This document shows, piece by piece, positions 1 to 64,000 of a stretch of 64,000 nt of DNA. The translations under genes and the position numbers were made by a program. How positions within the stretch are numbered: position 1 is the stretch's first letter; every line of letters begins with the position of its first letter. The stretch lies in the NCBI GenBank assembly GCA_022842625.1, contig JALHPG010000002.1, forward strand, positions 62,001 to 126,000, in the 5' to 3' direction. A model generated the notes under the pieces. The model was not told the origin of the DNA and did not search any database. It saw only the letters and a list, made by a program, of their open reading frames with translations. This stretch comes from Bacteroidia bacterium (lineage in GTDB: Bacteria; Bacteroidota; Bacteroidia; B-17B0; Aurantibacillaceae).

Positions 1-290
1 GAAGTATGTATGACTTAATGCAAAATGAAAGTTCCCTTAGTCCCGATAAACATTTACTAGGTGAGAGTTTGCAATTAGAAATTACGCGCGCTTTATCAAC
101 GTTAACAGAGCGTGAAGCTGATGTAGTGCAATTATTTTTTGGATTGAGCGGCAAACGTCCGCACTCCTTGGAAGAAATTGGCGAAAAATTTGATCTTACT
201 CGCGAACGCGTTCGTCAAATAAAAGAAAAGGCGGTACGTAGACTTAAACACGGTAGCAGAAGTCGCCTGTTAAAGGCATACTTAGGGTAA
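1..290 (+). CDS. rpoD: RNA polymerase primary sigma factor, C-terminal part (cut by window start)
   Basis: This is the C-terminal end of the housekeeping sigma factor, which directs RNA polymerase to promoters. The reading frame is open through the first bases of the window, so the ATG at 6 is an internal Met and the gene starts outside. What is visible is region 4: 'LTEREADVVQLFFGL' followed by the helix-turn-helix 'SLEEIGEKFDLTRERVRQI', which contacts the -35 element, and then the typical C-terminal 'KAVRRLKHGSRSRLLKAYLG'. The high match of this segment to group 1 sigma factors of Bacteroidota is the basis for the call. A hairpin with a T tract follows the stop codon by about 50 bases. Confidence 0.93.
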   Translation, partial: SMYDLMQNESSLSPDKHLLGESLQLEITRALSTLTEREADVVQLFFGLSGKRPHSLEEIGEKFDLTRERVRQIKEKAVRRLKHGSRSRLLKAYLG

Positions 291-340
291 AAAAGATAGT
301 TTGTGTTGGTTTCTATTTTCATAGGGTAGTAAACCAAGAA

Positions 341-373
341 AACCTTCCTGATTTATATTAGGAGGGTTTTTTA
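341..373 (+). terminator. Intrinsic terminator after rpoD
   Basis: AACCTTCCT pairs with AGGAGGGTT (one G-T wobble) across a 10-base loop and is followed directly by TTTT. It lies between the rpoD stop and the next gene. Confidence 0.8.
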
Positions 374-468
374 CTTTAAAGCCTAACACTGCAACAACAT
401 GACTCAAAGACTCCTTATTCCTCCAAAAAATAAATAATGATACAGATCACTTTTATAGGCATAAATAA

Positions 469-533
469 GTTCAATTTAATAACCTCAAAATATCATAATT
501 CTTCTTATTTTTATGATTCAAAATTAATTGAAC
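469..533 (+). promoter_or_regulatory. Nested inverted repeats in the leader of the AsmA-like gene
   Basis: Two nested inverted repeats end one base before the ATG at 535. The outer arms are GTTCAATT (469-476) and AATTGAAC (526-533). The inner arms are ATCATAA (492-498) and TTATGAT (511-517). If transcribed, the RNA could fold into a long interrupted stem whose base abuts the start codon. A role in translation control is inference only; the region is AT-rich and chance repeats are common there. Confidence 0.4.
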
Positions 534-534
534 C

Positions 535-3363
535 ATGGATACAACAAAACCAAAAAAATCATTACTACGCCGCATTCTTAAATGGAGTGGCATTTCATTA
601 TTATTAATTATTGTTTTATTAATAGCGGCACCATTTATTTTTAAAGATAAAATTATTGCTATTGTTAAAGAGCAGGCAAATAATAATTTAAACGCGAAAG
701 TAGATTTTGGTGAATTTGATCTAACGCTTTTTTCATCGTTTCCTGATTTTAGATTTAAGATCAATAACGTAAGTGTTATTGGTGTAGATGAATTTAAAGA
801 TGATACTTTGGCTTTTATTACTAACCTAAGCACAGACATTAATTTAAAAAGTGTTATTAGTGGTGGTCCATACGGCATTAACTCAATAGTTATTGATAAG
901 GCTCGCATTTTAGGAAAAGTTTTAAAAAATGGTAAAGCAAACTGGGATATTGCAAAACCAAGTACAGACTCTACAGGCGCGCCAACACCTGAATCGGCAG
1001 AGCCTACAAAGTTTGCCATGAAATTAAAAGAATTTAAAATTAAAGAAGCCTACATTGTATACGACGATCAACAAGGTGATATGTATGCGAAATTAGAAAA
1101 CTTTAATTACGACTTAAATGGTGATTTTACACAAGATAATTTTGTTTTAAATAATTTATTAGACATTGCTAAAACAACATTTAAAATGAGTGGTGTTGCT
1201 TATTTAAACGAAGTACACACACATTTAAAAGCAGATCTTGATATGGATATGCCAAAGATGAAATTTACATTTAAAGAAAATGAATTTAGTTTAAATGACT
1301 TAACGTTAGGCTTTGATGGTTTTGTTGAAATGCCTGATACAAACATTAAAATGGATCTGAAGTTTAAAGCTAACCAAACAGAATTTAAATCTATTCTTTC
1401 TCTAATTCCAAGTGTGTATTCAAAAGATTTTGCTTCGGTAAAAACTGCAGGAAAACTTGCTTTAGATGGTTATGCAAACGGAACCTATAACGCTTCGCAG
1501 ATGCCCGCATTTGGTGTTAACCTAAGCATTAAAGATGCGATGTTCAAGTATCCATCGTTACCAAAATCGGTTAACAACATTAATATTGATGTTAAAGTTG
1601 TAAACCCAACCGGTGTGTTAGATGCAACAACTATTGATGTAAATAAATTTCATGTTGAAATGGCCGGTAATCCTATTGATATAACGGCTCATGTTAAAAC
1701 ACCAATTTCAGATCCGGGTTTAAGAGCGGAATTTAGAGGTACAGTTGATCTTTCGTCTGTTAAAGATTTTATTCCAAGTGAAAAAGGTGATGATCTAAGC
1801 GGTATCATTAAATCTGACATCAGTGTTGCCGGTAATATGAGTTCTATCGATAAAAAAGAATACGATAAGTTTAAAGCAAGTGGTTCTTTGGCTATTGATA
1901 AAATGAATTATAAAACAGCCAGCCTTCCATACGAAGTGCATTTAAATACCATGCTTTTGAACTTTACAACGCAATTTGTAGAGTTAGCAAAGTTTGATGC
2001 AAAAATGGGTAAAAGCGATGTTCAGGCAAGTGGGAAAATTGATAATTTAATTCAATACTTGTTTAAAGACAGTTTAATTAAAGGTGCTTTTGCGATCAAC
2101 AGTAATTTAATGGATCTTAACGAATTGATGGGTTCAACTGCTACGTCTACTGCAGCGGCTCCGGCAGCTACAACCGCTCCAACATCAACAGCTTCAACAG
2201 GTGTTGCTGCTGTTCCGGCAAATATCGATTTTAATCTAGATGCAAAAATTGGTAAAGTAATTTATACCAATTTAATTTTAGATAACATGATCGGTAACAT
2301 TGTAGTTAGAAATCAAAAAGTGGATATGACCAATTTAAAAATGAACACCATGGGCGGTGCTTTAACCATCAATGGTTTTTATGAAACATCAAATATTAAA
2401 AAACCAACTACAGGTTTAAATTTAAAAGTTGAGAATTTTGATATACAAGAAACATTTAAAACATTTAACTCTGTTCAAAAATTAGCTCCGGTTGGTCAAT
2501 ATGCTAAAGGTAAATTTACTGCAACCTTAGAAAACTTTAATACTTCTTTAAATGATAAGATGGAACCGGATTTAAATGCTGTAAAAGCAAATGGTGTATT
2601 TAAAACAGATAAAGTAAATGTTGGTGGTTTTCCTCCTTTCATGAAATTAGGCGAAGCCTTAAAAATTGAGCAATTAAAAAATATGGATGTAAGTAATCTG
2701 TTAGTTAACTATCAAATTAAAGATGGTAGAGTTGTTATGGCACCGTTTGATACTAAGATCTCTAACGTGCCAACCAATATTAGCGGTAGCACGGGCTTTG
2801 ATCAAACCATCGATTACAAATGGAAAATGGCTATTCCTAAAAGTATGTTTGGTGGCGCTGCCAATTCTGCTTTAACCGGCTTATTAGCACAAGGTAATGC
2901 TGCGGCAGGAACAAATCTTACAATGGGTGATAAAGTAAATGTAACTGCATTATTTGGCGGTACAGTTATGAAACCAACCGTTAAAACAAGTTTAAAAGAT
3001 GAGGCAAAAAGTACTGTAGCAACGGTTACTACACAAGCACTAAACGCAGGTATTGATAAAGCGCTTGCTGAAGCTCAAAAAATATTAGATGATGCAAAAG
3101 CAAAATGTGAACAATCAAAAGCAGAAGCACAAGCAACTGCTGATAAAACAAAACAAGATGGTTATGCAGAAGCTGACAAATTAGTTGAGCAGGCAGGTAA
3201 TCCGATCGCAAAAATTGCTGCTAAAAAAGCCGCAGAGGTTGCTAAGAAAAAAGTAGATGAAAAAGTACAAAAGATAGTGGATGACGCTGAAGCAAAATGC
3301 TTAAAATCTTTAGAAGATGCTAAAGTAAAAGCCGACGCAAAAGCGGCAGAGAGTAAGAAATAA
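535..3363 (+). CDS. AsmA family envelope protein
   Basis: A 942-residue AsmA-like protein of the type that spans the periplasm and is tied to outer-membrane lipid and protein homeostasis. A basic N-terminus is followed by one membrane helix at about residues 17-35, then the AsmA_N region ('VDFGEFDLTLFSSFPDFRFKI' lies near residue 55) and a long beta-rich domain that resembles lipid-transfer bridge proteins. An Ala/Thr/Pro-rich linker sits near residues 535-560. The last ~110 residues are a charged, Ala/Lys/Glu-rich helical stretch that looks like a coiled coil. The ATG at 535 gives a normal membrane anchor. The gene is monocistronic, with a REP-like repeat and a terminator downstream. The family assignment is solid; the exact substrate is unknown. 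Confidence 0.85.
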   Translation: MDTTKPKKSLLRRILKWSGISLLLIIVLLIAAPFIFKDKIIAIVKEQANNNLNAKVDFGEFDLTLFSSFPDFRFKINNVSVIGVDEFKDDTLAFITNLSTDINLKSVISGGPYGINSIVIDKARILGKVLKNGKANWDIAKPSTDSTGAPTPESAEPTKFAMKLKEFKIKEAYIVYDDQQGDMYAKLENFNYDLNGDFTQDNFVLNNLLDIAKTTFKMSGVAYLNEVHTHLKADLDMDMPKMKFTFKENEFSLNDLTLGFDGFVEMPDTNIKMDLKFKANQTEFKSILSLIPSVYSKDFASVKTAGKLALDGYANGTYNASQMPAFGVNLSIKDAMFKYPSLPKSVNNINIDVKVVNPTGVLDATTIDVNKFHVEMAGNPIDITAHVKTPISDPGLRAEFRGTVDLSSVKDFIPSEKGDDLSGIIKSDISVAGNMSSIDKKEYDKFKASGSLAIDKMNYKTASLPYEVHLNTMLLNFTTQFVELAKFDAKMGKSDVQASGKIDNLIQYLFKDSLIKGAFAINSNLMDLNELMGSTATSTAAAPAATTAPTSTASTGVAAVPANIDFNLDAKIGKVIYTNLILDNMIGNIVVRNQKVDMTNLKMNTMGGALTINGFYETSNIKKPTTGLNLKVENFDIQETFKTFNSVQKLAPVGQYAKGKFTATLENFNTSLNDKMEPDLNAVKANGVFKTDKVNVGGFPPFMKLGEALKIEQLKNMDVSNLLVNYQIKDGRVVMAPFDTKISNVPTNISGSTGFDQTIDYKWKMAIPKSMFGGAANSALTGLLAQGNAAAGTNLTMGDKVNVTALFGGTVMKPTVKTSLKDEAKSTVATVTTQALNAGIDKALAEAQKILDDAKAKCEQSKAEAQATADKTKQDGYAEADKLVEQAGNPIAKIAAKKAAEVAKKKVDEKVQKIVDDAEAKCLKSLEDAKVKADAKAAESKK

Positions 3364-3368
3364 ACTAT

Positions 3369-3424
3369 GTCATGCTGACGAAGGAAGCATCTCAAACGTG
3401 AGATCCCTCCTTCGTCGGGATGAC
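3369..3424. repeat. REP-like palindrome (GTCATSCYGACGAAGG type)
   Basis: Two 26-base arms, starting GTCATGCTGACGAAGGAAGC and, read on the other strand, GTCATCCCGACGAAGGAGGG, flank a 4-base loop (aacg). The arms differ at a few positions. Elements of this look are scattered between genes in many Bacteroidota genomes. It sits directly after the AsmA-like stop codon and before its terminator. Confidence 0.75.
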
Positions 3425-3438
3425 ACACATAAATTAAA

Positions 3439-3467
3439 AACCCTCGGCAAATTGCTGAGGGTTTTTT
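3439..3467 (+). terminator. Intrinsic terminator after the AsmA-like gene
   Basis: AACCCTCGGCAA pairs with TTGCTGAGGGTT (one G-T pair) and is followed by TTTT. The A-rich upstream flank may let it serve the converging GH9 gene as well. Confidence 0.85.
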
Positions 3468-3527
3468 GTTTAAACGGAATAGAATTTAAAAGCAGCGATT
3501 AACCAAAAAAAATTAATCATAACTACA

Positions 3528-5708
3528 TCACTCCTTCACTATCTTTCTGGTCTCTGTTTTATTTTTAGAAACTACTTTCAAAAAATAAATGCCGCTTGCA
3601 AGGTCTGCCAGATCAATATCTACTAAGCCATTAGAAATAATCTCTGTTTTATTATAAAGTTGTTTACCGCTTATATCATATAACAACAAATCAATAGTAT
3701 TTTCGGTAGTATAAAATTTAACGATCACTTTATCCTCTGCCGGTTGAGGATAAACAGTTTGAATAAGGCCCATTCCGTTTTGCTCATTGTTTTTAATACC
3801 TGTTGTTAAGCTGCAAGTTGTGGCTGTGCAATATTTTGAGAGCAACCTAACGTATGCGGCATTGGTGTATATTCCTGCTTCGGTCACCGTCCACGAATTT
3901 AACGGCCAATCGTTATTAAAATCTTTATATGATTTTTGTATTGGCTGCCCCATTGGTGGAGTTACATTAGTTGTGCATAAAGCGTTTACCGTTGGGTTAC
4001 CGCAAGAACCCGGACAGCAAGCATCTAAAGCATAACCGGGGTTTGGCCCACCCGGAATATAACCGGGCGCCGGCCCGTATGTGGACACTCCAACCTCATC
4101 CCATAAAGAACTTCCATCATGGAACCATGCATGATAAAACTGCGACACGGAATTTTCAGCACCATAACTTCCCATATTACTTAAATAGGTTTTTGAATTT
4201 GGATTTACACCATGAAAATAATGTACAAACCCCGAAGCTGCATTTTTATAATTGTTGGCATTTGCAGCATTCAGCGAATATTGATTCATGCTTAAGAACA
4301 TATTCCCTTGTTTAGATTTTGTTTGATTACTATTCCACGTGTAATTGTTATTTGAAAGCCAGGCTCGGTAAGCATCAGTTTTATTGGTATATGCGGGCAA
4401 ATTATCAGCATTGTTGGTTGACATTGATGCAACGTAAGCGTTTATAATCGCTGTTTTTACGGCAGGTGTGGCGCCTGGTGTTTTGGTGTAATAAAGAAGC
4501 GCGTCTTGCTCCGGTCCTTCAAATGGGTATGCAAAGGTCCATAGTAATAAATGAACATTTGCATAATTAGCATCAACAAAAGTTTTATACGAAGCGTTCC
4601 CCGTTAAGGCATACAAATAAATTGCGGCACAAACTTTTCTTGCTGCTAGATCGTAAGCTGCAATCTCCTGCTCACCCGCCGCAAGTAGGCCTGTATTATT
4701 GAAAGTTACGCTTGGGTTAGCAACAGCCCAGGTATAAGCATTTACAGCTGCTGCGTTTAGTTGATTAGAGTATGCTGTTTGAGCGGCGGTAGTATACTGC
4801 ATGGCAGCTAGCGCAAACATAGCTGCACAGGTTAAAGCCGCAGAAGTATTTGCAGGACCATATCGACGATAAGCCACATCTGCACTTGGCGGACTAACAG
4901 CGCCACCTCCCACTACGGAAAGTACAGAACCGTTAGGTTGCTGCATTTTTAAAAGCCAATCTAATTCGTATTTTATTTCATCTAAAATATCCGGAACTCC
5001 ATTTCCGCTTTCCGGGATATTATAATTATCCGTCCACACTAATGGATTTTCTTCATAAGCTAGTAACAGATCGGTTAAAGTACTCCATGTAAAGTTTACA
5101 TATTTATTATAGTCACCGGCATCGTGCCAACCACCCGACAAATTTTTAGAAGTTGAAACTGCCGTATTGTTGTAAAGTCTGCAATCCAAGTCTTGCTGTG
5201 TGTTTGCATGACAAGTTCCATCTGCCCAAGCGGCAGTTGCGTTTGTGGATGATTTAGGAGAGCCGCATCGGGCGTAATAAAACATACGCACGGCTTGAGT
5301 TAATACAGTATTGTAAACACAATCATTTATTTCAAAACGGTAAGAACCTACGTTATTAGTAACATCGTAAATATAATAAGAACCAATTGCGGTTACCGAA
5401 GAAAAATCGAACCACCAGGCCTTATCGCCACTTTGTGTTTGCGTTGCCCCTGCATTCCAAGGTGTAATAGTGGAAGTATAAACTATTGCATCTGTTGTCC
5501 AATCTCTTACTTGATAGCTTGAGCCCGGATTAAACGGGGTGCTGTTATTGTAGCCAGTAATAGGATTTGAGATAACCGCTATTTTTTGCGCGCTTTGCTG
5601 ATACCCGAACTGATCAGTTTTAATGAACTGAACTGTTACAGTTGGTGAAGCTTTCAAAAAAAAGGTCCAAACTAAAATCAAGTGTACTAGGTAAAACTTC
5701 TTTTTCAT
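3528..5708 (-). CDS. Secreted glycoside hydrolase family 9 (endoglucanase-like) with T9SS sorting tail
   Basis: A 726-residue secreted enzyme predicted to cleave beta-1,4-glucan chains. Residues 1-20 form a signal peptide. An Ig-like CelD_N domain (about 25-128) precedes the GH9 (alpha/alpha)6 barrel (about 130-630). 'GGWHDAGDYNKY' at 192-203 carries the catalytic base aspartates, and 'NSWTVTEAGIYTNAAYV' near the end carries the general acid Glu. The 'HYFHGVNPNSKTY' and 'HDGS' stretches match GH9 substrate-cleft motifs. The last ~75 residues, ending 'DLASGIYFLKVVSKNKTETRKIVKE', are a type A T9SS sorting domain that is removed on export. It stands alone, without neighbouring polysaccharide-utilisation genes. 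Cellulose versus another beta-glucan as substrate cannot be decided here. Confidence 0.92.
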   Translation of the reverse strand: MKKKFYLVHLILVWTFFLKASPTVTVQFIKTDQFGYQQSAQKIAVISNPITGYNNSTPFNPGSSYQVRDWTTDAIVYTSTITPWNAGATQTQSGDKAWWFDFSSVTAIGSYYIYDVTNNVGSYRFEINDCVYNTVLTQAVRMFYYARCGSPKSSTNATAAWADGTCHANTQQDLDCRLYNNTAVSTSKNLSGGWHDAGDYNKYVNFTWSTLTDLLLAYEENPLVWTDNYNIPESGNGVPDILDEIKYELDWLLKMQQPNGSVLSVVGGGAVSPPSADVAYRRYGPANTSAALTCAAMFALAAMQYTTAAQTAYSNQLNAAAVNAYTWAVANPSVTFNNTGLLAAGEQEIAAYDLAARKVCAAIYLYALTGNASYKTFVDANYANVHLLLWTFAYPFEGPEQDALLYYTKTPGATPAVKTAIINAYVASMSTNNADNLPAYTNKTDAYRAWLSNNNYTWNSNQTKSKQGNMFLSMNQYSLNAANANNYKNAASGFVHYFHGVNPNSKTYLSNMGSYGAENSVSQFYHAWFHDGSSLWDEVGVSTYGPAPGYIPGGPNPGYALDACCPGSCGNPTVNALCTTNVTPPMGQPIQKSYKDFNNDWPLNSWTVTEAGIYTNAAYVRLLSKYCTATTCSLTTGIKNNEQNGMGLIQTVYPQPAEDKVIVKFYTTENTIDLLLYDISGKQLYNKTEIISNGLVDIDLADLASGIYFLKVVSKNKTETRKIVKE

Positions 5709-5825
5709 AAATAATGTTATTTAAGTGATTATTCAGAACCTTTAATTAAATTTAATATAATTTTCCGAATAGAGAAAATAATATTCTACGCAATACTATT
5801 CTTCCACAATAAACGTTTTTAAAAT

Positions 5826-7022
5826 ATGGTTGAAAATAAATTTACACAACAGTTAGAAGAGTCTTTTTCTTCTAAAGATTATAGTCTGTTTACTCGCCGG
5901 TGCCTGGACTTTACGAATGATTATAGTTTACCAGATAATTTAGTGAACGACATTTTTGAACTACGAAAAAGTTTTTTATCAATTATTGAAGTAAATCCTT
6001 CGCAACAAGATTTGCTTACAAATGAGGCGGCAAGTGTATTAGAAAAATTAAGAACTCAAGATTTTGCTTTAGCACATTCACCGGATAAAATTTCTGACTG
6101 CGTTTTTAAAGCAACAGATATTACAAAACAATTTCATAGTGGCAAAACTCCTTTTAAGTTGCATCCCATTTCGTTTGAATTAAAGTTAGGAGAAATTACA
6201 GGAGTGGTTGGTGAAAACGGGAACGGTAAAACAACCTTGCTAAGAATAATTTCGGGACAACTATCTACAGATTCCGGAACCATTGAGTTTCCTGCACTCG
6301 GACAGTTTTCTAACAACTGGTACGAAGCAAAAAATAAATTCGCATTTATACCTCAACGTATACCAAAATGGCACGGTACATTGTTAGAGAACCTGCTCTT
6401 TTTTGCAACTATACACGATATTACAGGAGAACAAAATTTAAAACAGATCGATTATATTTTATTTCGATTGGGTCTTGATAAATTCAGGGATCTAACATGG
6501 GACCAAATTTCGAGCGGTTATCGTATGCGTTTTGAATTAGCAAAAATGCTCTTGTGGCGTCCGCACTTATTAATATTAGATGAGCCTTTAGCTAATTTAG
6601 ATATTAATGCGCAACAATTATTTTTACAAGACCTTCGGTTTTTTGCACAATCGCAAAGCCATCCCATTGCCATCATTTTAAGCTCGCAGCAGCTCCACGA
6701 AATTGAACGCATAGCAGATAATATTATTTTTATTCGTCAGGGTAAAACAATTTATAACGGTAAACAAATAGAGTTTGGGGTTAACAGGGCAGTAAATAGT
6801 TTTGAGATTGCTGGAAATTTTACGCTGCAACAATTACAAAATTGTTTAACAGAGCCCTTAGGTTATAAAATTGAAGACGCAGGAACTGCATTTATCATAG
6901 CTTGCCGGGTTGAAGTAAAATGGTATGAGGTTTTATCTATCCTGCAAAAAAATGGTTTTGAATTAAATTATTATCGCGATATCAGTCAAAGTACTCGTCA
7001 ATTATTTCATAAAGATATTTAA
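5826..7022 (+). CDS. ABC transporter ATP-binding protein with N-terminal extension
   Basis: A 398-residue ABC ATPase. About 90 residues of predicted helix precede the nucleotide-binding domain, which has Walker A 'GENGNGKTT' at 129-137, signature 'ISSGYRMRFELAK' (an LSGGQ variant), and Walker B 'LLILDEPLANLD'. The H-loop position reads 'ILSSQQLHEIE', so the usual switch His after 'SS' appears to be Gln. A ~90-residue C-terminal domain follows. The next gene, a membrane protein, starts two bases after the stop, so the two are probably a transporter or export module. The transported substrate is not indicated. The family is certain; the biological role is not. Confidence 0.85.
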   Translation: MVENKFTQQLEESFSSKDYSLFTRRCLDFTNDYSLPDNLVNDIFELRKSFLSIIEVNPSQQDLLTNEAASVLEKLRTQDFALAHSPDKISDCVFKATDITKQFHSGKTPFKLHPISFELKLGEITGVVGENGNGKTTLLRIISGQLSTDSGTIEFPALGQFSNNWYEAKNKFAFIPQRIPKWHGTLLENLLFFATIHDITGEQNLKQIDYILFRLGLDKFRDLTWDQISSGYRMRFELAKMLLWRPHLLILDEPLANLDINAQQLFLQDLRFFAQSQSHPIAIILSSQQLHEIERIADNIIFIRQGKTIYNGKQIEFGVNRAVNSFEIAGNFTLQQLQNCLTEPLGYKIEDAGTAFIIACRVEVKWYEVLSILQKNGFELNYYRDISQSTRQLFHKDI

Positions 7023-7023
7023 C

Positions 7024-8490
7024 ATGTTTAAAAAAATAGCTCCCGGTTTTTTAAACCGATTAGACACTTATTTACTTACTAAATTTCCAATTATTTGGAT
7101 CAGTAAAGTACATTACGTAATATGGTTTGGCGCATTACTTTATCTGTTATCTACAGCTATTGGATTTTTAGTGCCAATTAATTTAACCAGCAGAGCCGAT
7201 GATGGTTTGTGGTTTGCATTACTTAGCGTTGTATCCTTTATTATTTCGTGGTTTTGGGGTTTCCGTTACTTGATATTCAATAAAGAAAAAAACTTCGGGA
7301 AATTAAATTTTACCGATGAATACAAAAACTTTTTTCTGGTATTTTTTAGTATCGCTGTTTTTGTGTGGTTTGCATCGCCATTTGTAATAAGTTATAATAC
7401 TAAAATGGCACATCTTTATACAGATGATGAAGTTGTAAAAGATATCAATACGCTTAATGAGCTGGAACCCTATATCCCAACAAGTTATTATTCTTATGAA
7501 AACACCTATGATACCATAAAAAAACAAACTTATTTTAATGTCAATAAATCTAACAGCCTTAACAATTACACTCCCTATCAATATTTAAATGATACAATAA
7601 ACTTCCCTTTGGTATTAAGTAATTACAAACTATTACTGTCTTACAAACCAATAACGGATCTTGAAAAAATAAAAGCGAAAGTTGCTTTACATATTTCTAT
7701 TTGTAAGAAATACGGCATTAATCCTGGGATAAACGAAACTGAAGTAGCACAAAATTATATTAAGGCTCAAAAGGCCGGCTGGCTGAGTGTTGAAGAAATA
7801 AACCTTGGAAACGATTATTACAAAGAAGAAATGCGCATTGCCTTTAATAATTTGTTTGAAGCAAAATTTGGCAAACTATTCATTTGGGATAAAGATTTTT
7901 TATGGGGAATGTTTTATGTTGTTTTTTCGTTAAGCCTGTTGTTGATCTTGTTTAAATTAAATTACTGGAAACAGTTTTTAATTACGGTTATCGTTTTAGG
8001 ATTATATCCTTTGCTGGCATTTATTGTATCGCAAATATTATTTTTAAGTTCAAATAGCGAACGATCATTTCAATGGTTGATCTTTTTATTTTTTGTTGTA
8101 AGCATTGTTAGTTTATTTGTTACTTCAAAAAAACAAACGCAGTTTAAACCAATTTATAATGTCCTTAATCAGGTGTTTTTTCTAACGATCATTTATATGC
8201 CTATGATGGTGGTTTATTATTTAAAAAGGAATACTAGCATTTTTTATGATAATTATTATTATAACTATGGTGGTGCAAGTGCAAGAACAGAAGTAAATAT
8301 GTACGGCCAAAAAATAGAAGTGTATGATTATACGTATTACCTAGATCAATATTTGTCTAATTATTGGCAAGATGAATATGATCTTTGGTTTATGCTTTGC
8401 AAAATTGTTCCTATTATTATATTTTTGGTTTGTTTGCCTTTCATGAAAAAATTATTTGTGAAGCAATTGGCATTGCCAAGGAGGACATAA
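7024..8490 (+). CDS. Polytopic membrane protein, partner of the upstream ABC ATPase
   Basis: A 488-residue membrane protein I do not recognise as a named family. Hydrophobic segments lie near residues 30-52, 63-85, 103-125, 292-311, 317-338, 349-367, 380-398 and 450-472. A polar loop of about 160 residues (130-290) is rich in Tyr and Asn and probably lies outside the cytoplasm. The three-plus-five segment arrangement around one large loop is compatible with an ABC-2-like permease. Its start lies two bases after the ATPase stop, which points to co-translation and a shared complex. Permease function is inferred from context and topology only. Confidence 0.65.
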   Translation: MFKKIAPGFLNRLDTYLLTKFPIIWISKVHYVIWFGALLYLLSTAIGFLVPINLTSRADDGLWFALLSVVSFIISWFWGFRYLIFNKEKNFGKLNFTDEYKNFFLVFFSIAVFVWFASPFVISYNTKMAHLYTDDEVVKDINTLNELEPYIPTSYYSYENTYDTIKKQTYFNVNKSNSLNNYTPYQYLNDTINFPLVLSNYKLLLSYKPITDLEKIKAKVALHISICKKYGINPGINETEVAQNYIKAQKAGWLSVEEINLGNDYYKEEMRIAFNNLFEAKFGKLFIWDKDFLWGMFYVVFSLSLLLILFKLNYWKQFLITVIVLGLYPLLAFIVSQILFLSSNSERSFQWLIFLFFVVSIVSLFVTSKKQTQFKPIYNVLNQVFFLTIIYMPMMVVYYLKRNTSIFYDNYYYNYGGASARTEVNMYGQKIEVYDYTYYLDQYLSNYWQDEYDLWFMLCKIVPIIIFLVCLPFMKKLFVKQLALPRRT

Positions 8491-8521
8491 GAATTTTGCC
8501 TTTGCTACTTCACGAAATAAA

Positions 8522-8547
8522 AAAAGCCTCTTTACAGAGGCTTTAAT
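8522..8547. terminator. Bidirectional terminator between converging genes
   Basis: AAAGCCTCT and AGAGGCTTT form a perfect 9-bp stem with a TTAC-type loop, flanked by an A run on the left and T-rich sequence on the right. It serves the ABC/membrane pair and possibly rng coming from the other side. Confidence 0.8.
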
Positions 8548-8572
8548 TTAATTAGTGAAATTCGCAGCTTAA

Positions 8573-10129
8573 CTAAACCACTATCTCATCACCGTCTTTA
8601 TTCAGGAATTTAAATTCCATAAAACTTTGGCTTGCCATACCTTGAACCTTTACCCATTGTTTGTGTTCAAAATACCATTTCCATTGTTTACTGCGAAATA
8701 AACCACCTTGTTTAATAAAGGCTTCAATGTAAGGATGAATATTTAATGTAATGTTTTTTTGATTTTGTTCTTTTAAAATAAAACGCAAGGTGTTCTCAAT
8801 TTGGTCAACAAACAAAATACTTGGTTGTACTTTGCCGGTACCGTTACAACTCGGACAAGTTTCTAAAACCTCAACATTCACTTCAGGGCGTAAACGTTGA
8901 CGGGTAATTTGAATTAAACCAAATTTACTTGGAGGTAAAATGTTGTGCTTTGCACGATCACTCTTCATCTCCTCTTTTAATTTATCAAAAAGTAACTTAC
9001 GGTTATCGGGGTTGTGCATGTCGATAAAATCAACCACAATAATACCACCCATATCGCGCAATCTTAATTGACGGGCAACTTCAACTGCTGATTCTAAATT
9101 TACTTCTAATGCATTTTCTTCCTGACTGCTATCACTTTTTGCACGGTTACCGCTGTTAACATCAAAAACGTGTAAAGCCTCAGTGTGTTCAACAACTAAA
9201 TAAGCACCACTTTTCATGTGAACGGTTTTTCCAAACAAACTCTTAATTTGTTTTTCAATTCCATAAGCATCAAAAATTGGCAATTTGCCGTTGTATAATT
9301 TTAAAATGTCTAATTTATCAGGAGAAATAGTTTTTATATAAAGCTTTAGATCTTCAAAAACTTTAGGATCGTTTACATGGATCGCGTTAAAAGATGCATT
9401 TAAAAAATCGCGTAAAATAGCATTGGTTCTATCTACCTCGCCTAACACTCTTAGTGGAGGTTGGCCGGTTTTTAGCATGTTGTAACAATCGTCCCAACGT
9501 TTTACAAGATCATTTAAATCCGCTTCAAGATCAGCAACCGGTTTGTTTTCGGCAACCGTTCTTACAATTACACCAAAGTTTTTTGGTTTAATTGTTTGCA
9601 TCAGATCTTTTAATCGCTTTTTCTCATCAAAATTTCTAAGTTTTGAAGAAACAGAGATCTTATCAGAAAAAGGAATTAAAACCAAATAACGCCCGGCTAA
9701 ACTAATTTCAGTGGTAATTCTTGGTCCTTTTGCGCTAATAGGTTCTTTAGCAACTTGAACTAATACGTTTGTTCCTGACTTTATTACTTCATTAATTTTA
9801 CCGTCTTTTTTAATTTCAGGTTCATTTTTAAAGTACATCAGGTTACTCACATTTTGTTTTCCGTTTTGCGTTTGCTCAACGTACTTAATTAATGAGTTAG
9901 CTTGGGGGCCTAGGTCGAGGTAGTGCAGAAAAGCATCTTTTTCGTATCCAACATCTACAAAAGCAGCGTTAAGGCCTGTCATAACCTTTTTAGCTCTGCC
10001 TAAATAAATATCGCCTACCGAAAATTTTGAATTATTCTTTTCGCGATGTAACTCTACTAAACGTTTATCGTGTAATAGAGCTATAACAACTTCGTTAGGC
10101 GTGGAATTAATTATTAATTCTTGATTCAC
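8573..10129 (-). CDS. rng: Ribonuclease G (Rne/Rng family endoribonuclease)
   Basis: A 518-residue single-strand endoribonuclease that processes rRNA and mRNA 5' ends. The N-terminal S1 domain ('FSVGDIYLGRAKKVMTGLNA', from about residue 36) is followed by the 5' sensor/RNase H-like domain and the DNase I-like catalytic region with metal-binding Asp in 'GGIIVVDFIDMHNPDNR'. The zinc-link motif 'CPSCNGTGKV' follows near residue 430. The length fits RNase G rather than the much longer RNase E. Upstream on the same strand lie the mS38-like peptide, a TPR gene and HU, an arrangement near mutY that is common in Bacteroidota. Confidence 0.95.
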   Translation of the reverse strand: MNQELIINSTPNEVVIALLHDKRLVELHREKNNSKFSVGDIYLGRAKKVMTGLNAAFVDVGYEKDAFLHYLDLGPQANSLIKYVEQTQNGKQNVSNLMYFKNEPEIKKDGKINEVIKSGTNVLVQVAKEPISAKGPRITTEISLAGRYLVLIPFSDKISVSSKLRNFDEKKRLKDLMQTIKPKNFGVIVRTVAENKPVADLEADLNDLVKRWDDCYNMLKTGQPPLRVLGEVDRTNAILRDFLNASFNAIHVNDPKVFEDLKLYIKTISPDKLDILKLYNGKLPIFDAYGIEKQIKSLFGKTVHMKSGAYLVVEHTEALHVFDVNSGNRAKSDSSQEENALEVNLESAVEVARQLRLRDMGGIIVVDFIDMHNPDNRKLLFDKLKEEMKSDRAKHNILPPSKFGLIQITRQRLRPEVNVEVLETCPSCNGTGKVQPSILFVDQIENTLRFILKEQNQKNITLNIHPYIEAFIKQGGLFRSKQWKWYFEHKQWVKVQGMASQSFMEFKFLNKDGDEIVV

Positions 10130-10253
10130 GCGCTTAATATTTTAAATTATTAATAGTAAATGGTAATATTAAATAGCACAAAACAAATCACTAGTAAACT
10201 AATAATTTGAATACAGTTTTATACTGCACTATTTAATACACGTAAATAAATAA

Positions 10254-10294
10254 TTAAAACGGAACAGCGTATTTGCCTCCCGTTTTAATTAATC
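10254..10294 (-). terminator. Perfect 11-bp hairpin between the mS38-like gene and rng
   Basis: AATTAAAACGG and CCGTTTTAATT pair perfectly around a 17-base loop. It lies about 125 bases upstream of the rng ATG, so it could be a second terminator for the small gene or a structured part of the rng leader. RNase E/G transcripts are often self-regulated through their leaders in other bacteria; here that is only a suggestion. Confidence 0.45.
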
Positions 10295-10300
10295 TTACTA

Positions 10301-10323
10301 AAAAACAACTAGCCTTTGGCTAA
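10301..10323 (-). terminator. Intrinsic terminator directly after the mS38-like gene
   Basis: On the minus strand the stop codon is followed at once by TTAGCC-AAA-GGCTAG and then TTGTTTTTT. Confidence 0.7.
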
Positions 10324-10413
10324 TTATTTTTTCTTATGACGATTTTTTCTCAAACGTTTTTTGCGTTTGTGTGTCGCCATTTTATGTCTTTTTCTTTTCT
10401 TTCCGCTTGGCAT
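10324..10413 (-). CDS. 29-residue basic ribosomal peptide (AURKAIP1/COX24, mS38-like)
   Basis: This gene is below the ORF-track cut-off. It encodes 29 residues, 'MPSGKKRKRHKMATHKRKKR' then LRKNRHKKK, of which more than half are Lys or Arg. I recognise this as the small AURKAIP1/COX24-domain protein that is nearly invariant in Bacteroidota and related to the mitochondrial ribosomal protein mS38. It is expected to sit in the small ribosomal subunit. The ATG at 10413 and TAA at 10324-10326 are clear, and a terminator follows directly. Neighbours on the same strand are a TPR protein upstream and rng downstream. Confidence 0.85.
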   Translation of the reverse strand: MPSGKKRKRHKMATHKRKKRLRKNRHKKK

Positions 10414-10476
10414 AATTTAATTTTTAAATTGTTAATACTTAGTTTTTAATTTTCTTTATTTAAGTGAAACAGGCTT

Positions 10477-11304
10477 TTATTTCTGTTTCAGTTTTAATTG
10501 TTGAATGTACTTTTCTATTTCTATTCGCGCCGTAACATCCGTTGTTTTGGCCGAATACTTTTCTAACATCTCTATTGTTTTATCAGTATTGTTTTTTTGC
10601 TCATAGGCATCTGCTAAATGCAAATAAGCTTCAATATAATTACTGTCTATTTTAATAACATTATTAAACCTAATAATTGCTTTATCTAACTGGCCGCTTT
10701 TAACAGAGAAAAAAGCAAAAGTTAATTGCAGTTTTACATTGTTGCTGTCGGTTTTTTCAATTTCCTTTAATCGCTTTATCCCTTCCATAGGATCTTCAGA
10801 TCCTTCAACGTAACAAGATGCTAACATGATCTTAGCGTCTACATTATTTGGCTCTAACTCTAACCCTTTAGCAAAACAGCGACTGGCAGATTGGTAAAGA
10901 ACCGGGATGGCCGTTTTATCTTGAATAAACTGAATAGCGTAATAGTAACGATTTCCGGCTTTTAACCAATTGGCTACTTTATTCTCTTTTTTTGCTACCT
11001 CTTCAGTATAAAAAGCTGCAAGATCAGGTCGTTTTAATTTATCCCAAAAAACCACAACGCTGTCTAATTGCTTTGCGGCAATAAACTTATCGCTTTGTTT
11101 TTTCTTTTCGGGATCTAAACTGTTTAAAGCTAAATTTAAATACACGTCTAATGTGGCATTGGTCGAAACTGCTTTATTTTCGGCAGAATGATCGTGTCCA
11201 TCACCATCAGTGTGCTTAGGAGCAATTTTTGGTGCAATAAATAAAAGAACGAATAAAACAATGGCGCTAATAATTAAAACTAAATGTGTCTTTTTAACGC
11301 TCAT
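10477..11304 (-). CDS. Membrane-anchored tetratricopeptide repeat protein
   Basis: A 275-residue protein with a short cytoplasmic N-terminus, one membrane helix at about residues 7-25, a His/Asp-rich stretch ('HTDGDGHDHSAENK') and then TPR repeats across about residues 60-270. The clearest unit is 'LDKAIIRFNNVIKIDSNYIEAYLHLADAYEQ'. TPR domains form protein-binding solenoids, so it is probably an envelope scaffold. It starts seven bases after the HU stop codon, so the two share a transcript. A TPR gene next to HU and rng is frequent in Bacteroidota. No specific partner can be named. Confidence 0.8.
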   Translation of the reverse strand: MSVKKTHLVLIISAIVLFVLLFIAPKIAPKHTDGDGHDHSAENKAVSTNATLDVYLNLALNSLDPEKKKQSDKFIAAKQLDSVVVFWDKLKRPDLAAFYTEEVAKKENKVANWLKAGNRYYYAIQFIQDKTAIPVLYQSASRCFAKGLELEPNNVDAKIMLASCYVEGSEDPMEGIKRLKEIEKTDSNNVKLQLTFAFFSVKSGQLDKAIIRFNNVIKIDSNYIEAYLHLADAYEQKNNTDKTIEMLEKYSAKTTDVTARIEIEKYIQQLKLKQK

Positions 11305-11311
11305 GGTTTAC

Positions 11312-11626
11312 TTAATCCATGTTTTTTTGTATCGGTTCTGCAGTTTTTACGTTGCGTTTTACTCTGTCTGAAAAAGTTTTAGAAGCCTTAAAAGCAGGTA
11401 TATAGTGCGCAGGTATAACAACTGTGGTGTTTTTTGAGATATTACGTCCGATTTTTTCGGCACGCTTTTTTACAACAAAGGTCCCAAAACCTCTTAAATA
11501 AACATTTTTACCTTCTACCATGGAGTTGCGAATTGTCTTCATAAACGCTTCTACCGTGGCTTGTACAGCCATCTTCTCTATGCCTGTTTTTTCTGAAATT
11601 TCGTTAACAATATCTGCTTTGGTCAT
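11312..11626 (-). CDS. HU/IHF-family DNA-binding protein
   Basis: A 104-residue nucleoid protein. The HU fold is complete: N-terminal helices 'MTKADIVNEISEKTGIEKM', the central sheet 'NVYLRGFGTFVVKKRAEKIGRNI' and the DNA-inserting arm 'TTVVIPAHYIPAFKASKTF' carrying the conserved Pro. The ~12-residue acidic/basic tail ('VKTAEPIQKNMD') extends past standard 90-residue HU, as in many Bacteroidota copies. It is first in a minus-strand unit with the TPR gene. A Bacteroidota-type -7 element (TATCTTTG) lies about 47 bases upstream. Confidence 0.93.
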   Translation of the reverse strand: MTKADIVNEISEKTGIEKMAVQATVEAFMKTIRNSMVEGKNVYLRGFGTFVVKKRAEKIGRNISKNTTVVIPAHYIPAFKASKTFSDRVKRNVKTAEPIQKNMD

Positions 11627-11672
11627 TTTACAAACTATTTAAAATCAATTAATTGTATTTTAAAACGGGCAG

Positions 11673-11680
11673 CAAAGATA
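11673..11680 (-). promoter_or_regulatory. Candidate -7 element for the HU gene
   Basis: The minus strand reads TATCTTTG, an exact match to the Bacteroidota -7 consensus TAnnTTTG. No clear TTTG -33 element is seen at the usual 19-base spacing. It leaves a leader of roughly 40 bases before the HU ATG. Confidence 0.55.
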
Positions 11681-11766
11681 GTATTATTATTATTAATTGA
11701 AAATTTTTTTAAACTTTTGAATTTTTATAGTGTTAACAGGGGTTTAAGCAGTAATTTTACCCCAAT

Positions 11767-12828
11767 ATGGAAATTTGGTTTAGTTCGGGTTTACTTAAAT
11801 GGTATAAAAAAAACAAACGCGAGCTGCCCTGGCGCAACGAAACCGATGCCTATAAGATCTGGCTTTCTGAAATAATATTGCAGCAAACTCAAGTAATTCA
11901 AGGCACAAGCTATTATTTAAAATTTACAATAAACTACCCAAAAATAGGCCAATTGGCTAACGCTACCGAGGATGAGGTGTTAAAAATGTGGCAAGGTTTA
12001 GGATATTACTCTAGAGCCAGAAACCTACATGCTACAGCTAAATTCATACACAAAGAGCATAAAGGGGTTTTTCCGGCAAATTATAACGACATAAAAGCCT
12101 TAAAAGGTATAGGAGATTATACGGCTGCTGCTATTAGCAGTTTTGCTTTTAATTTGCCTCATGCGGTGGTAGATGGCAATGTTTACAGGGTTTTAAGTCG
12201 CCTTTTTGGAATTGAAACACCAATTGATTCGAGCTTGGGCAAAAAAGAATTTCAGCAATTGGCAACAGATCTATTGGATAAAAAAGAGCCTGCACAATTT
12301 AATCAAGCTATTATGGAATTTGGCTCACAATATTGTAAGCCTAATAATCCAAATTGCGAGGCCTGTATTTTTAATTCAAAATGTTTCGCTTTTAAAGCCC
12401 AAAGGGTTAATCAATTTCCGGTGAAAGCAAAAAAAACTAAGATCAGCAACCGATATTTAAATTATTTTGTTTTAATAGATAAAAAAAATAGTGTGCTCAT
12501 TAACCGACGGTCTGAAAATGACATCTGGAAAGGATTATATGAGTTTTATCTGATAGAAAGTGATAAGGAAGTCTCTACACAAGAATTATTAAATAATTCT
12601 AAACTTAAAAAAACAATTGGGCCAAAACCTAATTTACTTTATAGCTCAAAAACGTATAAACATATTTTAAGTCACCAGCATTTGTATGCAAAGTTTTTTG
12701 TAATAAAAACAAACGGCCTTTTTGCTAAATCTGAGAAAACTATACTGTTAAATAAATTAACAGAGCTTGCGTTTTCAAGGCTAATAGAAAAATTTTTAAA
12801 TGATTGTAAATTAAAAGAAATAGTTTAA
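11767..12828 (+). CDS. mutY: A/G-specific adenine DNA glycosylase
   Basis: A 353-residue repair enzyme that removes adenine mispaired with 8-oxoguanine. The helix-hairpin-helix 'LKGIGDYTAAAISSFAF' is followed by the catalytic Asp in 'HAVVDGNVYRVLSR'. The four iron-sulfur Cys lie in 'CKPNNPNCEACIFNSKC', near residues 192-208. The C-terminal ~130 residues form the NUDIX-like domain that recognises 8-oxoG. Length and motif order are normal. It diverges from the HU-TPR-rng side, the usual Bacteroidota context. The end of the gene carries a promoter for the YceI gene. Confidence 0.95.
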   Translation: MEIWFSSGLLKWYKKNKRELPWRNETDAYKIWLSEIILQQTQVIQGTSYYLKFTINYPKIGQLANATEDEVLKMWQGLGYYSRARNLHATAKFIHKEHKGVFPANYNDIKALKGIGDYTAAAISSFAFNLPHAVVDGNVYRVLSRLFGIETPIDSSLGKKEFQQLATDLLDKKEPAQFNQAIMEFGSQYCKPNNPNCEACIFNSKCFAFKAQRVNQFPVKAKKTKISNRYLNYFVLIDKKNSVLINRRSENDIWKGLYEFYLIESDKEVSTQELLNNSKLKKTIGPKPNLLYSSKTYKHILSHQHLYAKFFVIKTNGLFAKSEKTILLNKLTELAFSRLIEKFLNDCKLKEIV

Positions 12829-12833
12829 ATTTG
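12803..12833 (+). promoter_or_regulatory. Promoter of the YceI gene, inside the 3' end of mutY
   Basis: ATTG at 12803-12806 is separated by exactly 19 bases from TAAATTTG at 12826-12833. This matches the Bacteroidota consensus TTTG-N19-TAnnTTTG. The likely start of transcription leaves a leader of under 10 bases before the ATG at 12849. Confidence 0.65.
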
Positions 12834-12848
12834 ATTAAAATATCTATT

Positions 12849-13403
12849 ATGAAGAAATTATTATTTGCATCCTTATTGTCATTTTGTGTCTCTGGTTTTT
12901 ATTCTCAGATCTTTAAAGCAAAGGATGGTACTACTTTAATTCATTTTTATTCTAAATCTCCACTTGAGGATATTGATGCTGCGAACAAAGGCGCTGTTAT
13001 TGTTTTAAACACAAACACAGGTGATTTGCAGGTTAGGGTTACCATACAAAACTTTAAGTTTAAAAATGGTTTGATGGAAGAGCATTTTAACGAAAACTAT
13101 TTAGAGTCTACAAAATTTCCAAACTGTGTTTTTAAAGGCAAGATCAACGAAAAGGTTGATTTTACAAAGGATGGTGAAAACAAGGTTACGGTTACGGGTA
13201 AAATGGAATTACATGGTGTAACTAAAGATGTTACTATAAATGGTACTTTAACTAAAAAGGGTACTGAGGTTTTAATTGATAGTAAATTCCAAATTAAGGT
13301 TGCAGATTATGATATTAAAGTGCCATCGTTATATGTAAAAAATATAGCTGAAATTGTTGATGTAACATTAGTTAGTACACTTGAACCATTTGTGAAAAAA
13401 TAA
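12849..13403 (+). CDS. Secreted YceI-family lipid-binding lipocalin-like protein
   Basis: A 184-residue YceI-family protein, a periplasmic beta-barrel that binds isoprenoid-type lipids. The ORF track begins at a TTG (12831) that lies on the promoter -7 element. The ATG at 12849 gives a proper signal peptide, 'MKKLLFASLLSFCVSGFYSQ'. 'NLEVTV'-like strands and 'VTVTGKMELHGVTKDVTING' are the recognisable YceI core. It is followed 14 bases later by a DUF5777 outer-membrane barrel gene. This YceI-DUF5777 pairing recurs in Bacteroidota and suggests a joint envelope or respiratory role, which remains inference. Confidence 0.88.
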   Translation: MKKLLFASLLSFCVSGFYSQIFKAKDGTTLIHFYSKSPLEDIDAANKGAVIVLNTNTGDLQVRVTIQNFKFKNGLMEEHFNENYLESTKFPNCVFKGKINEKVDFTKDGENKVTVTGKMELHGVTKDVTINGTLTKKGTEVLIDSKFQIKVADYDIKVPSLYVKNIAEIVDVTLVSTLEPFVKK

Positions 13404-13417
13404 ATTTCCACTTAATT

Positions 13418-14368
13418 ATGACGACTATTTTAAAATCATTATTTATTGTAACATTCGCTTTTACAGTTACTAATGCGTTTTCCCAAGACGATCTTCTAGA
13501 TCTGGTTTCGGATAAAAAAGACGAACCTGTGCAAAAGGTTTATGCAACCTTTAAAACCATGCGTATTGGCAATGCTCAAACCATAGAAACTGTAAAAAAG
13601 AAACATTTAGATTTTAGGATCAGTCATCGTTTTAATAACATTTATAACTCAGATCTTCCAAACGCCATCAATTCAACCGGTCAAACCTTTTTAGGATTTG
13701 AAGGGGCAAGTGATATTCGTTTTAGTTTTGATTACGGTCTTACAGAAGATATAACTATTGGAATTGGTAGAAGTAGAATGAACCACCTTTTAGATGGAAC
13801 TTTAAAGTGGAAAATCTTAAAACAAACTGCTAATTTTAGCATGCCTATCTCTTTGGCCTTCTTCTCTAGCACCGGATATACTCATGATCAGCCTTCAACC
13901 ATTTATAGTGGGATCGTAAAAGATTTTCCAACAAACGAAGCGCATCGCTTTAATTATTTTAATCAACTTATTATTGCAAGCAAAATTAATAACTGGTTGT
14001 CTTTAGAAATACTGCCAAGCTATATGCACCGCAATTTTATAAAAGAAAGGCTAAACACTAACAATGGCTCTTATGATGCAAACGGTTTTTTTAGTATTGG
14101 TTTTGGCGGTAGAATAAAATTAAATAAACGCTTGAGCTTTATTGGTGATTATTTTTATAACGTAAACAGCTTCTATCAGAATAATACTAAAGTATTTAAC
14201 CCTTTAGCACTAGGGTTTGAAATAGAAACAGGCGGACACGTATTTAGTTTATTTGTTACAAATTCAGGTGGCCTAGTTGAAAACAACTTTATTCCGTACA
14301 CCAACGACAGTTGGAATAAAGGACAAGTAAAATTTGGTTTCTGCATATCTCGTACATTTGCCCTATAG
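13418..14368 (+). CDS. DUF5777 family outer-membrane beta-barrel protein
   Basis: A 316-residue secreted protein with a signal peptide (residues 1-22, ending 'NAFSQ'). The DUF5777 signature region 'VYATFKTMRIGNAQTIETV' and 'LDFRISHRFNNIYNSD' are seen early. The remainder is alternating beta strands typical of an outer-membrane barrel, with 'DITIGIGRSRMNHLLDGTLKWKIL' as the central conserved part. It follows the YceI gene by 14 bases and precedes DUF4271 by 3, so all are probably co-transcribed. The function is not established for the family. Confidence 0.82.
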   Translation: MTTILKSLFIVTFAFTVTNAFSQDDLLDLVSDKKDEPVQKVYATFKTMRIGNAQTIETVKKKHLDFRISHRFNNIYNSDLPNAINSTGQTFLGFEGASDIRFSFDYGLTEDITIGIGRSRMNHLLDGTLKWKILKQTANFSMPISLAFFSSTGYTHDQPSTIYSGIVKDFPTNEAHRFNYFNQLIIASKINNWLSLEILPSYMHRNFIKERLNTNNGSYDANGFFSIGFGGRIKLNKRLSFIGDYFYNVNSFYQNNTKVFNPLALGFEIETGGHVFSLFVTNSGGLVENNFIPYTNDSWNKGQVKFGFCISRTFAL

Positions 14369-14371
14369 TGT

Positions 14372-15097
14372 TTGGAGCTAGCCGCTAATAGCCATCTTTT
14401 TTATGATCATCTATTACAAAGACAGCATTTAAACCCTGTCTTAAAAAATCAAACTTATCTTGTTTGGACTTCTGTTTACATTTTATTTTGTCTGGCTTTA
14501 ATTGTTTTTATAAGGGTTACTGCATACACAAAAGTTATAAAGATCATCCAATCTACATTTAACTCAAATGCGCTACGAGAATTAGAAAGAGAGGAAACAA
14601 AAGGCTTTAAAGCTCACTCTATTCTCCTATCGTTTTTCTTTTTATTAAACATTTCGTTTTTATTATATAAGCTTAACGCATTTTATAAATTTGTTTTTTC
14701 AGACAAATCATTATTTCTTCAATTCACCCTTATCTTTTTTATAGTATTGGTTTTTGTATTAATAAAAAATTTCCTAAATCAATTTATATGTTTTTTAAGC
14801 AACAATTATAAAACCCTTTCAGATTATTCTTACAATTCAATAAAAATCAATCAAACATTTGGCCTCTTCCTGTTTCCCTGGCTAATAATGGCAGAACTTA
14901 CAGATTTTAACCCGTTAATATTTGTTTCAGGCGCATTTGTTGTAGTTACAGCCTCAGTTGTATATCGCTGGTACAGGGGTGTTATAATTGGTCTAATAGA
15001 AGAAAGAATAGGATTGTTGCAAACTTTTACTTACTTTTGCGGCTTAGAAATTTTACCGGTTATTATTTTGGTAAAGTATATTATTGAAACATTTTAA
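14372..15097 (+). CDS. DUF4271 integral membrane protein
   Basis: A 241-residue protein with six or so membrane segments (about 32-50, 86-104, 118-136, 163-180, 184-202, 219-238). The motif 'ELEREETKGFKAHSILLSFFFLLNISF' matches the start of the DUF4271 family. No in-frame ATG exists before the second membrane segment, so the TTG at 14372, three bases after the upstream stop, is the best start. The pairing with uroporphyrinogen-III synthase downstream is a recurrent Bacteroidota arrangement. Function unknown. Confidence 0.8.
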   Translation: MELAANSHLFYDHLLQRQHLNPVLKNQTYLVWTSVYILFCLALIVFIRVTAYTKVIKIIQSTFNSNALRELEREETKGFKAHSILLSFFFLLNISFLLYKLNAFYKFVFSDKSLFLQFTLIFFIVLVFVLIKNFLNQFICFLSNNYKTLSDYSYNSIKINQTFGLFLFPWLIMAELTDFNPLIFVSGAFVVVTASVVYRWYRGVIIGLIEERIGLLQTFTYFCGLEILPVIILVKYIIETF

Positions 15098-15110
15098 TAA
15101 GGCTTAATTA

Positions 15111-16253
15111 ATGTCAGCAAAGAAAAAGTTAGTTAAAAAAAAATTAGTTAAAAAGCTCATTAAAAAATCTAAAGCGCCTCTTAAAAAAGCTTCTGTAACT
15201 AAAAGTAAACCTAAACCGGTTGTAAAAAAAGCTAAAGCATTATCCAATAAAATTACCAAAACTAAATTGTTGGCAAAAAAGCCTGCAAAAAAGGTTGTAA
15301 AGGCAGTTTCTAAAGCAGTATCAAAGCCGGTTAAACCCGCAAAAATAAAACCTGTTAAAGAAAAAAAGGTTTTAGTAAACAAGATCGTAAAGGAAAATAT
15401 TGAGAAAGTAGTGGCTGTTAAGCGCCCACGTAAATCCTCAAAAAAGCCCGTTATTACATTGCCTCCTCCTCCTAAGATCGAGGTGAGCAATTATCCTAAA
15501 AATAAAATAAAAAACATTTTGATCTCTCAGCCAAAGCCGGGCGAAGGAGATAAAAACCCATATTTAGAACTTGCTAAAAAATATAATTTAAATGTTACTT
15601 TTAGACAGTTTATAAAAATTGAGGGATTAAATTCTCAAGATTTTAGAGCACAAAGAATTGATATTTTAGAGCACGGTGCGGTTATCTTAACCAGTCGTCT
15701 TTCTGTAGACCATTATTTTAGGCTTTGCAACGAGATGCGTATTACAGTGCCGGAAAGCATGAAGTATTTTTGCATTAACGAACAAACTGCCTATTACCTT
15801 CAAAAATACATCCAGTACCGTAAACGCAAGATCTTTTTTGGTCACGGAACAATTCTAGATCTAGTTGATGTTATAAGAAAGAATAAAGATGAAAAGTTCT
15901 TATTGCCGGCAAGTGATGTAACAAAAGAACAGATCGTAGATTTTTTGGATGAATTAAATATCACTTATACAAAAGGCACTTTTTACAAAACAGTTAGCGC
16001 AAATTTAAGTGATATCAAATCTTTAAGTGATTTTGATTTACTTGTATTCTTTACCCCGGCGGGTATAAAATCATTAAAACAAAATTTTCCTAATTTTAAA
16101 CAAGGTGGCACACGTATAGCTGCTTTTGGTCATGCGGCAGCATTGCTGGTAAAAGAATTAGGTTGCCGTTTAGATATTTTTGCGCCAAACCCTCAAAATC
16201 CAAGCATGTCGGGTGCAATTGAGTCTTACCTAAAAGAATCCAACAAACGCTAA
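15111..16253 (+). CDS. hemD: Uroporphyrinogen-III synthase with lysine-rich N-terminal tail
   Basis: A 380-residue protein whose residues ~134-380 are a normal-length HemD domain, which closes hydroxymethylbilane to uroporphyrinogen III in heme synthesis. Supporting stretches are 'KNILISQPKPGE', 'AVILTSRLSVDHYFRLC', 'FDLLVFFTPAGIKSL' and 'TRIAAFGHAAALLVKELG'. The first ~118 residues are very rich in Lys with Ala, Val and Pro (histone H1-like) and end in a 'LPPPPK' linker. Nothing in heme synthesis needs such a tail; nucleic-acid or ribosome binding is a guess. It starts 13 bases after DUF4271. Its TAA overlaps the convergent rnpA stop by a few bases. Confidence 0.85.
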   Translation: MSAKKKLVKKKLVKKLIKKSKAPLKKASVTKSKPKPVVKKAKALSNKITKTKLLAKKPAKKVVKAVSKAVSKPVKPAKIKPVKEKKVLVNKIVKENIEKVVAVKRPRKSSKKPVITLPPPPKIEVSNYPKNKIKNILISQPKPGEGDKNPYLELAKKYNLNVTFRQFIKIEGLNSQDFRAQRIDILEHGAVILTSRLSVDHYFRLCNEMRITVPESMKYFCINEQTAYYLQKYIQYRKRKIFFGHGTILDLVDVIRKNKDEKFLLPASDVTKEQIVDFLDELNITYTKGTFYKTVSANLSDIKSLSDFDLLVFFTPAGIKSLKQNFPNFKQGGTRIAAFGHAAALLVKELGCRLDIFAPNPQNPSMSGAIESYLKESNKR

Positions 16254-16609
16254 TTTGCTTTGTTTAAAGCCAATTCTATTCGTTTAAGGTGATTAATTAT
16301 TGAAGCTTCTATTTGCTTATAATCTTCGCTTTTTTTTCCTATGAACAAAAACGAGAGTATTATTTTTTTGTTTTTCACCTTAACGGCTTCATAAAAAAAA
16401 GCTTTATTTAAGCGATAGGCTTCACGCATCCTACGTTTTAATTTATTTCTGTCATGCGCTCTTTTAAAGGTTCGTTTTGGCACCACAAACATAGCCTGAC
16501 AAGGATTAACGTATTCAACATCCGTTTCTAAATAAATTACTTTTAAGGGAAAAGAAATAGCACTGTGCCCCTTTTGAAACAACAGATCAATGTTCTTCTT
16601 ACTGCACAA
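16250..16609 (-). CDS. rnpA: Ribonuclease P protein component
   Basis: The protein subunit of RNase P, which matures tRNA 5' ends. The RNR signature appears as 'FKRAHDRNKLKRRMREAYRLNK', and 'FVVPKRTF' precedes it as expected. The coordinates use the TTG at 16609, giving 119 residues. However, the frame stays open upstream to a TAA at 16670-16672 and encodes 'KIETKFNKQER' just before LCSKK. That matches the conserved RnpA N-terminus (K-x-x-R-L-x-S/K). There is no ATG, GTG or TTG in that extension, only ATC (16637-16639) and ATA (16649-16651). The true start may therefore be non-canonical. The gene converges on hemD with a 4-base overlap. Confidence 0.9.
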   Translation of the reverse strand: MCSKKNIDLLFQKGHSAISFPLKVIYLETDVEYVNPCQAMFVVPKRTFKRAHDRNKLKRRMREAYRLNKAFFYEAVKVKNKKIILSFLFIGKKSEDYKQIEASIINHLKRIELALNKAN

Positions 16610-16772
16610 ACGCTCTTGCTTATTAAATTTTGTTTCGATCTTGGGCTTTATTTTAAAATTACATCTCCATTAAACCCGACTTCTTTTCATAAAAAATGAA
16701 AGCCCTTTGTTCAATAGTTTGATTGGTAAAGATAATTTTTTACTTTTACACACATAAACAAAAAAATTAATT

Positions 16773-16940
16773 ATGGGAAAAGGTGATAAAAGAACTAAAC
16801 GTGGCAAAATACATATTGGATCAACAGGTGTAGTGCGCCAAAAAAAGAAAAAAACTGCAGCTAAGAAAACTGCTAAAGCTCCGGCAAAAGCAGCAGCTAA
16901 AAAAGCAGCTCCAAAAAAAGCAGCTAAAAAAGCTGAATAA
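16773..16940 (+). CDS. Small ribosomal protein bTHX with alanine/lysine-rich tail
   Basis: Missed by the ORF track. It encodes 55 residues. The first ~27, 'MGKGDKRTKRGKIHIGSTGV' followed by VRQKKKK, are the small-subunit protein THX, which packs in the head of the 30S subunit. The other ~28 residues are an Ala/Lys/Pro repeat (TAAKKTAKAPAKAAAKKAAP) that resembles histone H1 tails. THX is usually only 25-35 residues, so this tail doubles it. A strong terminator follows. A TACTTTTA sequence about 25 bases upstream is a weak -7-like element. Confidence 0.88.
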   Translation: MGKGDKRTKRGKIHIGSTGVVRQKKKKTAAKKTAKAPAKAAAKKAAPKKAAKKAE

Positions 16941-16952
16941 AAAAATTAAACA

Positions 16953-16985
16953 AAAAAAGCTGTCATAATTTGGCAGCTTTTTTTG
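16953..16985 (+). terminator. Intrinsic terminator after bTHX
   Basis: AAAAAGCTGTC pairs with GGCAGCTTTTT (one wobble) followed by a T run. The downstream YkgJ ORF as listed in the track begins inside this T run, which supports its later start. Confidence 0.85.
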
Positions 16986-17039
16986 TTTCTACCTAGTCCT
17001 ATAAAACAATCAAAAAAACCTCCCCTTGGTCACTATTTC

Positions 17040-17528
17040 ATGAACCTTTCGGATTTTAATAAACAAGCGCAACGCCTTAAAAAAGAAAATCAAAATTTTT
17101 TTAGAAGACTTAGCCTGCGTCCGCCAAAAAATTTAGACGAAATTTTTCATGAAGAGCACGAAGCCGTGTTTAAAAAAACAGACTGTTTAAGCTGCGCTAA
17201 CTGCTGCAAAACAACTTCGCCAATATTTTATCAACGCGATGTTGAGCGCGCCGCAAAAGCCGTTAAAATGAAGCCCGGCGCATTTATAGAAAAATATCTT
17301 AGAGAAGATGAGGAGCATGACCTTGTATTACAACAAGCGCCCTGCCCATTTTTGAATACAGACAACTTTTGTTCTATCTATGACGATAGACCAAACGCCT
17401 GCAGAGAATACCCACACACCGACCGTAAAAAAATGCAGCAAATTTTAGATCTAACTTTTAAGAATACATTGGTTTGTCCGGCGGTGCTGCAAATTACAGA
17501 AAACATTAAAAAGAAATTGGGGGTTTAG
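17040..17528 (+). CDS. YkgJ-family cysteine cluster protein
   Basis: A 162-residue protein of the CxxCxxCC family, thought to bind zinc or iron-sulfur. The Cys motif 'DCLSCANCCK' is followed by 'CPFL', 'CSIYDDRPNACREYP' and a late 'VCPAV', so all family Cys are present. I start it at the ATG at 17040 (MNLSDFNKQAQ) because the track start at 16983 lies in the bTHX terminator. Function in the cell is not established; it is not clearly in an operon. Confidence 0.82.
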   Translation: MNLSDFNKQAQRLKKENQNFFRRLSLRPPKNLDEIFHEEHEAVFKKTDCLSCANCCKTTSPIFYQRDVERAAKAVKMKPGAFIEKYLREDEEHDLVLQQAPCPFLNTDNFCSIYDDRPNACREYPHTDRKKMQQILDLTFKNTLVCPAVLQITENIKKKLGV

Positions 17529-17572
17529 GTTTTAGTCAATATTTAATATCTTTATAGACAAAGAAAAATTAA

Positions 17573-18001
17573 ATGAACCCATTGTTAATTCTTATGATCA
17601 GCCTTGTTTTATTTTCATGCTCAACCGGCGAAAATAAAAACAGAAAAATAGACGGCTCCTTTAATAAAGAAATAGGTGAGAGAATCAAAATGCTTAATAA
17701 AGACAGCATTCAAACCGATTCTTTAAAAGTAGATCCCAACAAAATTGATAGCGTAGTAAATACTTTAATATTACTTTCTAAAGATATCGAAAACATTGGC
17801 GCTTCAATTAATAAATCAAACAATTATTTTGATGTCCTTGCCAGCCAACACGGCTTTAGCCCTTATGATTTTATTAAAGTAAAAAACGGCATGCATGTAG
17901 ATGACATTGCCACAACTTTAAAACAAAACGAGTTGACTTTTTTTAATAAGATCTTATTAAAGAATAATAAAAGTGATCTGTTGCTGCATTCGGCGCAATA
18001 A
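17573..18001 (+). CDS. Small hypothetical lipoprotein
   Basis: A 142-residue protein starting with a lipoprotein signal whose lipobox is 'LVLFSC', so Cys16 is the likely lipid-modified residue. The rest is mostly helical with several 'DSIQTDSLKVDPNKIDSVV'-like polar stretches and no recognised domain. It lies between the YkgJ gene and convergent ribE. TATCTTTA about 25 bases upstream resembles the -7 element with its last base changed. I do not recognise the family. Confidence 0.6.
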   Translation: MNPLLILMISLVLFSCSTGENKNRKIDGSFNKEIGERIKMLNKDSIQTDSLKVDPNKIDSVVNTLILLSKDIENIGASINKSNNYFDVLASQHGFSPYDFIKVKNGMHVDDIATTLKQNELTFFNKILLKNNKSDLLLHSAQ

Positions 18002-18028
18002 AAGAATACACGCTTCTCGCGAAAAGAG

Positions 18029-18616
18029 TTATTTTAGCGATAACATTTTTGCAACGTACTTGCCAATAATATCAAACTCCAAATTAATAAGACTTCCAAC
18101 TTTTATCTCTTTAAAATTCGTATGCTCAAATGTGTATGGTATGATGTGAACCGAAAAAGTAGTGTCGGTAGATCTAACAACTGTAAGGCTTACACCGTTA
18201 ATAGTTATACTGCCCTTTTCTACCGTAACAAAATTTTTATTTTTTTCGTGTTCAAAAACAAACTCCCAACTTCCGTTTAGATCATTTACTTCTATACACT
18301 TTGCGGTTGTATCAACATGTCCTTGCACAATGTGTCCGTCAAACCTACCATTTGCAGGCATACAACGCTCAATGTTTACATGGTTCCCCGGTTTTAAAGT
18401 TCCTAAATTCGTTCTCTTTAATGTTTCGTTTATGGCAGTTACTGTATAATTATTGCCTTCAATTTTTACCACCGTTAAGCAAACACCATTATGTGCAACG
18501 CTTTGATCGATCTTTAATTCGTTTGTTAGTTTACTCGAAAAAGTAAAATTTATATTTGAGTTTTCATTCTCAATTTTTTCAACTCTTGCAAGAGTTTCTA
18601 TAATGCCTGTAAACAT
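18029..18616 (-). CDS. ribE: Riboflavin synthase, alpha chain
   Basis: A 195-residue enzyme that dismutates two 6,7-dimethyl-8-ribityllumazine molecules into riboflavin. Two tandem lumazine-binding barrels are visible. The first starts 'MFTGIIETLARVEKIE' and contains 'VAHNGVCLTVV'. The second begins around residue 97 with 'GHIVQGHVDTTAKC' and contains 'ITINGVSLTVV'. Length and repeats are standard. It lies last in a same-strand series pdxH, agmatinase-like, TlpA-like, ribE with gaps of 3-24 bases. Confidence 0.95.
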   Translation of the reverse strand: MFTGIIETLARVEKIENENSNINFTFSSKLTNELKIDQSVAHNGVCLTVVKIEGNNYTVTAINETLKRTNLGTLKPGNHVNIERCMPANGRFDGHIVQGHVDTTAKCIEVNDLNGSWEFVFEHEKNKNFVTVEKGSITINGVSLTVVRSTDTTFSVHIIPYTFEHTNFKEIKVGSLINLEFDIIGKYVAKMLSLK

Positions 18617-18639
18617 AAATTAAAGTTAATTCTTTTTAT

Positions 18640-19872
18640 CTATTCTTTTAGTAACTGCTTAATTAAGCTCTCGGTGTTTTGCTTAAAAACCTCGTAATCA
18701 TTGCCCGTGGCCGGTCCGCTAAATCCGGTGTGTATTTTAATCACTTGGTGTTGTCTATTTAAAAACAGTGTAGTAGGAAAAGCTGTGATCTTATTGAGTG
18801 CCGACAATACCTCGCTAGCTTTATCTTTGCCCGTTTGCTGTGTAACTAATATATCATAATCCATATTAAGTTTCTTTTTAACACGCAATAACCGCTCTTT
18901 TGAGACTTCGAAATCACTTGATTTTTCAAACGCTAATGCTATAATTTCTAATCCGTCATTTTTATACCGCTTATAAACCTCAGCTAAATAGGCGCTTTCA
19001 TCCATACAATTAGGACACCAACTTCCCATTACCTGAATAATTACAGGTTTGTTCAGGTATTTTTTATCATTCAGACTAACAACTTTTTTATTTAGATCAG
19101 GAAAAGAAAAATTGATCTTCTCATCTTTGTTTTTTAAAAATGTTATTTCATCTGCGTTTTTCAATTTAAAATCTGCATTTTGTTTGGCCACCCAGGGTTC
19201 TTGCCAACTAGCGCCGCTATAAAATGTTCCGCTTAGTTTTCCTTCATTTATTTCTGCAGTAAATAAAAAAGCATGGCTCCCATCAAAACAAGAAAGAAAT
19301 AATTTATTGCCATTCTTCATGCCTTCCAAATAACGGTAATCACCGGTTTCGGTTAAAAATGTGCCTGTTAAATAATCGGTTTGTTCAACATGATGAAAAA
19401 CAGCAATCGCTTTCGAACTGTCTTTTGTGTTTGGAGAAAATGTGGTTTCCCATTTGCCTTCAAAACAAGGATTTGCTTTGCCGGGAACAAATGAAAAACG
19501 ATTGACCTCAGCATAAACAGCTTTGAATTTAATTTTATTCTTAGTGGTTTTATAATGATTAATCCAAAGTCCTTCTAAATTATCGCCAACAAAAACAGTT
19601 CTGAATTCGGTATCAAACACCGGCATTTTAAAATTTACCGAATCACCTTTAATACTTATTTCATCAACAATAATGCGCTCGTCGGCATTTTTAATAATGA
19701 TCGATGGTTTTTTGCCTTTGTATTTAACGTCAAAATTAAAAGGAAGCTCTGTGTTGTTTTCTTCATTTAAAATTAAAACACCACGGTAACTTCCTTCCTT
19801 TAATTTTTTAGAAAACATAGAAGTTGCTGTAAGAATAAAAATTAGCAGATATACACGTGTAGTAATTCTCAT
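18640..19872 (-). CDS. TlpA-family thioredoxin-fold protein
   Basis: A 410-residue exported protein. A signal peptide (about 1-21) and a ~230-residue beta-rich N-terminal domain precede a thioredoxin domain (about 255-410). The active site is 'MGSWCPNCMDESAYL', a CPNC variant of CxxC, and the cis-Pro loop is 'ITAFPTTLFLNR'. Such TlpA/ResA-like proteins reduce or exchange disulfides in the periplasm. The N-terminal domain is like those of other Bacteroidota TlpA proteins, but its ligand is unknown. It lies 17 bases after the agmatinase-like gene. Confidence 0.82.
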   Translation of the reverse strand: MRITTRVYLLIFILTATSMFSKKLKEGSYRGVLILNEENNTELPFNFDVKYKGKKPSIIIKNADERIIVDEISIKGDSVNFKMPVFDTEFRTVFVGDNLEGLWINHYKTTKNKIKFKAVYAEVNRFSFVPGKANPCFEGKWETTFSPNTKDSSKAIAVFHHVEQTDYLTGTFLTETGDYRYLEGMKNGNKLFLSCFDGSHAFLFTAEINEGKLSGTFYSGASWQEPWVAKQNADFKLKNADEITFLKNKDEKINFSFPDLNKKVVSLNDKKYLNKPVIIQVMGSWCPNCMDESAYLAEVYKRYKNDGLEIIALAFEKSSDFEVSKERLLRVKKKLNMDYDILVTQQTGKDKASEVLSALNKITAFPTTLFLNRQHQVIKIHTGFSGPATGNDYEVFKQNTESLIKQLLKE

Positions 19873-19889
19873 TCTTAAATTATTTCTTT

Positions 19890-20945
19890 TTAGTTGCTCT
19901 TACTCATTGCTGCTAAATTCGCAATTCTAAATAGTAAACGAGCGGCAACGTTTGCATCCCAATCATCGCCATCGGCTCCCGGAGACACTTCATTAATGTC
20001 AAATGCAATTATCTTTCGTCCGCTTTTTACAATTTTTTCAATTAAAAACAAGATCTGTTCTGTTTCAAACCCACCGGCAACAGGCGTTCCGGTGTTTGGA
20101 CAAAGTTTAGGGTCTAAACCATCAATATCAAAACTTAAATAAATGTTTTGCGGCAATTCGTTAATGATGCGGTTACAAACTCTATCCCAGCTATCGCCAA
20201 CATATTGTGCGTACTTTATATCGCGATCAAAAAAAGTTTTGATCCTGCCGTTACTGTTGTTTATTAAATTAAGCTCTTCCTCGCAGTAGTCGCGAATACC
20301 CACCTGTACAAGCTTTTCAACCTGTTTAATTTTTAATGCATTAAACATAATTGATGCATGAGAGAATTCAAATCCTTCGTAAGCGTTACGAAGATCGGCA
20401 TGCGCATCTATTTGAAGTATTGTAAACTTTTCGTACTTCTCGGCCAATGCCTGCATCATGCCAAGTGGTGTAGAATGATCGCCGCCAATTAAACCAACAA
20501 ATTTTCCTTTATCTAAAAAATGAAGCGTACGGGTTTTAACCCAATTGTTTAACCATAAACATTCTTTAGTTATATGTTGCGAAATCTCTTTCAGTTCTTT
20601 ACTATTTTCGTCTGCTCCGTTAGCCAAAGCATCAATATAACGCTCGGCAGACTGACGCAAATTCTCACTTTTCGTTCTAACGTCCTGATCGATCGCATCC
20701 ATACCAATGCCTTTTTTCCAGGCATCTTTTACAGTAGGGTCGTATAGATCAACCTGGTAGCTGGCGTCAGATATAGCTTGTGGACCATCTGCTGTGCCGC
20801 CTCCGTAACTCACGGTTACTTCCCAAGGTACAGGAATTAAAACGGTTTCACATTCCTCTAAAGTAAAGGGTAAACCAAAAAGACCATCTTTTAACTGGCC
20901 AATACCATTTGAATCAAAATTTTTTATTTTATCTTCTTTTGTCAT
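19890..20945 (-). CDS. Agmatinase/arginase-family ureohydrolase
   Basis: A 351-residue ureohydrolase with the binuclear manganese site: His in 'GGDHSTPLGMM', 'QIDAHADLRNAY' and 'SFDIDGLDP'. Substrate could be agmatine, arginine, guanidinobutyrate or formiminoglutamate; Bacteroidota members of this clade are usually labelled agmatinase family. An insert of ~45 residues around 95-140 distinguishes it from classical SpeB. It lies three bases after pdxH, so they are co-transcribed. The family is sure; the substrate is not. Confidence 0.85.
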   Translation of the reverse strand: MTKEDKIKNFDSNGIGQLKDGLFGLPFTLEECETVLIPVPWEVTVSYGGGTADGPQAISDASYQVDLYDPTVKDAWKKGIGMDAIDQDVRTKSENLRQSAERYIDALANGADENSKELKEISQHITKECLWLNNWVKTRTLHFLDKGKFVGLIGGDHSTPLGMMQALAEKYEKFTILQIDAHADLRNAYEGFEFSHASIMFNALKIKQVEKLVQVGIRDYCEEELNLINNSNGRIKTFFDRDIKYAQYVGDSWDRVCNRIINELPQNIYLSFDIDGLDPKLCPNTGTPVAGGFETEQILFLIEKIVKSGRKIIAFDINEVSPGADGDDWDANVAARLLFRIANLAAMSKSN

Positions 20946-20948
20946 AAT

Positions 20949-21599
20949 TTAAGGTGCAATTCGTTTAGTTTTCCATTCATTATTAATTAATTCATAGCAA
21001 ATTCTATCGTGCAAGCGGCTTTTACGGCCTTGCCAAAATTCATAATAATTTGCTTTTAAAACGTAGCCTCCCCAAAAATCGGGACGCTTAATGGTTTCGG
21101 GGGTAAATTGTTTTTTTAATTCTTCAACTTTTTTTTCTAATTCCTCGCGTGAAGATAATTGTTGGCTTTGAGCGCTTGCCCAAGTTCCAATTTTTGATTC
21201 GTATGGTCGGTTGTTGTAGTAAGCATCGGCCTGAGCGGCAGTGCTTTTTTCAACAATACCTTCAATACGAATTTGCCTTTCAAGTTGGGGCCAAAAAAAG
21301 GTTAAGCATGCATTAGGATTGTTGGCCAAATGTTGTGCCTTTACAGAATTATAATTGGTGTAAAAGAAAAAATCATTGTTTTGAAATTCGCGCAGATACA
21401 CAATGCGAGAAGACGGTTTGCCTTGTGGTGAGACCGTACTCAAATTACAGGCTTGAAATTCCTCTATTTTTGAATCAACGGCTTGTTGCAACCATAATTC
21501 GAATTGTAGATCTGGGTTTTTGTTGGCGTCTGTTTCACTTAGCGTTCCTTTTGTGAAATCCTCGCGCAATTTAACGATGTGGCTTCTTAAATCATCCAT
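20949..21599 (-). CDS. pdxH: Pyridoxamine 5'-phosphate oxidase
   Basis: A 216-residue FMN enzyme that oxidises pyridoxine or pyridoxamine phosphate to pyridoxal phosphate. FMN- and PLP-binding stretches are visible: 'SSRIVYLREFQNNDFFFYTNY', 'SRKA'-like 'NSVKAQHLANNPNACLTFFW', and the C-terminal 'WQGRKSRLHDRICYE'. Length is standard. TATCTTTA just upstream of the ATG resembles a -7 element but sits too close to be certain. Confidence 0.95.
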   Translation of the reverse strand: MDDLRSHIVKLREDFTKGTLSETDANKNPDLQFELWLQQAVDSKIEEFQACNLSTVSPQGKPSSRIVYLREFQNNDFFFYTNYNSVKAQHLANNPNACLTFFWPQLERQIRIEGIVEKSTAAQADAYYNNRPYESKIGTWASAQSQQLSSREELEKKVEELKKQFTPETIKRPDFWGGYVLKANYYEFWQGRKSRLHDRICYELINNEWKTKRIAP

Positions 21600-21637
21600 A
21601 GTGTAAAGATAGATAGAAATTTGACTCTAGAAAAAAG

Positions 21638-21723
21638 AGCCACAGATTTCGCTTATCGCACAGAAAACTATTGTAGAATTAAATAAATCATAAAAATCTG
21701 CGGGATCCGTGAAATCTGCGGCT
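21638..21723. repeat. Dispersed palindrome, AGCCACAGATTTCGC family (copy 1)
   Basis: The element begins AGCCACAGATTTCGCTTAT and ends ATCCGTGAAATCTGCGGCT, so its ends are near-inverted repeats. An AT-rich centre separates them. A second copy with the same ends lies at 42180-42281 in this window. Both lie between minus-strand genes. No ORF is inside. Confidence 0.75.
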
Positions 21724-21726
21724 GAC

Positions 21727-22212
21727 CTAAAAGATCAGATTTCGTTTGCTGGCTAATTCGTTGGCTTCGATAGTTTGCACCTGTATTACTTCTTGTATTG
21801 TTTTTAATTTATCAATGATCTTAAATTGATAATTATGAAGGTCTTCGCCTTTTAATAAAATAAAATAATCTGTTTTTGGTAATTCCTTTATCAGCTTCAC
21901 GCTTTCATCCACATCAACGCTTCCAAACAGATCATCGGTTTTTACGTCATTTAAATTAGGCTCTTCAAAATTACTCGTGTTAGGAATGAGATAGTATTCA
22001 ATTCCCAAAGCATCATCCAAAAAATGATACAGTGAAAATTTAAACACTTTTCCATCTTTTAAATTAAATGGTAAATAATCGCTGAGCAATAAATTAATTT
22101 TTAGCGCCTCGTTTACTGCACTGGTTACGTGATATTGATTTTCAAGACACACGAGGCCTATCAGCACAAAATCAAAATCTTCTTCGCTGGTATTTAAAAC
22201 GTATTTAGCCAA
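21727..22212 (-). CDS. IPExxxVDY family protein
   Basis: A 161-residue soluble protein of a small Bacteroidota family named after a motif; the corresponding region here is probably 'IEYYLIPNTSNFEEP'. The location directly after rnc, with an 8-base overlap, is the conserved place for this family and supports the call. The biochemical role is unknown; the coupling to RNase III suggests an RNA or fatty-acid link, which is inference. Confidence 0.75.
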   Translation of the reverse strand: MAKYVLNTSEEDFDFVLIGLVCLENQYHVTSAVNEALKINLLLSDYLPFNLKDGKVFKFSLYHFLDDALGIEYYLIPNTSNFEEPNLNDVKTDDLFGSVDVDESVKLIKELPKTDYFILLKGEDLHNYQFKIIDKLKTIQEVIQVQTIEANELASKRNLIF

Positions 22213-22945
22213 TTTCTTTTTGCAATTCTTCTAAGGTTAATTGCGCGGCCTTTTGCTCAGCAACACGTTTACTAAAATTTTCAAATGTTATGTACGGCTT
22301 ATCGTTAATTATAACTTGAATAACATACAGTTTGTTGGCGCCTTGTTTCTCTTCGCTTAATAATTTATATTCTAATATCAGTTTATTTTTTTGGCAGTGA
22401 ATTTGGAGTTGACTTTTATAATCACTGTCTGTGTTAACCAACACGTTTATATCAATATGATATTTTATGATCTTTGACGAGATGAATTTTTTTGTTTTTT
22501 CATAACCAAGATCAAGGTAAACGGCGCCAATAAAGGCTTCAAAGACATCGCCATAGGCGCTTGACTTTAATTTTTCGTCTTTGGTTAAGTTAGCTTTTAA
22601 CTGCGCGTTAAAACCAAATTTAATTGAAAGCTCTTTTAAATTTTGGCCGTTTACGATCTTACTGCGAAGTTGAGTTAAAAAACCTTCGTCTTTATAGGGA
22701 TAAATATTAAATAGGTGTTCGGCAATAACAGCCCCTAAAACAGCATCGCCTAAAAACTCAAGTCTTTCGTTACTGATTGGATTACCATCTCGTTTTGCGG
22801 CAGCACTGCTGTGTAAAAAAGCCTGATGGTATAATGCTAAATTTTTTGGTGTAAACCCAATGGTAGTTTTTATCCATGCTTTAAAATCCTTATCGCTTTT
22901 AGTTTTTTTAAACCTAAGTTGCGATAATAATTTTTTTAGGGCCAA
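22205..22945 (-). CDS. rnc: Ribonuclease III
   Basis: A 246-residue double-strand endoribonuclease used in rRNA maturation. The signature 'NERLEFLGDAVLGAVIAEHLF' carries the catalytic acids, and 'YGDVFEAFIGAVYLDLGYEK' holds the second metal-binding pair. The C-terminal double-strand RNA-binding domain spans about 172-246 ('DYKSQLQIHCQKNKL' to 'RVAEQKAAQLTLEELQ'). It lies four bases after fabF and overlaps the next gene by 8 bases. Confidence 0.95.
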   Translation of the reverse strand: MALKKLLSQLRFKKTKSDKDFKAWIKTTIGFTPKNLALYHQAFLHSSAAAKRDGNPISNERLEFLGDAVLGAVIAEHLFNIYPYKDEGFLTQLRSKIVNGQNLKELSIKFGFNAQLKANLTKDEKLKSSAYGDVFEAFIGAVYLDLGYEKTKKFISSKIIKYHIDINVLVNTDSDYKSQLQIHCQKNKLILEYKLLSEEKQGANKLYVIQVIINDKPYITFENFSKRVAEQKAAQLTLEELQKEIG

Positions 22946-22949
22946 AACT

Positions 22950-24203
22950 TTAAGGTTTAAATTTTCTGATCACAACAGCTGCATTGTGACCCCCGAAACC
23001 AAACGTATTGCTAATTGCAATGTTTACCGTACGTTTTTGCATGGTGTTAAACGTAAGATTCAATTTTGGATCTATTTCCGGGTCTGGAGTTGTGTGATTT
23101 ATTGTTGGGGGAATAATGTCGTTTTTAACGGCTAAAATTGCAGCAATACCTTCAATTGCCCCGGCAGCGCCTAAAAGGTGGCCTGTCATACTTTTTGTTG
23201 AACTAATGTTTAATTTATAAGCATGTTCTCCAAAAATATTTTCAATTGCTTTTAATTCAGCTGTATCGCCAAGAGGAGTACTGGTTCCATGGGTATTAAT
23301 ATAATCAACTTCTGTAGGATCAATTCCTGCATCTTTTATGGCACGTTTCATTACTAAGGTTGCGCCTAATCCTTCCGGATGAGGTGCGGTAATGTGATGA
23401 GCGTCAGCGCTCATTCCGCCACCAATAATTTCGGCATAAATTTTCGCTCCACGAGCTAAAGCGTGATCAAGTTCTTCTAAAATAATGGCTGCTCCACCTT
23501 CTCCTAAAACAAAACCATCTCTGTCTTTGTCGTAGGGTCTAGAAGCTTTTGCAGGATCATCGTTTCTTGTGCTCATGGCTTGGCAAGCATTAAAACCGCC
23601 AATACCACTTTCGTTAATAGCAGCTTCGCTTCCGCCACTAATAATGGCGTTTGCTTTTCCTAAACGAATATAATTAAAAGCATCAATTAATGCGTTTGTA
23701 GAAGAGGCGCAAGCTGAAACTGTTGTAAAATTTGGTCCTCTTAAACCAAAGCGAATAGAGATATGACCGCTACAAATATCGGCGATCATTTTTGGAATAA
23801 AAAAAGGATTAAAACGAGGGGTGCCATCACCTTTAGCAAAAGCAAAGGTTTCGTTTTGGAAAGTATCTAAACCACCAATACCACTCCCCCAAATAACACC
23901 AATTTCATTTTTATCGATACCCTCAGCGTCAAGTCCGCTATCTGCAAATGCTTGAACGCTTGCGGCAATACCATACCAAGAATAAGTGTCTAATTTACGC
24001 GCTTCTTTTTTATCAAAATAATCATCGGTATTAAACCCTTTTACTTCGCAAGCAAATCTTGTTTTAAATTTTGATGCATCAAAACGTGTAATAGGGGCTG
24101 CGCCGCTAACACCATTAATCAGATTGGTCCAATAATCATTAACATTATTGCCCAAAGGGGTAATGGCCCCAAGACCAGTAACTACTACACGTTTTAACTG
24201 CAT
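22950..24203 (-). CDS. fabF: 3-oxoacyl-[acyl-carrier-protein] synthase II
   Basis: A 417-residue condensing enzyme that elongates acyl-ACP with malonyl-ACP in fatty-acid synthesis. The Cys-His-His triad is present in 'VSACASSTNALIDA', 'NTHGTSTPLGD' and 'KSMTGHLLGAAGAIE'. Start 'MQLKRVVVTGLGAITPLGN' is typical. It lies nine bases downstream of acpP, its substrate carrier, and upstream of rnc, a widespread bacterial order. Confidence 0.96.
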   Translation of the reverse strand: MQLKRVVVTGLGAITPLGNNVNDYWTNLINGVSGAAPITRFDASKFKTRFACEVKGFNTDDYFDKKEARKLDTYSWYGIAASVQAFADSGLDAEGIDKNEIGVIWGSGIGGLDTFQNETFAFAKGDGTPRFNPFFIPKMIADICSGHISIRFGLRGPNFTTVSACASSTNALIDAFNYIRLGKANAIISGGSEAAINESGIGGFNACQAMSTRNDDPAKASRPYDKDRDGFVLGEGGAAIILEELDHALARGAKIYAEIIGGGMSADAHHITAPHPEGLGATLVMKRAIKDAGIDPTEVDYINTHGTSTPLGDTAELKAIENIFGEHAYKLNISSTKSMTGHLLGAAGAIEGIAAILAVKNDIIPPTINHTTPDPEIDPKLNLTFNTMQKRTVNIAISNTFGFGGHNAAVVIRKFKP

Positions 24204-24212
24204 AAAATAAAA

Positions 24213-24452
24213 TTAGTTTTTTGCGTTTGCCTCAATGTAAGCAATTGCATCACCTACTGTGCCAATTTTCTCGGCTTGCTCATCAGGAATAGCGATGTTA
24301 AACTCTTTTTCGAATTCCATGATCAATTCCACAGTATCTAACGAGTCTGCTCCTAAATCATTAGTAAAGCTAGCTGTTGGTGTTACTTCTTTCTCATCAA
24401 CGCCTAATTTATCAACGATGATTGATTTTACTTTGTTTGCAATGTCTGACAT
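24213..24452 (-). CDS. acpP: Acyl carrier protein
   Basis: A 79-residue acidic protein that carries growing acyl chains on a phosphopantetheine arm. The attachment Ser is in '[18 protein letters not shown]'. The track start at 24551 is an upstream extension; '[20 protein letters not shown]' from the ATG at 24452 is the family N-terminus and leaves the promoter outside the gene. First gene of acpP-fabF-rnc-IPExxxVDY. Confidence 0.96.
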
Positions 24453-24475
24453 TATAATTCTTTTTAAATTTGGCA

Positions 24476-24505
24476 CAAAAATAATTATATCGCAGCTAAA
24501 ACAAA
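24476..24505 (-). promoter_or_regulatory. Promoter of acpP
   Basis: On the minus strand TTTTG (-33) is followed after 18 bases by TATTTTTG (-7), matching the Bacteroidota consensus TTTG-N19-TAnnTTTG within one base of spacing. The transcript would have a short leader before the acpP ATG at 24452. Confidence 0.7.
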
Positions 24506-24607
24506 ATTTAAACTCAAAAATAACCTCGAATTTTTGATAATTTGTTAGCATCCAAAGTTAAATTTTAGTTAACTTATTGAAAACTAAGCTGTAACAAAAT
24601 TCAATAG

Positions 24608-24913
24608 TTAAGAAGTTTTTTTCACCACATGGCGGTTATGATGATGCCTGTTATGATTATGCCTGTTTACTGGGGGCTTTTGATCTAATACTGACTGGCT
24701 TTTGTCCTTAATCACATAGGTAGTTAAAATATAGAGCACTAAACTTGCTCCCACTATTCCTCCCATTACTATTAAACCCTGTGTGTTAAGGTTTGACATT
24801 TGATTACCCGAATTATTCGTTACACTATCCATAACCCCGGCAACCATTCTTTGGCTGCTAACAAGCACCAACCCTACTAGGATTGACATTGCTCTAAAAT
24901 TTATTGTTTTCAT
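24608..24913 (-). CDS. Small membrane protein with histidine-rich tail
   Basis: A 101-residue protein from the ATG at 24913 (the track extends it to 25147 without support, across the rimP leader). It has a signal-like N-terminus (about 8-26), a polar stretch, one firm membrane helix at about 46-68 ('GLIVMGGIVGASLVLYILTTYV') and a C-terminal tail 'NRHNHNRHHHNRH'. The tail has seven His in 13 residues and could bind divalent metal. In the DNA it is partly a 15-base direct repeat (GTTATGATKATGCCT). I do not recognise a family. It is divergent from rimP. Confidence 0.6.
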   Translation of the reverse strand: MKTINFRAMSILVGLVLVSSQRMVAGVMDSVTNNSGNQMSNLNTQGLIVMGGIVGASLVLYILTTYVIKDKSQSVLDQKPPVNRHNHNRHHHNRHVVKKTS

Positions 24914-25027
24914 ATGATCTGTTTTTATGATGTTTCTACCTATATAAACGTTATGTATCACATGTAGGTTGGCAAAATATGTGCCTGTTTGGCTTATTTT
25001 TTGTTTTTTTATTAAATATTTATTACT

Positions 25028-25035
25028 TATATTTG
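25028..25035 (+). promoter_or_regulatory. -7 element for rimP-nusA-infB
   Basis: TATATTTG matches TAnnTTTG exactly. It predicts transcription starting near 25041, just before the leader hairpin. It also shows that the track start for rimP at 24969 is too early. Confidence 0.65.
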
Positions 25036-25057
25036 CACTCACGAAAATAACTAAAGA

Positions 25058-25085
25058 AAAAGAGGGGACAGTTGTCCCCTCTTTT
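25058..25085 (+). promoter_or_regulatory. Perfect leader hairpin before rimP
   Basis: AAAAGAGGGGAC and GTCCCCTCTTTT form a perfect 12-bp stem with a 4-base loop, with A-rich sequence before and T-rich after. The shape is that of an intrinsic terminator, but it lies inside the 5' leader, between the predicted transcription start and the TTG start of rimP 13 bases later. It may be an attenuator, an autoregulatory site, or a processing site for the neighbouring RNase III; which one cannot be told from sequence. Because the stem is symmetric it could also terminate weak minus-strand transcripts. Confidence 0.65.
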
Positions 25086-25097
25086 ATTGTAAAAAAA

Positions 25098-25562
25098 TTG
25101 ATAACAAAAGAATTCATATCCGCATTAATAGCAGAGCATTTAGGCAACGGGCCTATTTTTGCTACCGGCCTAAGAATTGGTTCTGATAATCAGATCAATG
25201 TTTTTTTAGATGGGGATGAAGGTGTTACCATAAAAGATTGCGTGGCACTTAGCAGATATCTTGAAAAAATGTTAGACGAGAGGGGCGAACTTTTTGCTTT
25301 AGATGTAAGTTCGCATGGCGCAACCACTCCGCTTGTGTTGCCAAGACAATACAAAAAGCACATTGGACGTGAATTTGAAATTAAATTTGAAGACGGCACA
25401 AAAACCGAAGGAACTTTGGTAAGTTTTGATGGCAACGAAATAATTTTAGAAAACACCGTTAGAGAAAACAAGCCAATTGGCAAAGGAAAAATTGATGTTA
25501 CAAAACAACAAATAATAAAATATAATCAAATAAAAGAATCAAAAGTTAAACTCAAATTTTAA
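25098..25562 (+). CDS. rimP: Ribosome maturation factor RimP
   Basis: A 154-residue factor needed to assemble the 30S subunit. 'INVFLDGDEGVTIKDCVALSRYLE' and 'FALDVSSHGATTPLVLPRQYKKHIG' are the diagnostic stretches, followed by the SH3-like C-terminal domain from about residue 88. The TTG at 25098 gives (M)ITKEFISALIAEHL, which matches family N-termini and length. The track start lies upstream of the promoter and hairpin. Directly upstream of nusA with a 12-base gap, as in most bacteria. Confidence 0.92.
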   Translation: MITKEFISALIAEHLGNGPIFATGLRIGSDNQINVFLDGDEGVTIKDCVALSRYLEKMLDERGELFALDVSSHGATTPLVLPRQYKKHIGREFEIKFEDGTKTEGTLVSFDGNEIILENTVRENKPIGKGKIDVTKQQIIKYNQIKESKVKLKF

Positions 25563-25574
25563 AAAAGAAAGACC

Positions 25575-26834
25575 ATGGAAGCCGTTAACCTTATTGAATC
25601 GTTTTCAGAATTTAAAGACAATAAAAACATTGATCGTGCTACATTAATGAGCATTATTGAAGATGTTTTTAGAAGTATGCTAATAAAAAAATATGGCAGC
25701 GATAAAAATTTTGACATCATCGTTAACCCTGACAAAGGCGACGTAGAGATCTATAAAAACCGTAAGATCGTTGATGATGAGTTTGCAGAAGATTCTTTTG
25801 ATTATGATGAGAATAAACACATAAGCTTTTCAGCTGCTCAAAAAATTGAACCGGATTTTGAAATTGGTGAAGACCTTTCAGAAAAAGTTAAACTTGAAGA
25901 CTTTGGACGTCGCGCGGTGTTATCTGTTCGTCAAAACTTAGTTCAAAAAATTCTTGAACTTGAAAAAAGTGAGATCTATAATAAATACAAAGAAAAAGTT
26001 GGAGATATTATTACTGCAGAGGTTTATCAGGTTTGGAAAAAAGAGATCATGTTAATGGATGATGAGGGTAATGAATTATTATTGCCTAAAACAGAGCAGA
26101 TCCCTTCAGATTTTTTCAAAAAAGGCGACACTGTAAAAGCGGTTGTTTCTAAAGTTGAATTAAAAAACGGAACGCCTTCGATCGTTGTGTCAAGAACATC
26201 TCCTGTTTTCCTTGAGCGTTTATTTGAAAACGAGGTTCCTGAAATTTTTGATGGTTTAATTACCATTAAGAAAATTGTTCGTGAGCCGGGTGAGCGTGCT
26301 AAGGTAGCTGTAGAATCTTATGATGACAGAATTGATCCGGTTGGCGCTTGTGTTGGTATGAAAGGTTCTCGTATTCACGGAATTGTGCGTGAATTAAAAA
26401 ATGAGAATATTGACGTAATTAACTTTACAAGCAATCCTCAATTATTAATTCAGCGTACTTTAAGTCCGGCAAAAATTACTTCAATCAAAATTGATGAAGA
26501 TACTAAGCGCGCTGAGGTTTTCTTAAAACCTGATCAAATCAGTTTAGCAATTGGTAAAGGTGGCTTCAATATTAAATTAGCCGGTAAATTAACCGGATAC
26601 GAAATTGATGTATTCCGCGATACTGATGTGGATGTTGAAACAGAAGACGTTGACTTAGAAGAATTTTCAGATGAAATTGAAGCACACATCATTGAACAAT
26701 TAAAAACTATTGGTTGTGATACTGCTAAAGCCGTATTAGAATTAAGCAATGAAGAATTAGTTCGTCGTACAGGAATTGACGAAGAAACTATTCAAAGCGT
26801 GCGTGATGTATTAGCATCTGAGTTTGAAGACTAA
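25575..26834 (+). CDS. nusA: Transcription elongation/termination factor NusA
   Basis: A 419-residue factor that binds RNA polymerase and modulates pausing, termination and antitermination. In order: N-terminal polymerase-binding domain (to about 130), S1 domain (about 133-200, 'GDIITAEVYQVWKKEIMLMD'), KH1 with 'DPVGACVGMKGSRIHGIVREL', KH2 with 'ISLAIGKGGFNIKLAGKLTGYEID', and a C-terminal helical segment. The second acidic repeat found in Escherichia coli is absent, as usual in this phylum. Part of rimP-nusA-infB. Confidence 0.96.
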   Translation: MEAVNLIESFSEFKDNKNIDRATLMSIIEDVFRSMLIKKYGSDKNFDIIVNPDKGDVEIYKNRKIVDDEFAEDSFDYDENKHISFSAAQKIEPDFEIGEDLSEKVKLEDFGRRAVLSVRQNLVQKILELEKSEIYNKYKEKVGDIITAEVYQVWKKEIMLMDDEGNELLLPKTEQIPSDFFKKGDTVKAVVSKVELKNGTPSIVVSRTSPVFLERLFENEVPEIFDGLITIKKIVREPGERAKVAVESYDDRIDPVGACVGMKGSRIHGIVRELKNENIDVINFTSNPQLLIQRTLSPAKITSIKIDEDTKRAEVFLKPDQISLAIGKGGFNIKLAGKLTGYEIDVFRDTDVDVETEDVDLEEFSDEIEAHIIEQLKTIGCDTAKAVLELSNEELVRRTGIDEETIQSVRDVLASEFED

Positions 26835-26885
26835 GATTGCCGGTATGCCGGGTGTTCTGCCTTTGGGTGGAGGTTGCGAATTGCC

Positions 26886-26905
26886 TTAATTTTCGCGAGA
26901 ATTAA
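26886..26905. repeat. 20-bp near-palindrome between nusA and infB
   Basis: TTAATTTTCGCGAGAATTAA is symmetric apart from one mismatched pair, with TCGCGA at its centre. The nusA-infB gap (26835-26929) is also unusually GC-rich for this DNA, with GCCGGTATGCCGGG near its start. No promoter or terminator is evident. Confidence 0.4.
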
Positions 26906-26929
26906 AAATAAAAAAACAGAATAAAAAAT

Positions 26930-29734
26930 ATGTCAGAAGGAGCTAAAACACTTCGATTAAGCAAAGTGGCCAAAGAATTTAACCTTTCTTTAGGAAAGAT
27001 AGTTGAATTTCTTGCCTCCAAAGGCCATCAAATAGAAAGTAATCCTAATGCCAAAATTGGCGATGGGGAATACGGTCTGTTGCTGAAAGAATTTTCAAGC
27101 GATAAATCAGCTAGAGAAGAGGCTGAAAACGTGGCGCAAAACACAACTAAATTAAAGCGCGAAACCATATTACTCTCTGATGTAAAAGCAAAAAAGCAAA
27201 AAGAGGAAGAGGATGCTGATGAGTTCATGATCAAGGATCTTACCCTAAAATCAAAAATTGCCCCAACAGAAAAAACAGAGGTCGTAAAAGAAGCTCCTAA
27301 AACAGTTGAACCTGAAATTGTAAAGCAAGAAACTGCTACTAATAATGACGGGCCTAAGGTTATTGGAAAATTAGATCTTGATTCAATGAACCTCAAAACT
27401 AAGCCAGATAAAAAAACAAAAAAAGAGGCTGAGAAAAAGGAAGTTCTTGAGAAACCAACCGTTAAGGAACCGATCGTTGAAAGTCCTACTAAAATTAATC
27501 TTGAAGTAACTTCAGCCGAAACCCCTGTTGCAAAAGAAGAGCCTAAATCAGAATTCTTAGAAACAAAATACGAAAAACTAGAAGGGCCTAAAATTTTAAG
27601 AAGTATTGAATTACCGGTAGTTAAGGAAGTTTCAAAAAAACCCGTTAACGACCCTAATGCTGATAAGAAAAAACGCAAACGTATTCGTAAGGGCGGCTTA
27701 TCTCAGGAAGAAATTAAAAAAGTAGGTAAAGAACAATCTGCAATCGCAAGAGAGAAAGCTAAAGAAAAATATGGCGACCCTCGTGCAAAAAAACCGGTAA
27801 CTACTCCGGGTAAACCTCGTCACGAACTTACTGAAGAAGAAATTCAAGCTCAGATAAAAGAAACCCTTGCGCGATTAAGTGCAAAAGGAACTAAATCAAA
27901 AACATCAAAATACCGTCGTGAAAAACGTGATGATGTTCGTGAAAAAATGGCTGAAAAAGCAGAAATTGCTGAAGCAGACAGAAAAATTCTTAAGGTTGCA
28001 GAATTTGTTAGCGCAAATCAATTAGCGCAAATGATGGATGTTCAAGTAACAAAAATTATTTCTACTTGTATGTCTCTTGGTTTATTTGTTTCTATTAATC
28101 AACGTTTAGATGCAGAAACAATTTCGATCGTAGCAGAAGAGTTTGGATACAAAGTTGAATTTGCAAGTGCAGAAGATATTGAAACGATCAAAGAGGAAGA
28201 TAAAGATTCACCTGAAGATCTTATTTCTCGTCCGCCAATTGTTACCGTTATGGGTCACGTAGATCACGGTAAAACATCGTTACTTGACTTTATTCGTAAG
28301 GCCAACGTAATGGGTGGTGAAGCCGGAGGTATTACACAGCATATTGGTGCATACAATGTAAAAATGCAAGATGGTCGTAGTATGACCTTTTTAGATACTC
28401 CGGGTCACGAAGCGTTTACCGCTATGCGTGCACGTGGTGCTAAAGTTACCGATATCGCAATTATTGTAATTGCTGCCGATGACAGTATCATGCCGCAAAC
28501 TAAAGAGGCCATTAACCATGCGCAAGCAGCGGGTGTACCAATGATCTTTGCAATAAATAAAATTGATAAACCGGGTGCTAATCCTGATAAAATTCGTGAA
28601 GCGCTTTCGGTAATGAATATTTTAGTTGAAGAGTGGGGTGGTAAATACCAATGCCAGGAGATCTCTGCAAAAATGGGAAAAAACATCGATCTGCTTTTAG
28701 AAAAAGTTTTATTGGAATCAGATATGATGGATCTTAAAGCTAATCCTAATAAAAACGCAGCGGGTAGTGTAATTGAAGCTAGTATGGAAGAAGGTCGCGG
28801 TTACGTGGCAACTATTCTAGTGCAAAGCGGAACATTAAAAATTGGTGATGTAATGTTAGCCGGAAGTTTTAGCGGCCGTGTACGTGCTATGTTTAACGAA
28901 CGTGGTCAAAAAGTAGATCATGCCGGACCATCATTTCCTGTTAAAGTATTAGGCTTAAGTGGTGCGCCAACCGCTGGTGATAAGTTTAATGTGATGAGTG
29001 ATGAGCGTGAAGCGAGAGAAATTGCAAACAAACGTTTACAGTTACAGCGTGAGCAAGGAATCAGAACACACAAACATATTACTCTAGATGAAATTGGACG
29101 TCGTTTAGCAATAGGTGATTTCAAAGAATTAAATGTAATTGTTAAAGGTGATGTGGATGGATCTATTGAAGCGTTATCTGATTCATTATTAAAATTATCT
29201 ACAGAAAAAGTTGCTGTAAATATTATTCACAAATCAGTAGGTGCAATTAGCGAGAGCGATGTTTTATTAGCATCAGCTTCTAACGCCATCATTATTGGTT
29301 TCCAGGTAAGACCTAGTACAAGCGCTCGTAAATTAGCCGAAGTTGAAGAAATTGATATTCGTTTATATTCTATTATCTACGATGCCATCAACGAAATTAA
29401 AGCGGCAATGGAAGGTATGTTAGCGCCTGAGTTTGAAGAGAAGATCGTTTGTAACATCGAGATCAGAGATGTGTTTAATATTACGAAGGTTGGTACAATT
29501 GCCGGTTGTTATGTGTTAGATGGTAAAGTTACACGTAATACAAAAGTACGTGTGATCCGCGATGGCATTGTAATTCACACCGGAACACTTGGTTCATTAA
29601 AACGCTTTAAGGATGATGTAAAAGAAGTAACAACAGGTTATGAGTGCGGATTGAATATTGATAAATTTGACGATATAAAAGTTGGAGATATTATTGAAGG
29701 ATATGACTTAGTTGAGATTAAAGCAAAACTTTAA
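26930..29734 (+). CDS. infB: Translation initiation factor IF-2
   Basis: A 934-residue GTPase that delivers initiator tRNA to the ribosome. An IF2_N helical domain (about 1-50) is followed by a long Lys/Glu-rich linker to about 330 and a second N-terminal module. The G domain (about 435-600) has 'GHVDHGKT', 'GGITQHIG', 'DTPGHEAF', 'NKID' and 'SAK' in order, followed by the C1 and C2 domains. The start '[19 protein letters not shown]' is typical of Bacteroidota. Lies 95 bases after nusA. A terminator follows. Confidence 0.97.
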
Positions 29735-29756
29735 AAAAACATCATTTTATTTTATT

Positions 29757-29787
29757 AAAAGTCCGCCCAATAAGCGGATTTTTTTAT
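29757..29787 (+). terminator. Intrinsic terminator of rimP-nusA-infB
   Basis: TCCGC (29762-29766) pairs with GCGGA (29774-29778), extended by A-T pairs on both sides and followed by TTTTTTT. Confidence 0.8.
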
Positions 29788-30172
29788 TTTTATACTTTTC
29801 TTCCTTTAATACAGACTATTTCCCGCCTAATTATTTCTGTTTCATTCCTAATAACCTGATTTATCTATTCGTTTCTAAAAAAGCCTATACAACAAGAATA
29901 AACATATTTCTATCTAATTGTAAGAAAGCTGGTCGGTATTATTACCAAATGCAACATCGATATATAATTAGTTTATTATCAATAAGTTAAATTCGACAAA
30001 CAACAATTAAACAATATTTATACATCATTTTAACCTAAATTTAAGAGTAAATAAACAAACAAAAAATAATACTTATTTCGTAACTTTTTAATAAATACAA
30101 CGTTTAAGCCTTGTATATATGATCTATTTATAGTTTGAAACAATAAATGGAGCAAAAAATAAGGAATAAATT
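29788..30172. other. AT-rich intergenic stretch without a gene
   Basis: About 385 bases between the infB terminator and the next ORF. The track ORF at 29712-29990 starts inside infB, crosses the terminator and has no protein-like composition, so I leave it out. I see no tRNA or structured RNA. TTG followed downstream by TATAGTTTG around 30110-30140 might be a loose promoter for the next gene. Confidence 0.5.
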
Positions 30173-30745
30173 ATGAGAATACTTAAGGAAGAAGAATTCA
30201 ACAACCTAGCGCTAAAGGGTAAAGGCAGAAGTTCCCCGATATTTAATTCACTTTTAAATCTAAACGTTGGTGAAGGAGTGCTCATCGAAAAAAAGGATTG
30301 GAACCGTAAGGCAAGCCCGAGCACGTTAGTAAAGTATATTGAAAAAACACACGCATTAAAATTTACTTGTGGCGAATTACTTAACGGACAAGGCTGGGCT
30401 GTAAAGCGCATAGAATATAGTGTTGCGGCGGTTCAAAAAAAACAAGTTCTTCCAAAAACAGAAAAAGAAATCCTTCCTTCTAATGAAATAATGCAAGATG
30501 AAATTTATACAGAGGAGGGTCAATTAAAATTAAAATCAGATATTGTTATTTTTTATTTAGGTAGAATTGCTGCCTGCAAAATAGAAAAAATAGAAGATTC
30601 GCTGAAAGCCGTAATGGATCAGTTCTGGGAGCAAGATAGAGCTGTTCTTAAAAAACTTTTCTTAGAAGCAATTGATGTTCTTTCAAAATCAAATCACATT
30701 GTGATCGAAAACGGAAAAACATATATTCCATTAAAAAGGAATTAA
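30173..30745 (+). CDS. Hypothetical protein, two-part
   Basis: A 190-residue soluble protein I cannot name. The N-terminal ~85 residues ('LALKGKGRSSPIFNSLLNLNVGEGVLIEKKDWNRKASPSTL', then 'FTCGELLNGQGWAVKRI') resemble small Bacteroidota proteins of unknown function that look like DNA-binding or regulatory modules: basic, with conserved 'GKGRSSP' and 'W-x-RK'. After an acidic linker comes a helical C-terminal part (about 120-190). It is monocistronic, between infB and convergent rfaE2. A regulatory role is only a guess. Confidence 0.55.
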   Translation: MRILKEEEFNNLALKGKGRSSPIFNSLLNLNVGEGVLIEKKDWNRKASPSTLVKYIEKTHALKFTCGELLNGQGWAVKRIEYSVAAVQKKQVLPKTEKEILPSNEIMQDEIYTEEGQLKLKSDIVIFYLGRIAACKIEKIEDSLKAVMDQFWEQDRAVLKKLFLEAIDVLSKSNHIVIENGKTYIPLKRN

Positions 30746-30747
30746 GT

Positions 30748-31239
30748 TTACGATAAAATTTTCTGGATCAATTTTGTTGTAGAATAACCCTCTAAAAAAG
30801 GGATCGTAACAACCTTTCCGCCACGCGCCATCACTATGTCATAGCCAACTATCGTTTCTACTTTATAGTCATCACCTTTTACTAAAATATCCGGTTGAAG
30901 GAACTTAATAAGCTCATAGGGTGTTTCCTCATCAAACAAAATAATATGATCAATACACGCTAAACCCGCCAGCACTGTGGCGCGCGCTTGTTCGTTGTTT
31001 ATTGGCCGATTAGGGGCTTTATTAAGGCGCCTTACTGAATTATCTGTATTTAATCCTAATACTAATACATCGCCAAGGTCTCTTGCCTGTGTTAAATAAT
31101 CAATATGCCCGGGATGAATAATGTCAAAACAACCATTTGTAAAAACAATTTTTTTACCGGCAGCTTTTTGCAAATTAAGAATTTGCAACGCAGCTTCTTT
31201 TGATACGATCTTACTTTTTAATTGTTCTTTAAACGACAT
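30748..31239 (-). CDS. rfaE2: D-glycero-beta-D-manno-heptose 1-phosphate adenylyltransferase
   Basis: A 163-residue nucleotidyltransferase that makes ADP-heptose for lipopolysaccharide. The cytidylyltransferase-like HxGH motif is in 'TNGCFDIIHPGHIDYLTQARDLG'. 'LNTDNSVRRLNKAPNRPIN' and 'VKGDDYKVETIVGYDIVMARGGKV' are specific to RfaE2/HldE C-terminal domains, and 'YSTTKLIQKI' ends it. The kinase half found in HldE is not present here and must be elsewhere. Overlaps the flippase-like gene by 11 bases. Confidence 0.93.
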   Translation of the reverse strand: MSFKEQLKSKIVSKEAALQILNLQKAAGKKIVFTNGCFDIIHPGHIDYLTQARDLGDVLVLGLNTDNSVRRLNKAPNRPINNEQARATVLAGLACIDHIILFDEETPYELIKFLQPDILVKGDDYKVETIVGYDIVMARGGKVVTIPFLEGYSTTKLIQKILS

Positions 31240-32245
31240 TTCTGTTGCGATTGTATAGTGGAACTACAATTATACTTATCAACCCTAAAACTAATATTAA
31301 TGCAAACTGACTTGTCCATGCTAACCACGGCAAAGCAAACGAAGAAATTTCATCAACACCATAAGTATTAAACAAGATCCAACTAATAATGGCAGGGTAA
31401 GCGCCAAGGCCGCCTGGCGCAAACATAACACCAAAAGTTCCAAATAGTAATAAAGTTAAGCATTCTGATTGGCCTAAATTTGAAGTCCCATTTAAAGCAA
31501 AAAAACAAACATATAAAGAGTAAAAATAACAGGCCCAAATCAATAAGCTCAAAACAATAAATTTGTAAGGTTTTTCCATTTTTGCAATAGAACTCAGCCC
31601 TTCTCCCATCCCCTTTAAAATGCCTCCCAGTTTGCCTTTTAATAGGGTAGAGAATTTTTTTCTTAATAAAAAAAAGCCGGCTACCATAACAACCATAAAT
31701 ACTCCCAACATTACAAGTTTAGTAGGGCTATGACTCAAGCCTGACAAAATATTTAAAAGTGGGTCAAAAATGTATTTATTCACTAAACCGCTTAATTCTT
31801 TAAATTGAACTAAAAACGTTAATGCAAAAATTACCAAGAATAAAATAAAATCAATTATTCTTTCGGTAATAACCGTTCCAAATGCAACTTCAAAAGGCAC
31901 GTCATCATACTTTGGGGCAAGCGTACAACGCGATATTTCCCCCATGCGCGGTATGCCGTAATTAGCCAAGTAACCGATCATTACATAACAGTTAGCATTT
32001 ACTAAATTTATTTTGTGCCCCGTTGGTTTTAATAAATAATTCCATCTATAGGCTCTCAAAAAATGGCTTAACCAAGAAATAAGTAATGAAACAATTATCC
32101 AGAAATAATTTGCTTGTTTAAACGCGTCAATTATTTTTTCCTTTTGCTCGGGAGTAATTGATCTAACAGAAAGCCAAATAAATAAAACACCTATGCCAAG
32201 TAAAACAATAAATTGTAATATGGATTTGGTGCTTTTAATTGCCAC
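31229..32245 (-). CDS. Lysylphosphatidylglycerol synthase-type transmembrane (flippase-like) protein
   Basis: A 338-residue polytopic membrane protein with about eight helices, of the UPF0104/LPG_synthase_TM family. 'ISWLSHFLRAYRWNYLLKP' and 'YLANYGIPRMGEISRCTLA' are the recognised conserved stretches, and 'GGLGAYPAIISWILF' is near the end. The catalytic aminoacyl-transfer domain of MprF is missing, so a lipid transport role is more likely than synthesis. Lies between panD and rfaE2 on one transcript (1-base gap and 11-base overlap). Confidence 0.82.
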   Translation of the reverse strand: MAIKSTKSILQFIVLLGIGVLFIWLSVRSITPEQKEKIIDAFKQANYFWIIVSLLISWLSHFLRAYRWNYLLKPTGHKINLVNANCYVMIGYLANYGIPRMGEISRCTLAPKYDDVPFEVAFGTVITERIIDFILFLVIFALTFLVQFKELSGLVNKYIFDPLLNILSGLSHSPTKLVMLGVFMVVMVAGFFLLRKKFSTLLKGKLGGILKGMGEGLSSIAKMEKPYKFIVLSLLIWACYFYSLYVCFFALNGTSNLGQSECLTLLLFGTFGVMFAPGGLGAYPAIISWILFNTYGVDEISSFALPWLAWTSQFALILVLGLISIIVVPLYNRNRNVV

Positions 32246-32246
32246 T

Positions 32247-32597
32247 TTATTTTAGTTTATTAGTTTTAGTATCAGGAAAAACAACCCATGGATGAAAGGT
32301 TTTTGCCTTCTCAAAATCCATATTAGCGTAAGAAATAATTATTACTACATCTGCTAATTTAACGCGTAATGCAGCCGGCCCATTCAAACAAATAACCCCA
32401 CTTCCGCGCTCACCCTTTATCACGTATGTAATAAAACGCTCGCCATTATTTTTATTTAAAATATGTACTTGTTCGTTTTCAATAAAATTAGCAGCATCCA
32501 TTAGATCCTCATCAATAGTAACGCTACCAATATAATCTAACTCAGCCTGCGTAACAGTTACGCAGTGTAATTTAGATTTCATAACAGTAATTTCCAT
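32247..32597 (-). CDS. panD: Aspartate 1-decarboxylase
   Basis: A 116-residue pyruvoyl enzyme that makes beta-alanine for pantothenate and coenzyme A. Self-cleavage is expected at the Gly-Ser of '[15 protein letters not shown]'. '[17 protein letters not shown]', '[16 protein letters not shown]' and 'NGPAALRV' are family stretches. First gene of panD, flippase-like, rfaE2. TAAATTTA shortly upstream resembles a -7 element. Confidence 0.95.
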
Positions 32598-32673
32598 AGC
32601 GGTGTAAATTTAGGGTTTTTTATTCATTTGGTGTTGCATTAAACCCAACAAAATCGATAACTTTAAACAATAT

Positions 32674-33459
32674 TTGTATCTTAAAACCGTTATACTGTTT
32701 CTGAGAAGATTTAATTTTATATTTATCGCGCTACTACTTGCACTTAACTCCTTTTCGCAAGAAAATGATGGTTACGGTGTGCATTTACCAAAATTTTACA
32801 AGCAAAAACTGCATTTTGGTTTTACCATTTCGGGTAACTCAACTGATTTTAGAATAAACCCAAAACCCAATTCACAATTCCCCGATACGGTTATTGGCAC
32901 CACCCGTTACAGAATTAAAACAGTATACTCGCAACCCGCACCGGGCTTTGCAATTGGCATTGTTAGCGATGCAAGAATATTTGACTATTTAAGGATTCGT
33001 TTTACCCCAAATATTAGCTTTGCTTCTAGAAAAATAGAATACCGTTTGTCAAATGTCAATCGTGATAGTACTAAAGTGTTCCAAAAATTAGTGGAATCGG
33101 CGTTTATTTTCTTTCCTCTTGAAGCAAAAATTCAATCCAAACGCTTGGGTAATTTTAGTGCTTACTTAATTGGGGGTGGTGGATATTCCTTAGACCTTGC
33201 ATCGAGAAAAAAATCGGCCGGGGTGTCGTCCGGAGGGCCAAATCAATTGGATGATAACGTTAAACTTAAGCGCGATGACATTTTTTATAGTGCAGGAGCG
33301 GGAACAGATTTTTATTTAGAATATTTTAAACTGGGATTAGAACTAAAACTACTAATCGGCACTAAAAATTTATTACGCCCCGAAAACAGTATCTTTACTA
33401 ATAGTATTGATAAGGTAAGATCGCGTATGGTGGTTTTTACTGTAACATTTGAAGGGTAA
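32674..33459 (+). CDS. porT: PorT-like outer-membrane protein of the type IX secretion system
   Basis: A 261-residue outer-membrane barrel. A signal peptide ends 'LLALNSFSQ'. 'LPKFYKQKLHFGFTISGNSTDFRI' near the start and 'PAPGFAIGIVSDARIFDYLRIRFTPNISFASRKIEYRL' match the PorT/SprT family, needed for T9SS export. No ATG lies before the barrel; the TTG at 32674 is the only usual start and overlaps an ATATTTG sequence. The presence of T9SS-tailed cargo in this window fits. Other PorT-family barrels are not T9SS parts, so the precise role is likely but not certain. Confidence 0.72.
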   Translation: MYLKTVILFLRRFNFIFIALLLALNSFSQENDGYGVHLPKFYKQKLHFGFTISGNSTDFRINPKPNSQFPDTVIGTTRYRIKTVYSQPAPGFAIGIVSDARIFDYLRIRFTPNISFASRKIEYRLSNVNRDSTKVFQKLVESAFIFFPLEAKIQSKRLGNFSAYLIGGGGYSLDLASRKKSAGVSSGGPNQLDDNVKLKRDDIFYSAGAGTDFYLEYFKLGLELKLLIGTKNLLRPENSIFTNSIDKVRSRMVVFTVTFEG

Positions 33460-33498
33460 AATTTAAAGATTTGAAGGGTAAATTCCTTCCATATAGTT

Positions 33499-35076
<1,578 letters not shown>

Positions 35077-35102
35077 ATTTTTAACCGCTCTAATTAAAAT
35101 AC

Positions 35103-35110
35103 TAAATTTG
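35103..35110 (+). promoter_or_regulatory. -7 element for trpS
   Basis: TAAATTTG matches TAnnTTTG exactly, 14 bases before the trpS ATG. No TTTG -33 element is seen at the expected distance. Confidence 0.5.
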
Positions 35111-35124
35111 TTTTACATAATATT

Positions 35125-36099
35125 ATGACACGCATATTAACAGGCATACAAAGCACCAACGTTCCGCATTTAGGAAACATTTTAGGTGCCATTTTACCGG
35201 CAATTGAGCTGAGTAAACAACCAAACAGCGAAAGCTTATTGTTTATTGCAGATCTGCACACATTAACAAGTGTAAAAGACGCTGCGTTTATTAAACAAAG
35301 TACAAATGCCGTTGCGGCAACCTGGTTAGCGTTTGGTCTTGATTTAAATAAAACTGTTTTTTACCGCCAAAGCCGCGTGCCGCAAGTAACAGAGCTTACC
35401 TGGTATTTAAATTGTTTTACCCCTTACCCAATGCTTGCAAATGCGCATTCTTTTAAAGATAAGAGTGATCGTTTAAGTGATGTAAATGCGGGTTTATTTA
35501 TTTACCCGGTTTTAATGGCCGCAGATATTTTATTGTACGACGCACATAAAGTGCCGGTTGGTAAAGACCAGATACAACATTTAGAAATTACCGCAGACAT
35601 TGCACGTTCCTTTAATCATAAAGTTGGTAAAGAGGTTTTTGTTGTTCCTGAAGCGTTAACGGATGATCGCGTAATGATCGTTCCGGGAATTGACGGACAA
35701 AAAATGAGTAAATCGTATAACAACTTCATTAATTTATTTTTACCCGAAAAAGAATTAAAAAAAGTAGTAATGAGCATTGTTACTGATAGCAAGGGTTTAG
35801 AAGAACCTAAAGATCCTGAAACAGATAACGTATTTAAACTCTATAAATTATTAGGCAACGAAAAACAAACCGAAGAATTACGCCAAAATTATATTAAAGG
35901 CGGCTTTGGCTATGGTCATGCAAAAACAGCTTTATTAGAATTAATATTAGATACTTTTAAGGAGCAACGCATTACCTATGATAAACTAATGGCAGACACT
36001 TCTGTTCTTGAAAAAGAATTATCAATTGGCGAAGCAAAAGCTTCTAAAATGGCGAACGAAAAATTAAAACAAGTGCGAGACGTTATTGGGTTTAATTGA
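35125..36099 (+). CDS. trpS: Tryptophanyl-tRNA synthetase
   Basis: A 324-residue class I synthetase that charges tRNA(Trp). The HIGH-type motif is 'STNVPHLGNILGA', and the KMSKS motif is in 'GQKMSKSYNNF'. 'YPVLMAADILLYDAHKVPVGKDQIQHLEI' is the characteristic tryptophan/ATP pocket. Length is standard. A strong terminator follows. Confidence 0.96.
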   Translation: MTRILTGIQSTNVPHLGNILGAILPAIELSKQPNSESLLFIADLHTLTSVKDAAFIKQSTNAVAATWLAFGLDLNKTVFYRQSRVPQVTELTWYLNCFTPYPMLANAHSFKDKSDRLSDVNAGLFIYPVLMAADILLYDAHKVPVGKDQIQHLEITADIARSFNHKVGKEVFVVPEALTDDRVMIVPGIDGQKMSKSYNNFINLFLPEKELKKVVMSIVTDSKGLEEPKDPETDNVFKLYKLLGNEKQTEELRQNYIKGGFGYGHAKTALLELILDTFKEQRITYDKLMADTSVLEKELSIGEAKASKMANEKLKQVRDVIGFN

Positions 36100-36124
36100 T
36101 CTAATTTTACGAAAATACATTAAA

Positions 36125-36157
36125 CAAAAAAAGCTTCACAGGCGTGAAGCTTTTTTT
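36125..36157. terminator. Bidirectional terminator between trpS and hmgA
   Basis: AAAAAAGCTTCAC and GTGAAGCTTTTTT form a perfect 13-bp stem with a 4-base loop, between two converging genes. The A and T flanks make it usable from both sides. Confidence 0.9.
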
Positions 36158-36178
36158 ATTATTAAGGCTTTGGGTCAA

Positions 36179-37336
36179 TTACTCCACCCAACTTTTATAA
36201 TACTTCCCGTCATCAATTCCCATTGCTTCTTCGGTAACCATTAGTGGTCTGAAGGTGTCTATCATTACAGCTAATTCCTGAGTTTCTTTTTGCCCTAGAC
36301 TACGCTCCATTGCTCCCGGCGCCGGTCCGTGTGGAATTCCTTTAGGGTGTAATGTAATGTGTCCTTGTTCAATATTATTACGACTCATAAAATCGCCGTC
36401 AACATAATACAGCATTTCATCACTATCAATATTGCTATGGTTGTATGGCGCAGGAATTGAAAGCGGATGATAATCATATAAACGCGGAACAAAACTACAC
36501 ACTACAAATGTTGATGTTTCAAATGTTTGGTGAACCGGTGGTGGTTGGTGTAAGCGCCCTGTAATGGGTTCAAAATTATGAATAGAAAAACCCCAAGGGA
36601 AATTATATCCGTCCCAACCAACAACATCAAAAGGATGTGTTGCATAAACAAATTCATGCATCATACCTTCTTTTTTTATCTTCACAATAAAATCACCTTT
36701 TTCATCATGCGTTTCAAGATCCGTTGGTAATTTATAATCGCGTTCGCAAAACGGCGAGTGCTCTAACAATTGTCCTTGCGAATTTTTATAGCGTTTTGGT
36801 GTATAGTAAGGCGCAAAACTCTCACAATATAACAAACGATTATCGGTAGTTTCAAAATGCATTTGGTAGATCATTCCGCGAGGAATAATTAAATAATCGC
36901 CGTACTCAAATTGGATATTACCCATAAAGGTTTTTAAAGTTCCTTTTCCTCGGTGAATAAAGATCATTTCATCAGCATCGGCATTTTTATAAAAATATTC
37001 GGTTTGACTTTTCGTTGGCGCTGCTAAACCAATAGCACAATCGCCATTAATTAATAATGTTTTACGGCTCTCTAAAAAATCGGGTGTAGGTTTTATTTCA
37101 AAGCCTTTTAATAAAAGTGATTTAATGTTTTTCTCGATCGCGATCTTTGGCGCAACCGAATAACTTTTTAAGATCTCTTTTACTTGAGTTGGTCTGTGCG
37201 TATGATATAACAGTGAATCCATTCCCGAAAAACCTTCTGTTCCAAAAAGTTGTTCGTAATAATGATTTCCCTTTTCACTTTTAAAGATAACGTGTCTTTT
37301 AGCGGGAATTTTTCCTAGTTTATGGTAGATAGGCAT
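36179..37336 (-). CDS. hmgA: Homogentisate 1,2-dioxygenase
   Basis: A 385-residue iron enzyme that opens the ring of homogentisate in tyrosine and phenylalanine breakdown. The C-terminal cupin has 'PPVHQTFETSTFVVCSFVPR', 'HSNIDSDEMLYYVDGDFMSR' and 'GHITLHPKGIPHGPAPGAME', which contain the His-Glu-His iron ligands. The form is shorter than the ~440-residue proteobacterial enzyme, as in other Bacteroidota. Other genes of the pathway are not nearby. Confidence 0.9.
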   Translation of the reverse strand: MPIYHKLGKIPAKRHVIFKSEKGNHYYEQLFGTEGFSGMDSLLYHTHRPTQVKEILKSYSVAPKIAIEKNIKSLLLKGFEIKPTPDFLESRKTLLINGDCAIGLAAPTKSQTEYFYKNADADEMIFIHRGKGTLKTFMGNIQFEYGDYLIIPRGMIYQMHFETTDNRLLYCESFAPYYTPKRYKNSQGQLLEHSPFCERDYKLPTDLETHDEKGDFIVKIKKEGMMHEFVYATHPFDVVGWDGYNFPWGFSIHNFEPITGRLHQPPPVHQTFETSTFVVCSFVPRLYDYHPLSIPAPYNHSNIDSDEMLYYVDGDFMSRNNIEQGHITLHPKGIPHGPAPGAMERSLGQKETQELAVMIDTFRPLMVTEEAMGIDDGKYYKSWVE

Positions 37337-37354
37337 CTTTTAATATTTAATTTG

Positions 37355-37876
37355 TTAAGATTGTTTTGCTTTTACATGAACCGTTTGATCCATTTTTAAT
37401 TGTTGTGTAGCTGTTAATCCGGTTTGAATAGTAACAGTAACTCTAAATTGTATTTTATCGTTAAAAATATATTCCTTCACATTTACATCCTGAAGATCCA
37501 TTCCAAAAGAAGAAACATTTTGCGGGATAACCGTTTTAGTGGCGATCAAAACATCTCCTAGGCCGGATGTTTTTAAATATATATTTAGTGATTTTAAAAA
37601 ATTCAAATTTCCGCTGGCTACAGAAAGGTCGAATCGGGTCATTTTAATTTCATCAACTAAATTCTGAACGGTTTTTTCTGAAATAAATTTGTTTTTTGAA
37701 TCGGTATTGATTTCAGGAGTGTTAAAATCGGCAGGAACATTAACCGTGATGCTTGAAGAGGGAATAGAAAGCGTTGTTGAATAATCGATATCAAACTCTG
37801 TTACTTTATTTTTTTTGCAGGATAAATTAAACGTTATCACCATCAATAATATTAAAGCGCAAGCAAGTTGTTTCAT
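37355..37876 (-). CDS. Hypothetical lipoprotein
   Basis: A 173-residue protein from the ATG at 37876. Its lipobox is 'VITFNLSCKK', so it is probably anchored to a membrane by Cys20. The remainder looks like an immunoglobulin-like beta fold ('YSTTLSIPSSSITVNVPADF', 'KIQFRVTVTIQTGL'). I do not recognise a family. It begins ten bases downstream of trhO and may share its transcript; the track start at 37894 overlaps trhO. Confidence 0.6.
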   Translation of the reverse strand: MKQLACALILLMVITFNLSCKKNKVTEFDIDYSTTLSIPSSSITVNVPADFNTPEINTDSKNKFISEKTVQNLVDEIKMTRFDLSVASGNLNFLKSLNIYLKTSGLGDVLIATKTVIPQNVSSFGMDLQDVNVKEYIFNDKIQFRVTVTIQTGLTATQQLKMDQTVHVKAKQS

Positions 37877-37886
37877 GATCCTTTCC

Positions 37887-38957
37887 TTAAACATTTTTTA
37901 AAGATAAATTATTTTTTATAATTTCTTTTAAGTTTGGCCTTAGCCTGCTTTTATAAACAGCTAAACATTCCGGTCCGTTTTTTACACGACCCTTGCGAAG
38001 TTCGCGTTGTTCTTCTATTGGCAAGGCAGCAATGGTAACGCATTCGGGCGTACAGCAACCCTGCATTTTTTCGGCACAAGCAGCGCATTGAATAAATAGT
38101 AAATGACAGTCGTCGTTTTTACAATTTACATGGGTATCACATGGCGCATCGCACTGGTGACAGGTGCTTAAAACATCATTGGTTATGCGCTCGCCGATTC
38201 GCTCATCAAAAACAAAATTTATCCCTTTAAATTTGCTTTCTAAACCCTTCTCTTTTATTTCTTCGGCATATTTAATAATGCCACCTTTTAAATGGTTGAC
38301 ATCCTTAAATCCTTTGTGTTTAAAATAGGCGCTGGCTTTTTCGCAGCGGATACCGCCTGTACAATACATTAAAACTTTTTTATCTTCTTGCCCGTGCAAG
38401 TGATCAATTACCAAAGGCAACTCTTCTCTAAATGTATCTGCATCCGGACAAAAAGCTCCTTCAAATCTTCCAACTTCGCTCTCGTAATGGTTACGCATGT
38501 CTATTACGATGGTGTTTGGGTCTTCTAAGGCCTTATTAAATGCAATTGCGTCTAAATAAGTGCCCGTTTTTGAAGGGTCAAAGTCTGGGTCGTTAATGCC
38601 GTCTGCAACCACCTTTTCCTTTACTTTAATTACCAACTTGTAAAACGATTTTCCGTTGCCATCAACAGCATGTTTAAACGGCACATCTTTAAAATATTCT
38701 ATACCGTTCAAGTGCTCTACAAAAGCATCCCAAAAATTAGCAGGCACACTCATTTGCGCGTTAATGCCTTCGTGCGCTATATAAATTCGCCCAAAGCAAT
38801 TCCACTCACTCCAAACTTTAAACAGGTTGTCGCGCAGCTCTTGGGGGTTTGTAATGTTTACGTAACGGTAAAACGAAATTGTTTTACGCTCGATCTTCTC
38901 TTCTTTTAAACGTTGTTTTAAAACGTCCTTGTTTTCTCTGTTCGCTAATATTGCCAT
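37887..38957 (-). CDS. trhO: tRNA uridine 5-oxyacetic-acid-type hydroxylase (rhodanese-like, UPF0176)
   Basis: A 356-residue protein of the YceA/TrhO family, which hydroxylates tRNA U34. The N-terminal acylphosphatase-like domain contains 'SEWNCFGRIYIAHEGINAQMS'. The rhodanese domain has its active Cys in 'KVLMYCTGGIRCEKASAYF'. A C-terminal Cys-rich region, 'CHQCDAPCDTHVNCKNDDCH' plus 'CAACAEKMQGCC', probably binds zinc. All family parts are present. Confidence 0.9.
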   Translation of the reverse strand: MAILANRENKDVLKQRLKEEKIERKTISFYRYVNITNPQELRDNLFKVWSEWNCFGRIYIAHEGINAQMSVPANFWDAFVEHLNGIEYFKDVPFKHAVDGNGKSFYKLVIKVKEKVVADGINDPDFDPSKTGTYLDAIAFNKALEDPNTIVIDMRNHYESEVGRFEGAFCPDADTFREELPLVIDHLHGQEDKKVLMYCTGGIRCEKASAYFKHKGFKDVNHLKGGIIKYAEEIKEKGLESKFKGINFVFDERIGERITNDVLSTCHQCDAPCDTHVNCKNDDCHLLFIQCAACAEKMQGCCTPECVTIAALPIEEQRELRKGRVKNGPECLAVYKSRLRPNLKEIIKNNLSLKNV

Positions 38958-39056
38958 AACGATAAAAATAATTGCAGTTTATATTATCATTTAAATTAAA
39001 ATTTTGTCTTTACGCTTTGTACACCGTACATTGTGCCTAATTTCAAAAATTATAAT

Positions 39057-39064
39057 TACGTTTG
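39057..39064 (+). promoter_or_regulatory. -7 element for the threonine dehydrogenase gene
   Basis: TACGTTTG matches TAnnTTTG. A TTG lies 23 bases upstream, wider than the usual 19. The leader to the ATG at 39108 would be about 35 bases. Confidence 0.45.
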
Positions 39065-39107
39065 TAAAGGTACAAAATTGTTTTCTAACTATTAACCGGA
39101 CTTAAGT

Positions 39108-40052
39108 ATGGCAACTAAAAACGAAAAAGTATTAATTATTGGCGCCGGTGGGCAAATTGGCGTTGAATTGACTGCAGAATTATCTAAAATTTATGGTCAT
39201 AAAAATGTAATTCCTTCTGACCTTAAAGAACCCGCAGTAGCAACAGAAAATCCTTTCGAAAAATTAGACGCCCTTGATGGCAAAGCGCTTTTTGAAATTG
39301 TAAAAAAACATGGTATTACGCATGTTTACCATTTAGCCGCCATGCTTTCTGCAACGGGCGAACAAAACCCAATGTTTGCATGGAAATTAAACATGGAGAG
39401 TTTATTTCATGTTTTAGATCTGGGAAAAGAAAAACATATTAAACAAATATACTGGCCTAGTTCAATTGCAGTGTTTGGTCCAACAACTCCTAGAGAAAAC
39501 ACTCCGCAATACACTGTAATGGAGCCTTCAACCATTTATGGTATTAGTAAACAAGCAGGAGAACGTTGGTGCGAGTGGTACTTTAAAAAGCATGGTGTTG
39601 ATACAAGAAGTATTCGTTACCCCGGATTAATTGGCTGGAAAAGCGCTCCGGGTGGAGGAACTACCGATTATGCCGTGCATATTTTTCATGAAGCATTAAA
39701 AACCGGTTCATACGAAAGTTTTTTAAGTGAGAATACTGCATTGCCAATGATGCATATGGAAGATGCTATTCGTGCAACTCTTGAGATAATGCATGCGCCT
39801 GCAGAAAACATAAAAATACGTGGCGCTTATAACTTAGCCGGTATTAGTTTTAGTCCAAAACAAATTGCAGAAGAAATAAAAAAACATATTCCTGATTTTA
39901 CAATTTCATACAAACCTGATTTTAGACAAGCAATTGCTGATAGCTGGCCAAAAAGTATTAACGACGCCGAGGCCCAAAAAGACTGGGGTTGGAACATACA
40001 TTACGATCTGCCAAAGTTGGTAGAAAACATGTTAGTGAATTTAAAGAAATAA
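39108..40052 (+). CDS. L-threonine 3-dehydrogenase (extended SDR/epimerase type)
   Basis: A 314-residue NAD-dependent short-chain enzyme. 'VLIIGAGGQIGVELTAEL' is the nucleotide site, 'HVYHLAAMLSATGEQNP' and 'SSIAVFGPTTPR' the SDR core, and 'YGISKQAGERWCEWY' the Tyr-Lys catalytic pair. 'IRYPGLIGWKSAPGGGTTDYAVHIFHEAL' is distinctive of bacterial L-threonine dehydrogenases of this type, which convert threonine to 2-amino-3-ketobutyrate. It is monocistronic. Confidence 0.88.
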   Translation: MATKNEKVLIIGAGGQIGVELTAELSKIYGHKNVIPSDLKEPAVATENPFEKLDALDGKALFEIVKKHGITHVYHLAAMLSATGEQNPMFAWKLNMESLFHVLDLGKEKHIKQIYWPSSIAVFGPTTPRENTPQYTVMEPSTIYGISKQAGERWCEWYFKKHGVDTRSIRYPGLIGWKSAPGGGTTDYAVHIFHEALKTGSYESFLSENTALPMMHMEDAIRATLEIMHAPAENIKIRGAYNLAGISFSPKQIAEEIKKHIPDFTISYKPDFRQAIADSWPKSINDAEAQKDWGWNIHYDLPKLVENMLVNLKK

Positions 40053-40080
40053 AAATAGACTGTACAAACCGAACCTACTA

Positions 40081-40692
40081 ATGAAAAAAACAATTCTTAT
40101 TTCTTTGATCTTTCTGATACAACTTTCATTTGCACAAAACAGATATGCCCCCGGCTATTTATATACCGGTAATAATGATAGTGTTGCAGGAAAAATAAGA
40201 GATAGGCTGTTTTTTGCACCTTCAGGTAAAAAAATAAAGTTTATTGGTGCAGATGGAATAACAAAAAAGTTCAAAGCAAAGAATTTGTATGGTTACTCAA
40301 AATTAGGTCTTGTTAAATACTTATCAATTCCTTCATCTATATTTGGCGGGCGTTTAAGATTTATGAAAGTGATAGAAGATGGCGGTTTAACATTGTTGAC
40401 TTTTACACAAAGACATTCTTCGAGTTCAAGCTATGGATCTTCGTATGGTGGTTTTTCTAACGGGATGTATACCGGGCACTCAGGGTCAACAACATCTACC
40501 CGCTTTTTTATTTTTAAAAGGGGGCTTAAAGGTAAAACAGGAAGGGTTCCTTACATCGGTTTTAAAAACTTTATGCTTGAGTATGTGAGCGATGATGCGG
40601 AGGTAAAAAAACTTGTAGAAGAAAAATCACTTACTTATTCAGATGTTCAATTGATCATAAAAAAATATAATGATAATCTAAAGAAGAAATAA
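40081..40692 (+). CDS. Secreted hypothetical protein, Ser/Gly-rich insert
   Basis: A 203-residue protein with a clear signal peptide (residues 1-18, ending 'LSFAQN'). It has beta-rich halves around a low-complexity insert 'SSSSSYGSSYGGFSNGMY' and a helical end. The opening 'GYLYTGNNDSVAGKIRDR' resembles the 'GYIVNEKGDTLKGEV' opening of the protein at 56082-56624, so the two may belong to one loose family of Bacteroidota exported proteins. Function unknown. Confidence 0.6.
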   Translation: MKKTILISLIFLIQLSFAQNRYAPGYLYTGNNDSVAGKIRDRLFFAPSGKKIKFIGADGITKKFKAKNLYGYSKLGLVKYLSIPSSIFGGRLRFMKVIEDGGLTLLTFTQRHSSSSSYGSSYGGFSNGMYTGHSGSTTSTRFFIFKRGLKGKTGRVPYIGFKNFMLEYVSDDAEVKKLVEEKSLTYSDVQLIIKKYNDNLKKK

Positions 40693-40743
40693 AAATATTT
40701 CTTCTTTAGTCTGTATCGATCTTTCTAAAATTCTTTTTGCAAA

Positions 40744-41829
40744 TTAAACCGCAACTTCTGCTTTCGTCGCATTTAGTATAGCAACTTGTTGTGCTACATT
40801 TTGAGCTAGTTCAATAAATGCTATTGCCTGTGGGGTGTTTTCTTGCATAACTGCCGGGCGGCCTGCATCTGCTGCTTCACGAACACTTTGTATCAATGGC
40901 AATTGTGCCAATAAAGGCATTTTTAATTCTTCGGCAAGATCTTTTACACCATCTTTTCCAAAAATATAATATTTATTGTTTGGTAATTCGGCAGGTGTAA
41001 ACCAAGCCATGTTCTCTACCAAACCTAAAATTGGCACATTTAGTGCAGGTAATTCAAATAAAGAAATTCCTTTGCGCGCATCGGCGATAGCTACAGGCTG
41101 CGGCGTACAAACTATCACAGCGCCCGTTAAGGGAACTTGACTGCATAAACTAATTTGAATATCGCCTGTTCCCGGAGGAAGATCAACAATTAAATAATCT
41201 AATTCGCCCCAAACAGTATCATAAAATAATTGAGACAAAGCTTTGCTGGCCATTGGTCCGCGTAAGGCAACAACCTGTCCGGGGCCTGCTAAAAAGCCAA
41301 TTGAATTTATTTTAACGCCATAACTTTCTACAGGCGCCATTTTCTTTTGTCCGTTAAACTCTCCCGGTCCCGGTGCATCACGCTCAACGCCAAACATAAT
41401 GTGCTGCGATGGGCCATAAATATCGGCATCTACTAAACCTACTTTTGCACCTTGGCGAGCAAGACCTAGCGCCAAATTAGCGGCCACGGTACTTTTACCA
41501 ACACCGCCTTTTCCACTTGCTACTGCAATAATATTTTTTACATCGCGTAAAGTTGTTTCGTCTTTTTCTTTTTTAGAAGTAACCGTTGCTGTCATGTTTA
41601 TTTTCACTTTCGCTTCTTTATCAACATAGTGTAAAACTGCGTTCATACAGGCATTGTGAATCATATCTTTCATAGGACATGCGGGTGTTGTAAGTACAAC
41701 GGTAAAAGCAATGTTTTTTCCATCAACAACAACATCCTTTATCATGTTAAGCGTAACAAGATCTTTTTTTAGATCCGGATCGTCAACATATTTTAAAGCA
41801 TCTAAAACTTTTTGAACAGTAATTTCCAT
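40744..41829 (-). CDS. apbC: Mrp/NBP35-family iron-sulfur carrier ATPase
   Basis: A 361-residue P-loop ATPase that handles Fe-S clusters. The N-terminal ~90 residues are a MIP18/DUF59 domain with Cys in 'TTPACPMKDMIHNACM'. The deviant Walker A is 'VASGKGGVGKSTVAANLALGL' near residue 105, followed by 'DADIYGPSQH'. The CxxC loop of E. coli-type Mrp is replaced by 'ENMAWFTPAELPNNKYYIFG', as in other Bacteroidota I recall, so cluster binding may differ. Downstream of a small lipoprotein gene on the same strand. Confidence 0.88.
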   Translation of the reverse strand: MEITVQKVLDALKYVDDPDLKKDLVTLNMIKDVVVDGKNIAFTVVLTTPACPMKDMIHNACMNAVLHYVDKEAKVKINMTATVTSKKEKDETTLRDVKNIIAVASGKGGVGKSTVAANLALGLARQGAKVGLVDADIYGPSQHIMFGVERDAPGPGEFNGQKKMAPVESYGVKINSIGFLAGPGQVVALRGPMASKALSQLFYDTVWGELDYLIVDLPPGTGDIQISLCSQVPLTGAVIVCTPQPVAIADARKGISLFELPALNVPILGLVENMAWFTPAELPNNKYYIFGKDGVKDLAEELKMPLLAQLPLIQSVREAADAGRPAVMQENTPQAIAFIELAQNVAQQVAILNATKAEVAV

Positions 41830-41909
41830 AATAATTTTTTAAGGCGCTATGCCTTTGTTAAAAACAAGCTCATGTCTCTTTTGTTTTAAAGAAATTCAAT
41901 AAGATCGTT

Positions 41910-42119
41910 TTATTTTTTTGTAGTATCTGCAACCGGTGTAGGAGCGGGAGCCGTCATTCCTTCTTCGGCTTCAGCAATTGCATCTTTTATAGATTTTGCG
42001 ATAGAATCCTGAACTTCTTTAGCTCTTTTGTGCATTGAGTCGCGACTTTCTGCAGCAGGACCGCAAGCTGTTTGTGCTAAAATAAAAACTAAACTAAAAA
42101 ATAAAATTGTGTTTTTCAT
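41910..42119 (-). CDS. Mini-lipoprotein, copy B
   Basis: A 69-residue protein from the ATG at 42119. Signal peptide with lipobox 'AQTACGPAAE' and then a short charged helix 'MHKRAKEVQDSIAKSIKDAI' and a Pro/Ala/Thr-rich end. It shares the layout 'ACGP-x-AE-(charged helix)-D-S-I-A' with the neighbouring 42360-42593 gene, so they are paralogs. No known domain. The track start at 42203 lies inside the repeat element and is too early. Confidence 0.65.
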   Translation of the reverse strand: MKNTILFFSLVFILAQTACGPAAESRDSMHKRAKEVQDSIAKSIKDAIAEAEEGMTAPAPTPVADTTKK

Positions 42120-42179
42120 ATGAATATAATTTATTGGCAAAGATAGAAAATAATAGCACTGAAAGAGCGTAGTAAATAA

Positions 42180-42281
42180 AGCCACAGATTTCGCAGATAA
42201 CACAGATTCCTTCTTTCTTAATATTATCGCTCTAAATTTATTTAAAATAATAAATCTGCGAGATCAGTGAAATCTGTGGCT
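42180..42281. repeat. Dispersed palindrome, AGCCACAGATTTCGC family (copy 2)
   Basis: Starts AGCCACAGATTTCGCAGATA and ends ATCAGTGAAATCTGTGGCT: the ends pair almost fully. Same family as 21638-21723, with a longer and different AT-rich centre. It lies between the two paralogous mini-lipoprotein genes. Confidence 0.78.
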
Positions 42282-42302
42282 AAAGGCCAAATGTTATAAA
42301 AC

Positions 42303-42335
42303 AGAAAGGCCTCAAAGCAATGCTTTGAGGCCGAT
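42303..42335 (-). terminator. Intrinsic terminator of mini-lipoprotein copy A
   Basis: GGCCTCAAAGC and GCTTTGAGGCC form a perfect 11-bp stem with a 3-base loop; on the minus strand it is followed by TTTCTGTTTT. It separates the two paralogs, so they are transcribed apart. Confidence 0.8.
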
Positions 42336-42359
42336 CAGCTAACTAACTAAACACAAATA

Positions 42360-42593
42360 TTAGTGGTGAGCTTCTGCAGCAGGAGCAGCAGTTTCAGTAG
42401 TTGCAGCAGCTGAATCAACTGGAGCAGCTTCTGGAGCAACTTCATTCATTGAAGCAGAGATTGCAGCAGCGATTGAATCAGCTACTTGTTTTGCTCTTTC
42501 TTCCATTTTAGCTTTTTCTTCAGCAGAAGGTCCACATGCTACGAAAGTTGTAGCGAATAATGCTACTGCGATAATTGAGAATACTTTTTTCAT
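42360..42593 (-). CDS. Mini-lipoprotein, copy A
   Basis: A 77-residue protein with lipobox 'TFVACGPSAE', a charged helix 'KAKMEERAKQVADSIAAAIS' and an Ala/Pro/Thr-rich tail ending in 'EAHH'. Paralog of the 41910-42119 gene: both have 'ACGP-x-AE', then '(K/R)-A-K-(Q/E)-V-x-D-S-I-A'. The well-placed terminator and simple, repetitive codon use (many GCA/GCT) suggest strong expression. Lpp-like abundant envelope peptides have this size, but homology is not claimed. Confidence 0.65.
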   Translation of the reverse strand: MKKVFSIIAVALFATTFVACGPSAEEKAKMEERAKQVADSIAAAISASMNEVAPEAAPVDSAAATTETAAPAAEAHH

Positions 42594-42729
42594 TTTAGTT
42601 TTTTTTATATTGTTGGTTAATTTTACATTTATCCCTTTTTTTAAAAATAGTAACCCAAAAAAATTGAAAGATTTTCAAATTATTTTATAATACGTTGATA
42701 ATCAATTAAATAAATTTATAAATCTTTTC

Positions 42730-42790
42730 GGTTACCTCCGGTAATATTTAAATTCTATAAATATTTAATGGGCTAAAGGGTTACCTTTGG
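42730..42790 (+). promoter_or_regulatory. Promoter region of the sigma/protease pair with 12-bp direct repeat
   Basis: GGTTACCTCCGG (42730-42741) recurs as GGTTACCTTTGG (42779-42790), differing at two adjacent bases, 49 bases apart. The second copy contains TACCTTTG (42782-42789), an exact TAnnTTTG -7 element. The first copy is inside a palindrome TTACCTCCGGTAA. The sigma gene ATG follows at 42823. The arrangement could hold a site recognised by the encoded sigma factor; that is inference. Confidence 0.5.
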
Positions 42791-42822
42791 CAAAAAATCG
42801 TATTAATCCAAACAAGGCGTTT

Positions 42823-43413
42823 ATGTCAAGAAGCAAAGTGCAGTTTACCGAAGATCAATTTATTGATGGTTTGCGCACAGGAAATAATGAGGTATTAAGC
42901 GCTTTGTATAAAAAGTACTATAACATCGTTCTTAAATTTATTGTAAACAACAGTGGTACGCAAGAGGCGGCTCAAGACATTTACCAGGAAACAATAATTG
43001 TTTTATATGAAAATGTTCAAAAGCCCGGCTTCGAATTAAATTGTCAGCTGCAGACCTATATTTTTTCTATTGCAAAGCGTTTATGGCTAAAGCAACTCAA
43101 AAAAAGCAGTAAAACATTTTTGTTTAAAGAAGATGGCGAGAACGAATTGGTAGATGTGAGCGAAGAGATAACCGAACATTTAAACAAAGAAGTTGAACTT
43201 GAAAAATTAACTCAAAGCCTTACAGAACTTGGCGAACCTTGCGCCACCTTAATAAAAGATTTTTATGTGCAAAAATTAAGCATGGATGAAATAGCTGAAA
43301 AGTTTGGTTACACCAATGCCGACAATGCAAAAAATCAAAAATATAAATGTTTACAAAGATTAAAGAAATGTTTTTTTGAAATATTACCAGTTGAACAAAT
43401 AGAAAGAAAATGA
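42823..43413 (+). CDS. Sigma-70 family (ECF-like) RNA polymerase sigma factor
   Basis: A 196-residue alternative sigma factor. Region 2 spans about 25-90 ('EVLSALYKKYYNIVLKFIVNN' ... 'AAQDIYQETIIVLYENV' ... 'LQTYIFSIAKRLWLKQLKK'). Region 4 spans about 130-185 with the helix-turn-helix 'SMDEIAEKFGYTNADNAKNQKYKCLQRLKK'. Region 3 is missing, as expected for ECF. The track start (TTG at 42787) is on top of the -7 element, so I use the ATG at 42823. Its last codon overlaps the next gene (ATGA), which encodes an anti-sigma-like membrane protease. Confidence 0.88.
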   Translation: MSRSKVQFTEDQFIDGLRTGNNEVLSALYKKYYNIVLKFIVNNSGTQEAAQDIYQETIIVLYENVQKPGFELNCQLQTYIFSIAKRLWLKQLKKSSKTFLFKEDGENELVDVSEEITEHLNKEVELEKLTQSLTELGEPCATLIKDFYVQKLSMDEIAEKFGYTNADNAKNQKYKCLQRLKKCFFEILPVEQIERK

Positions 43414-44510
43414 GACCGATAGATTTATTTGAAAATTATTTAGATGGGAAGCTAAGTGCGGAAGAGATCGTAGCTTTTGAAACACAATTACGTTCTGATG
43501 CAATATTTGCAAATGCATTTGAACAACACAAAACCTTAATAGATGCTTTAAACAAAAGCGAAAAAAGGAATGCATTTAAAAACAAACTAAAAGCAATTCA
43601 CACACAAGCTTTTGGTAACGATGCCAAAATTGTTTCTATTAAAGAAGAAACAAACGCTAAGCGTTATTTTAAAGGCTTTGCTTACGCTGCCAGTGTTGCT
43701 GTTATTGCAGTTTTAAGTACGGTTGCAGTTTTAAGCACCGGTGGTTATTTACTAAAACAACAAAGCAATCAAATTACCAATTTAATGCGCGAAATGATCG
43801 ACTTAAAAGCTTCTAGTGAAGCGGTAAGTGAGGCCATTGTTGAAGGTATTACAAAAGGAAATCAAAAGGCGGTTTATGCCCCTGCAAACTTAGAAGGTAG
43901 TGCTTTCGCATTAAACAATAAAGGTTATATCATTACGAGTTCGCACATGGTTAATGGAGCTGATAGCGTTTTTGTTCAAAACGGTTCGTTAGAAAGAACC
44001 TTAACCGAAGTTGTATTAATTGACGCTAAATTAGATATTGCTATTTTAAAAATTGTAAATAAAGACGTGTCTAAGTCATGGGAAGTTCCATTTTCGTTTA
44101 GCGAAAAACCTACTGATATTGGTGAAAAAGTTTACACATTGGGTTACCCAAGAAAAGATATGGTTTATGGTGAAGGTTCTTTAAGTTCACTTAGCGGATA
44201 TTTTAACGATACTGCCATGTATCAGATCTCTATTCCGGTAAACCCCGGTAATAGTGGCGGACCATTATTGAACGATCAAGGAAATGTGATCGGCGTTATT
44301 AGAGGAAAAATTACAGGCGCGGAAGCAACCGGCTTTGCAGTAAAATCTAACGAAATATTTAAATCAATTTCTGCTCTTCCGGTGGATAGCACTAGAAATG
44401 ATCTAATGAATAAGCCTAAAAAACAAACCTTAAAAGGCTTAAAACGCACCGAACAGATCAAGCGCATAAATCCTTATGTGTTTAATGTTTTGGTTTATAA
44501 AAAGGATTAA
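43410..44510 (+). CDS. Membrane-bound S1C (HtrA-like) serine protease with anti-sigma-like N-terminus
   Basis: A 366-residue protein coupled to the sigma gene by a 4-base overlap. Residues 1-80 are helical, 'FENYLDGKLSAEEIVAFETQLRSD', like the cytoplasmic N-terminus of Bacteroidota anti-sigma factors, but without zinc ligands. One membrane helix lies at 88-113. A trypsin-like domain (about 155-325) follows outside the membrane with complete triad His179 ('TSSHMVNGA'), Asp209 ('DAKLDIAILKI') and Ser282 ('NPGNSGGPLL'). No PDZ domain is present, in contrast to DegS or HtrA. The context suggests it holds the sigma factor and responds to envelope stress; this is inference. Protease family is certain. 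Confidence 0.82.
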   Translation: MRPIDLFENYLDGKLSAEEIVAFETQLRSDAIFANAFEQHKTLIDALNKSEKRNAFKNKLKAIHTQAFGNDAKIVSIKEETNAKRYFKGFAYAASVAVIAVLSTVAVLSTGGYLLKQQSNQITNLMREMIDLKASSEAVSEAIVEGITKGNQKAVYAPANLEGSAFALNNKGYIITSSHMVNGADSVFVQNGSLERTLTEVVLIDAKLDIAILKIVNKDVSKSWEVPFSFSEKPTDIGEKVYTLGYPRKDMVYGEGSLSSLSGYFNDTAMYQISIPVNPGNSGGPLLNDQGNVIGVIRGKITGAEATGFAVKSNEIFKSISALPVDSTRNDLMNKPKKQTLKGLKRTEQIKRINPYVFNVLVYKKD

Positions 44511-44750
44511 TTTTTCCTGCTTTTTACGTCCCAAAAAAAATTGAGCGATTTTTTGCTGGTTTTATCTAAAACGACCAATTAACATTGTTAATTTAGCCAA
44601 AAACAACAATCTTTTGATAATCAACGCTTTGCAAGGATATTAAAAGCCGATTAACAGCTTTTTAACCGTTTTTTAACGGCATTTGAACACCAAATGCGAT
44701 TTAGCAAAATATTTTCGTCTAATAAATAAAGTTATTAACAATTATATGGT

Positions 44751-44758
44751 TAAATTTG
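44751..44758 (+). promoter_or_regulatory. -7 element for the 44778 gene
   Basis: TAAATTTG matches TAnnTTTG exactly, 19 bases before the ATG at 44778. No TTTG -33 element is visible at 19 bases. Confidence 0.5.
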
Positions 44759-44777
44759 TAGTCCAATCTTAATAATC

Positions 44778-45215
44778 ATGTTCGAAATTTTAAAACACTT
44801 TGAAAGCAAGTACGGAACCTTAAAGAAAAAAGGCTTACGTATTGAGGGTTTATCAATGATAGATCCAAAACGTAAAAAGCATGTTATTATGATCAGCAAG
44901 CCTTTTATTTTTGATAACCGTTTGTTACCAAAAAAATACGAAGGTTTAGATATTAAGTCTAAAATTGAAGGTGGCCTACCTAAAGAATTTGCTTTTAATA
45001 AGGATGCTATAAACAAAGAATACGTTTGGGCACCAATTAAATTTGAAAAGTATGTTGACCGTTGTTCGGAAGAAATCCGTAAACAATTCGGCAATCCAGA
45101 TATGAGCCGTGGCGAAATGCTTGATGCATTAGCTTTTGGTAATTTTGAAGAACACAAAAAGAAAAGTTTGCAATTAATGGCGGAAGGTAAAATACCACCA
45201 TTTAAAATGAATTAG
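44778..45215 (+). CDS. Conserved-looking hypothetical protein
   Basis: A 145-residue soluble, basic protein without signal or membrane segments. 'RIEGLSMIDPKRKKHVIMISKPFIFDNRLLPKKYEGLDIK' and 'RGEMLDALAFGNFEEHKKKSLQLMAEGKIPPF' are the most protein-like stretches. I do not recognise a family. It has its own promoter element and terminator, so it is an independent gene. Confidence 0.6.
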   Translation: MFEILKHFESKYGTLKKKGLRIEGLSMIDPKRKKHVIMISKPFIFDNRLLPKKYEGLDIKSKIEGGLPKEFAFNKDAINKEYVWAPIKFEKYVDRCSEEIRKQFGNPDMSRGEMLDALAFGNFEEHKKKSLQLMAEGKIPPFKMN

Positions 45216-45291
45216 TGTTGTTTTCTTGTTTAAGAGATAAGTAACAAAGTTGTCATAATTAAGGGTTAAACAATTAGTTACTTTGGTTCGG

Positions 45292-45318
45292 AAAAGTCGG
45301 TTGGTTACCGACTTTTTT
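45292..45318 (+). terminator. Intrinsic terminator after the 44778 gene
   Basis: AAAAGTCGGT and ACCGACTTTTTT pair around TGGTT and are followed by a T run. Confidence 0.85.
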
Positions 45319-45347
45319 GTTTTTCATTGAAATTCTAGTATCCAAAT

Positions 45348-45468
45348 GTCAGTTCGAGTGATTTTTTGCATCTCCTCTTGCAAAAAATAGTATCGAGAAC
45401 GCATTCCTGAAAAGCACTTCTCGATACAAAAAAATGAAAAAGACGCGCATTTTTTCACTCGAAGTGAC
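45348..45468. repeat. 121-bp compound palindromic element
   Basis: Outer ends GTCAGTTCGAGTGA and TCACTCGAAGTGAC are inverted repeats with one mismatch. Inner GTATCGAGAA (45390-45399) and TTCTCGATAC (45418-45427) are perfect inverted repeats. It would fold into a two-tier hairpin. It has no ORF, and the form resembles a REP or non-coding miniature mobile element; similar GTCAGTTCGAGTG elements are, to my recollection, common in Bacteroidota intergenic DNA. Only one copy is seen in this window. Confidence 0.7.
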
Positions 45469-45498
45469 AGACAATAATTACTATAAACCTCATCTGGT

Positions 45499-45801
45499 CT
45501 AATCCACTATCTGCAACAAAGTTCTAAACGCCGTGTATTTATCCTTAAATTTTGTAGTGTGTTCTGCCTGTAACTTTGGGGCAAATTCCTTTTGATATTT
45601 TTCAATATCCCCCATTTCTAAAAATTTATACTGCATCGAATACGTGTGCCCCTCATCCTCTACATATAATACCTTTACCATTTGGTTATCAATAAAACAA
45701 CCTGTCTTCATCACATCCGGAATGTGAACTTCTTTCATCCATTTTACCCAATCCTTGTGAGCATCGTCGGCTATATTAACCGTTACATTGTATATAAACA
45801 T
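45499..45801 (-). CDS. DUF4286 family protein
   Basis: A 100-residue protein from the ATG at 45801 (MFIYNVTVNIADDAHKDWVKW). 'WMKEVHIPDVMKTGCF', 'YSMQYKF' and 'HTTKFKDKYTAFRTLLQIVD' are the family signature. It looks like a small ferredoxin-like (ABM/EthD-type) fold. Function unknown. The track start at 45840 adds a hydrophobic leader that family members lack. Confidence 0.8.
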   Translation of the reverse strand: MFIYNVTVNIADDAHKDWVKWMKEVHIPDVMKTGCFIDNQMVKVLYVEDEGHTYSMQYKFLEMGDIEKYQKEFAPKLQAEHTTKFKDKYTAFRTLLQIVD

Positions 45802-45889
45802 AATTAGCACTAATATAAAAATAAATCTGCAAAATAACATCGTGCCAAAGCTTTAAAACCTTGGTATAATATTTGTAATTTTACTGTGT

Positions 45890-47173
45890 ATGAAAACAAC
45901 AGACTTTGTAGATGAATTACGCTGGCGCGGTTTGCTTCAAGACATTATGCCCGGTACCGAAGAACTTCTTAAAAAAGAAATTGTAACCGGTTATATAGGC
46001 TTTGATCCAACTGCAGATTCATTACACATTGGTCATTTAACCCAAGTGTTTACATTATTACGCTTGCAAAAAGCCGGACACAAACCTATTGCTCTTGTTG
46101 GTGGTGCTACCGGTATGGTAGGCGACCCAAGTGGAAAATCGGCTGAAAGAAATTTGTTGGACGAAGAAGCATTGAATAAAAATGTTGATGGCATAAAAAA
46201 ACAACTTGAAAAATTTCTAGATTTTAATTCGGATAAAAATGGTGCAGAGCTTGTAAATAATTACGATTGGATGAAAGATTATTCTTTCCTTACTTTTATT
46301 CGTGATGTTGGCAAACACCTAACCGTTAACTACATGTTGGCTAAAGATTCAGTTAAAAATCGTTTAGAAACCGGCATGAGTTTTACTGAGTTTAGTTACC
46401 AGCTATTACAAGCATTTGATTTCTACCAATTACATCAAACAAAAAACTGCAAACTACAAATGGGAGGATCTGACCAATGGGGCAATATTACCAGCGGCAC
46501 AGAGTTGATACGCCGTAAATGTGGAGGAGAAGCCTATGCCGTTACAACAACACTCATTAAAAAAGCAGATGGCACTAAATTCGGAAAGACCGAAAGTGGC
46601 AGCATTTGGTTAGACAGAACAAAAACTTCGCCTTACAAGTTTTACCAATTTTGGATAAACACCTCAGATGCAGATGCAAAAAATTGGATAAAAATATTTA
46701 CTTTTTTAACTAAAGAAGAAATTGATACACTAACCGCGGAACATGAAAAAGATCCTGGAAAACGTATTTTACAAAAAACATTAGCGAAAGAATTAACCAG
46801 CCTTGTTCATAGTGAAGAAGACCATAACGCCGCAATTGAAGCCAGCCTGGTGTTATTTAACGGTGAATTAAAAGACCTGTCTAATTTGGATGAAGAAACG
46901 TTTTTAGAGATTTTTGACGGCGTACCTCAATTCAGTATTAGTAAAAACGAATTAGAAAGCTCAATTAATGTTTTAGATTTTCTGGCAGAAAAAACACAAG
47001 TACTGCCAAGCAAAAGTGAAGCAAGAAAATTAATACAAGGTGGCGGCATTAGCATTAATAAAGCGAAGGTTGAAACGCCGGAGCTTCTTTTAAATTCTTC
47101 TTTTTTAATAAACAACAAATATATTTTAATACAAAAAGGCAAGAAAAATTATTTTCTCTGCACTGCAAATTAA
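45890..47173 (+). CDS. tyrS: Tyrosyl-tRNA synthetase
   Basis: A 427-residue class I synthetase. The HIGH-type motif is in '[21 protein letters not shown]', KMSKS-type in '[18 protein letters not shown]', and the C-terminal S4 RNA-binding domain in '[23 protein letters not shown]'. '[11 protein letters not shown]' is the tyrosine pocket. The sequence TATAATATTTG about 20 bases upstream resembles a -7 element with one extra base. Followed after 3 bases by rpoN. Confidence 0.97.
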
Positions 47174-47176
47174 ACT

Positions 47177-48667
47177 ATGGCACTAAAGCATTCGCAACAA
47201 CTTAAACTTTCACAAAAGTTATTGCCGCAACAAATTCTGTTAATGAAATTGTTGCAGTTGCCAACGCTTGCCCTTGAAGACCGTATTAAAGAAGAGTTAG
47301 AGGCTAATCCGGCATTAGAAGAAGACCTTAACGATAAACCCGAAGAAGAATTATATAGTAACGAAGAAACAGATGCCACCGAAGAGATTGAATTTGACGA
47401 ACAGGGTGAAGCCAAAGAGGATGAAAGCAAGATCATTGAGAACGATGTGGTGATGGAAGATTATATGGATGACGAAGAGTTGGATTCCTATAAATATGAG
47501 ATATCAAACAAAGGGGCAGATGATGAAACGCGTGAGTTTGTAGTGGTTGAAGGAGCCGGTTTTCAAGAACAATTAGAACAGCAATTAGGATTAAAGGATA
47601 TTACCGAAACAGAATATACAACCGGTGTATATTTAATTGGCTGTTTAGATGAAGATGGTTATTTAAGAAGAGAGTTAGATCTTATTGTTGACGACCTTGC
47701 CTTTAATTACAACATTACCACTACGGTTGCTGAATTAGAAAAAGCCCTAAAGCTCTTACAAAGTTTTGATCCGCCGGGTGTTGGCGCTAGAAATTTACAA
47801 GAGTGTTTGCTATTACAACTCGAAAGAAAAACCGATAAAACAAAAGAAGTGATGTTGGCCATGGATGTGATCAAACATCAAATGGATGAGTTCTCTAAAA
47901 AACATTACGATAAAATTTTAAAACGTTTGCATATAGAGAATGATGAGCTAAAAGATGTGATCGAGGTGATCACGCATTTAAATCCTCGTCCGGGTAACAG
48001 CGAAACAAAGGAAAGTAATTTTACGGCGGTTATTCCTGATTTTATTATTACAGTAAATGACGGTATACCTGAATTAAGTATAAACGGAAGAAATTTACCT
48101 GATCTAAAAATTAGCAGAGATTATTTTGAGATGCTGAAAGAGTATTCAAAAAATAAAGATAAATCGGCCAAAGAAGCTACGGGTTTTATTAAAAGCAAAA
48201 TAGAAAGCGCCGAGTGGTTCATTGAAGCCCTGCAACAACGCCACGCAACATTAGCGCTGTGTATGCATAGCATTTTAGATTACCAGCATGAGTATTTTAT
48301 TAGCGGCGATGAGAGTAAGTTAAAGCCAATGATCTTAAAAGATATTGCCTCGCGTGTTAATTTAGATCTATCAACGGTTTCGAGGGTGGCTAATAGTAAA
48401 TATGTTCAAACGCCTTATGGTACTTTTTTACTGAAAACTTTTTTTAGCGAAAGTATGAGCACCGATAGCGGTGAAGAAGTAAGTAGCAGAGAAATAAAAA
48501 AAATATTACAAGATTGTATTTCTGCCGAAGACAAAAAACACCCGCACACCGATGATGAGTTGTGTAAAATATTAACCGAAAAAGGATACAACATTGCCCG
48601 CAGAACAGTTGCTAAATACCGCGAGCAGCTAGAAATCCCTGTTGGCAGAATGCGCAAGGAGATTTAA
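47177..48667 (+). CDS. rpoN: RNA polymerase sigma-54 factor
   Basis: A 496-residue sigma factor that needs activator ATPases and reads -24/-12 promoters. The Gln/Leu-rich region I is 'LKLSQKLLPQQILLMKLLQLP', followed by an acidic region II (about 40-110), the core-binding region and the C-terminal helix-turn-helix ('LSTVSRVANSKYVQTPYG'). The RpoN box 'ARRTVAKYREQL' is intact. It starts three bases after tyrS, so the two share a transcript. Confidence 0.97.
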   Translation: MALKHSQQLKLSQKLLPQQILLMKLLQLPTLALEDRIKEELEANPALEEDLNDKPEEELYSNEETDATEEIEFDEQGEAKEDESKIIENDVVMEDYMDDEELDSYKYEISNKGADDETREFVVVEGAGFQEQLEQQLGLKDITETEYTTGVYLIGCLDEDGYLRRELDLIVDDLAFNYNITTTVAELEKALKLLQSFDPPGVGARNLQECLLLQLERKTDKTKEVMLAMDVIKHQMDEFSKKHYDKILKRLHIENDELKDVIEVITHLNPRPGNSETKESNFTAVIPDFIITVNDGIPELSINGRNLPDLKISRDYFEMLKEYSKNKDKSAKEATGFIKSKIESAEWFIEALQQRHATLALCMHSILDYQHEYFISGDESKLKPMILKDIASRVNLDLSTVSRVANSKYVQTPYGTFLLKTFFSESMSTDSGEEVSSREIKKILQDCISAEDKKHPHTDDELCKILTEKGYNIARRTVAKYREQLEIPVGRMRKEI

Positions 48668-48676
48668 TGGCCGAAA

Positions 48677-49651
48677 TTATTTATTAATAACTACTTTTTT
48701 ACGCACAACGTTTTTACCCGAAGTTATCTCAATAAAATACATGCCACTTTGTAATGCAGAAAGATCGAGTGCGTTATTACTGAAATTTGTATTTAAGCTG
48801 TTACCAAAACTATCGAATAACCTCGCTGAAAATTCAAGGCCATCTTTGCTTCGGATATAAACATAGTTGTTAGAGGGATTAGGGAAAACATCAATATCTG
48901 CTTTTAAATGATCAAGGTCTGATAGAGATGTTAAGGGACAATTAAAAGAATAGTTATAGGTAAAAATGGAATCGTTACTTAGGCAGACATCATCAATATA
49001 ATAGTAGGAGTATGGAAATCCAGAATTATTAGCATTAAATTTTATAGTGCTAGTTGAATCATAAAAATTACCCAAAGAAATATACTTATAGTTAGAATCA
49101 GTAACAAAACTACCTTTTAAATCTATCCAATTTAGTGTATCTGAAATTGTCTGACTAAATGTTATTTGGGAAAAATTTGTTGGCGTTCTAGTATTTGTAA
49201 TTACAGGTTGAAACTTTGAAAAAAAAGCACCAAACTTATTAGTTGCATATTTTGAATTGTTTGACAAGCTTACCTTCATAGAAAAAAAATATTTAGTGTT
49301 ATTGGTTAAGCTATCATTTAATTTTACTGAAATAATTTCATTAGCAACATTATCAAGCGTACCTGGCAAAGAATTATTTATTCCTGCATAAGAATGACAG
49401 TTAACATTAATATCTTGGTAACCTAATACGTTTAAAGGAATATCTGCATTATTTGACACGCCGTAGTAACATTTATTATAATAATCTGGAGTGCCGTTAG
49501 AGGTGAACCAATATTTTAATTTATAGATCTGAGAGGTTTGATTTGGGCAAGCCGTATCTTGTTCAAAGCCAGGGTTAGGAACCATGTTTTGTTGTGCCAT
49601 TATAATAAAACCGTAACAAAAAAAAACAAATATGAATTTTAGCTTTTGCAA
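48677..49651 (-). CDS. Secreted protein with T9SS sorting domain
   Basis: A 324-residue exported protein. A signal peptide ends near 'FIIMAQQ'. The main domain (about 22-225) begins 'NMVPNPGFEQDTACPNQTSQI' and looks like a galactose-binding-type jelly roll, as in many surface proteins. The last ~80 residues, 'IDVFPNPSNNYVYIRSKDG' to 'SGMYFIEITSGKNVVRKKVV', are a type A T9SS sorting domain. Ligand unknown. It converges on rpoN with a 9-base gap. Confidence 0.85.
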   Translation of the reverse strand: MQKLKFIFVFFCYGFIIMAQQNMVPNPGFEQDTACPNQTSQIYKLKYWFTSNGTPDYYNKCYYGVSNNADIPLNVLGYQDINVNCHSYAGINNSLPGTLDNVANEIISVKLNDSLTNNTKYFFSMKVSLSNNSKYATNKFGAFFSKFQPVITNTRTPTNFSQITFSQTISDTLNWIDLKGSFVTDSNYKYISLGNFYDSTSTIKFNANNSGFPYSYYYIDDVCLSNDSIFTYNYSFNCPLTSLSDLDHLKADIDVFPNPSNNYVYIRSKDGLEFSARLFDSFGNSLNTNFSNNALDLSALQSGMYFIEITSGKNVVRKKVVINK

Positions 49652-49736
49652 AGGCTTTAGTTTGGTTTACTAAATATAGTCCAAAAAATGCAAGGAGGAA
49701 AATTTAATAATTTTCTGCAAAACCTACTAAAAACAA

Positions 49737-49766
49737 AAAGCTCCTTAACCAATGGCTAAAGAGCTT
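49737..49766 (-). terminator. Terminator of the 49910-52129 gene
   Basis: On the minus strand AAGCTC-TTTAGCCA and TTGGTTAAG-GAGCTT pair with wobbles and run into TTTTTGTTTTT. Confidence 0.65.
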
Positions 49767-49800
49767 CCTGAAATTTAAACTTTAAACTTACTCTAACGTC

Positions 49801-49825
49801 GTCATTGCGAGGCACGATGCAATCT
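49801..49825. repeat. Half REP-like element (GTCATTGCGAGG arm)
   Basis: GTCATTGCGAGGCACGATGC followed by AATCT is the typical left arm of a palindromic element that is widespread in Bacteroidota and other bacteria. The matching right arm is not found in the next 90 bases, so this looks like a decayed copy. The same gap (49826-49909) also has a small TTTTGC/GCAAAA hairpin. Confidence 0.6.
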
Positions 49826-49909
49826 AACACACAGTTTTATTTTTTTCTAGTTTGAAATTACGTCGTCAACATTTTGCTAAAACGCAAAACTCCTCGTAAT
49901 AACCGTTTA

Positions 49910-52129
49910 TCATTCTATCACTAATTTTCTGCTAACAGTGTTGTCGCCAACTTTAATTCTTATTTCATAAAGGCCTTTTATGAGTTTGCTAATGTTTAAT
50001 TCCTCTTTTTTAGCAACATTGTTTTTAGAAAACACTAATCTTCCTTCTAAACTATAAATAGAAACTTCCATTGGTGCATTACTTGAATTATCAATTTTTA
50101 TTTTTCCGTTAGATGGGTTTGGCCAAACTAAAACAGAATTATCTAAATTGATCTCGTTTAAGCCCACACTTAAAATATTAACCACCGCTGTTATTGTAGA
50201 GCTATGACAAATATTAGAGGCTACCAAAGTAACAGTGTATTGTCCGTTAGCAGTATAAGTAACCGCCGGCGGATTAGCCAATGTGCTAGTAACTGAGTTG
50301 CCAAAATTCCAAGAGTAAGTAGTTGCGTTTGTTGAGGTGTTTGCAACTGTAACCGAATTTCCAATTACTGCATTTGTAAAGGCTGCAATCGAAAGAAAGT
50401 TACTGGTATTATTTGCAGTATCGGCAATTCCTTCGCTCATATTATAATAAGAGCCGCTTGGTGTTGTTTCTAATTTCCAGGTTCTAACCATGTATTTATA
50501 AATGCCCGGATTAACTAAACAATTATCAGTGTAGGTTGTGCCACTAATAGGCACAGGATTTATTTTTACATAATTAGTGGTCGAAGGATTCTTTCTGTAA
50601 ATATTATAGCCAACAACCGTTGTTTCTGTAGAAGCCGTCCAAGAAATATTACAATTGTTTCCAACCTTTGTTGCTACAACATTTGAAACCGGGGCAACAA
50701 TATCGTTTCTTAAAGTAGGATCGCCCATTAAGGCAATGTGAACAGTATTAAATATTCCTGCGTTAATTGCATAGGGCGATGGATAATAGGTTGTAGTATT
50801 GTTTTGTGTTAATCTAGTGCTATATCCAATATTTTCGCCCATAGCCATGTGATGGAACATCCAATTTGGACGACCCGCCCAAGCATTGGTTAGTGTTTTA
50901 CCTTGACATAATGGAGCGCGTAAAAAATTATTGTTTACATCCCAATCACCAAAATAACTTCCAAATAACATTGTAAAAACACCTTGCAAATTAGACGTTG
51001 TAAAATTAGAAGTGTTACCAATTCCGGTAGCGCTGGTAAAACTTCCGCCACCACAACCATACGACCATTGGTAGCTGTTACCCGTCATAGTTGTAAAATA
51101 ATCTGTTGTTACAACATTTGTTGGAGTAACTAAAGGGCCAAAGTTTTTAAATCCACTTGATGCAAAGGCTTCTCCGGGAGTAAAATATCCAAAGTTGTCA
51201 TCAATAACTGCACGCTTTACAGTTGTAAATACTTTCTTACGATAATCATGATCCTTATCTAAATAATTTTTTAATAATTGAGTTTCTGTTGCGGTAAAAG
51301 ATGTCATTCCAAATAAATCAACACGGCCTACCTGCAATTCAACGGCTGTAGGAATTAACCACTGATCGAATTTACCATCACCCGGTATGTTTTGTGTGCG
51401 TGCAGGAGAAACGGTTGTAGATGTAACAGATACATCTGTCCAACTACCATTTAGTTCGCCATAATAAACATCGGCAGGCCAAGCGCCTTGATGATCGGTA
51501 TGTGCATCCGGACCAAAATTTCCACTATAAGGAACCGGAATATGTCCTAATAAAAACACTGCTACAGTATTTACCGGATCGAGATTATATGTATTTACAA
51601 TTTGTGCTTTTATAGCAGTAACAGAACTAGTTGTGCTCACATAACTCGTTAATACTTCCCAACCATCACCTTCTAGATCGTCTTGTAAACGTTTTATTTC
51701 AGGAGCAAGGCTTACACTAAAATTATTTGCAATTAGTAAAATTAATTTTCCGCGATAATCAACTTCAGGAATTTGAATTCCGGAATTAATATATCCATAA
51801 CCCGGATAATTTAATGTGCCGGAGGCAGCACTTCTAACCACACGGTATTCGTAATGTGTTCCTACACCAACCGTATTGTCAACATACTGTGTGGTTGCGC
51901 TTGGAATATTCACCGCAAGGCTGGTCCACGTTGAACTGTTTTTAGGTTTTCTATCAACTGAATAACTGATGGTGTTAGAATTCCCTAACCAATTTAATGT
52001 GATACTTGGTGGACTAACCTGCACGTTTGCCCACAACTCAACGGAACAATCTTTTGGCGTTGGGTTGGGTTGTGCGTTCACACAAATAATAAAGAAAAGA
52101 AAAATAGCGAAAAGTAAATTTTTGGTCAT
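49910..52129 (-). CDS. Secreted C25 (gingipain)-like protein with FN3, PKD and T9SS domains
   Basis: A 739-residue exported protein. Order: signal peptide (1-19, 'ICVNAQ'), an FN3 domain (about 28-115), a gingipain-like alpha/beta region (about 125-480, 'RGKLILLIANNFSVSLAPEIKRLQDDLEGDGWEV', 'VAVFLLGHIPVPY', 'ADVYYGELNGSW'), a second FN3 (about 490-565), a PKD domain (about 580-655), and a T9SS sorting domain to the end. At the expected catalytic His position ('GHG' in gingipain) it reads 'YGCGGGSF', and at the Cys position 'FTMLFGSYFGDWD', so both catalytic residues appear absent. It may be a binding relic of a protease. Assignment of the C25-like fold is moderate. Confidence 0.72.
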   Translation of the reverse strand: MTKNLLFAIFLFFIICVNAQPNPTPKDCSVELWANVQVSPPSITLNWLGNSNTISYSVDRKPKNSSTWTSLAVNIPSATTQYVDNTVGVGTHYEYRVVRSAASGTLNYPGYGYINSGIQIPEVDYRGKLILLIANNFSVSLAPEIKRLQDDLEGDGWEVLTSYVSTTSSVTAIKAQIVNTYNLDPVNTVAVFLLGHIPVPYSGNFGPDAHTDHQGAWPADVYYGELNGSWTDVSVTSTTVSPARTQNIPGDGKFDQWLIPTAVELQVGRVDLFGMTSFTATETQLLKNYLDKDHDYRKKVFTTVKRAVIDDNFGYFTPGEAFASSGFKNFGPLVTPTNVVTTDYFTTMTGNSYQWSYGCGGGSFTSATGIGNTSNFTTSNLQGVFTMLFGSYFGDWDVNNNFLRAPLCQGKTLTNAWAGRPNWMFHHMAMGENIGYSTRLTQNNTTTYYPSPYAINAGIFNTVHIALMGDPTLRNDIVAPVSNVVATKVGNNCNISWTASTETTVVGYNIYRKNPSTTNYVKINPVPISGTTYTDNCLVNPGIYKYMVRTWKLETTPSGSYYNMSEGIADTANNTSNFLSIAAFTNAVIGNSVTVANTSTNATTYSWNFGNSVTSTLANPPAVTYTANGQYTVTLVASNICHSSTITAVVNILSVGLNEINLDNSVLVWPNPSNGKIKIDNSSNAPMEVSIYSLEGRLVFSKNNVAKKEELNISKLIKGLYEIRIKVGDNTVSRKLVIE

Positions 52130-52207
52130 GCTTATATTTTTAGATTTCTAAATATAAACACGAAAGGTTATAAGTTAATCGCTAATGAGTTTAAATTGAT
52201 TTAGGTG

Positions 52208-53116
52208 CTACCAATTATACCTTAGGCCGAGGGAAGCGTTAAACACAAAGTTGGATTGTGGGCTTGAAAATTTATTGCTTTCGTAATAAAATCCGGGAGC
52301 TAAAGATGCACTTGCGCTAAAATGTCTTCTTGCAGTAAGATTTTTAGACATTCTTAAATTAGTTGTTAAAGGTATGGCGGCATAACCCCCAAAGCCAATT
52401 CCGCTGATCTTATCTACAGTTTGGTGCATTTCTACATTCTTATAAGAGGTAGATGAATAACTATCGTACTTATCATACGTTGAGGAAGAATTTAATAATA
52501 ATTCTGTTGTGTTTAAATTATGATTAGCGCTAAACGTATTTGCGTATGAAATACCGGGACTTAACTCAGCGCCTGCGCCAAACCAAAACCGCTTGTTTTT
52601 ATTGGTAGTTAAATTAATTCCAATAGGTATCATAATTTGTTTAGAGGAGATAGAGTAAAAATAATTATCGTTGTATTGTGTAACAGAATAGAGTTTGTCG
52701 TTATTTGCAGCATTAACGTAAATTGCGTTGGTGTCGCGAGTTGTTTTTGAATAGACCGCAGATGAAACACTATTTGACCCGAATCGAATGCCAATAAAGC
52801 CCTCACGTCTGAATTTTTTGCCTTGCCCTAATTCAAAAAAAGCGCGTAAACAAATTAATCCATTTGCATCTGTCGAACGACCATAGCCTGATGCACCAGT
52901 ATAACCGTTAAGGTCCTTATCTAACAACTTGTTGTTGGATACAAACTTTTTAAAATCTTCTTGGCTTGCAGTATTTATATAACCTCGCTGGAAAATCATC
53001 TGACTTTCTAATCCAACTCCTGAAAGCCTTATTTTTTTAATGCTATCTGTTTTTGTTTGCGCGTTTAACCCAAGCGTACTCGCAAGAATTAAAACTTGTA
53101 GTGGTAGCTTTTTCAT
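52208..53116 (-). CDS. Hypothetical outer-membrane beta-barrel protein
   Basis: A 302-residue exported protein with a signal peptide (1-19, 'LGLNAQ'). The rest is alternating strands with aromatic turns, ending 'FVFNASLGLRYNW', which has the terminal aromatic residue of an outer-membrane barrel. 'RREGFIGIRFGSNSVSS' and 'RFWFGAGAELSPGISYAN' are typical of barrel strands. No family recognised. Monocistronic, between a T9SS cargo gene and polA. Confidence 0.6.
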   Translation of the reverse strand: MKKLPLQVLILASTLGLNAQTKTDSIKKIRLSGVGLESQMIFQRGYINTASQEDFKKFVSNNKLLDKDLNGYTGASGYGRSTDANGLICLRAFFELGQGKKFRREGFIGIRFGSNSVSSAVYSKTTRDTNAIYVNAANNDKLYSVTQYNDNYFYSISSKQIMIPIGINLTTNKNKRFWFGAGAELSPGISYANTFSANHNLNTTELLLNSSSTYDKYDSYSSTSYKNVEMHQTVDKISGIGFGGYAAIPLTTNLRMSKNLTARRHFSASASLAPGFYYESNKFSSPQSNFVFNASLGLRYNW

Positions 53117-53176
53117 ACTACAATAACGTTTGTAAAATAAAATTATTGTACTGTCAAAAAAATGTCAGACAAATAA

Positions 53177-56008
53177 TTAATGCGCCAACAACCAATTCTC
53201 TCCCACTCCCATGCCAACTTCAACCGGAACGCTTAATGGTAAGGCGTTTCGCATGAGCTGCTCGATAATTGGTTTAACAACTTCCAATTCGGGCTTATAA
53301 ACATCAAAAACCAATTCGTCATGCACTTGCAATAACATTTTTGTTTTAAAGTTTTGTTTTCTAAGCTCGTTATAAATATTGATCATGGCCACTTTTATCA
53401 TGTCGGCAGCACTGCCTTGTATTGGTGCGTTAATGGCGTTACGTTCTGCAAAACTGCGAACCGTTGCGTTATTAGAAGTGATATCGCGCAGCCAACGTTT
53501 CCTTCCTAACAACGTTTTTACATAACCGTTCTCGCGCGCAAAATTAATTTCGCCGTCCATATACTCTTTTATAGCCGAGTATTCTTTAAAGTAATTGTCG
53601 ATTAGTTCTTTTGCTTCGCCTCTTGAGATATTTAAATTCTCGGATAAACCAAAAGCCCCTTGTCCGTAAATGATACCAAAGTTTACGCTCTTTGCTTTGT
53701 AACGCATTTCTTTTGTTACATCATTTTCATCTACACCAAAAACTTTAGCTGCTGTGGCGGTATGAATATCTTTTCCTAATTGAAAGGCCTCACACATATT
53801 TTTATCGCCACTAATACTTGCAACAATACGCAATTCTATTTGCGAGTAATCGGCACTTAATAAAATATGATCATTGTCTCTTGGAATAAAGGCTTTACGA
53901 ATTTGACGACCACGCTCGGTTCTGATAGGAATGTTTTGAAGGTTTGGATTATCGCTACTTAAACGTCCGGTAACCGCAACCACTTGGTTGAAAGAAGTGT
54001 GAATGCGATTTGTTTTTTTATTTACCAATTCCGGTAAAGTATCCACGTACGTAGATTTTAATTTTACGAGTTCGCGGTAATCTAATATTTTAGAAACAAT
54101 GGGGTGCGTGCCTTCCAACTTACTTAAGATCTCTTCACCGGTAGCATACTGACCCGTTTTTGTTTTCTTAGGCTTATCTACAATTTTTAAATATTCAAAT
54201 AGTATTTCACCCACTTGTTTTGGCGATGAGACATTAAATTTTGTGCCTGCAAGATCCTGAATTTCTTTTTCAACAATTGCAATATCTGTTTGTAGTTGCG
54301 CAGAAAATTCACGCAAAGCATTTACATCTAAATTAATTCCTTCTCGCTCAATATTAGCCAATACTTTAATTAAGGGCACCTCAACTTCATCAAACAATTT
54401 TTCTACTTCATTCTCTTTTAATAAAGGAGCGAAATGGTTTTTTAATTGGATAGTAACATCAGCGTCTTCGGCGGCATAATCTTTTATTAAGTTTACATCT
54501 ACCGATCGCATGCTTAATTGATCTTTTCCCTTTTTACCAATTAAGGAAGTGATGCTAACGGGTGAATAATTTAAATACGTTTGCGCTAATATGTCCATGC
54601 CATGGCGCATGTCGGGCATAATTAAAAAATGTGCCACCATGGTGTCAAACAACCTGTTCTTTATTTCGATATCATAATTTAATAAAACCTGATAATCGTA
54701 CTTGATGTTTTGACCGATCATTGTTTTAGAAGCATCGGCAAAAATTGACAAAAATGGTTTTAATTGTTCCAGCGCTTCTGCTTTATTTTCTGAAATGGGA
54801 ACATAATAAGCAACATGCTCTTTAACTGAAAAAGATAAGCCTACTAATTCAGCATCGATCGTATTTAGCGAAGTGGTTTCAGAATCAAAACAATATTCGG
54901 TTGCCTGTTGCAAAACAGTTACCAATTCATTAATTTTTTCTAATGAATCAACCAGCACATAGGTGTGTTCAACATCATTAATTGTTTTAAAGTTGCTTGC
55001 CGGCTCATCGAGCTCAACAGGGTTTTCGTTTGGCGCAGAAAAAAGATCCGGCTCGCTAAACAGATCTTGTTTTACAACTGCCTTAGGTTTTTCTGCGGGT
55101 AATTTTTCATTACCGCCAATATCTTCGCCTAAAACTTTTTTTGCTATTGCTCTAAATTCAAGTTCTTTGAACAACTCGGTTAAGGCCTCTTTATTTACCG
55201 GTTTAATTCTTAGCTTTTCTTCTTCTAATTCAACCGGACAATCTAAAATAATTGTAGCTAACCATTTTGATTGAATGGCCATTTCTTTATTATTCTCAAC
55301 CTTCTCCTTTAGTTTTCCTTTTAATTTATCGGTGTTCTGTAACAAATTTTCGATGGTGCCAAAATCTTTTATAAGCTGAATGGCCGTTTTTTCGCCAACT
55401 CCGGGGATGCCGGGAATGTTATCGGCCTTATCGCCCATTAATCCTAAAATGTCTATTAACTGGGCAACAGAATTTATTTCCCACTTTTTACATATTTCTT
55501 CAGGTCCTAAAATCGAAGCGCCGTTACCAAAACTAGCAGGTTTATAAATAAATGTATTTGCGTCAACCAGCTGACCGTAGTCTTTATCCGGCGTCATCAT
55601 ATAAGTAGTAAACCCGGCCTTCTCTGCTTTGATGGCAAGTGTTCCAATAAGGTCATCAGCTTCAAAACCAGAAATGCCCATTGTTTCAATATTAAACCCT
55701 TTGATCAATTCCATAATTAATGGGATTGATTTTCGTAGGTCCTCAGGCATTTCTTCACGATGTGCTTTATACGCTTCAAATTCCACGTGGCGTTGTGTTG
55801 GGCCTTCCATATCAAATACAACGGCAATGTGCGAGGGTTTTTCTTTATTTAATATTTCAAGCAGTGTATTTGTAAACCCAAAAATTGCAGATGTATTAAA
55901 TCCCTTTGAGTTTATTCGTGGGCTGTTGCTAAAGGCAAAGAATGCGCGGTAGATAAGTGCATAGGCGTCTAATAAAAATAATTTCTTTTCAGTGTCTTTA
56001 GTGATCAT
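53177..56008 (-). CDS. polA: DNA polymerase I
   Basis: A 943-residue polymerase for repair and Okazaki fragment processing. The N-terminal 5'-3' exonuclease (about 1-290) starts 'KLFLLDAYALIYRAFFAF' and has 'GDKADNIPGIPGVGEKTA'. The 3'-5' exonuclease (about 345-530) keeps its acids ('CFDSETTSL', 'NIKYDYQVL', 'YAAEDADVT'), so proofreading is probably active. The polymerase domain has motif A 'LLSADYSQIELR', the O-helix 'RYKAKSVNFGIIYGQGAFGL' and motif C 'LQVHDELVFD'. Complete and normal length. Confidence 0.97.
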   Translation of the reverse strand: MITKDTEKKLFLLDAYALIYRAFFAFSNSPRINSKGFNTSAIFGFTNTLLEILNKEKPSHIAVVFDMEGPTQRHVEFEAYKAHREEMPEDLRKSIPLIMELIKGFNIETMGISGFEADDLIGTLAIKAEKAGFTTYMMTPDKDYGQLVDANTFIYKPASFGNGASILGPEEICKKWEINSVAQLIDILGLMGDKADNIPGIPGVGEKTAIQLIKDFGTIENLLQNTDKLKGKLKEKVENNKEMAIQSKWLATIILDCPVELEEEKLRIKPVNKEALTELFKELEFRAIAKKVLGEDIGGNEKLPAEKPKAVVKQDLFSEPDLFSAPNENPVELDEPASNFKTINDVEHTYVLVDSLEKINELVTVLQQATEYCFDSETTSLNTIDAELVGLSFSVKEHVAYYVPISENKAEALEQLKPFLSIFADASKTMIGQNIKYDYQVLLNYDIEIKNRLFDTMVAHFLIMPDMRHGMDILAQTYLNYSPVSITSLIGKKGKDQLSMRSVDVNLIKDYAAEDADVTIQLKNHFAPLLKENEVEKLFDEVEVPLIKVLANIEREGINLDVNALREFSAQLQTDIAIVEKEIQDLAGTKFNVSSPKQVGEILFEYLKIVDKPKKTKTGQYATGEEILSKLEGTHPIVSKILDYRELVKLKSTYVDTLPELVNKKTNRIHTSFNQVVAVTGRLSSDNPNLQNIPIRTERGRQIRKAFIPRDNDHILLSADYSQIELRIVASISGDKNMCEAFQLGKDIHTATAAKVFGVDENDVTKEMRYKAKSVNFGIIYGQGAFGLSENLNISRGEAKELIDNYFKEYSAIKEYMDGEINFARENGYVKTLLGRKRWLRDITSNNATVRSFAERNAINAPIQGSAADMIKVAMINIYNELRKQNFKTKMLLQVHDELVFDVYKPELEVVKPIIEQLMRNALPLSVPVEVGMGVGENWLLAH

Positions 56009-56081
56009 TGATTGTATTGTAAATTTGTTGTTTGGGGAATTTGTTTAAGAATATAAAACCTTGTTTTTGCGTTTACCGGTT

Positions 56082-56624
56082 TCATTTTCTCTCATTATAC
56101 TTTTTAATGGCGTTAATAGCACTTTCTTCATTAATTTTTTTGTCTCCTTCGTATTCATTGGCATATCCGGATGCGCCACTCATCATTTCCTGTAATTGTT
56201 TTTTAAATTTTCCTTCTTTAACTAAGGTCATTTTTTTATCCCCTTGGCGGGTAATATAATATTCGCCATCATAACTGGTTGCATTCATATTTACAATTTC
56301 AAACATCATTTTATACATCGATATTTCACCGCGAACTAAGGCTTTGTAAAACTTTAATTCACCCTCATAGTCCATCGAAACATAATTTTGGTTTTCGAAA
56401 CCATATGCTTTTACCTTATTTGGTTTATAGTTTTTTTGCGTTCCGGATTCTTCTTTAAAAAATACTTTCGAATAATTATCTTGTTCTTTTTTGGGATTTA
56501 TTTTTACCTCACCTTTAAGGGTGTCTCCTTTTTCATTAACAATATAGCCTTTTACAAATGCAATTTGAGAGGTTAAAGAAAAAGTAAGGAGATTTAATAG
56601 TACGGCGAGGACAGTATTCTTCAT
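56082..56624 (-). CDS. Secreted hypothetical protein
   Basis: A 180-residue exported protein with signal peptide (about 1-19). 'GYIVNEKGDTLKGEVKINPK' and 'VKAYGFENQNYVSMDYEGELKFYKALVRGEISMYK' are a pattern seen in many Bacteroidota secreted proteins of unknown role: an opening strand 'G-(Y)-x-(7)-D-(T/S)-(L/V)-x-G' followed by a surface sheet. The 40081-40692 protein opens the same way. A short helical tail ends it. Lies upstream of polA (-) with a 73-base gap. Confidence 0.6.
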   Translation of the reverse strand: MKNTVLAVLLNLLTFSLTSQIAFVKGYIVNEKGDTLKGEVKINPKKEQDNYSKVFFKEESGTQKNYKPNKVKAYGFENQNYVSMDYEGELKFYKALVRGEISMYKMMFEIVNMNATSYDGEYYITRQGDKKMTLVKEGKFKKQLQEMMSGASGYANEYEGDKKINEESAINAIKKYNERK

Positions 56625-56701
56625 AAAAAAATTTTTATAAAGAAAATTAAATTTTAGGTCTAAAAAAAGTGTTGTTGGCAGTGTGTGAATAAGTAAACGA
56701 T

Positions 56702-57202
56702 CTATTTATCTATCAATGCTTTTTCTTGCGAATTAAGTTTGCCGTAGGTTAATAAGTAAGCATAAACAGATGAGAAGAGTTCCGGGTCTGCTGCCTTAAA
56801 TTGGTTTAAATGTTTAATTATATAGTTTTTGTCGGATGCTAAACTCTTATTATATCCAAGGAAAGCCGGGGCGTTTTGTTGTATGGTAAACCTAATGTAC
56901 CTGGCTTCAAGGTCACTCGTATCGGCAAGGATGGTAGCTTCTAAGATCTTTTTTCCGGAATTAAAGGCTTTTATTTTAGCGGCAGGATTAATTTTGTACT
57001 GCGCCGATGTCATTTCTGCTGCGGCATAATAGGCTCTTTTTAGATTTACAGAGACCTCTTTACTTGTTAATGCAATTTCCTTTATGGTATTTACAGCCTC
57101 TTCTTGCTTATTCATTAAAGCAAAATTCGAACGCATTTTTTTTAGGTCAGAGGGGATTGTAGTAATAAAAAGAAAAAGTCCGATAACGATCCCTTTTATC
57201 AT
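56702..57202 (-). CDS. Exported hypothetical protein coupled to crtB
   Basis: A 166-residue mostly helical protein with a signal or anchor at residues 1-17 ('MIKGIVIGLFLFITTIP'). Its start overlaps the crtB stop by ATGA, so it is translated from the carotenoid message. 'VNLKRAYYAAAEMTSAQYKINPAAKIKAFNSGKKILE' and 'ARYIRFTIQQNAPAFLGYNKSLASDKNYI' are protein-like but give no family I know. Position suggests a carotenoid-associated or membrane-related role; not demonstrated. Confidence 0.65.
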   Translation of the reverse strand: MIKGIVIGLFLFITTIPSDLKKMRSNFALMNKQEEAVNTIKEIALTSKEVSVNLKRAYYAAAEMTSAQYKINPAAKIKAFNSGKKILEATILADTSDLEARYIRFTIQQNAPAFLGYNKSLASDKNYIIKHLNQFKAADPELFSSVYAYLLTYGKLNSQEKALIDK

Positions 57203-58035
57203 AACATATTTAAACCGTTTCTAACATAACTTCCTGCAAACAATACCATTTTTTGAGAGTTAGGAATGCGAACGCGTTCTTCTAAAATGTGCTTATGATT
57301 TAATTTTTTTATTTTATTAAAGAGTGATCTGTAATAAATGTAAGCCACATAAACACCTAAGCGTGCTTTTTTTGGCAACATTTTAATTCCTTTTAACCCT
57401 TTATCAAAATCTAATTCTATATCTCTTTCAATTTCTTGCTTAATTTTTTCATCTAACTCGTTCATGTTGATGTTTGGAAAATACATTCTTCCCATTCCAA
57501 CAAAATCATCGTTTAGATCTCTTAAGAAATTGATCTTTTGAAATGCCGATCCTAAAGCCATTGCATAAGGCTTTAGCTCTTTATACGAGTTTTTATCTCC
57601 TTCTGTAAAAACGCACAAACACATTAAACCTACAACCTCTGCACTACCTAAAATATATTCCTTATACCCTTCTTCGGTATAAGCTTTTTTTTGCAGATCC
57701 ATGGTCATGCTTTTTAAAAAAGCATCAATAAGTGTTTTATCTATTTTATAGGTATTAACCACTTCCTGAAAACTGTTTAATACAGGATTTAAGCTAATTC
57801 CTCTTTCTATTGCTAAATAAGTGTCTCTTATAAACTCCTCAAGTAATTGTTTCTTGTCATACGCATGAAAACTATCAACGATCTCATCTGCAAAACGAAC
57901 AAAGCCATAAATTGCATAAATTGGTTTATGAAGGTCTTTGTTTAAAAAACGGATTCCCAAGCTAAACGACGTACTATATTGTCGTGTAACGATTTTACTT
58001 GTTTTATCAGAAACTTGATCAAATAATTGTTTCAT
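57199..58035 (-). CDS. crtB: Phytoene synthase
   Basis: A 278-residue enzyme that condenses two geranylgeranyl diphosphates to phytoene. Both Asp-rich motifs are present: 'FVRFADEIVDSFH' and 'LRDLNDDFVGMGRMYFP'. 'YILGSAEVVGLMCLCVF' is the central conserved part. It lies 53 bases downstream of crtI and overlaps the next gene by four bases. Squalene synthase activity is excluded by context rather than sequence. Confidence 0.93.
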   Translation of the reverse strand: MKQLFDQVSDKTSKIVTRQYSTSFSLGIRFLNKDLHKPIYAIYGFVRFADEIVDSFHAYDKKQLLEEFIRDTYLAIERGISLNPVLNSFQEVVNTYKIDKTLIDAFLKSMTMDLQKKAYTEEGYKEYILGSAEVVGLMCLCVFTEGDKNSYKELKPYAMALGSAFQKINFLRDLNDDFVGMGRMYFPNINMNELDEKIKQEIERDIELDFDKGLKGIKMLPKKARLGVYVAYIYYRSLFNKIKKLNHKHILEERVRIPNSQKMVLFAGSYVRNGLNML

Positions 58036-58088
58036 TTTTTTATTCTCTTTTTTCTTTTACAGTTATTGAAAAGGTTAAACAGTTTAAA

Positions 58089-59558
58089 TTAAAAATAGTT
58101 TAAAATTTGTTCTGAAGCAAGCTTTCCTGATATTAAGGAAGGAGGCACGCCCGGCCCAGGCACGGTTAATTGGCCGGTGTAGAACAGGTTTTTAACCTTT
58201 TTGCTTTTTAAACTTGGTTTTAAATGGGCTGTTTGCATGAGGGTATTAGCCAATCCATAAGCATTACCTTTAAATGCATTGTAATCTTTTACAAAATTGC
58301 TTGGTGCATAGCTTTTAAAATATACCAAGTTTTCATTAATATCAAACCCGGTTTTTGCTTTTAATCGTTCTGCTACTGCTTTAAAGTACTTAGCTCTAAT
58401 TTCTTCTGTGTCTGCTAAACCAGGTGCAACAGGAATTAAAATAAATAAATTTTCGTGTCCTGAAGGCGCAACCGTTGAATCTGTTTTACTTGGGCAACAA
58501 ACATAAAACAATGGGTCGTTAGGCCATTGAGGATTAGTATAAATTTCTTGAGAGTGTTTTGTGAAATCGGCATCAAAAAACAAATTATGGTGCAGTAAAT
58601 TGTTTATGATTCCTTTAACGCCAACATAATAGATCAAACAACTCGGGGCCATTTTTCGGTTTTCCCAGTATTTTTGGGTGTATTTTCTGTCTTTTTCAGA
58701 CAATAACTTTTGCTCTGTAAAATTATAATCTGCAGAAGAAATAAGCGCATCAAAAGCACCGCATTCTTTATTTGCCGATAAAGATCTTGCCAAATTATTT
58801 TCAACTACAATTTTATTTACATCAACTCCGGTCTCAAACTTTACGCCTAATTCAATTGCCAAATCGTACATACCTTTTGCGATTTTTTGCATTCCTCCCA
58901 TTGGGTACCAGGTTCCTAGAGCAAGATCCGCATAGTTCATTAGACTATAAAGAGCCGGCGTATGCTCGGGTAAAGCTCCCAAAAACAAAACAGGAAACTC
59001 CAGTAACTTTATTAGCTTTTCGTTCTTAAACAACTTTCGCACGTGTGAACTCATGCTTTTAAAAACATCCAGTTTAAAAACACCCGAAATTAATCGCATG
59101 TCAATTAACTCCGAAATATTAATGCCCGGCTTGTAAACCAGATCATGCATTCCAACGTTGTATTTATACTCTGCTTCTGATAAAAACTGTTTTAAATTGT
59201 TGGTGCTTCCGGGTTCATAGCGTTCAAAAAGAGCATATAATTCCTCTAAAGTGGCAGGAACATCTAAATGATCGTCTGTAAAAAAAACACGATAGCTTGG
59301 CGATAAACGAACCAAGTCATAATAATCGGAAACTTTTTTTCCGAAATCAGCAAAAAATTTCTCAAATATATCGGGCATCCAATACCAACTTGGACCCATA
59401 TCAAACATAAAACCTTTGTCGGAATAGCTTCTTGAGCGCCCGCCAATGGACTCGTGCTTCTCATAAACAGTAACGTCAAAACCTGCCTTAGCTAAATAAC
59501 AAGCAGAGGAAAGACCGCTAAAACCTGCACCAATTATTGAAATTTTCTTTTTTGCCAT
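58089..59558 (-). CDS. crtI: Phytoene desaturase
   Basis: A 489-residue FAD enzyme that desaturates phytoene to lycopene. The FAD motif is 'SIIGAGFSGLSSACYLAKAGFDVTVYEKHESIGGR' from residue 6, and the C-terminal signature is 'LFYTGQLTVPGPGVPPSLISGKLASEQI'. I use the ATG at 59558 (MAKKKISIIGAG); the track start adds seven unneeded residues. It diverges from crtD across 62 bases. Confidence 0.94.
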   Translation of the reverse strand: MAKKKISIIGAGFSGLSSACYLAKAGFDVTVYEKHESIGGRSRSYSDKGFMFDMGPSWYWMPDIFEKFFADFGKKVSDYYDLVRLSPSYRVFFTDDHLDVPATLEELYALFERYEPGSTNNLKQFLSEAEYKYNVGMHDLVYKPGINISELIDMRLISGVFKLDVFKSMSSHVRKLFKNEKLIKLLEFPVLFLGALPEHTPALYSLMNYADLALGTWYPMGGMQKIAKGMYDLAIELGVKFETGVDVNKIVVENNLARSLSANKECGAFDALISSADYNFTEQKLLSEKDRKYTQKYWENRKMAPSCLIYYVGVKGIINNLLHHNLFFDADFTKHSQEIYTNPQWPNDPLFYVCCPSKTDSTVAPSGHENLFILIPVAPGLADTEEIRAKYFKAVAERLKAKTGFDINENLVYFKSYAPSNFVKDYNAFKGNAYGLANTLMQTAHLKPSLKSKKVKNLFYTGQLTVPGPGVPPSLISGKLASEQILNYF

Positions 59559-59620
59559 GTTTACTATAAAGTTAAACAAAAAACCCGTAAAATTGTTTAA
59601 AGACTAAAGCTTAATAATTA

Positions 59621-61087
59621 ATTAAACACACTGTAAACATAATTGGTTCGGGTATTGGAGGCTTAGCCACGTCTATTAGACTTGCTAAACAAGGCTTTGA
59701 GGTAACCGTATTTGAAAAAAACGCTTATCCCGGAGGAAAACTTTCTGAATTTACATCTGAACACTACAGGTTCGACAAAGGTCCTTCTTTGTTAACCATG
59801 CCTGAATTAATTGACGAACTAACAGTTTTAATTGGTTACAAAAACGAATTTAAGTACTCAAGGTTAAAAACAATTACGCATTATTTTTTTGAAGATGGAA
59901 CGAAGATCGTAGCTCCTGATTCGGCAGAACAATTTGCAAAAGAGTTAAAGCTTAAACTAAACGAGGATGAAGACGCGGTAATTAAACACTTGGCAAAAAG
60001 TAAGTTTTATCATGCAACCATTGCCGATCTATTCTTAAATCAATCGTTGGGAAAGATCAAAAATTTTTTGAACCTAAAAACAATAAAGGCCTTGCTGCAA
60101 TCGCACAAGCTGAATTTGTTTAGCACCATGCATAAAGAAAACAGTAAGTTTTTTAATAACGAAAAAACAACACAGATCTTTAATCGATATGCCACTTATA
60201 ACGGATCCAATCCATACAAAGCACCGGCATTATTAAACATTATCCCGCATTTAGAATTTGGATTAGGCGCATATATACCCGAAAAAGGGATGCACCAAAT
60301 AACTGAACACCTTTATAACATGGCATTGCACTGTGGGGTTACATTTAATTTTAATGCCCAAGTAGAAAAAATTGAAATTGAAAACAAATCCGTAACAGGT
60401 ATCATAAGCAACGGTGTGTTACATAAGAGTAATTTAGTGGTTAGTGATGCTGATATTCATTTAGTATATAAAAAACTTTTACCGCAAAATTATTATCCTA
60501 AAAAATTATTATCCCAAGAAAAATCAAGCAGCGCATATGTATTTTATTGGGGCATTAATAAGGAATTTCCTGAGCTCGACTTGCATAATATTTTATTTTC
60601 AGAAAACTACAAAGCAGAGTTTGATTCTTTATTCCAAGAAAAAAGTCCCTGCAGTGATCCAACGGTCTACATCAACATCACATCAAAGTTTTGTAAAGCC
60701 GATGCCCCAAGCGGTTGTGAAAATTGGTTTGTTATGGTAAATGTGCCGCACAATAAATCGGGAAATAAAATAGACTATGCGACTGAGCTAAGAAAAAATG
60801 TTGTTGCAAAAATTAATCGGGTGCTTAACACAGATATTGAAAAGTATATAAAAGTTGAAGAGGTTTTAGATCCTTTGGGTATAGAGCAGCAAACCTCGTC
60901 GTTTGGAGGCTCACTTTACGGCAATGCCAGCAACAATAAATTTTCGGCATTTTTACGTCATGCAAACTACAACAGTAAAATTGGTGGTTTGTACTTTGTT
61001 GGCGGCAGTGTGCACCCGGGAGGAGGTATCCCATTATGTCTGTTAAGCGCGAAAATTGTTTCTGCTTTAATAAAAGATAAAAAATAG
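59621..61087 (+). CDS. crtD: Carotenoid 3,4-desaturase (CrtD-like), probable ATT start
   Basis: A CrtI/CrtD-family desaturase. The track starts it at TTG 59789 (432 residues), but the same frame upstream encodes 'IIGSGIGGLATSIRLAKQG' and 'FEVTVFEKNAYPGGKLSEF', the essential FAD-binding fold. From the in-frame TAA at 59615 to 59789 there is no ATG, GTG or TTG; ATT at 59621 would give (M)KHTVNIIGSGIGGL, a perfect family N-terminus, and 488 residues, equal to crtI. The C-terminal 'GLYFVGGSVHPGGGIPLCLLSAKIV' is intact. Context with cruF points to 3,4-desaturation of a 1-hydroxy carotenoid. ATT is an inference; a sequence error is the alternative. Confidence 0.82.
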   Translation: MKHTVNIIGSGIGGLATSIRLAKQGFEVTVFEKNAYPGGKLSEFTSEHYRFDKGPSLLTMPELIDELTVLIGYKNEFKYSRLKTITHYFFEDGTKIVAPDSAEQFAKELKLKLNEDEDAVIKHLAKSKFYHATIADLFLNQSLGKIKNFLNLKTIKALLQSHKLNLFSTMHKENSKFFNNEKTTQIFNRYATYNGSNPYKAPALLNIIPHLEFGLGAYIPEKGMHQITEHLYNMALHCGVTFNFNAQVEKIEIENKSVTGIISNGVLHKSNLVVSDADIHLVYKKLLPQNYYPKKLLSQEKSSSAYVFYWGINKEFPELDLHNILFSENYKAEFDSLFQEKSPCSDPTVYINITSKFCKADAPSGCENWFVMVNVPHNKSGNKIDYATELRKNVVAKINRVLNTDIEKYIKVEEVLDPLGIEQQTSSFGGSLYGNASNNKFSAFLRHANYNSKIGGLYFVGGSVHPGGGIPLCLLSAKIVSALIKDKK

Positions 61088-61088
61088 A

Positions 61089-61733
61089 TTGCTAATAGTT
61101 AAAAAATATTTGCTTTACTTTTTAATTCTGGTTTACGTATCAGGTGCCATTGGTTTTTTAATTACCCCCGGCTTTTTTTTGCCGTTTACGCCATTTACTT
61201 TAGTCTTTACTTGTTTTGTATTCTTGATCCACCAGCCGGTGAATAATTTAAATTTTACATTAAGTTTTGTTGCCCTTGCTTTAATTGGCTTTGCTGCCGA
61301 GGTAATTGGTGTAAAAACAGGGGCTGTGTTTGGTAATTATTATTACGGTAACGCATTGGGCTATAAAGTTTGGGGAGTGCCATTAGTAATTTCGCTAAAC
61401 TGGGGTTTATTAATAAATATAGGGGTTTTAGTTGCTACTAATCTCTCATCAAAACCGCTTTTGAGAGCTACTATAGCTGCATTTATTATTACAAGTGTTG
61501 ATCTTTTAATTGAACAAGTGGCCTCAAAAATGGATTATTGGCACTTCTCAGAAGGCATTGCCGGACTTCAAAATTATGTAGGCTGGTTTATAATATCTTT
61601 CTTTGCTTCGTTGGTTTTTCAAAAACATTTAGCAAAGGGAGATAAAAGAATTGCCTACATGTTTCTTGCCCTTCAATTGTTTTTTTTCGGAGTAATTTAT
61701 ATTAATAAACTTTTTAATTTTGTTTCATTATGA
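61089..61733 (+). CDS. cruF: Carotenoid 1',2'-hydratase-type membrane protein
   Basis: A 214-residue protein with about seven membrane helices, of the CruF/DUF422 family. 'GFAAEVIGVKTGAVFGNYYYGNALGYKVWGVPLVISLNW' holds the conserved Glu, Gly-Tyr and Trp, and 'DLLIEQVASKMDYWHF' the second family motif. It is expected to add water to the psi end of the carotenoid. It starts with TTG one base after crtD and overlaps crtZ (ATGA), so it is tightly coupled. Confidence 0.85.
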   Translation: MLIVKKYLLYFLILVYVSGAIGFLITPGFFLPFTPFTLVFTCFVFLIHQPVNNLNFTLSFVALALIGFAAEVIGVKTGAVFGNYYYGNALGYKVWGVPLVISLNWGLLINIGVLVATNLSSKPLLRATIAAFIITSVDLLIEQVASKMDYWHFSEGIAGLQNYVGWFIISFFASLVFQKHLAKGDKRIAYMFLALQLFFFGVIYINKLFNFVSL

Positions 61734-62197
61734 TCCCATTTCTAATTATTATTATAACGTTTATTCTTACCGAGTTTTCTGCTTGGGCAAACCATAAATT
61801 TATTATGCATGGTACCATGTGGTATTTTCATGCCGACCATCACAAAAAAGATCACAAAAGTGTTTTTGAACGCAATGATATTTTCTTTTTAATTTATGCC
61901 GTACCTAGTTGGTTGTGTATTATGTTTGGTATGATGAATGGTTATGCTTGGTACACCTGGGTTGGCTTTGGTATTGCTTTGTATGGCTTAGCCTATTTTT
62001 TTGTGCACGATATTATTATTCACCAGCGATTTAAATTTTTAACTAAATCCAATAACCTTTATGTTTTAGCGCTGCGCAGAGCACACAAAATGCATCATAA
62101 ACACATCGGAAAATACGATGGTGAAAGTTTTGGGATGCTATTTATCCACCCAAAATATTTTGCAGAAGCTAAGAAGTTAAAAGCATCACAACACTAA
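61730..62197 (+). CDS. crtZ: Beta-carotene 3-hydroxylase
   Basis: A 155-residue membrane di-iron hydroxylase. The His boxes are 'HKFIMHGTMW', 'HADHHKKDHK', 'FVHDIIIHQRF' and 'HKMHHKHIGK', the normal CrtZ set. It hydroxylates the beta-ionone ring at C3. Starts by ATG within the cruF stop. Confidence 0.93.
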   Translation: MIPFLIIIITFILTEFSAWANHKFIMHGTMWYFHADHHKKDHKSVFERNDIFFLIYAVPSWLCIMFGMMNGYAWYTWVGFGIALYGLAYFFVHDIIIHQRFKFLTKSNNLYVLALRRAHKMHHKHIGKYDGESFGMLFIHPKYFAEAKKLKASQH

Positions 62198-62206
62198 GCT
62201 ATTTCA

Positions 62207-63358
62207 TTGAGCAGCGATAAAAAATACGATTTTATTATAGCCGGAACGGGTTGTGCGGGTCTATCCCTGGCCATGCAATTAAAACGCTCATCGGTTAAAT
62301 TTTCTAAAGTTTTATTAATAGATAAAGATCTAAAAAACAAGAACGATAGAACCTGGTGTTTTTGGACGAAAGAAAAAAACAATTGGTTTGATGAAATTAT
62401 ATTTAAACGCTGGGATAAATTCTCTTTTAAAAGTAATTCGTTTGAAAAAGAAATAACGCTAAATCCCTATTCCTATTTAATGGTGAAGGGAATAGATTTT
62501 TATGCCTTTTGTTTGAACGAATTAAGAGCGGATAGTCGTTTTGAAATTTTAACCGACGAAATAAAAGAAATAAACACAAAAGATACTGTTGCGGTTTTAA
62601 AAACAAAAGATCAAACTTATTCTTGCGATTATTTATTTAACAGTGCTTTTAGAGTCCTCAACAAAAAGCCAAAACACATTAATTATGTGCAGCATTTTAA
62701 AGGCTGGTTAATTGAAACAGAAACAGATTCGTTTAATGCAGAATGTCCGGTGTTTATGGATTTTAGTGTTGAACAGTATAATGATTGCCGATTTATTTAT
62801 GTGATTCCGTATTCCAAAACCAGAGCTTTAATAGAATACACAGGGTTTTCAAAAGAAAATTTAAAAGATGAGCTATATGATGGCGAGTTGAAAAATTATA
62901 TAGAAAATAAATTAAATTTAACCGGATACAAAATTATAGAAACCGAAAAAGGCGACATACCAATGGTTGAAAGTGATTTTATAAATCCGTTTGGCGATCG
63001 CGTTGTAAATATTGGAACGGCCGGTGGCAGTAGTAAACCAAGCACGGGTTATACATTTTATTTTATTCAAAAAAACACAAAGCATATTGTTAATCAATTA
63101 GAAAACGGTTCTCAAAAACTCGTTTCTCCAAAAAGAAAAAAACGTTTTTTATTATATGATAAAATTTTGCTTGAAGTTTTAGATAAAAAAGAAATTTCGG
63201 CAAAGAATGTATTTACTGCTTTGTTTAGAAAAAATAAGATCAAGCATTTATTAGCTTTTTTAAACGAAGAATCTTCAATCACAGAAGACCTTATGATCAT
63301 GAATTCTGTTTCAAAAAAACATTTTATTAAAGCCTCGATAAAAAAATTAATTAACTAG
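62207..63358 (+). CDS. crtY: Lycopene beta-cyclase
   Basis: A 383-residue flavoprotein that closes the psi end to a beta ring. The FAD motif 'DFIIAGTGCAGLSLAMQL' is at residue 8, followed by 'DRTWCFWTKEK', 'YVIPYSKTRALIEYTGF' and 'IGTAGGSSKPSTGYTFYFIQ', all family signatures. TTG start, nine bases after crtZ. Last gene of the plus-strand carotenoid unit. Confidence 0.92.
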   Translation: MSSDKKYDFIIAGTGCAGLSLAMQLKRSSVKFSKVLLIDKDLKNKNDRTWCFWTKEKNNWFDEIIFKRWDKFSFKSNSFEKEITLNPYSYLMVKGIDFYAFCLNELRADSRFEILTDEIKEINTKDTVAVLKTKDQTYSCDYLFNSAFRVLNKKPKHINYVQHFKGWLIETETDSFNAECPVFMDFSVEQYNDCRFIYVIPYSKTRALIEYTGFSKENLKDELYDGELKNYIENKLNLTGYKIIETEKGDIPMVESDFINPFGDRVVNIGTAGGSSKPSTGYTFYFIQKNTKHIVNQLENGSQKLVSPKRKKRFLLYDKILLEVLDKKEISAKNVFTALFRKNKIKHLLAFLNEESSITEDLMIMNSVSKKHFIKASIKKLIN

Positions 63359-63364
63359 CGGGTT

Positions 63365-64000
63365 TTAGTGAGGGAACTTTACCTCATATATGTATGGCCA
63401 CAATTTACCGGTAACATAAATTTTATCAGCAATAGAATCGAAAGCAATACCGTTCATTTCCTGTGCGTATGTGTTCATGTTGCGCACGTTATAATACACC
63501 GGTGTAAAATTAATTTTAGCAACAACGTTTCCTGTTTTTGGATCGATCTTAACAATGTATCCTGTTGTGTAAATGTTAGCGTATATAAAGCCTTTAATAT
63601 ACTCCATTTCGTTTAAGGCATCTACTGCATATCCATTTTCGTTAACGGCTAAAGTTTTTATCACTTTCATTTCCTCATCAAAATAGGTAAGATAGTTGGT
63701 GCCATCACTCATAATAATATACTTACCATCTGTTGTTAAGCCCCAGCCTTCTTTATTTGCATAATTAAACTGACCGATTTTTTTAAATGTTTTTACATCA
63801 TAAATAAACCCCGTTTGTTCTTTATACGTTATCTGGTAAATTTTCCCATTTAAAATAACTATTCCCTCTCCAAACGGATAAACCTTTTTATCTAGCTCTA
63901 CTTTTGCATCTAGTTTCCCTGTCTTCATATCAACAATACCTAGAACTGATCTAAGCTCGGGCATATTATCAGGTGAGCCTGTGCTCTCAAATAATTTATT
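63365..64000 (-). CDS. Glutaminyl-peptide cyclotransferase (cut by window end)
   Basis: The C-terminal ~211 residues of a plant-type glutaminyl cyclase, which turns N-terminal Gln into pyroglutamate on exported proteins. The frame stays open to the window edge and encodes 'NKLFESTGSPDN' before the track Met, so the gene starts beyond 64000. 'VYPFGEGIVILNGKIYQITYKEQTGFIYD', 'KEGWGLTTDGKYIIMSDGTNYL' and 'AQEMNGIAFDSIADKIYVTGKLWP' are blades of the five-bladed propeller. Pyroglutamate formation on exported proteins is common in Bacteroidota. It ends seven bases from crtY, convergent. Confidence 0.9.
   Translation of the reverse strand, partial: NKLFESTGSPDNMPELRSVLGIVDMKTGKLDAKVELDKKVYPFGEGIVILNGKIYQITYKEQTGFIYDVKTFKKIGQFNYANKEGWGLTTDGKYIIMSDGTNYLTYFDEEMKVIKTLAVNENGYAVDALNEMEYIKGFIYANIYTTGYIVKIDPKTGNVVAKINFTPVYYNVRNMNTYAQEMNGIAFDSIADKIYVTGKLWPYIYEVKFPH

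Follow-up and report, generated by a model that had tools for sequence, protein, structure and literature searches.

A conserved pair of ECF sigma factor and adjoining anti-sigma/protease fusion forms a probable envelope-signalling module in Bacteroidota

An ECF-like sigma factor gene that overlaps a gene joining an anti-sigma-like segment, a membrane anchor and a serine protease raises the question of whether the two products form a signalling unit, and whether the protease takes part in releasing the sigma factor. The arrangement was noted in a preliminary description of the window, the whole stretch of 64,000 nucleotides analysed here. Both genes, the 366-residue length of the second and their ATGA overlap (43410-43413) were confirmed, and three features were added to that description, namely a folded C-terminal extension, a stalk that separates the protease from the membrane, and a divergent small lipoprotein with a like promoter.

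The gene pair and its conservation

The pair and the parts of the fusion protein are laid out as follows.

42823..43413, plus strand: ECF-type sigma factor, 196 aa from ATG (Sigma70_r2, TIGR02937)
43410..44510, plus strand: anti-sigma/protease fusion protein, 366 aa
43410..43622, plus strand: anti-sigma domain (well supported), residues 1-71, helices 3-11, 17-29 and 31-71
43653..43739, plus strand: membrane helix, residues 82-110, invariant Ala93-Ala94, positive side inward
43740..43883, plus strand: stalk, modelled with low confidence as a helical stretch (119-137) and a loop
43887..44372, plus strand: trypsin-like (chymotrypsin-fold) protease domain, residues 160-321, H179/D209/S282
44436..44501, plus strand: conserved C-terminal extension, residues 343-364, helix and strand

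The first gene encodes a sigma-70 family protein with sigma2 and sigma4 regions only, which identifies it as an ECF factor by Pfam and NCBIfam (Sigma70_r2, 33.5 bits, cut-off 24; TIGR02937, 70.2 bits, cut-off 42.9). Two of its cysteines, Cys140 (GEPC) and Cys176 (KYKC), counted from ATG 42823, are near-invariant (271 and 270 of 273), which prompts one to ask whether they serve a structural or redox purpose.

The preliminary description had left room for a chance neighbourhood and had suggested a search for adjacent homologous pairs. Co-occurrence proved near perfect, with the sigma gene directly upstream of the fusion in 324 of 327 homologous loci, a count of phylogenetically related loci and hence not of independent events, as are the counts below. 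Two of the three exceptions lie at a contig end and one is an ORF-extension artefact. Within the genus, the full-length fusion was present in 36/36 other genomes searched. For 39/39 full-length proteins, two of which belong to other families of the class, the sigma gene was found upstream. Scanning GTDB genomes yielded 487 relatives, the best 80 of which all have an upstream sigma gene, from hosts including Adhaeribacter, Pontibacter, Botryobacter, Rhodocytophaga, Mucilaginibacter and Daejeonella. In a sample of 296 genomes of the class, sigma orthologues (>=200 bits) were present in 52, full-length fusions in 51 and both in 50, the sole fusion lacking a sigma gene being located at a contig end. 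The pair is near-universal and single copy in two families (129/138 and 129/133 good genomes), the first of which is Sphingobacteriaceae, judged by proteins that are 70-83% identical to named ones from Mucilaginibacter and Daejeonella, while the second, comprising over 100 genera, is probably Chitinophagaceae. The adjacency of the two genes is beyond a chance neighbourhood. One locus (L017, genome G032) has a frameshifted sigma gene beside an open fusion gene, representing either a decaying system or an assembly error.

Predicted promoter and regulon, and the divergent lipoprotein

Three further features lie upstream of the pair.

42778..42806, plus strand: predicted autoregulatory ECF promoter, -35 GGGTTAC, -10 GTATTAA
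42628..42655, minus strand: degenerate copy of the sigma promoter upstream of the lipoprotein gene, GGTTACTATTTTTAAAAAAAGGGATAAA, 2 mismatches
42360..42593, minus strand: small divergent lipoprotein of 77 aa and low complexity with lipobox VACG, a predicted member of the regulon

The motif ahead of the sigma gene, GGGTTAC-N15-GTATTAA, is followed by the ATG about 16 nt further on. It was recovered in 114 of 118 distinct loci, compared with 0 of 114 control windows and none in shuffles, and in a larger set it stands ahead of the sigma gene at 262 of 272 loci, for which reason the sigma operon is probably autoregulated. A start of the long ORF at TTG 42787 was ruled out because this codon falls inside the conserved promoter; ATG 42823 is almost certainly the true sigma start. 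A 17-nt fold near the sigma start was uninformative.

Strict promoter scans gave about 44 matches in 37 relatives (1 for the reversed pattern), 63 matches in 41 Sphingobacteriaceae (0 in the control) and 36 matches in 41 genomes of the second family (0 in the control). A loose scan allowing two mismatches gave no excess over the reversed control, and the regulon was therefore built from strict patterns only. Its recurrent predicted targets are the sigma operon, the adjoining small divergent lipoprotein, a DUF4349 lipoprotein and a coiled-coil lipoprotein. The divergent lipoprotein, which in relatives has a median length of 71 aa and is rich in A, D, S, T, E, K, P and V, adjoins the sigma gene in 133 of 169 loci and has a GGTTAC-type promoter in 124 of these, versus 31/266 and 0 in control regions. 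In the window its degenerate promoter lies 34 nt from the ATG, a spacing shared with loci L227, L235 and L243.

A second small lipoprotein-like ORF (41910-42203, minus strand; CGPAAESRDSMHKRAKEVQDSIA) is akin to the divergent one and likely its tandem duplicate; no GGGTTAC promoter was seen ahead of this ORF. Elsewhere, in five loci belonging to one family (L500, L504, L511, L524 and L525), the sigma promoter motif stands ahead of small proteins that appear CBM48-like by eye (glycogen/isoamylase type), an unexpected cytosolic candidate for the regulon.

Domains of the fusion protein

The N-terminal segment was assessed by family scans, fold comparison and coupling analysis. Among 97 diverse members, 54 matched the NCBIfam model NF052375, ‘anti-sigma factor’ (E<=0.1, best 5.8e-7), the next-ranked NCBIfam models were anti-sigma too, and zf-HC2 was the commonest Pfam match, found in 9; matches of single sequences mostly lie under the curated cut-offs. 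The window's own N-terminus scored 17.0 bits against NF052375 (cut-off 100) and reached no Pfam family at its cut-off. An AlphaFold2 model of residues 1-112 (pLDDT 85) was compared with the PDB using Foldseek, and nine of the ten matches (E<=10) were to the anti-sigma factors RslA, RsiW, MucA and PupR, mostly with an rmsd of 1.5-1.7 over 47-49 residues. None of these anti-sigma matches is individually significant (E 3.5-9.8), and their weight lies in the agreement among them. Searches of the N-terminus against the PDB with phmmer and profiles gave no informative match, and the nuclear-receptor helices that were matched in PDB searches were dismissed as chance. The zinc-binding HxxxCxxC motif of the ZAS subset is absent, and residues 1-85 of the window protein contain no cysteine. 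Class I anti-sigma domains (ASDIs) that do not bind zinc exist (PMC7406223), so that ASDI membership is still open to a zinc-free N-terminus.

Mean-field couplings were computed for 272 sigma/fusion pairs (Neff 212), with clade-wise permuted pairings as the control. The top 10 couplings to the sigma factor reached 0.954 for the anti-sigma domain (0.726 permuted) and 0.928 for the protease (0.826 permuted), and the columns of the membrane segment showed a coupling excess similar to that of the anti-sigma domain. Coupling as proof of binding was ruled out, given the modest excess over the clade permutations and the similar behaviour of the transmembrane columns. A class I domain consists of a helical bundle with a fourth helix and clasps both sigma2 and sigma4, a dual interface reported in PMC7406223. 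With helix blocks picked in view of this published interface, the top 50 domain-sigma pairs linked helix 1 preferentially to sigma4 and the distal helix preferentially to sigma2 (8:2 vs 5:11; Fisher p 0.02), a preference that fades by the top 80 pairs (Fisher p 0.17). The couplings thereby appear to reproduce the dual interface weakly.

The low scores of the window's own N-terminus, under every Pfam cut-off, and the weakness of the individual anti-sigma matches would suit a reading in which this segment is something other than an anti-sigma domain and the gene pair shares no more than an operon. We consider this highly improbable, as family scans, fold search, couplings and co-occurrence agree and related sigma genes adjoin proteins with a like N-terminus. 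The anti-sigma-like character that the preliminary description assigned to the segment is supported by the agreement of these lines, and the segment probably forms a class I-like anti-sigma domain.

Related sigma genes elsewhere are mostly followed by proteins with a like N-terminus, one helix and other ectodomains. This makes the family modular, with the protease as one choice of ectodomain on a shared anti-sigma base. No protease was recognised by eye among the ectodomains recovered beside related sigma genes in 20 loci. Three of the anti-sigma-like proteins adjoining related sigma genes (L460, L462 and L463) are about 655 aa long; with their CxxCH haem motif, those of L462 and L463 resemble anti-sigma factors with a cytochrome c ectodomain.

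The single membrane helix of the fusion protein had been placed at residues 88-113; one helix it is, with its limits moved to about 82-110 in the AlphaFold2 model. It has positive charge on its N-terminal side, and Ala93-Ala94 (43686-43691), strictly invariant in 273/273 proteins, is a possible intramembrane cleavage or packing site. The stalk that follows is variable and shows no clear conserved cleavage motif; it would be the presumed site of any self-cleavage.

Residues 163-296 match Trypsin_2 strongly (6.3e-22). The residues His179 (codon 43944-43946), Asp209 (44034-44036) and Ser282 (44253-44255), named in the preliminary description, were located as such and are conserved without change in 273/273 distinct proteins, implying that catalysis is under selection; the fused protease is apparently catalytically competent and active. 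The earlier claim that anti-sigma segment, anchor and protease share one polypeptide is accordingly sustained. Sequence relatives of solved structure are of the DegP, MucD, DegS and HtrA types together with Rv3671c, and the fold of the protease matches Deg1, Rv3671c and DegS (without its PDZ). No PDZ domain was found in the fusion by Pfam, as previously described, so the label HtrA-like holds for fold and triad and fails for architecture. In place of a PDZ, the C-terminus forms a short helix-strand extension, modelled with good confidence by AlphaFold2 (helix 346-356, strand 357-363).

Protease and extension recur together in larger proteins with apparent signal peptides and no sigma gene. Their apparent signal peptides place the protease module outside the cytoplasm, and the extension shared with these secreted relatives belongs to the protease and not to signalling as such. 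The C-terminal tail had also been considered as a DegS-like activating peptide, an idea weakened by the comparable tail of these relatives. In L176-L192, secreted proteins have the same protease and C-terminal extension joined to MORN-like or other N-terminal parts.

Proposed mechanism and related systems

We propose that residues 1-71 would keep the partner sigma factor bound at the inner membrane and that the single helix would lead through the stalk to a competent protease outside, both steps being well supported. An envelope signal, such as misfolded or mislocalised protein or the loss of a lipoprotein substrate, may then activate the protease, which, acting as a site-1 protease built into the chain, could cut its own stalk or that of a neighbouring copy. 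A site-2 protease of the RseP type might subsequently cut within the membrane, an M50 homologue being encoded in the genome, and cytoplasmic proteases would free the sigma factor. As predicted from promoter sequences, the freed sigma would transcribe its own operon together with the adjoining small lipoprotein gene and a handful of further lipoprotein genes, and the newly made anti-sigma/protease and lipoprotein would reset the switch. The pairing of sigma and anti-sigma factor with autoregulation is, in our estimation, very probable. The full chain, a self-regulated ECF switch in which a membrane-anchored anti-sigma factor is cut by its own HtrA-like protease or that of a neighbouring copy, is tentative, its chances falling just short of even.

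Invariance of the triad, an autoregulated operon that yields more protease and a stalk with no obvious conserved cut site are also what would be expected if the protease only sensed its substrate and did not cut itself, the substrate shifting the anti-sigma domain through stalk and helix while the regulon adds a quality-control protease. HtrA relatives are quality-control enzymes, which favours such a relay. For most single-pass anti-sigma factors that have been characterised, release is by cleavage and not in this manner, and the invariant Ala-Ala of the helix together with the M50 protease fits intramembrane cleavage better; we regard the relay as unlikely. Lower still we place the case in which a separate site-1 protease triggers release and the fused protease turns over the co-regulated lipoproteins, or degrades an activating ligand and so keeps the system off. 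Other HtrA-like proteases encoded in the genome and the small disordered lipoproteins co-regulated beside the sigma gene speak for it, while the protease/anti-sigma fusion is retained in every locus read, which is indicative of a linked function and makes this case decidedly unlikely. Self-cleavage by the fused protease could also be part of a broader scheme, a near-core Bacteroidota envelope-stress system in which the anti-sigma factor holds its own site-1 protease and the divergent lipoprotein, as substrate or inhibitor, reports the envelope state in a three-gene feedback loop; in this complete form it is rather unlikely.

The E. coli sigma-E system, RseA/DegS/RseP, likewise combines an ECF sigma, a single-pass anti-sigma factor, an outside serine protease of HtrA fold and an autoregulated promoter, and its site-2 protease has a homologue in the present genome. 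Unlike in that system, anti-sigma domain and protease are here on one chain, there is no PDZ and the promoter sequence is different. Within Bacteroidota, the closest layout is that of the Dma family, in which an N-terminal anti-sigma domain, transmembrane helix, tether and large C-terminal domain are encoded beside an ECF sigma, with an outer-membrane beta barrel in the place of the protease (PMC13088901). The RsgI/SEAL proteins of Clostridium and Bacillus are known self-cleaving anti-sigma factors, which use an autocleavage domain (PMC12203970); the present protein, which would likewise supply the first cleavage itself, has a full triad serine protease, in principle able to act in trans. The membrane serine protease family of MarP (Rv3671c) gives the protease domain its best NCBIfam match (92.4 bits, far under the cut-off of 250) and one of its top fold matches; the membrane part of MarP is unmatched, the corresponding region here being an anti-sigma domain and one helix.

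In the open-access literature, no description of an anti-sigma/protease fusion was found. The sigma factor, the anti-sigma/protease and the small lipoprotein under a like promoter make up a probable envelope-signalling module that is conserved and, as it appears, undescribed. In one survey, an ASDI protein was found near only 6% of Bacteroidetes ECF genes, compared with 32% across phyla (PMC7406223), so the control of Bacteroidota ECF factors is largely open. Against this background, the present pair is near-universal and single copy in two large families, with a small predicted regulon, and if the protease acts in cis, two steps of the textbook pathway would be merged in one protein. Cultured hosts of the pair include members of Mucilaginibacter, Pontibacter, Adhaeribacter and Daejeonella, and the predicted promoter makes reporter construction easy.
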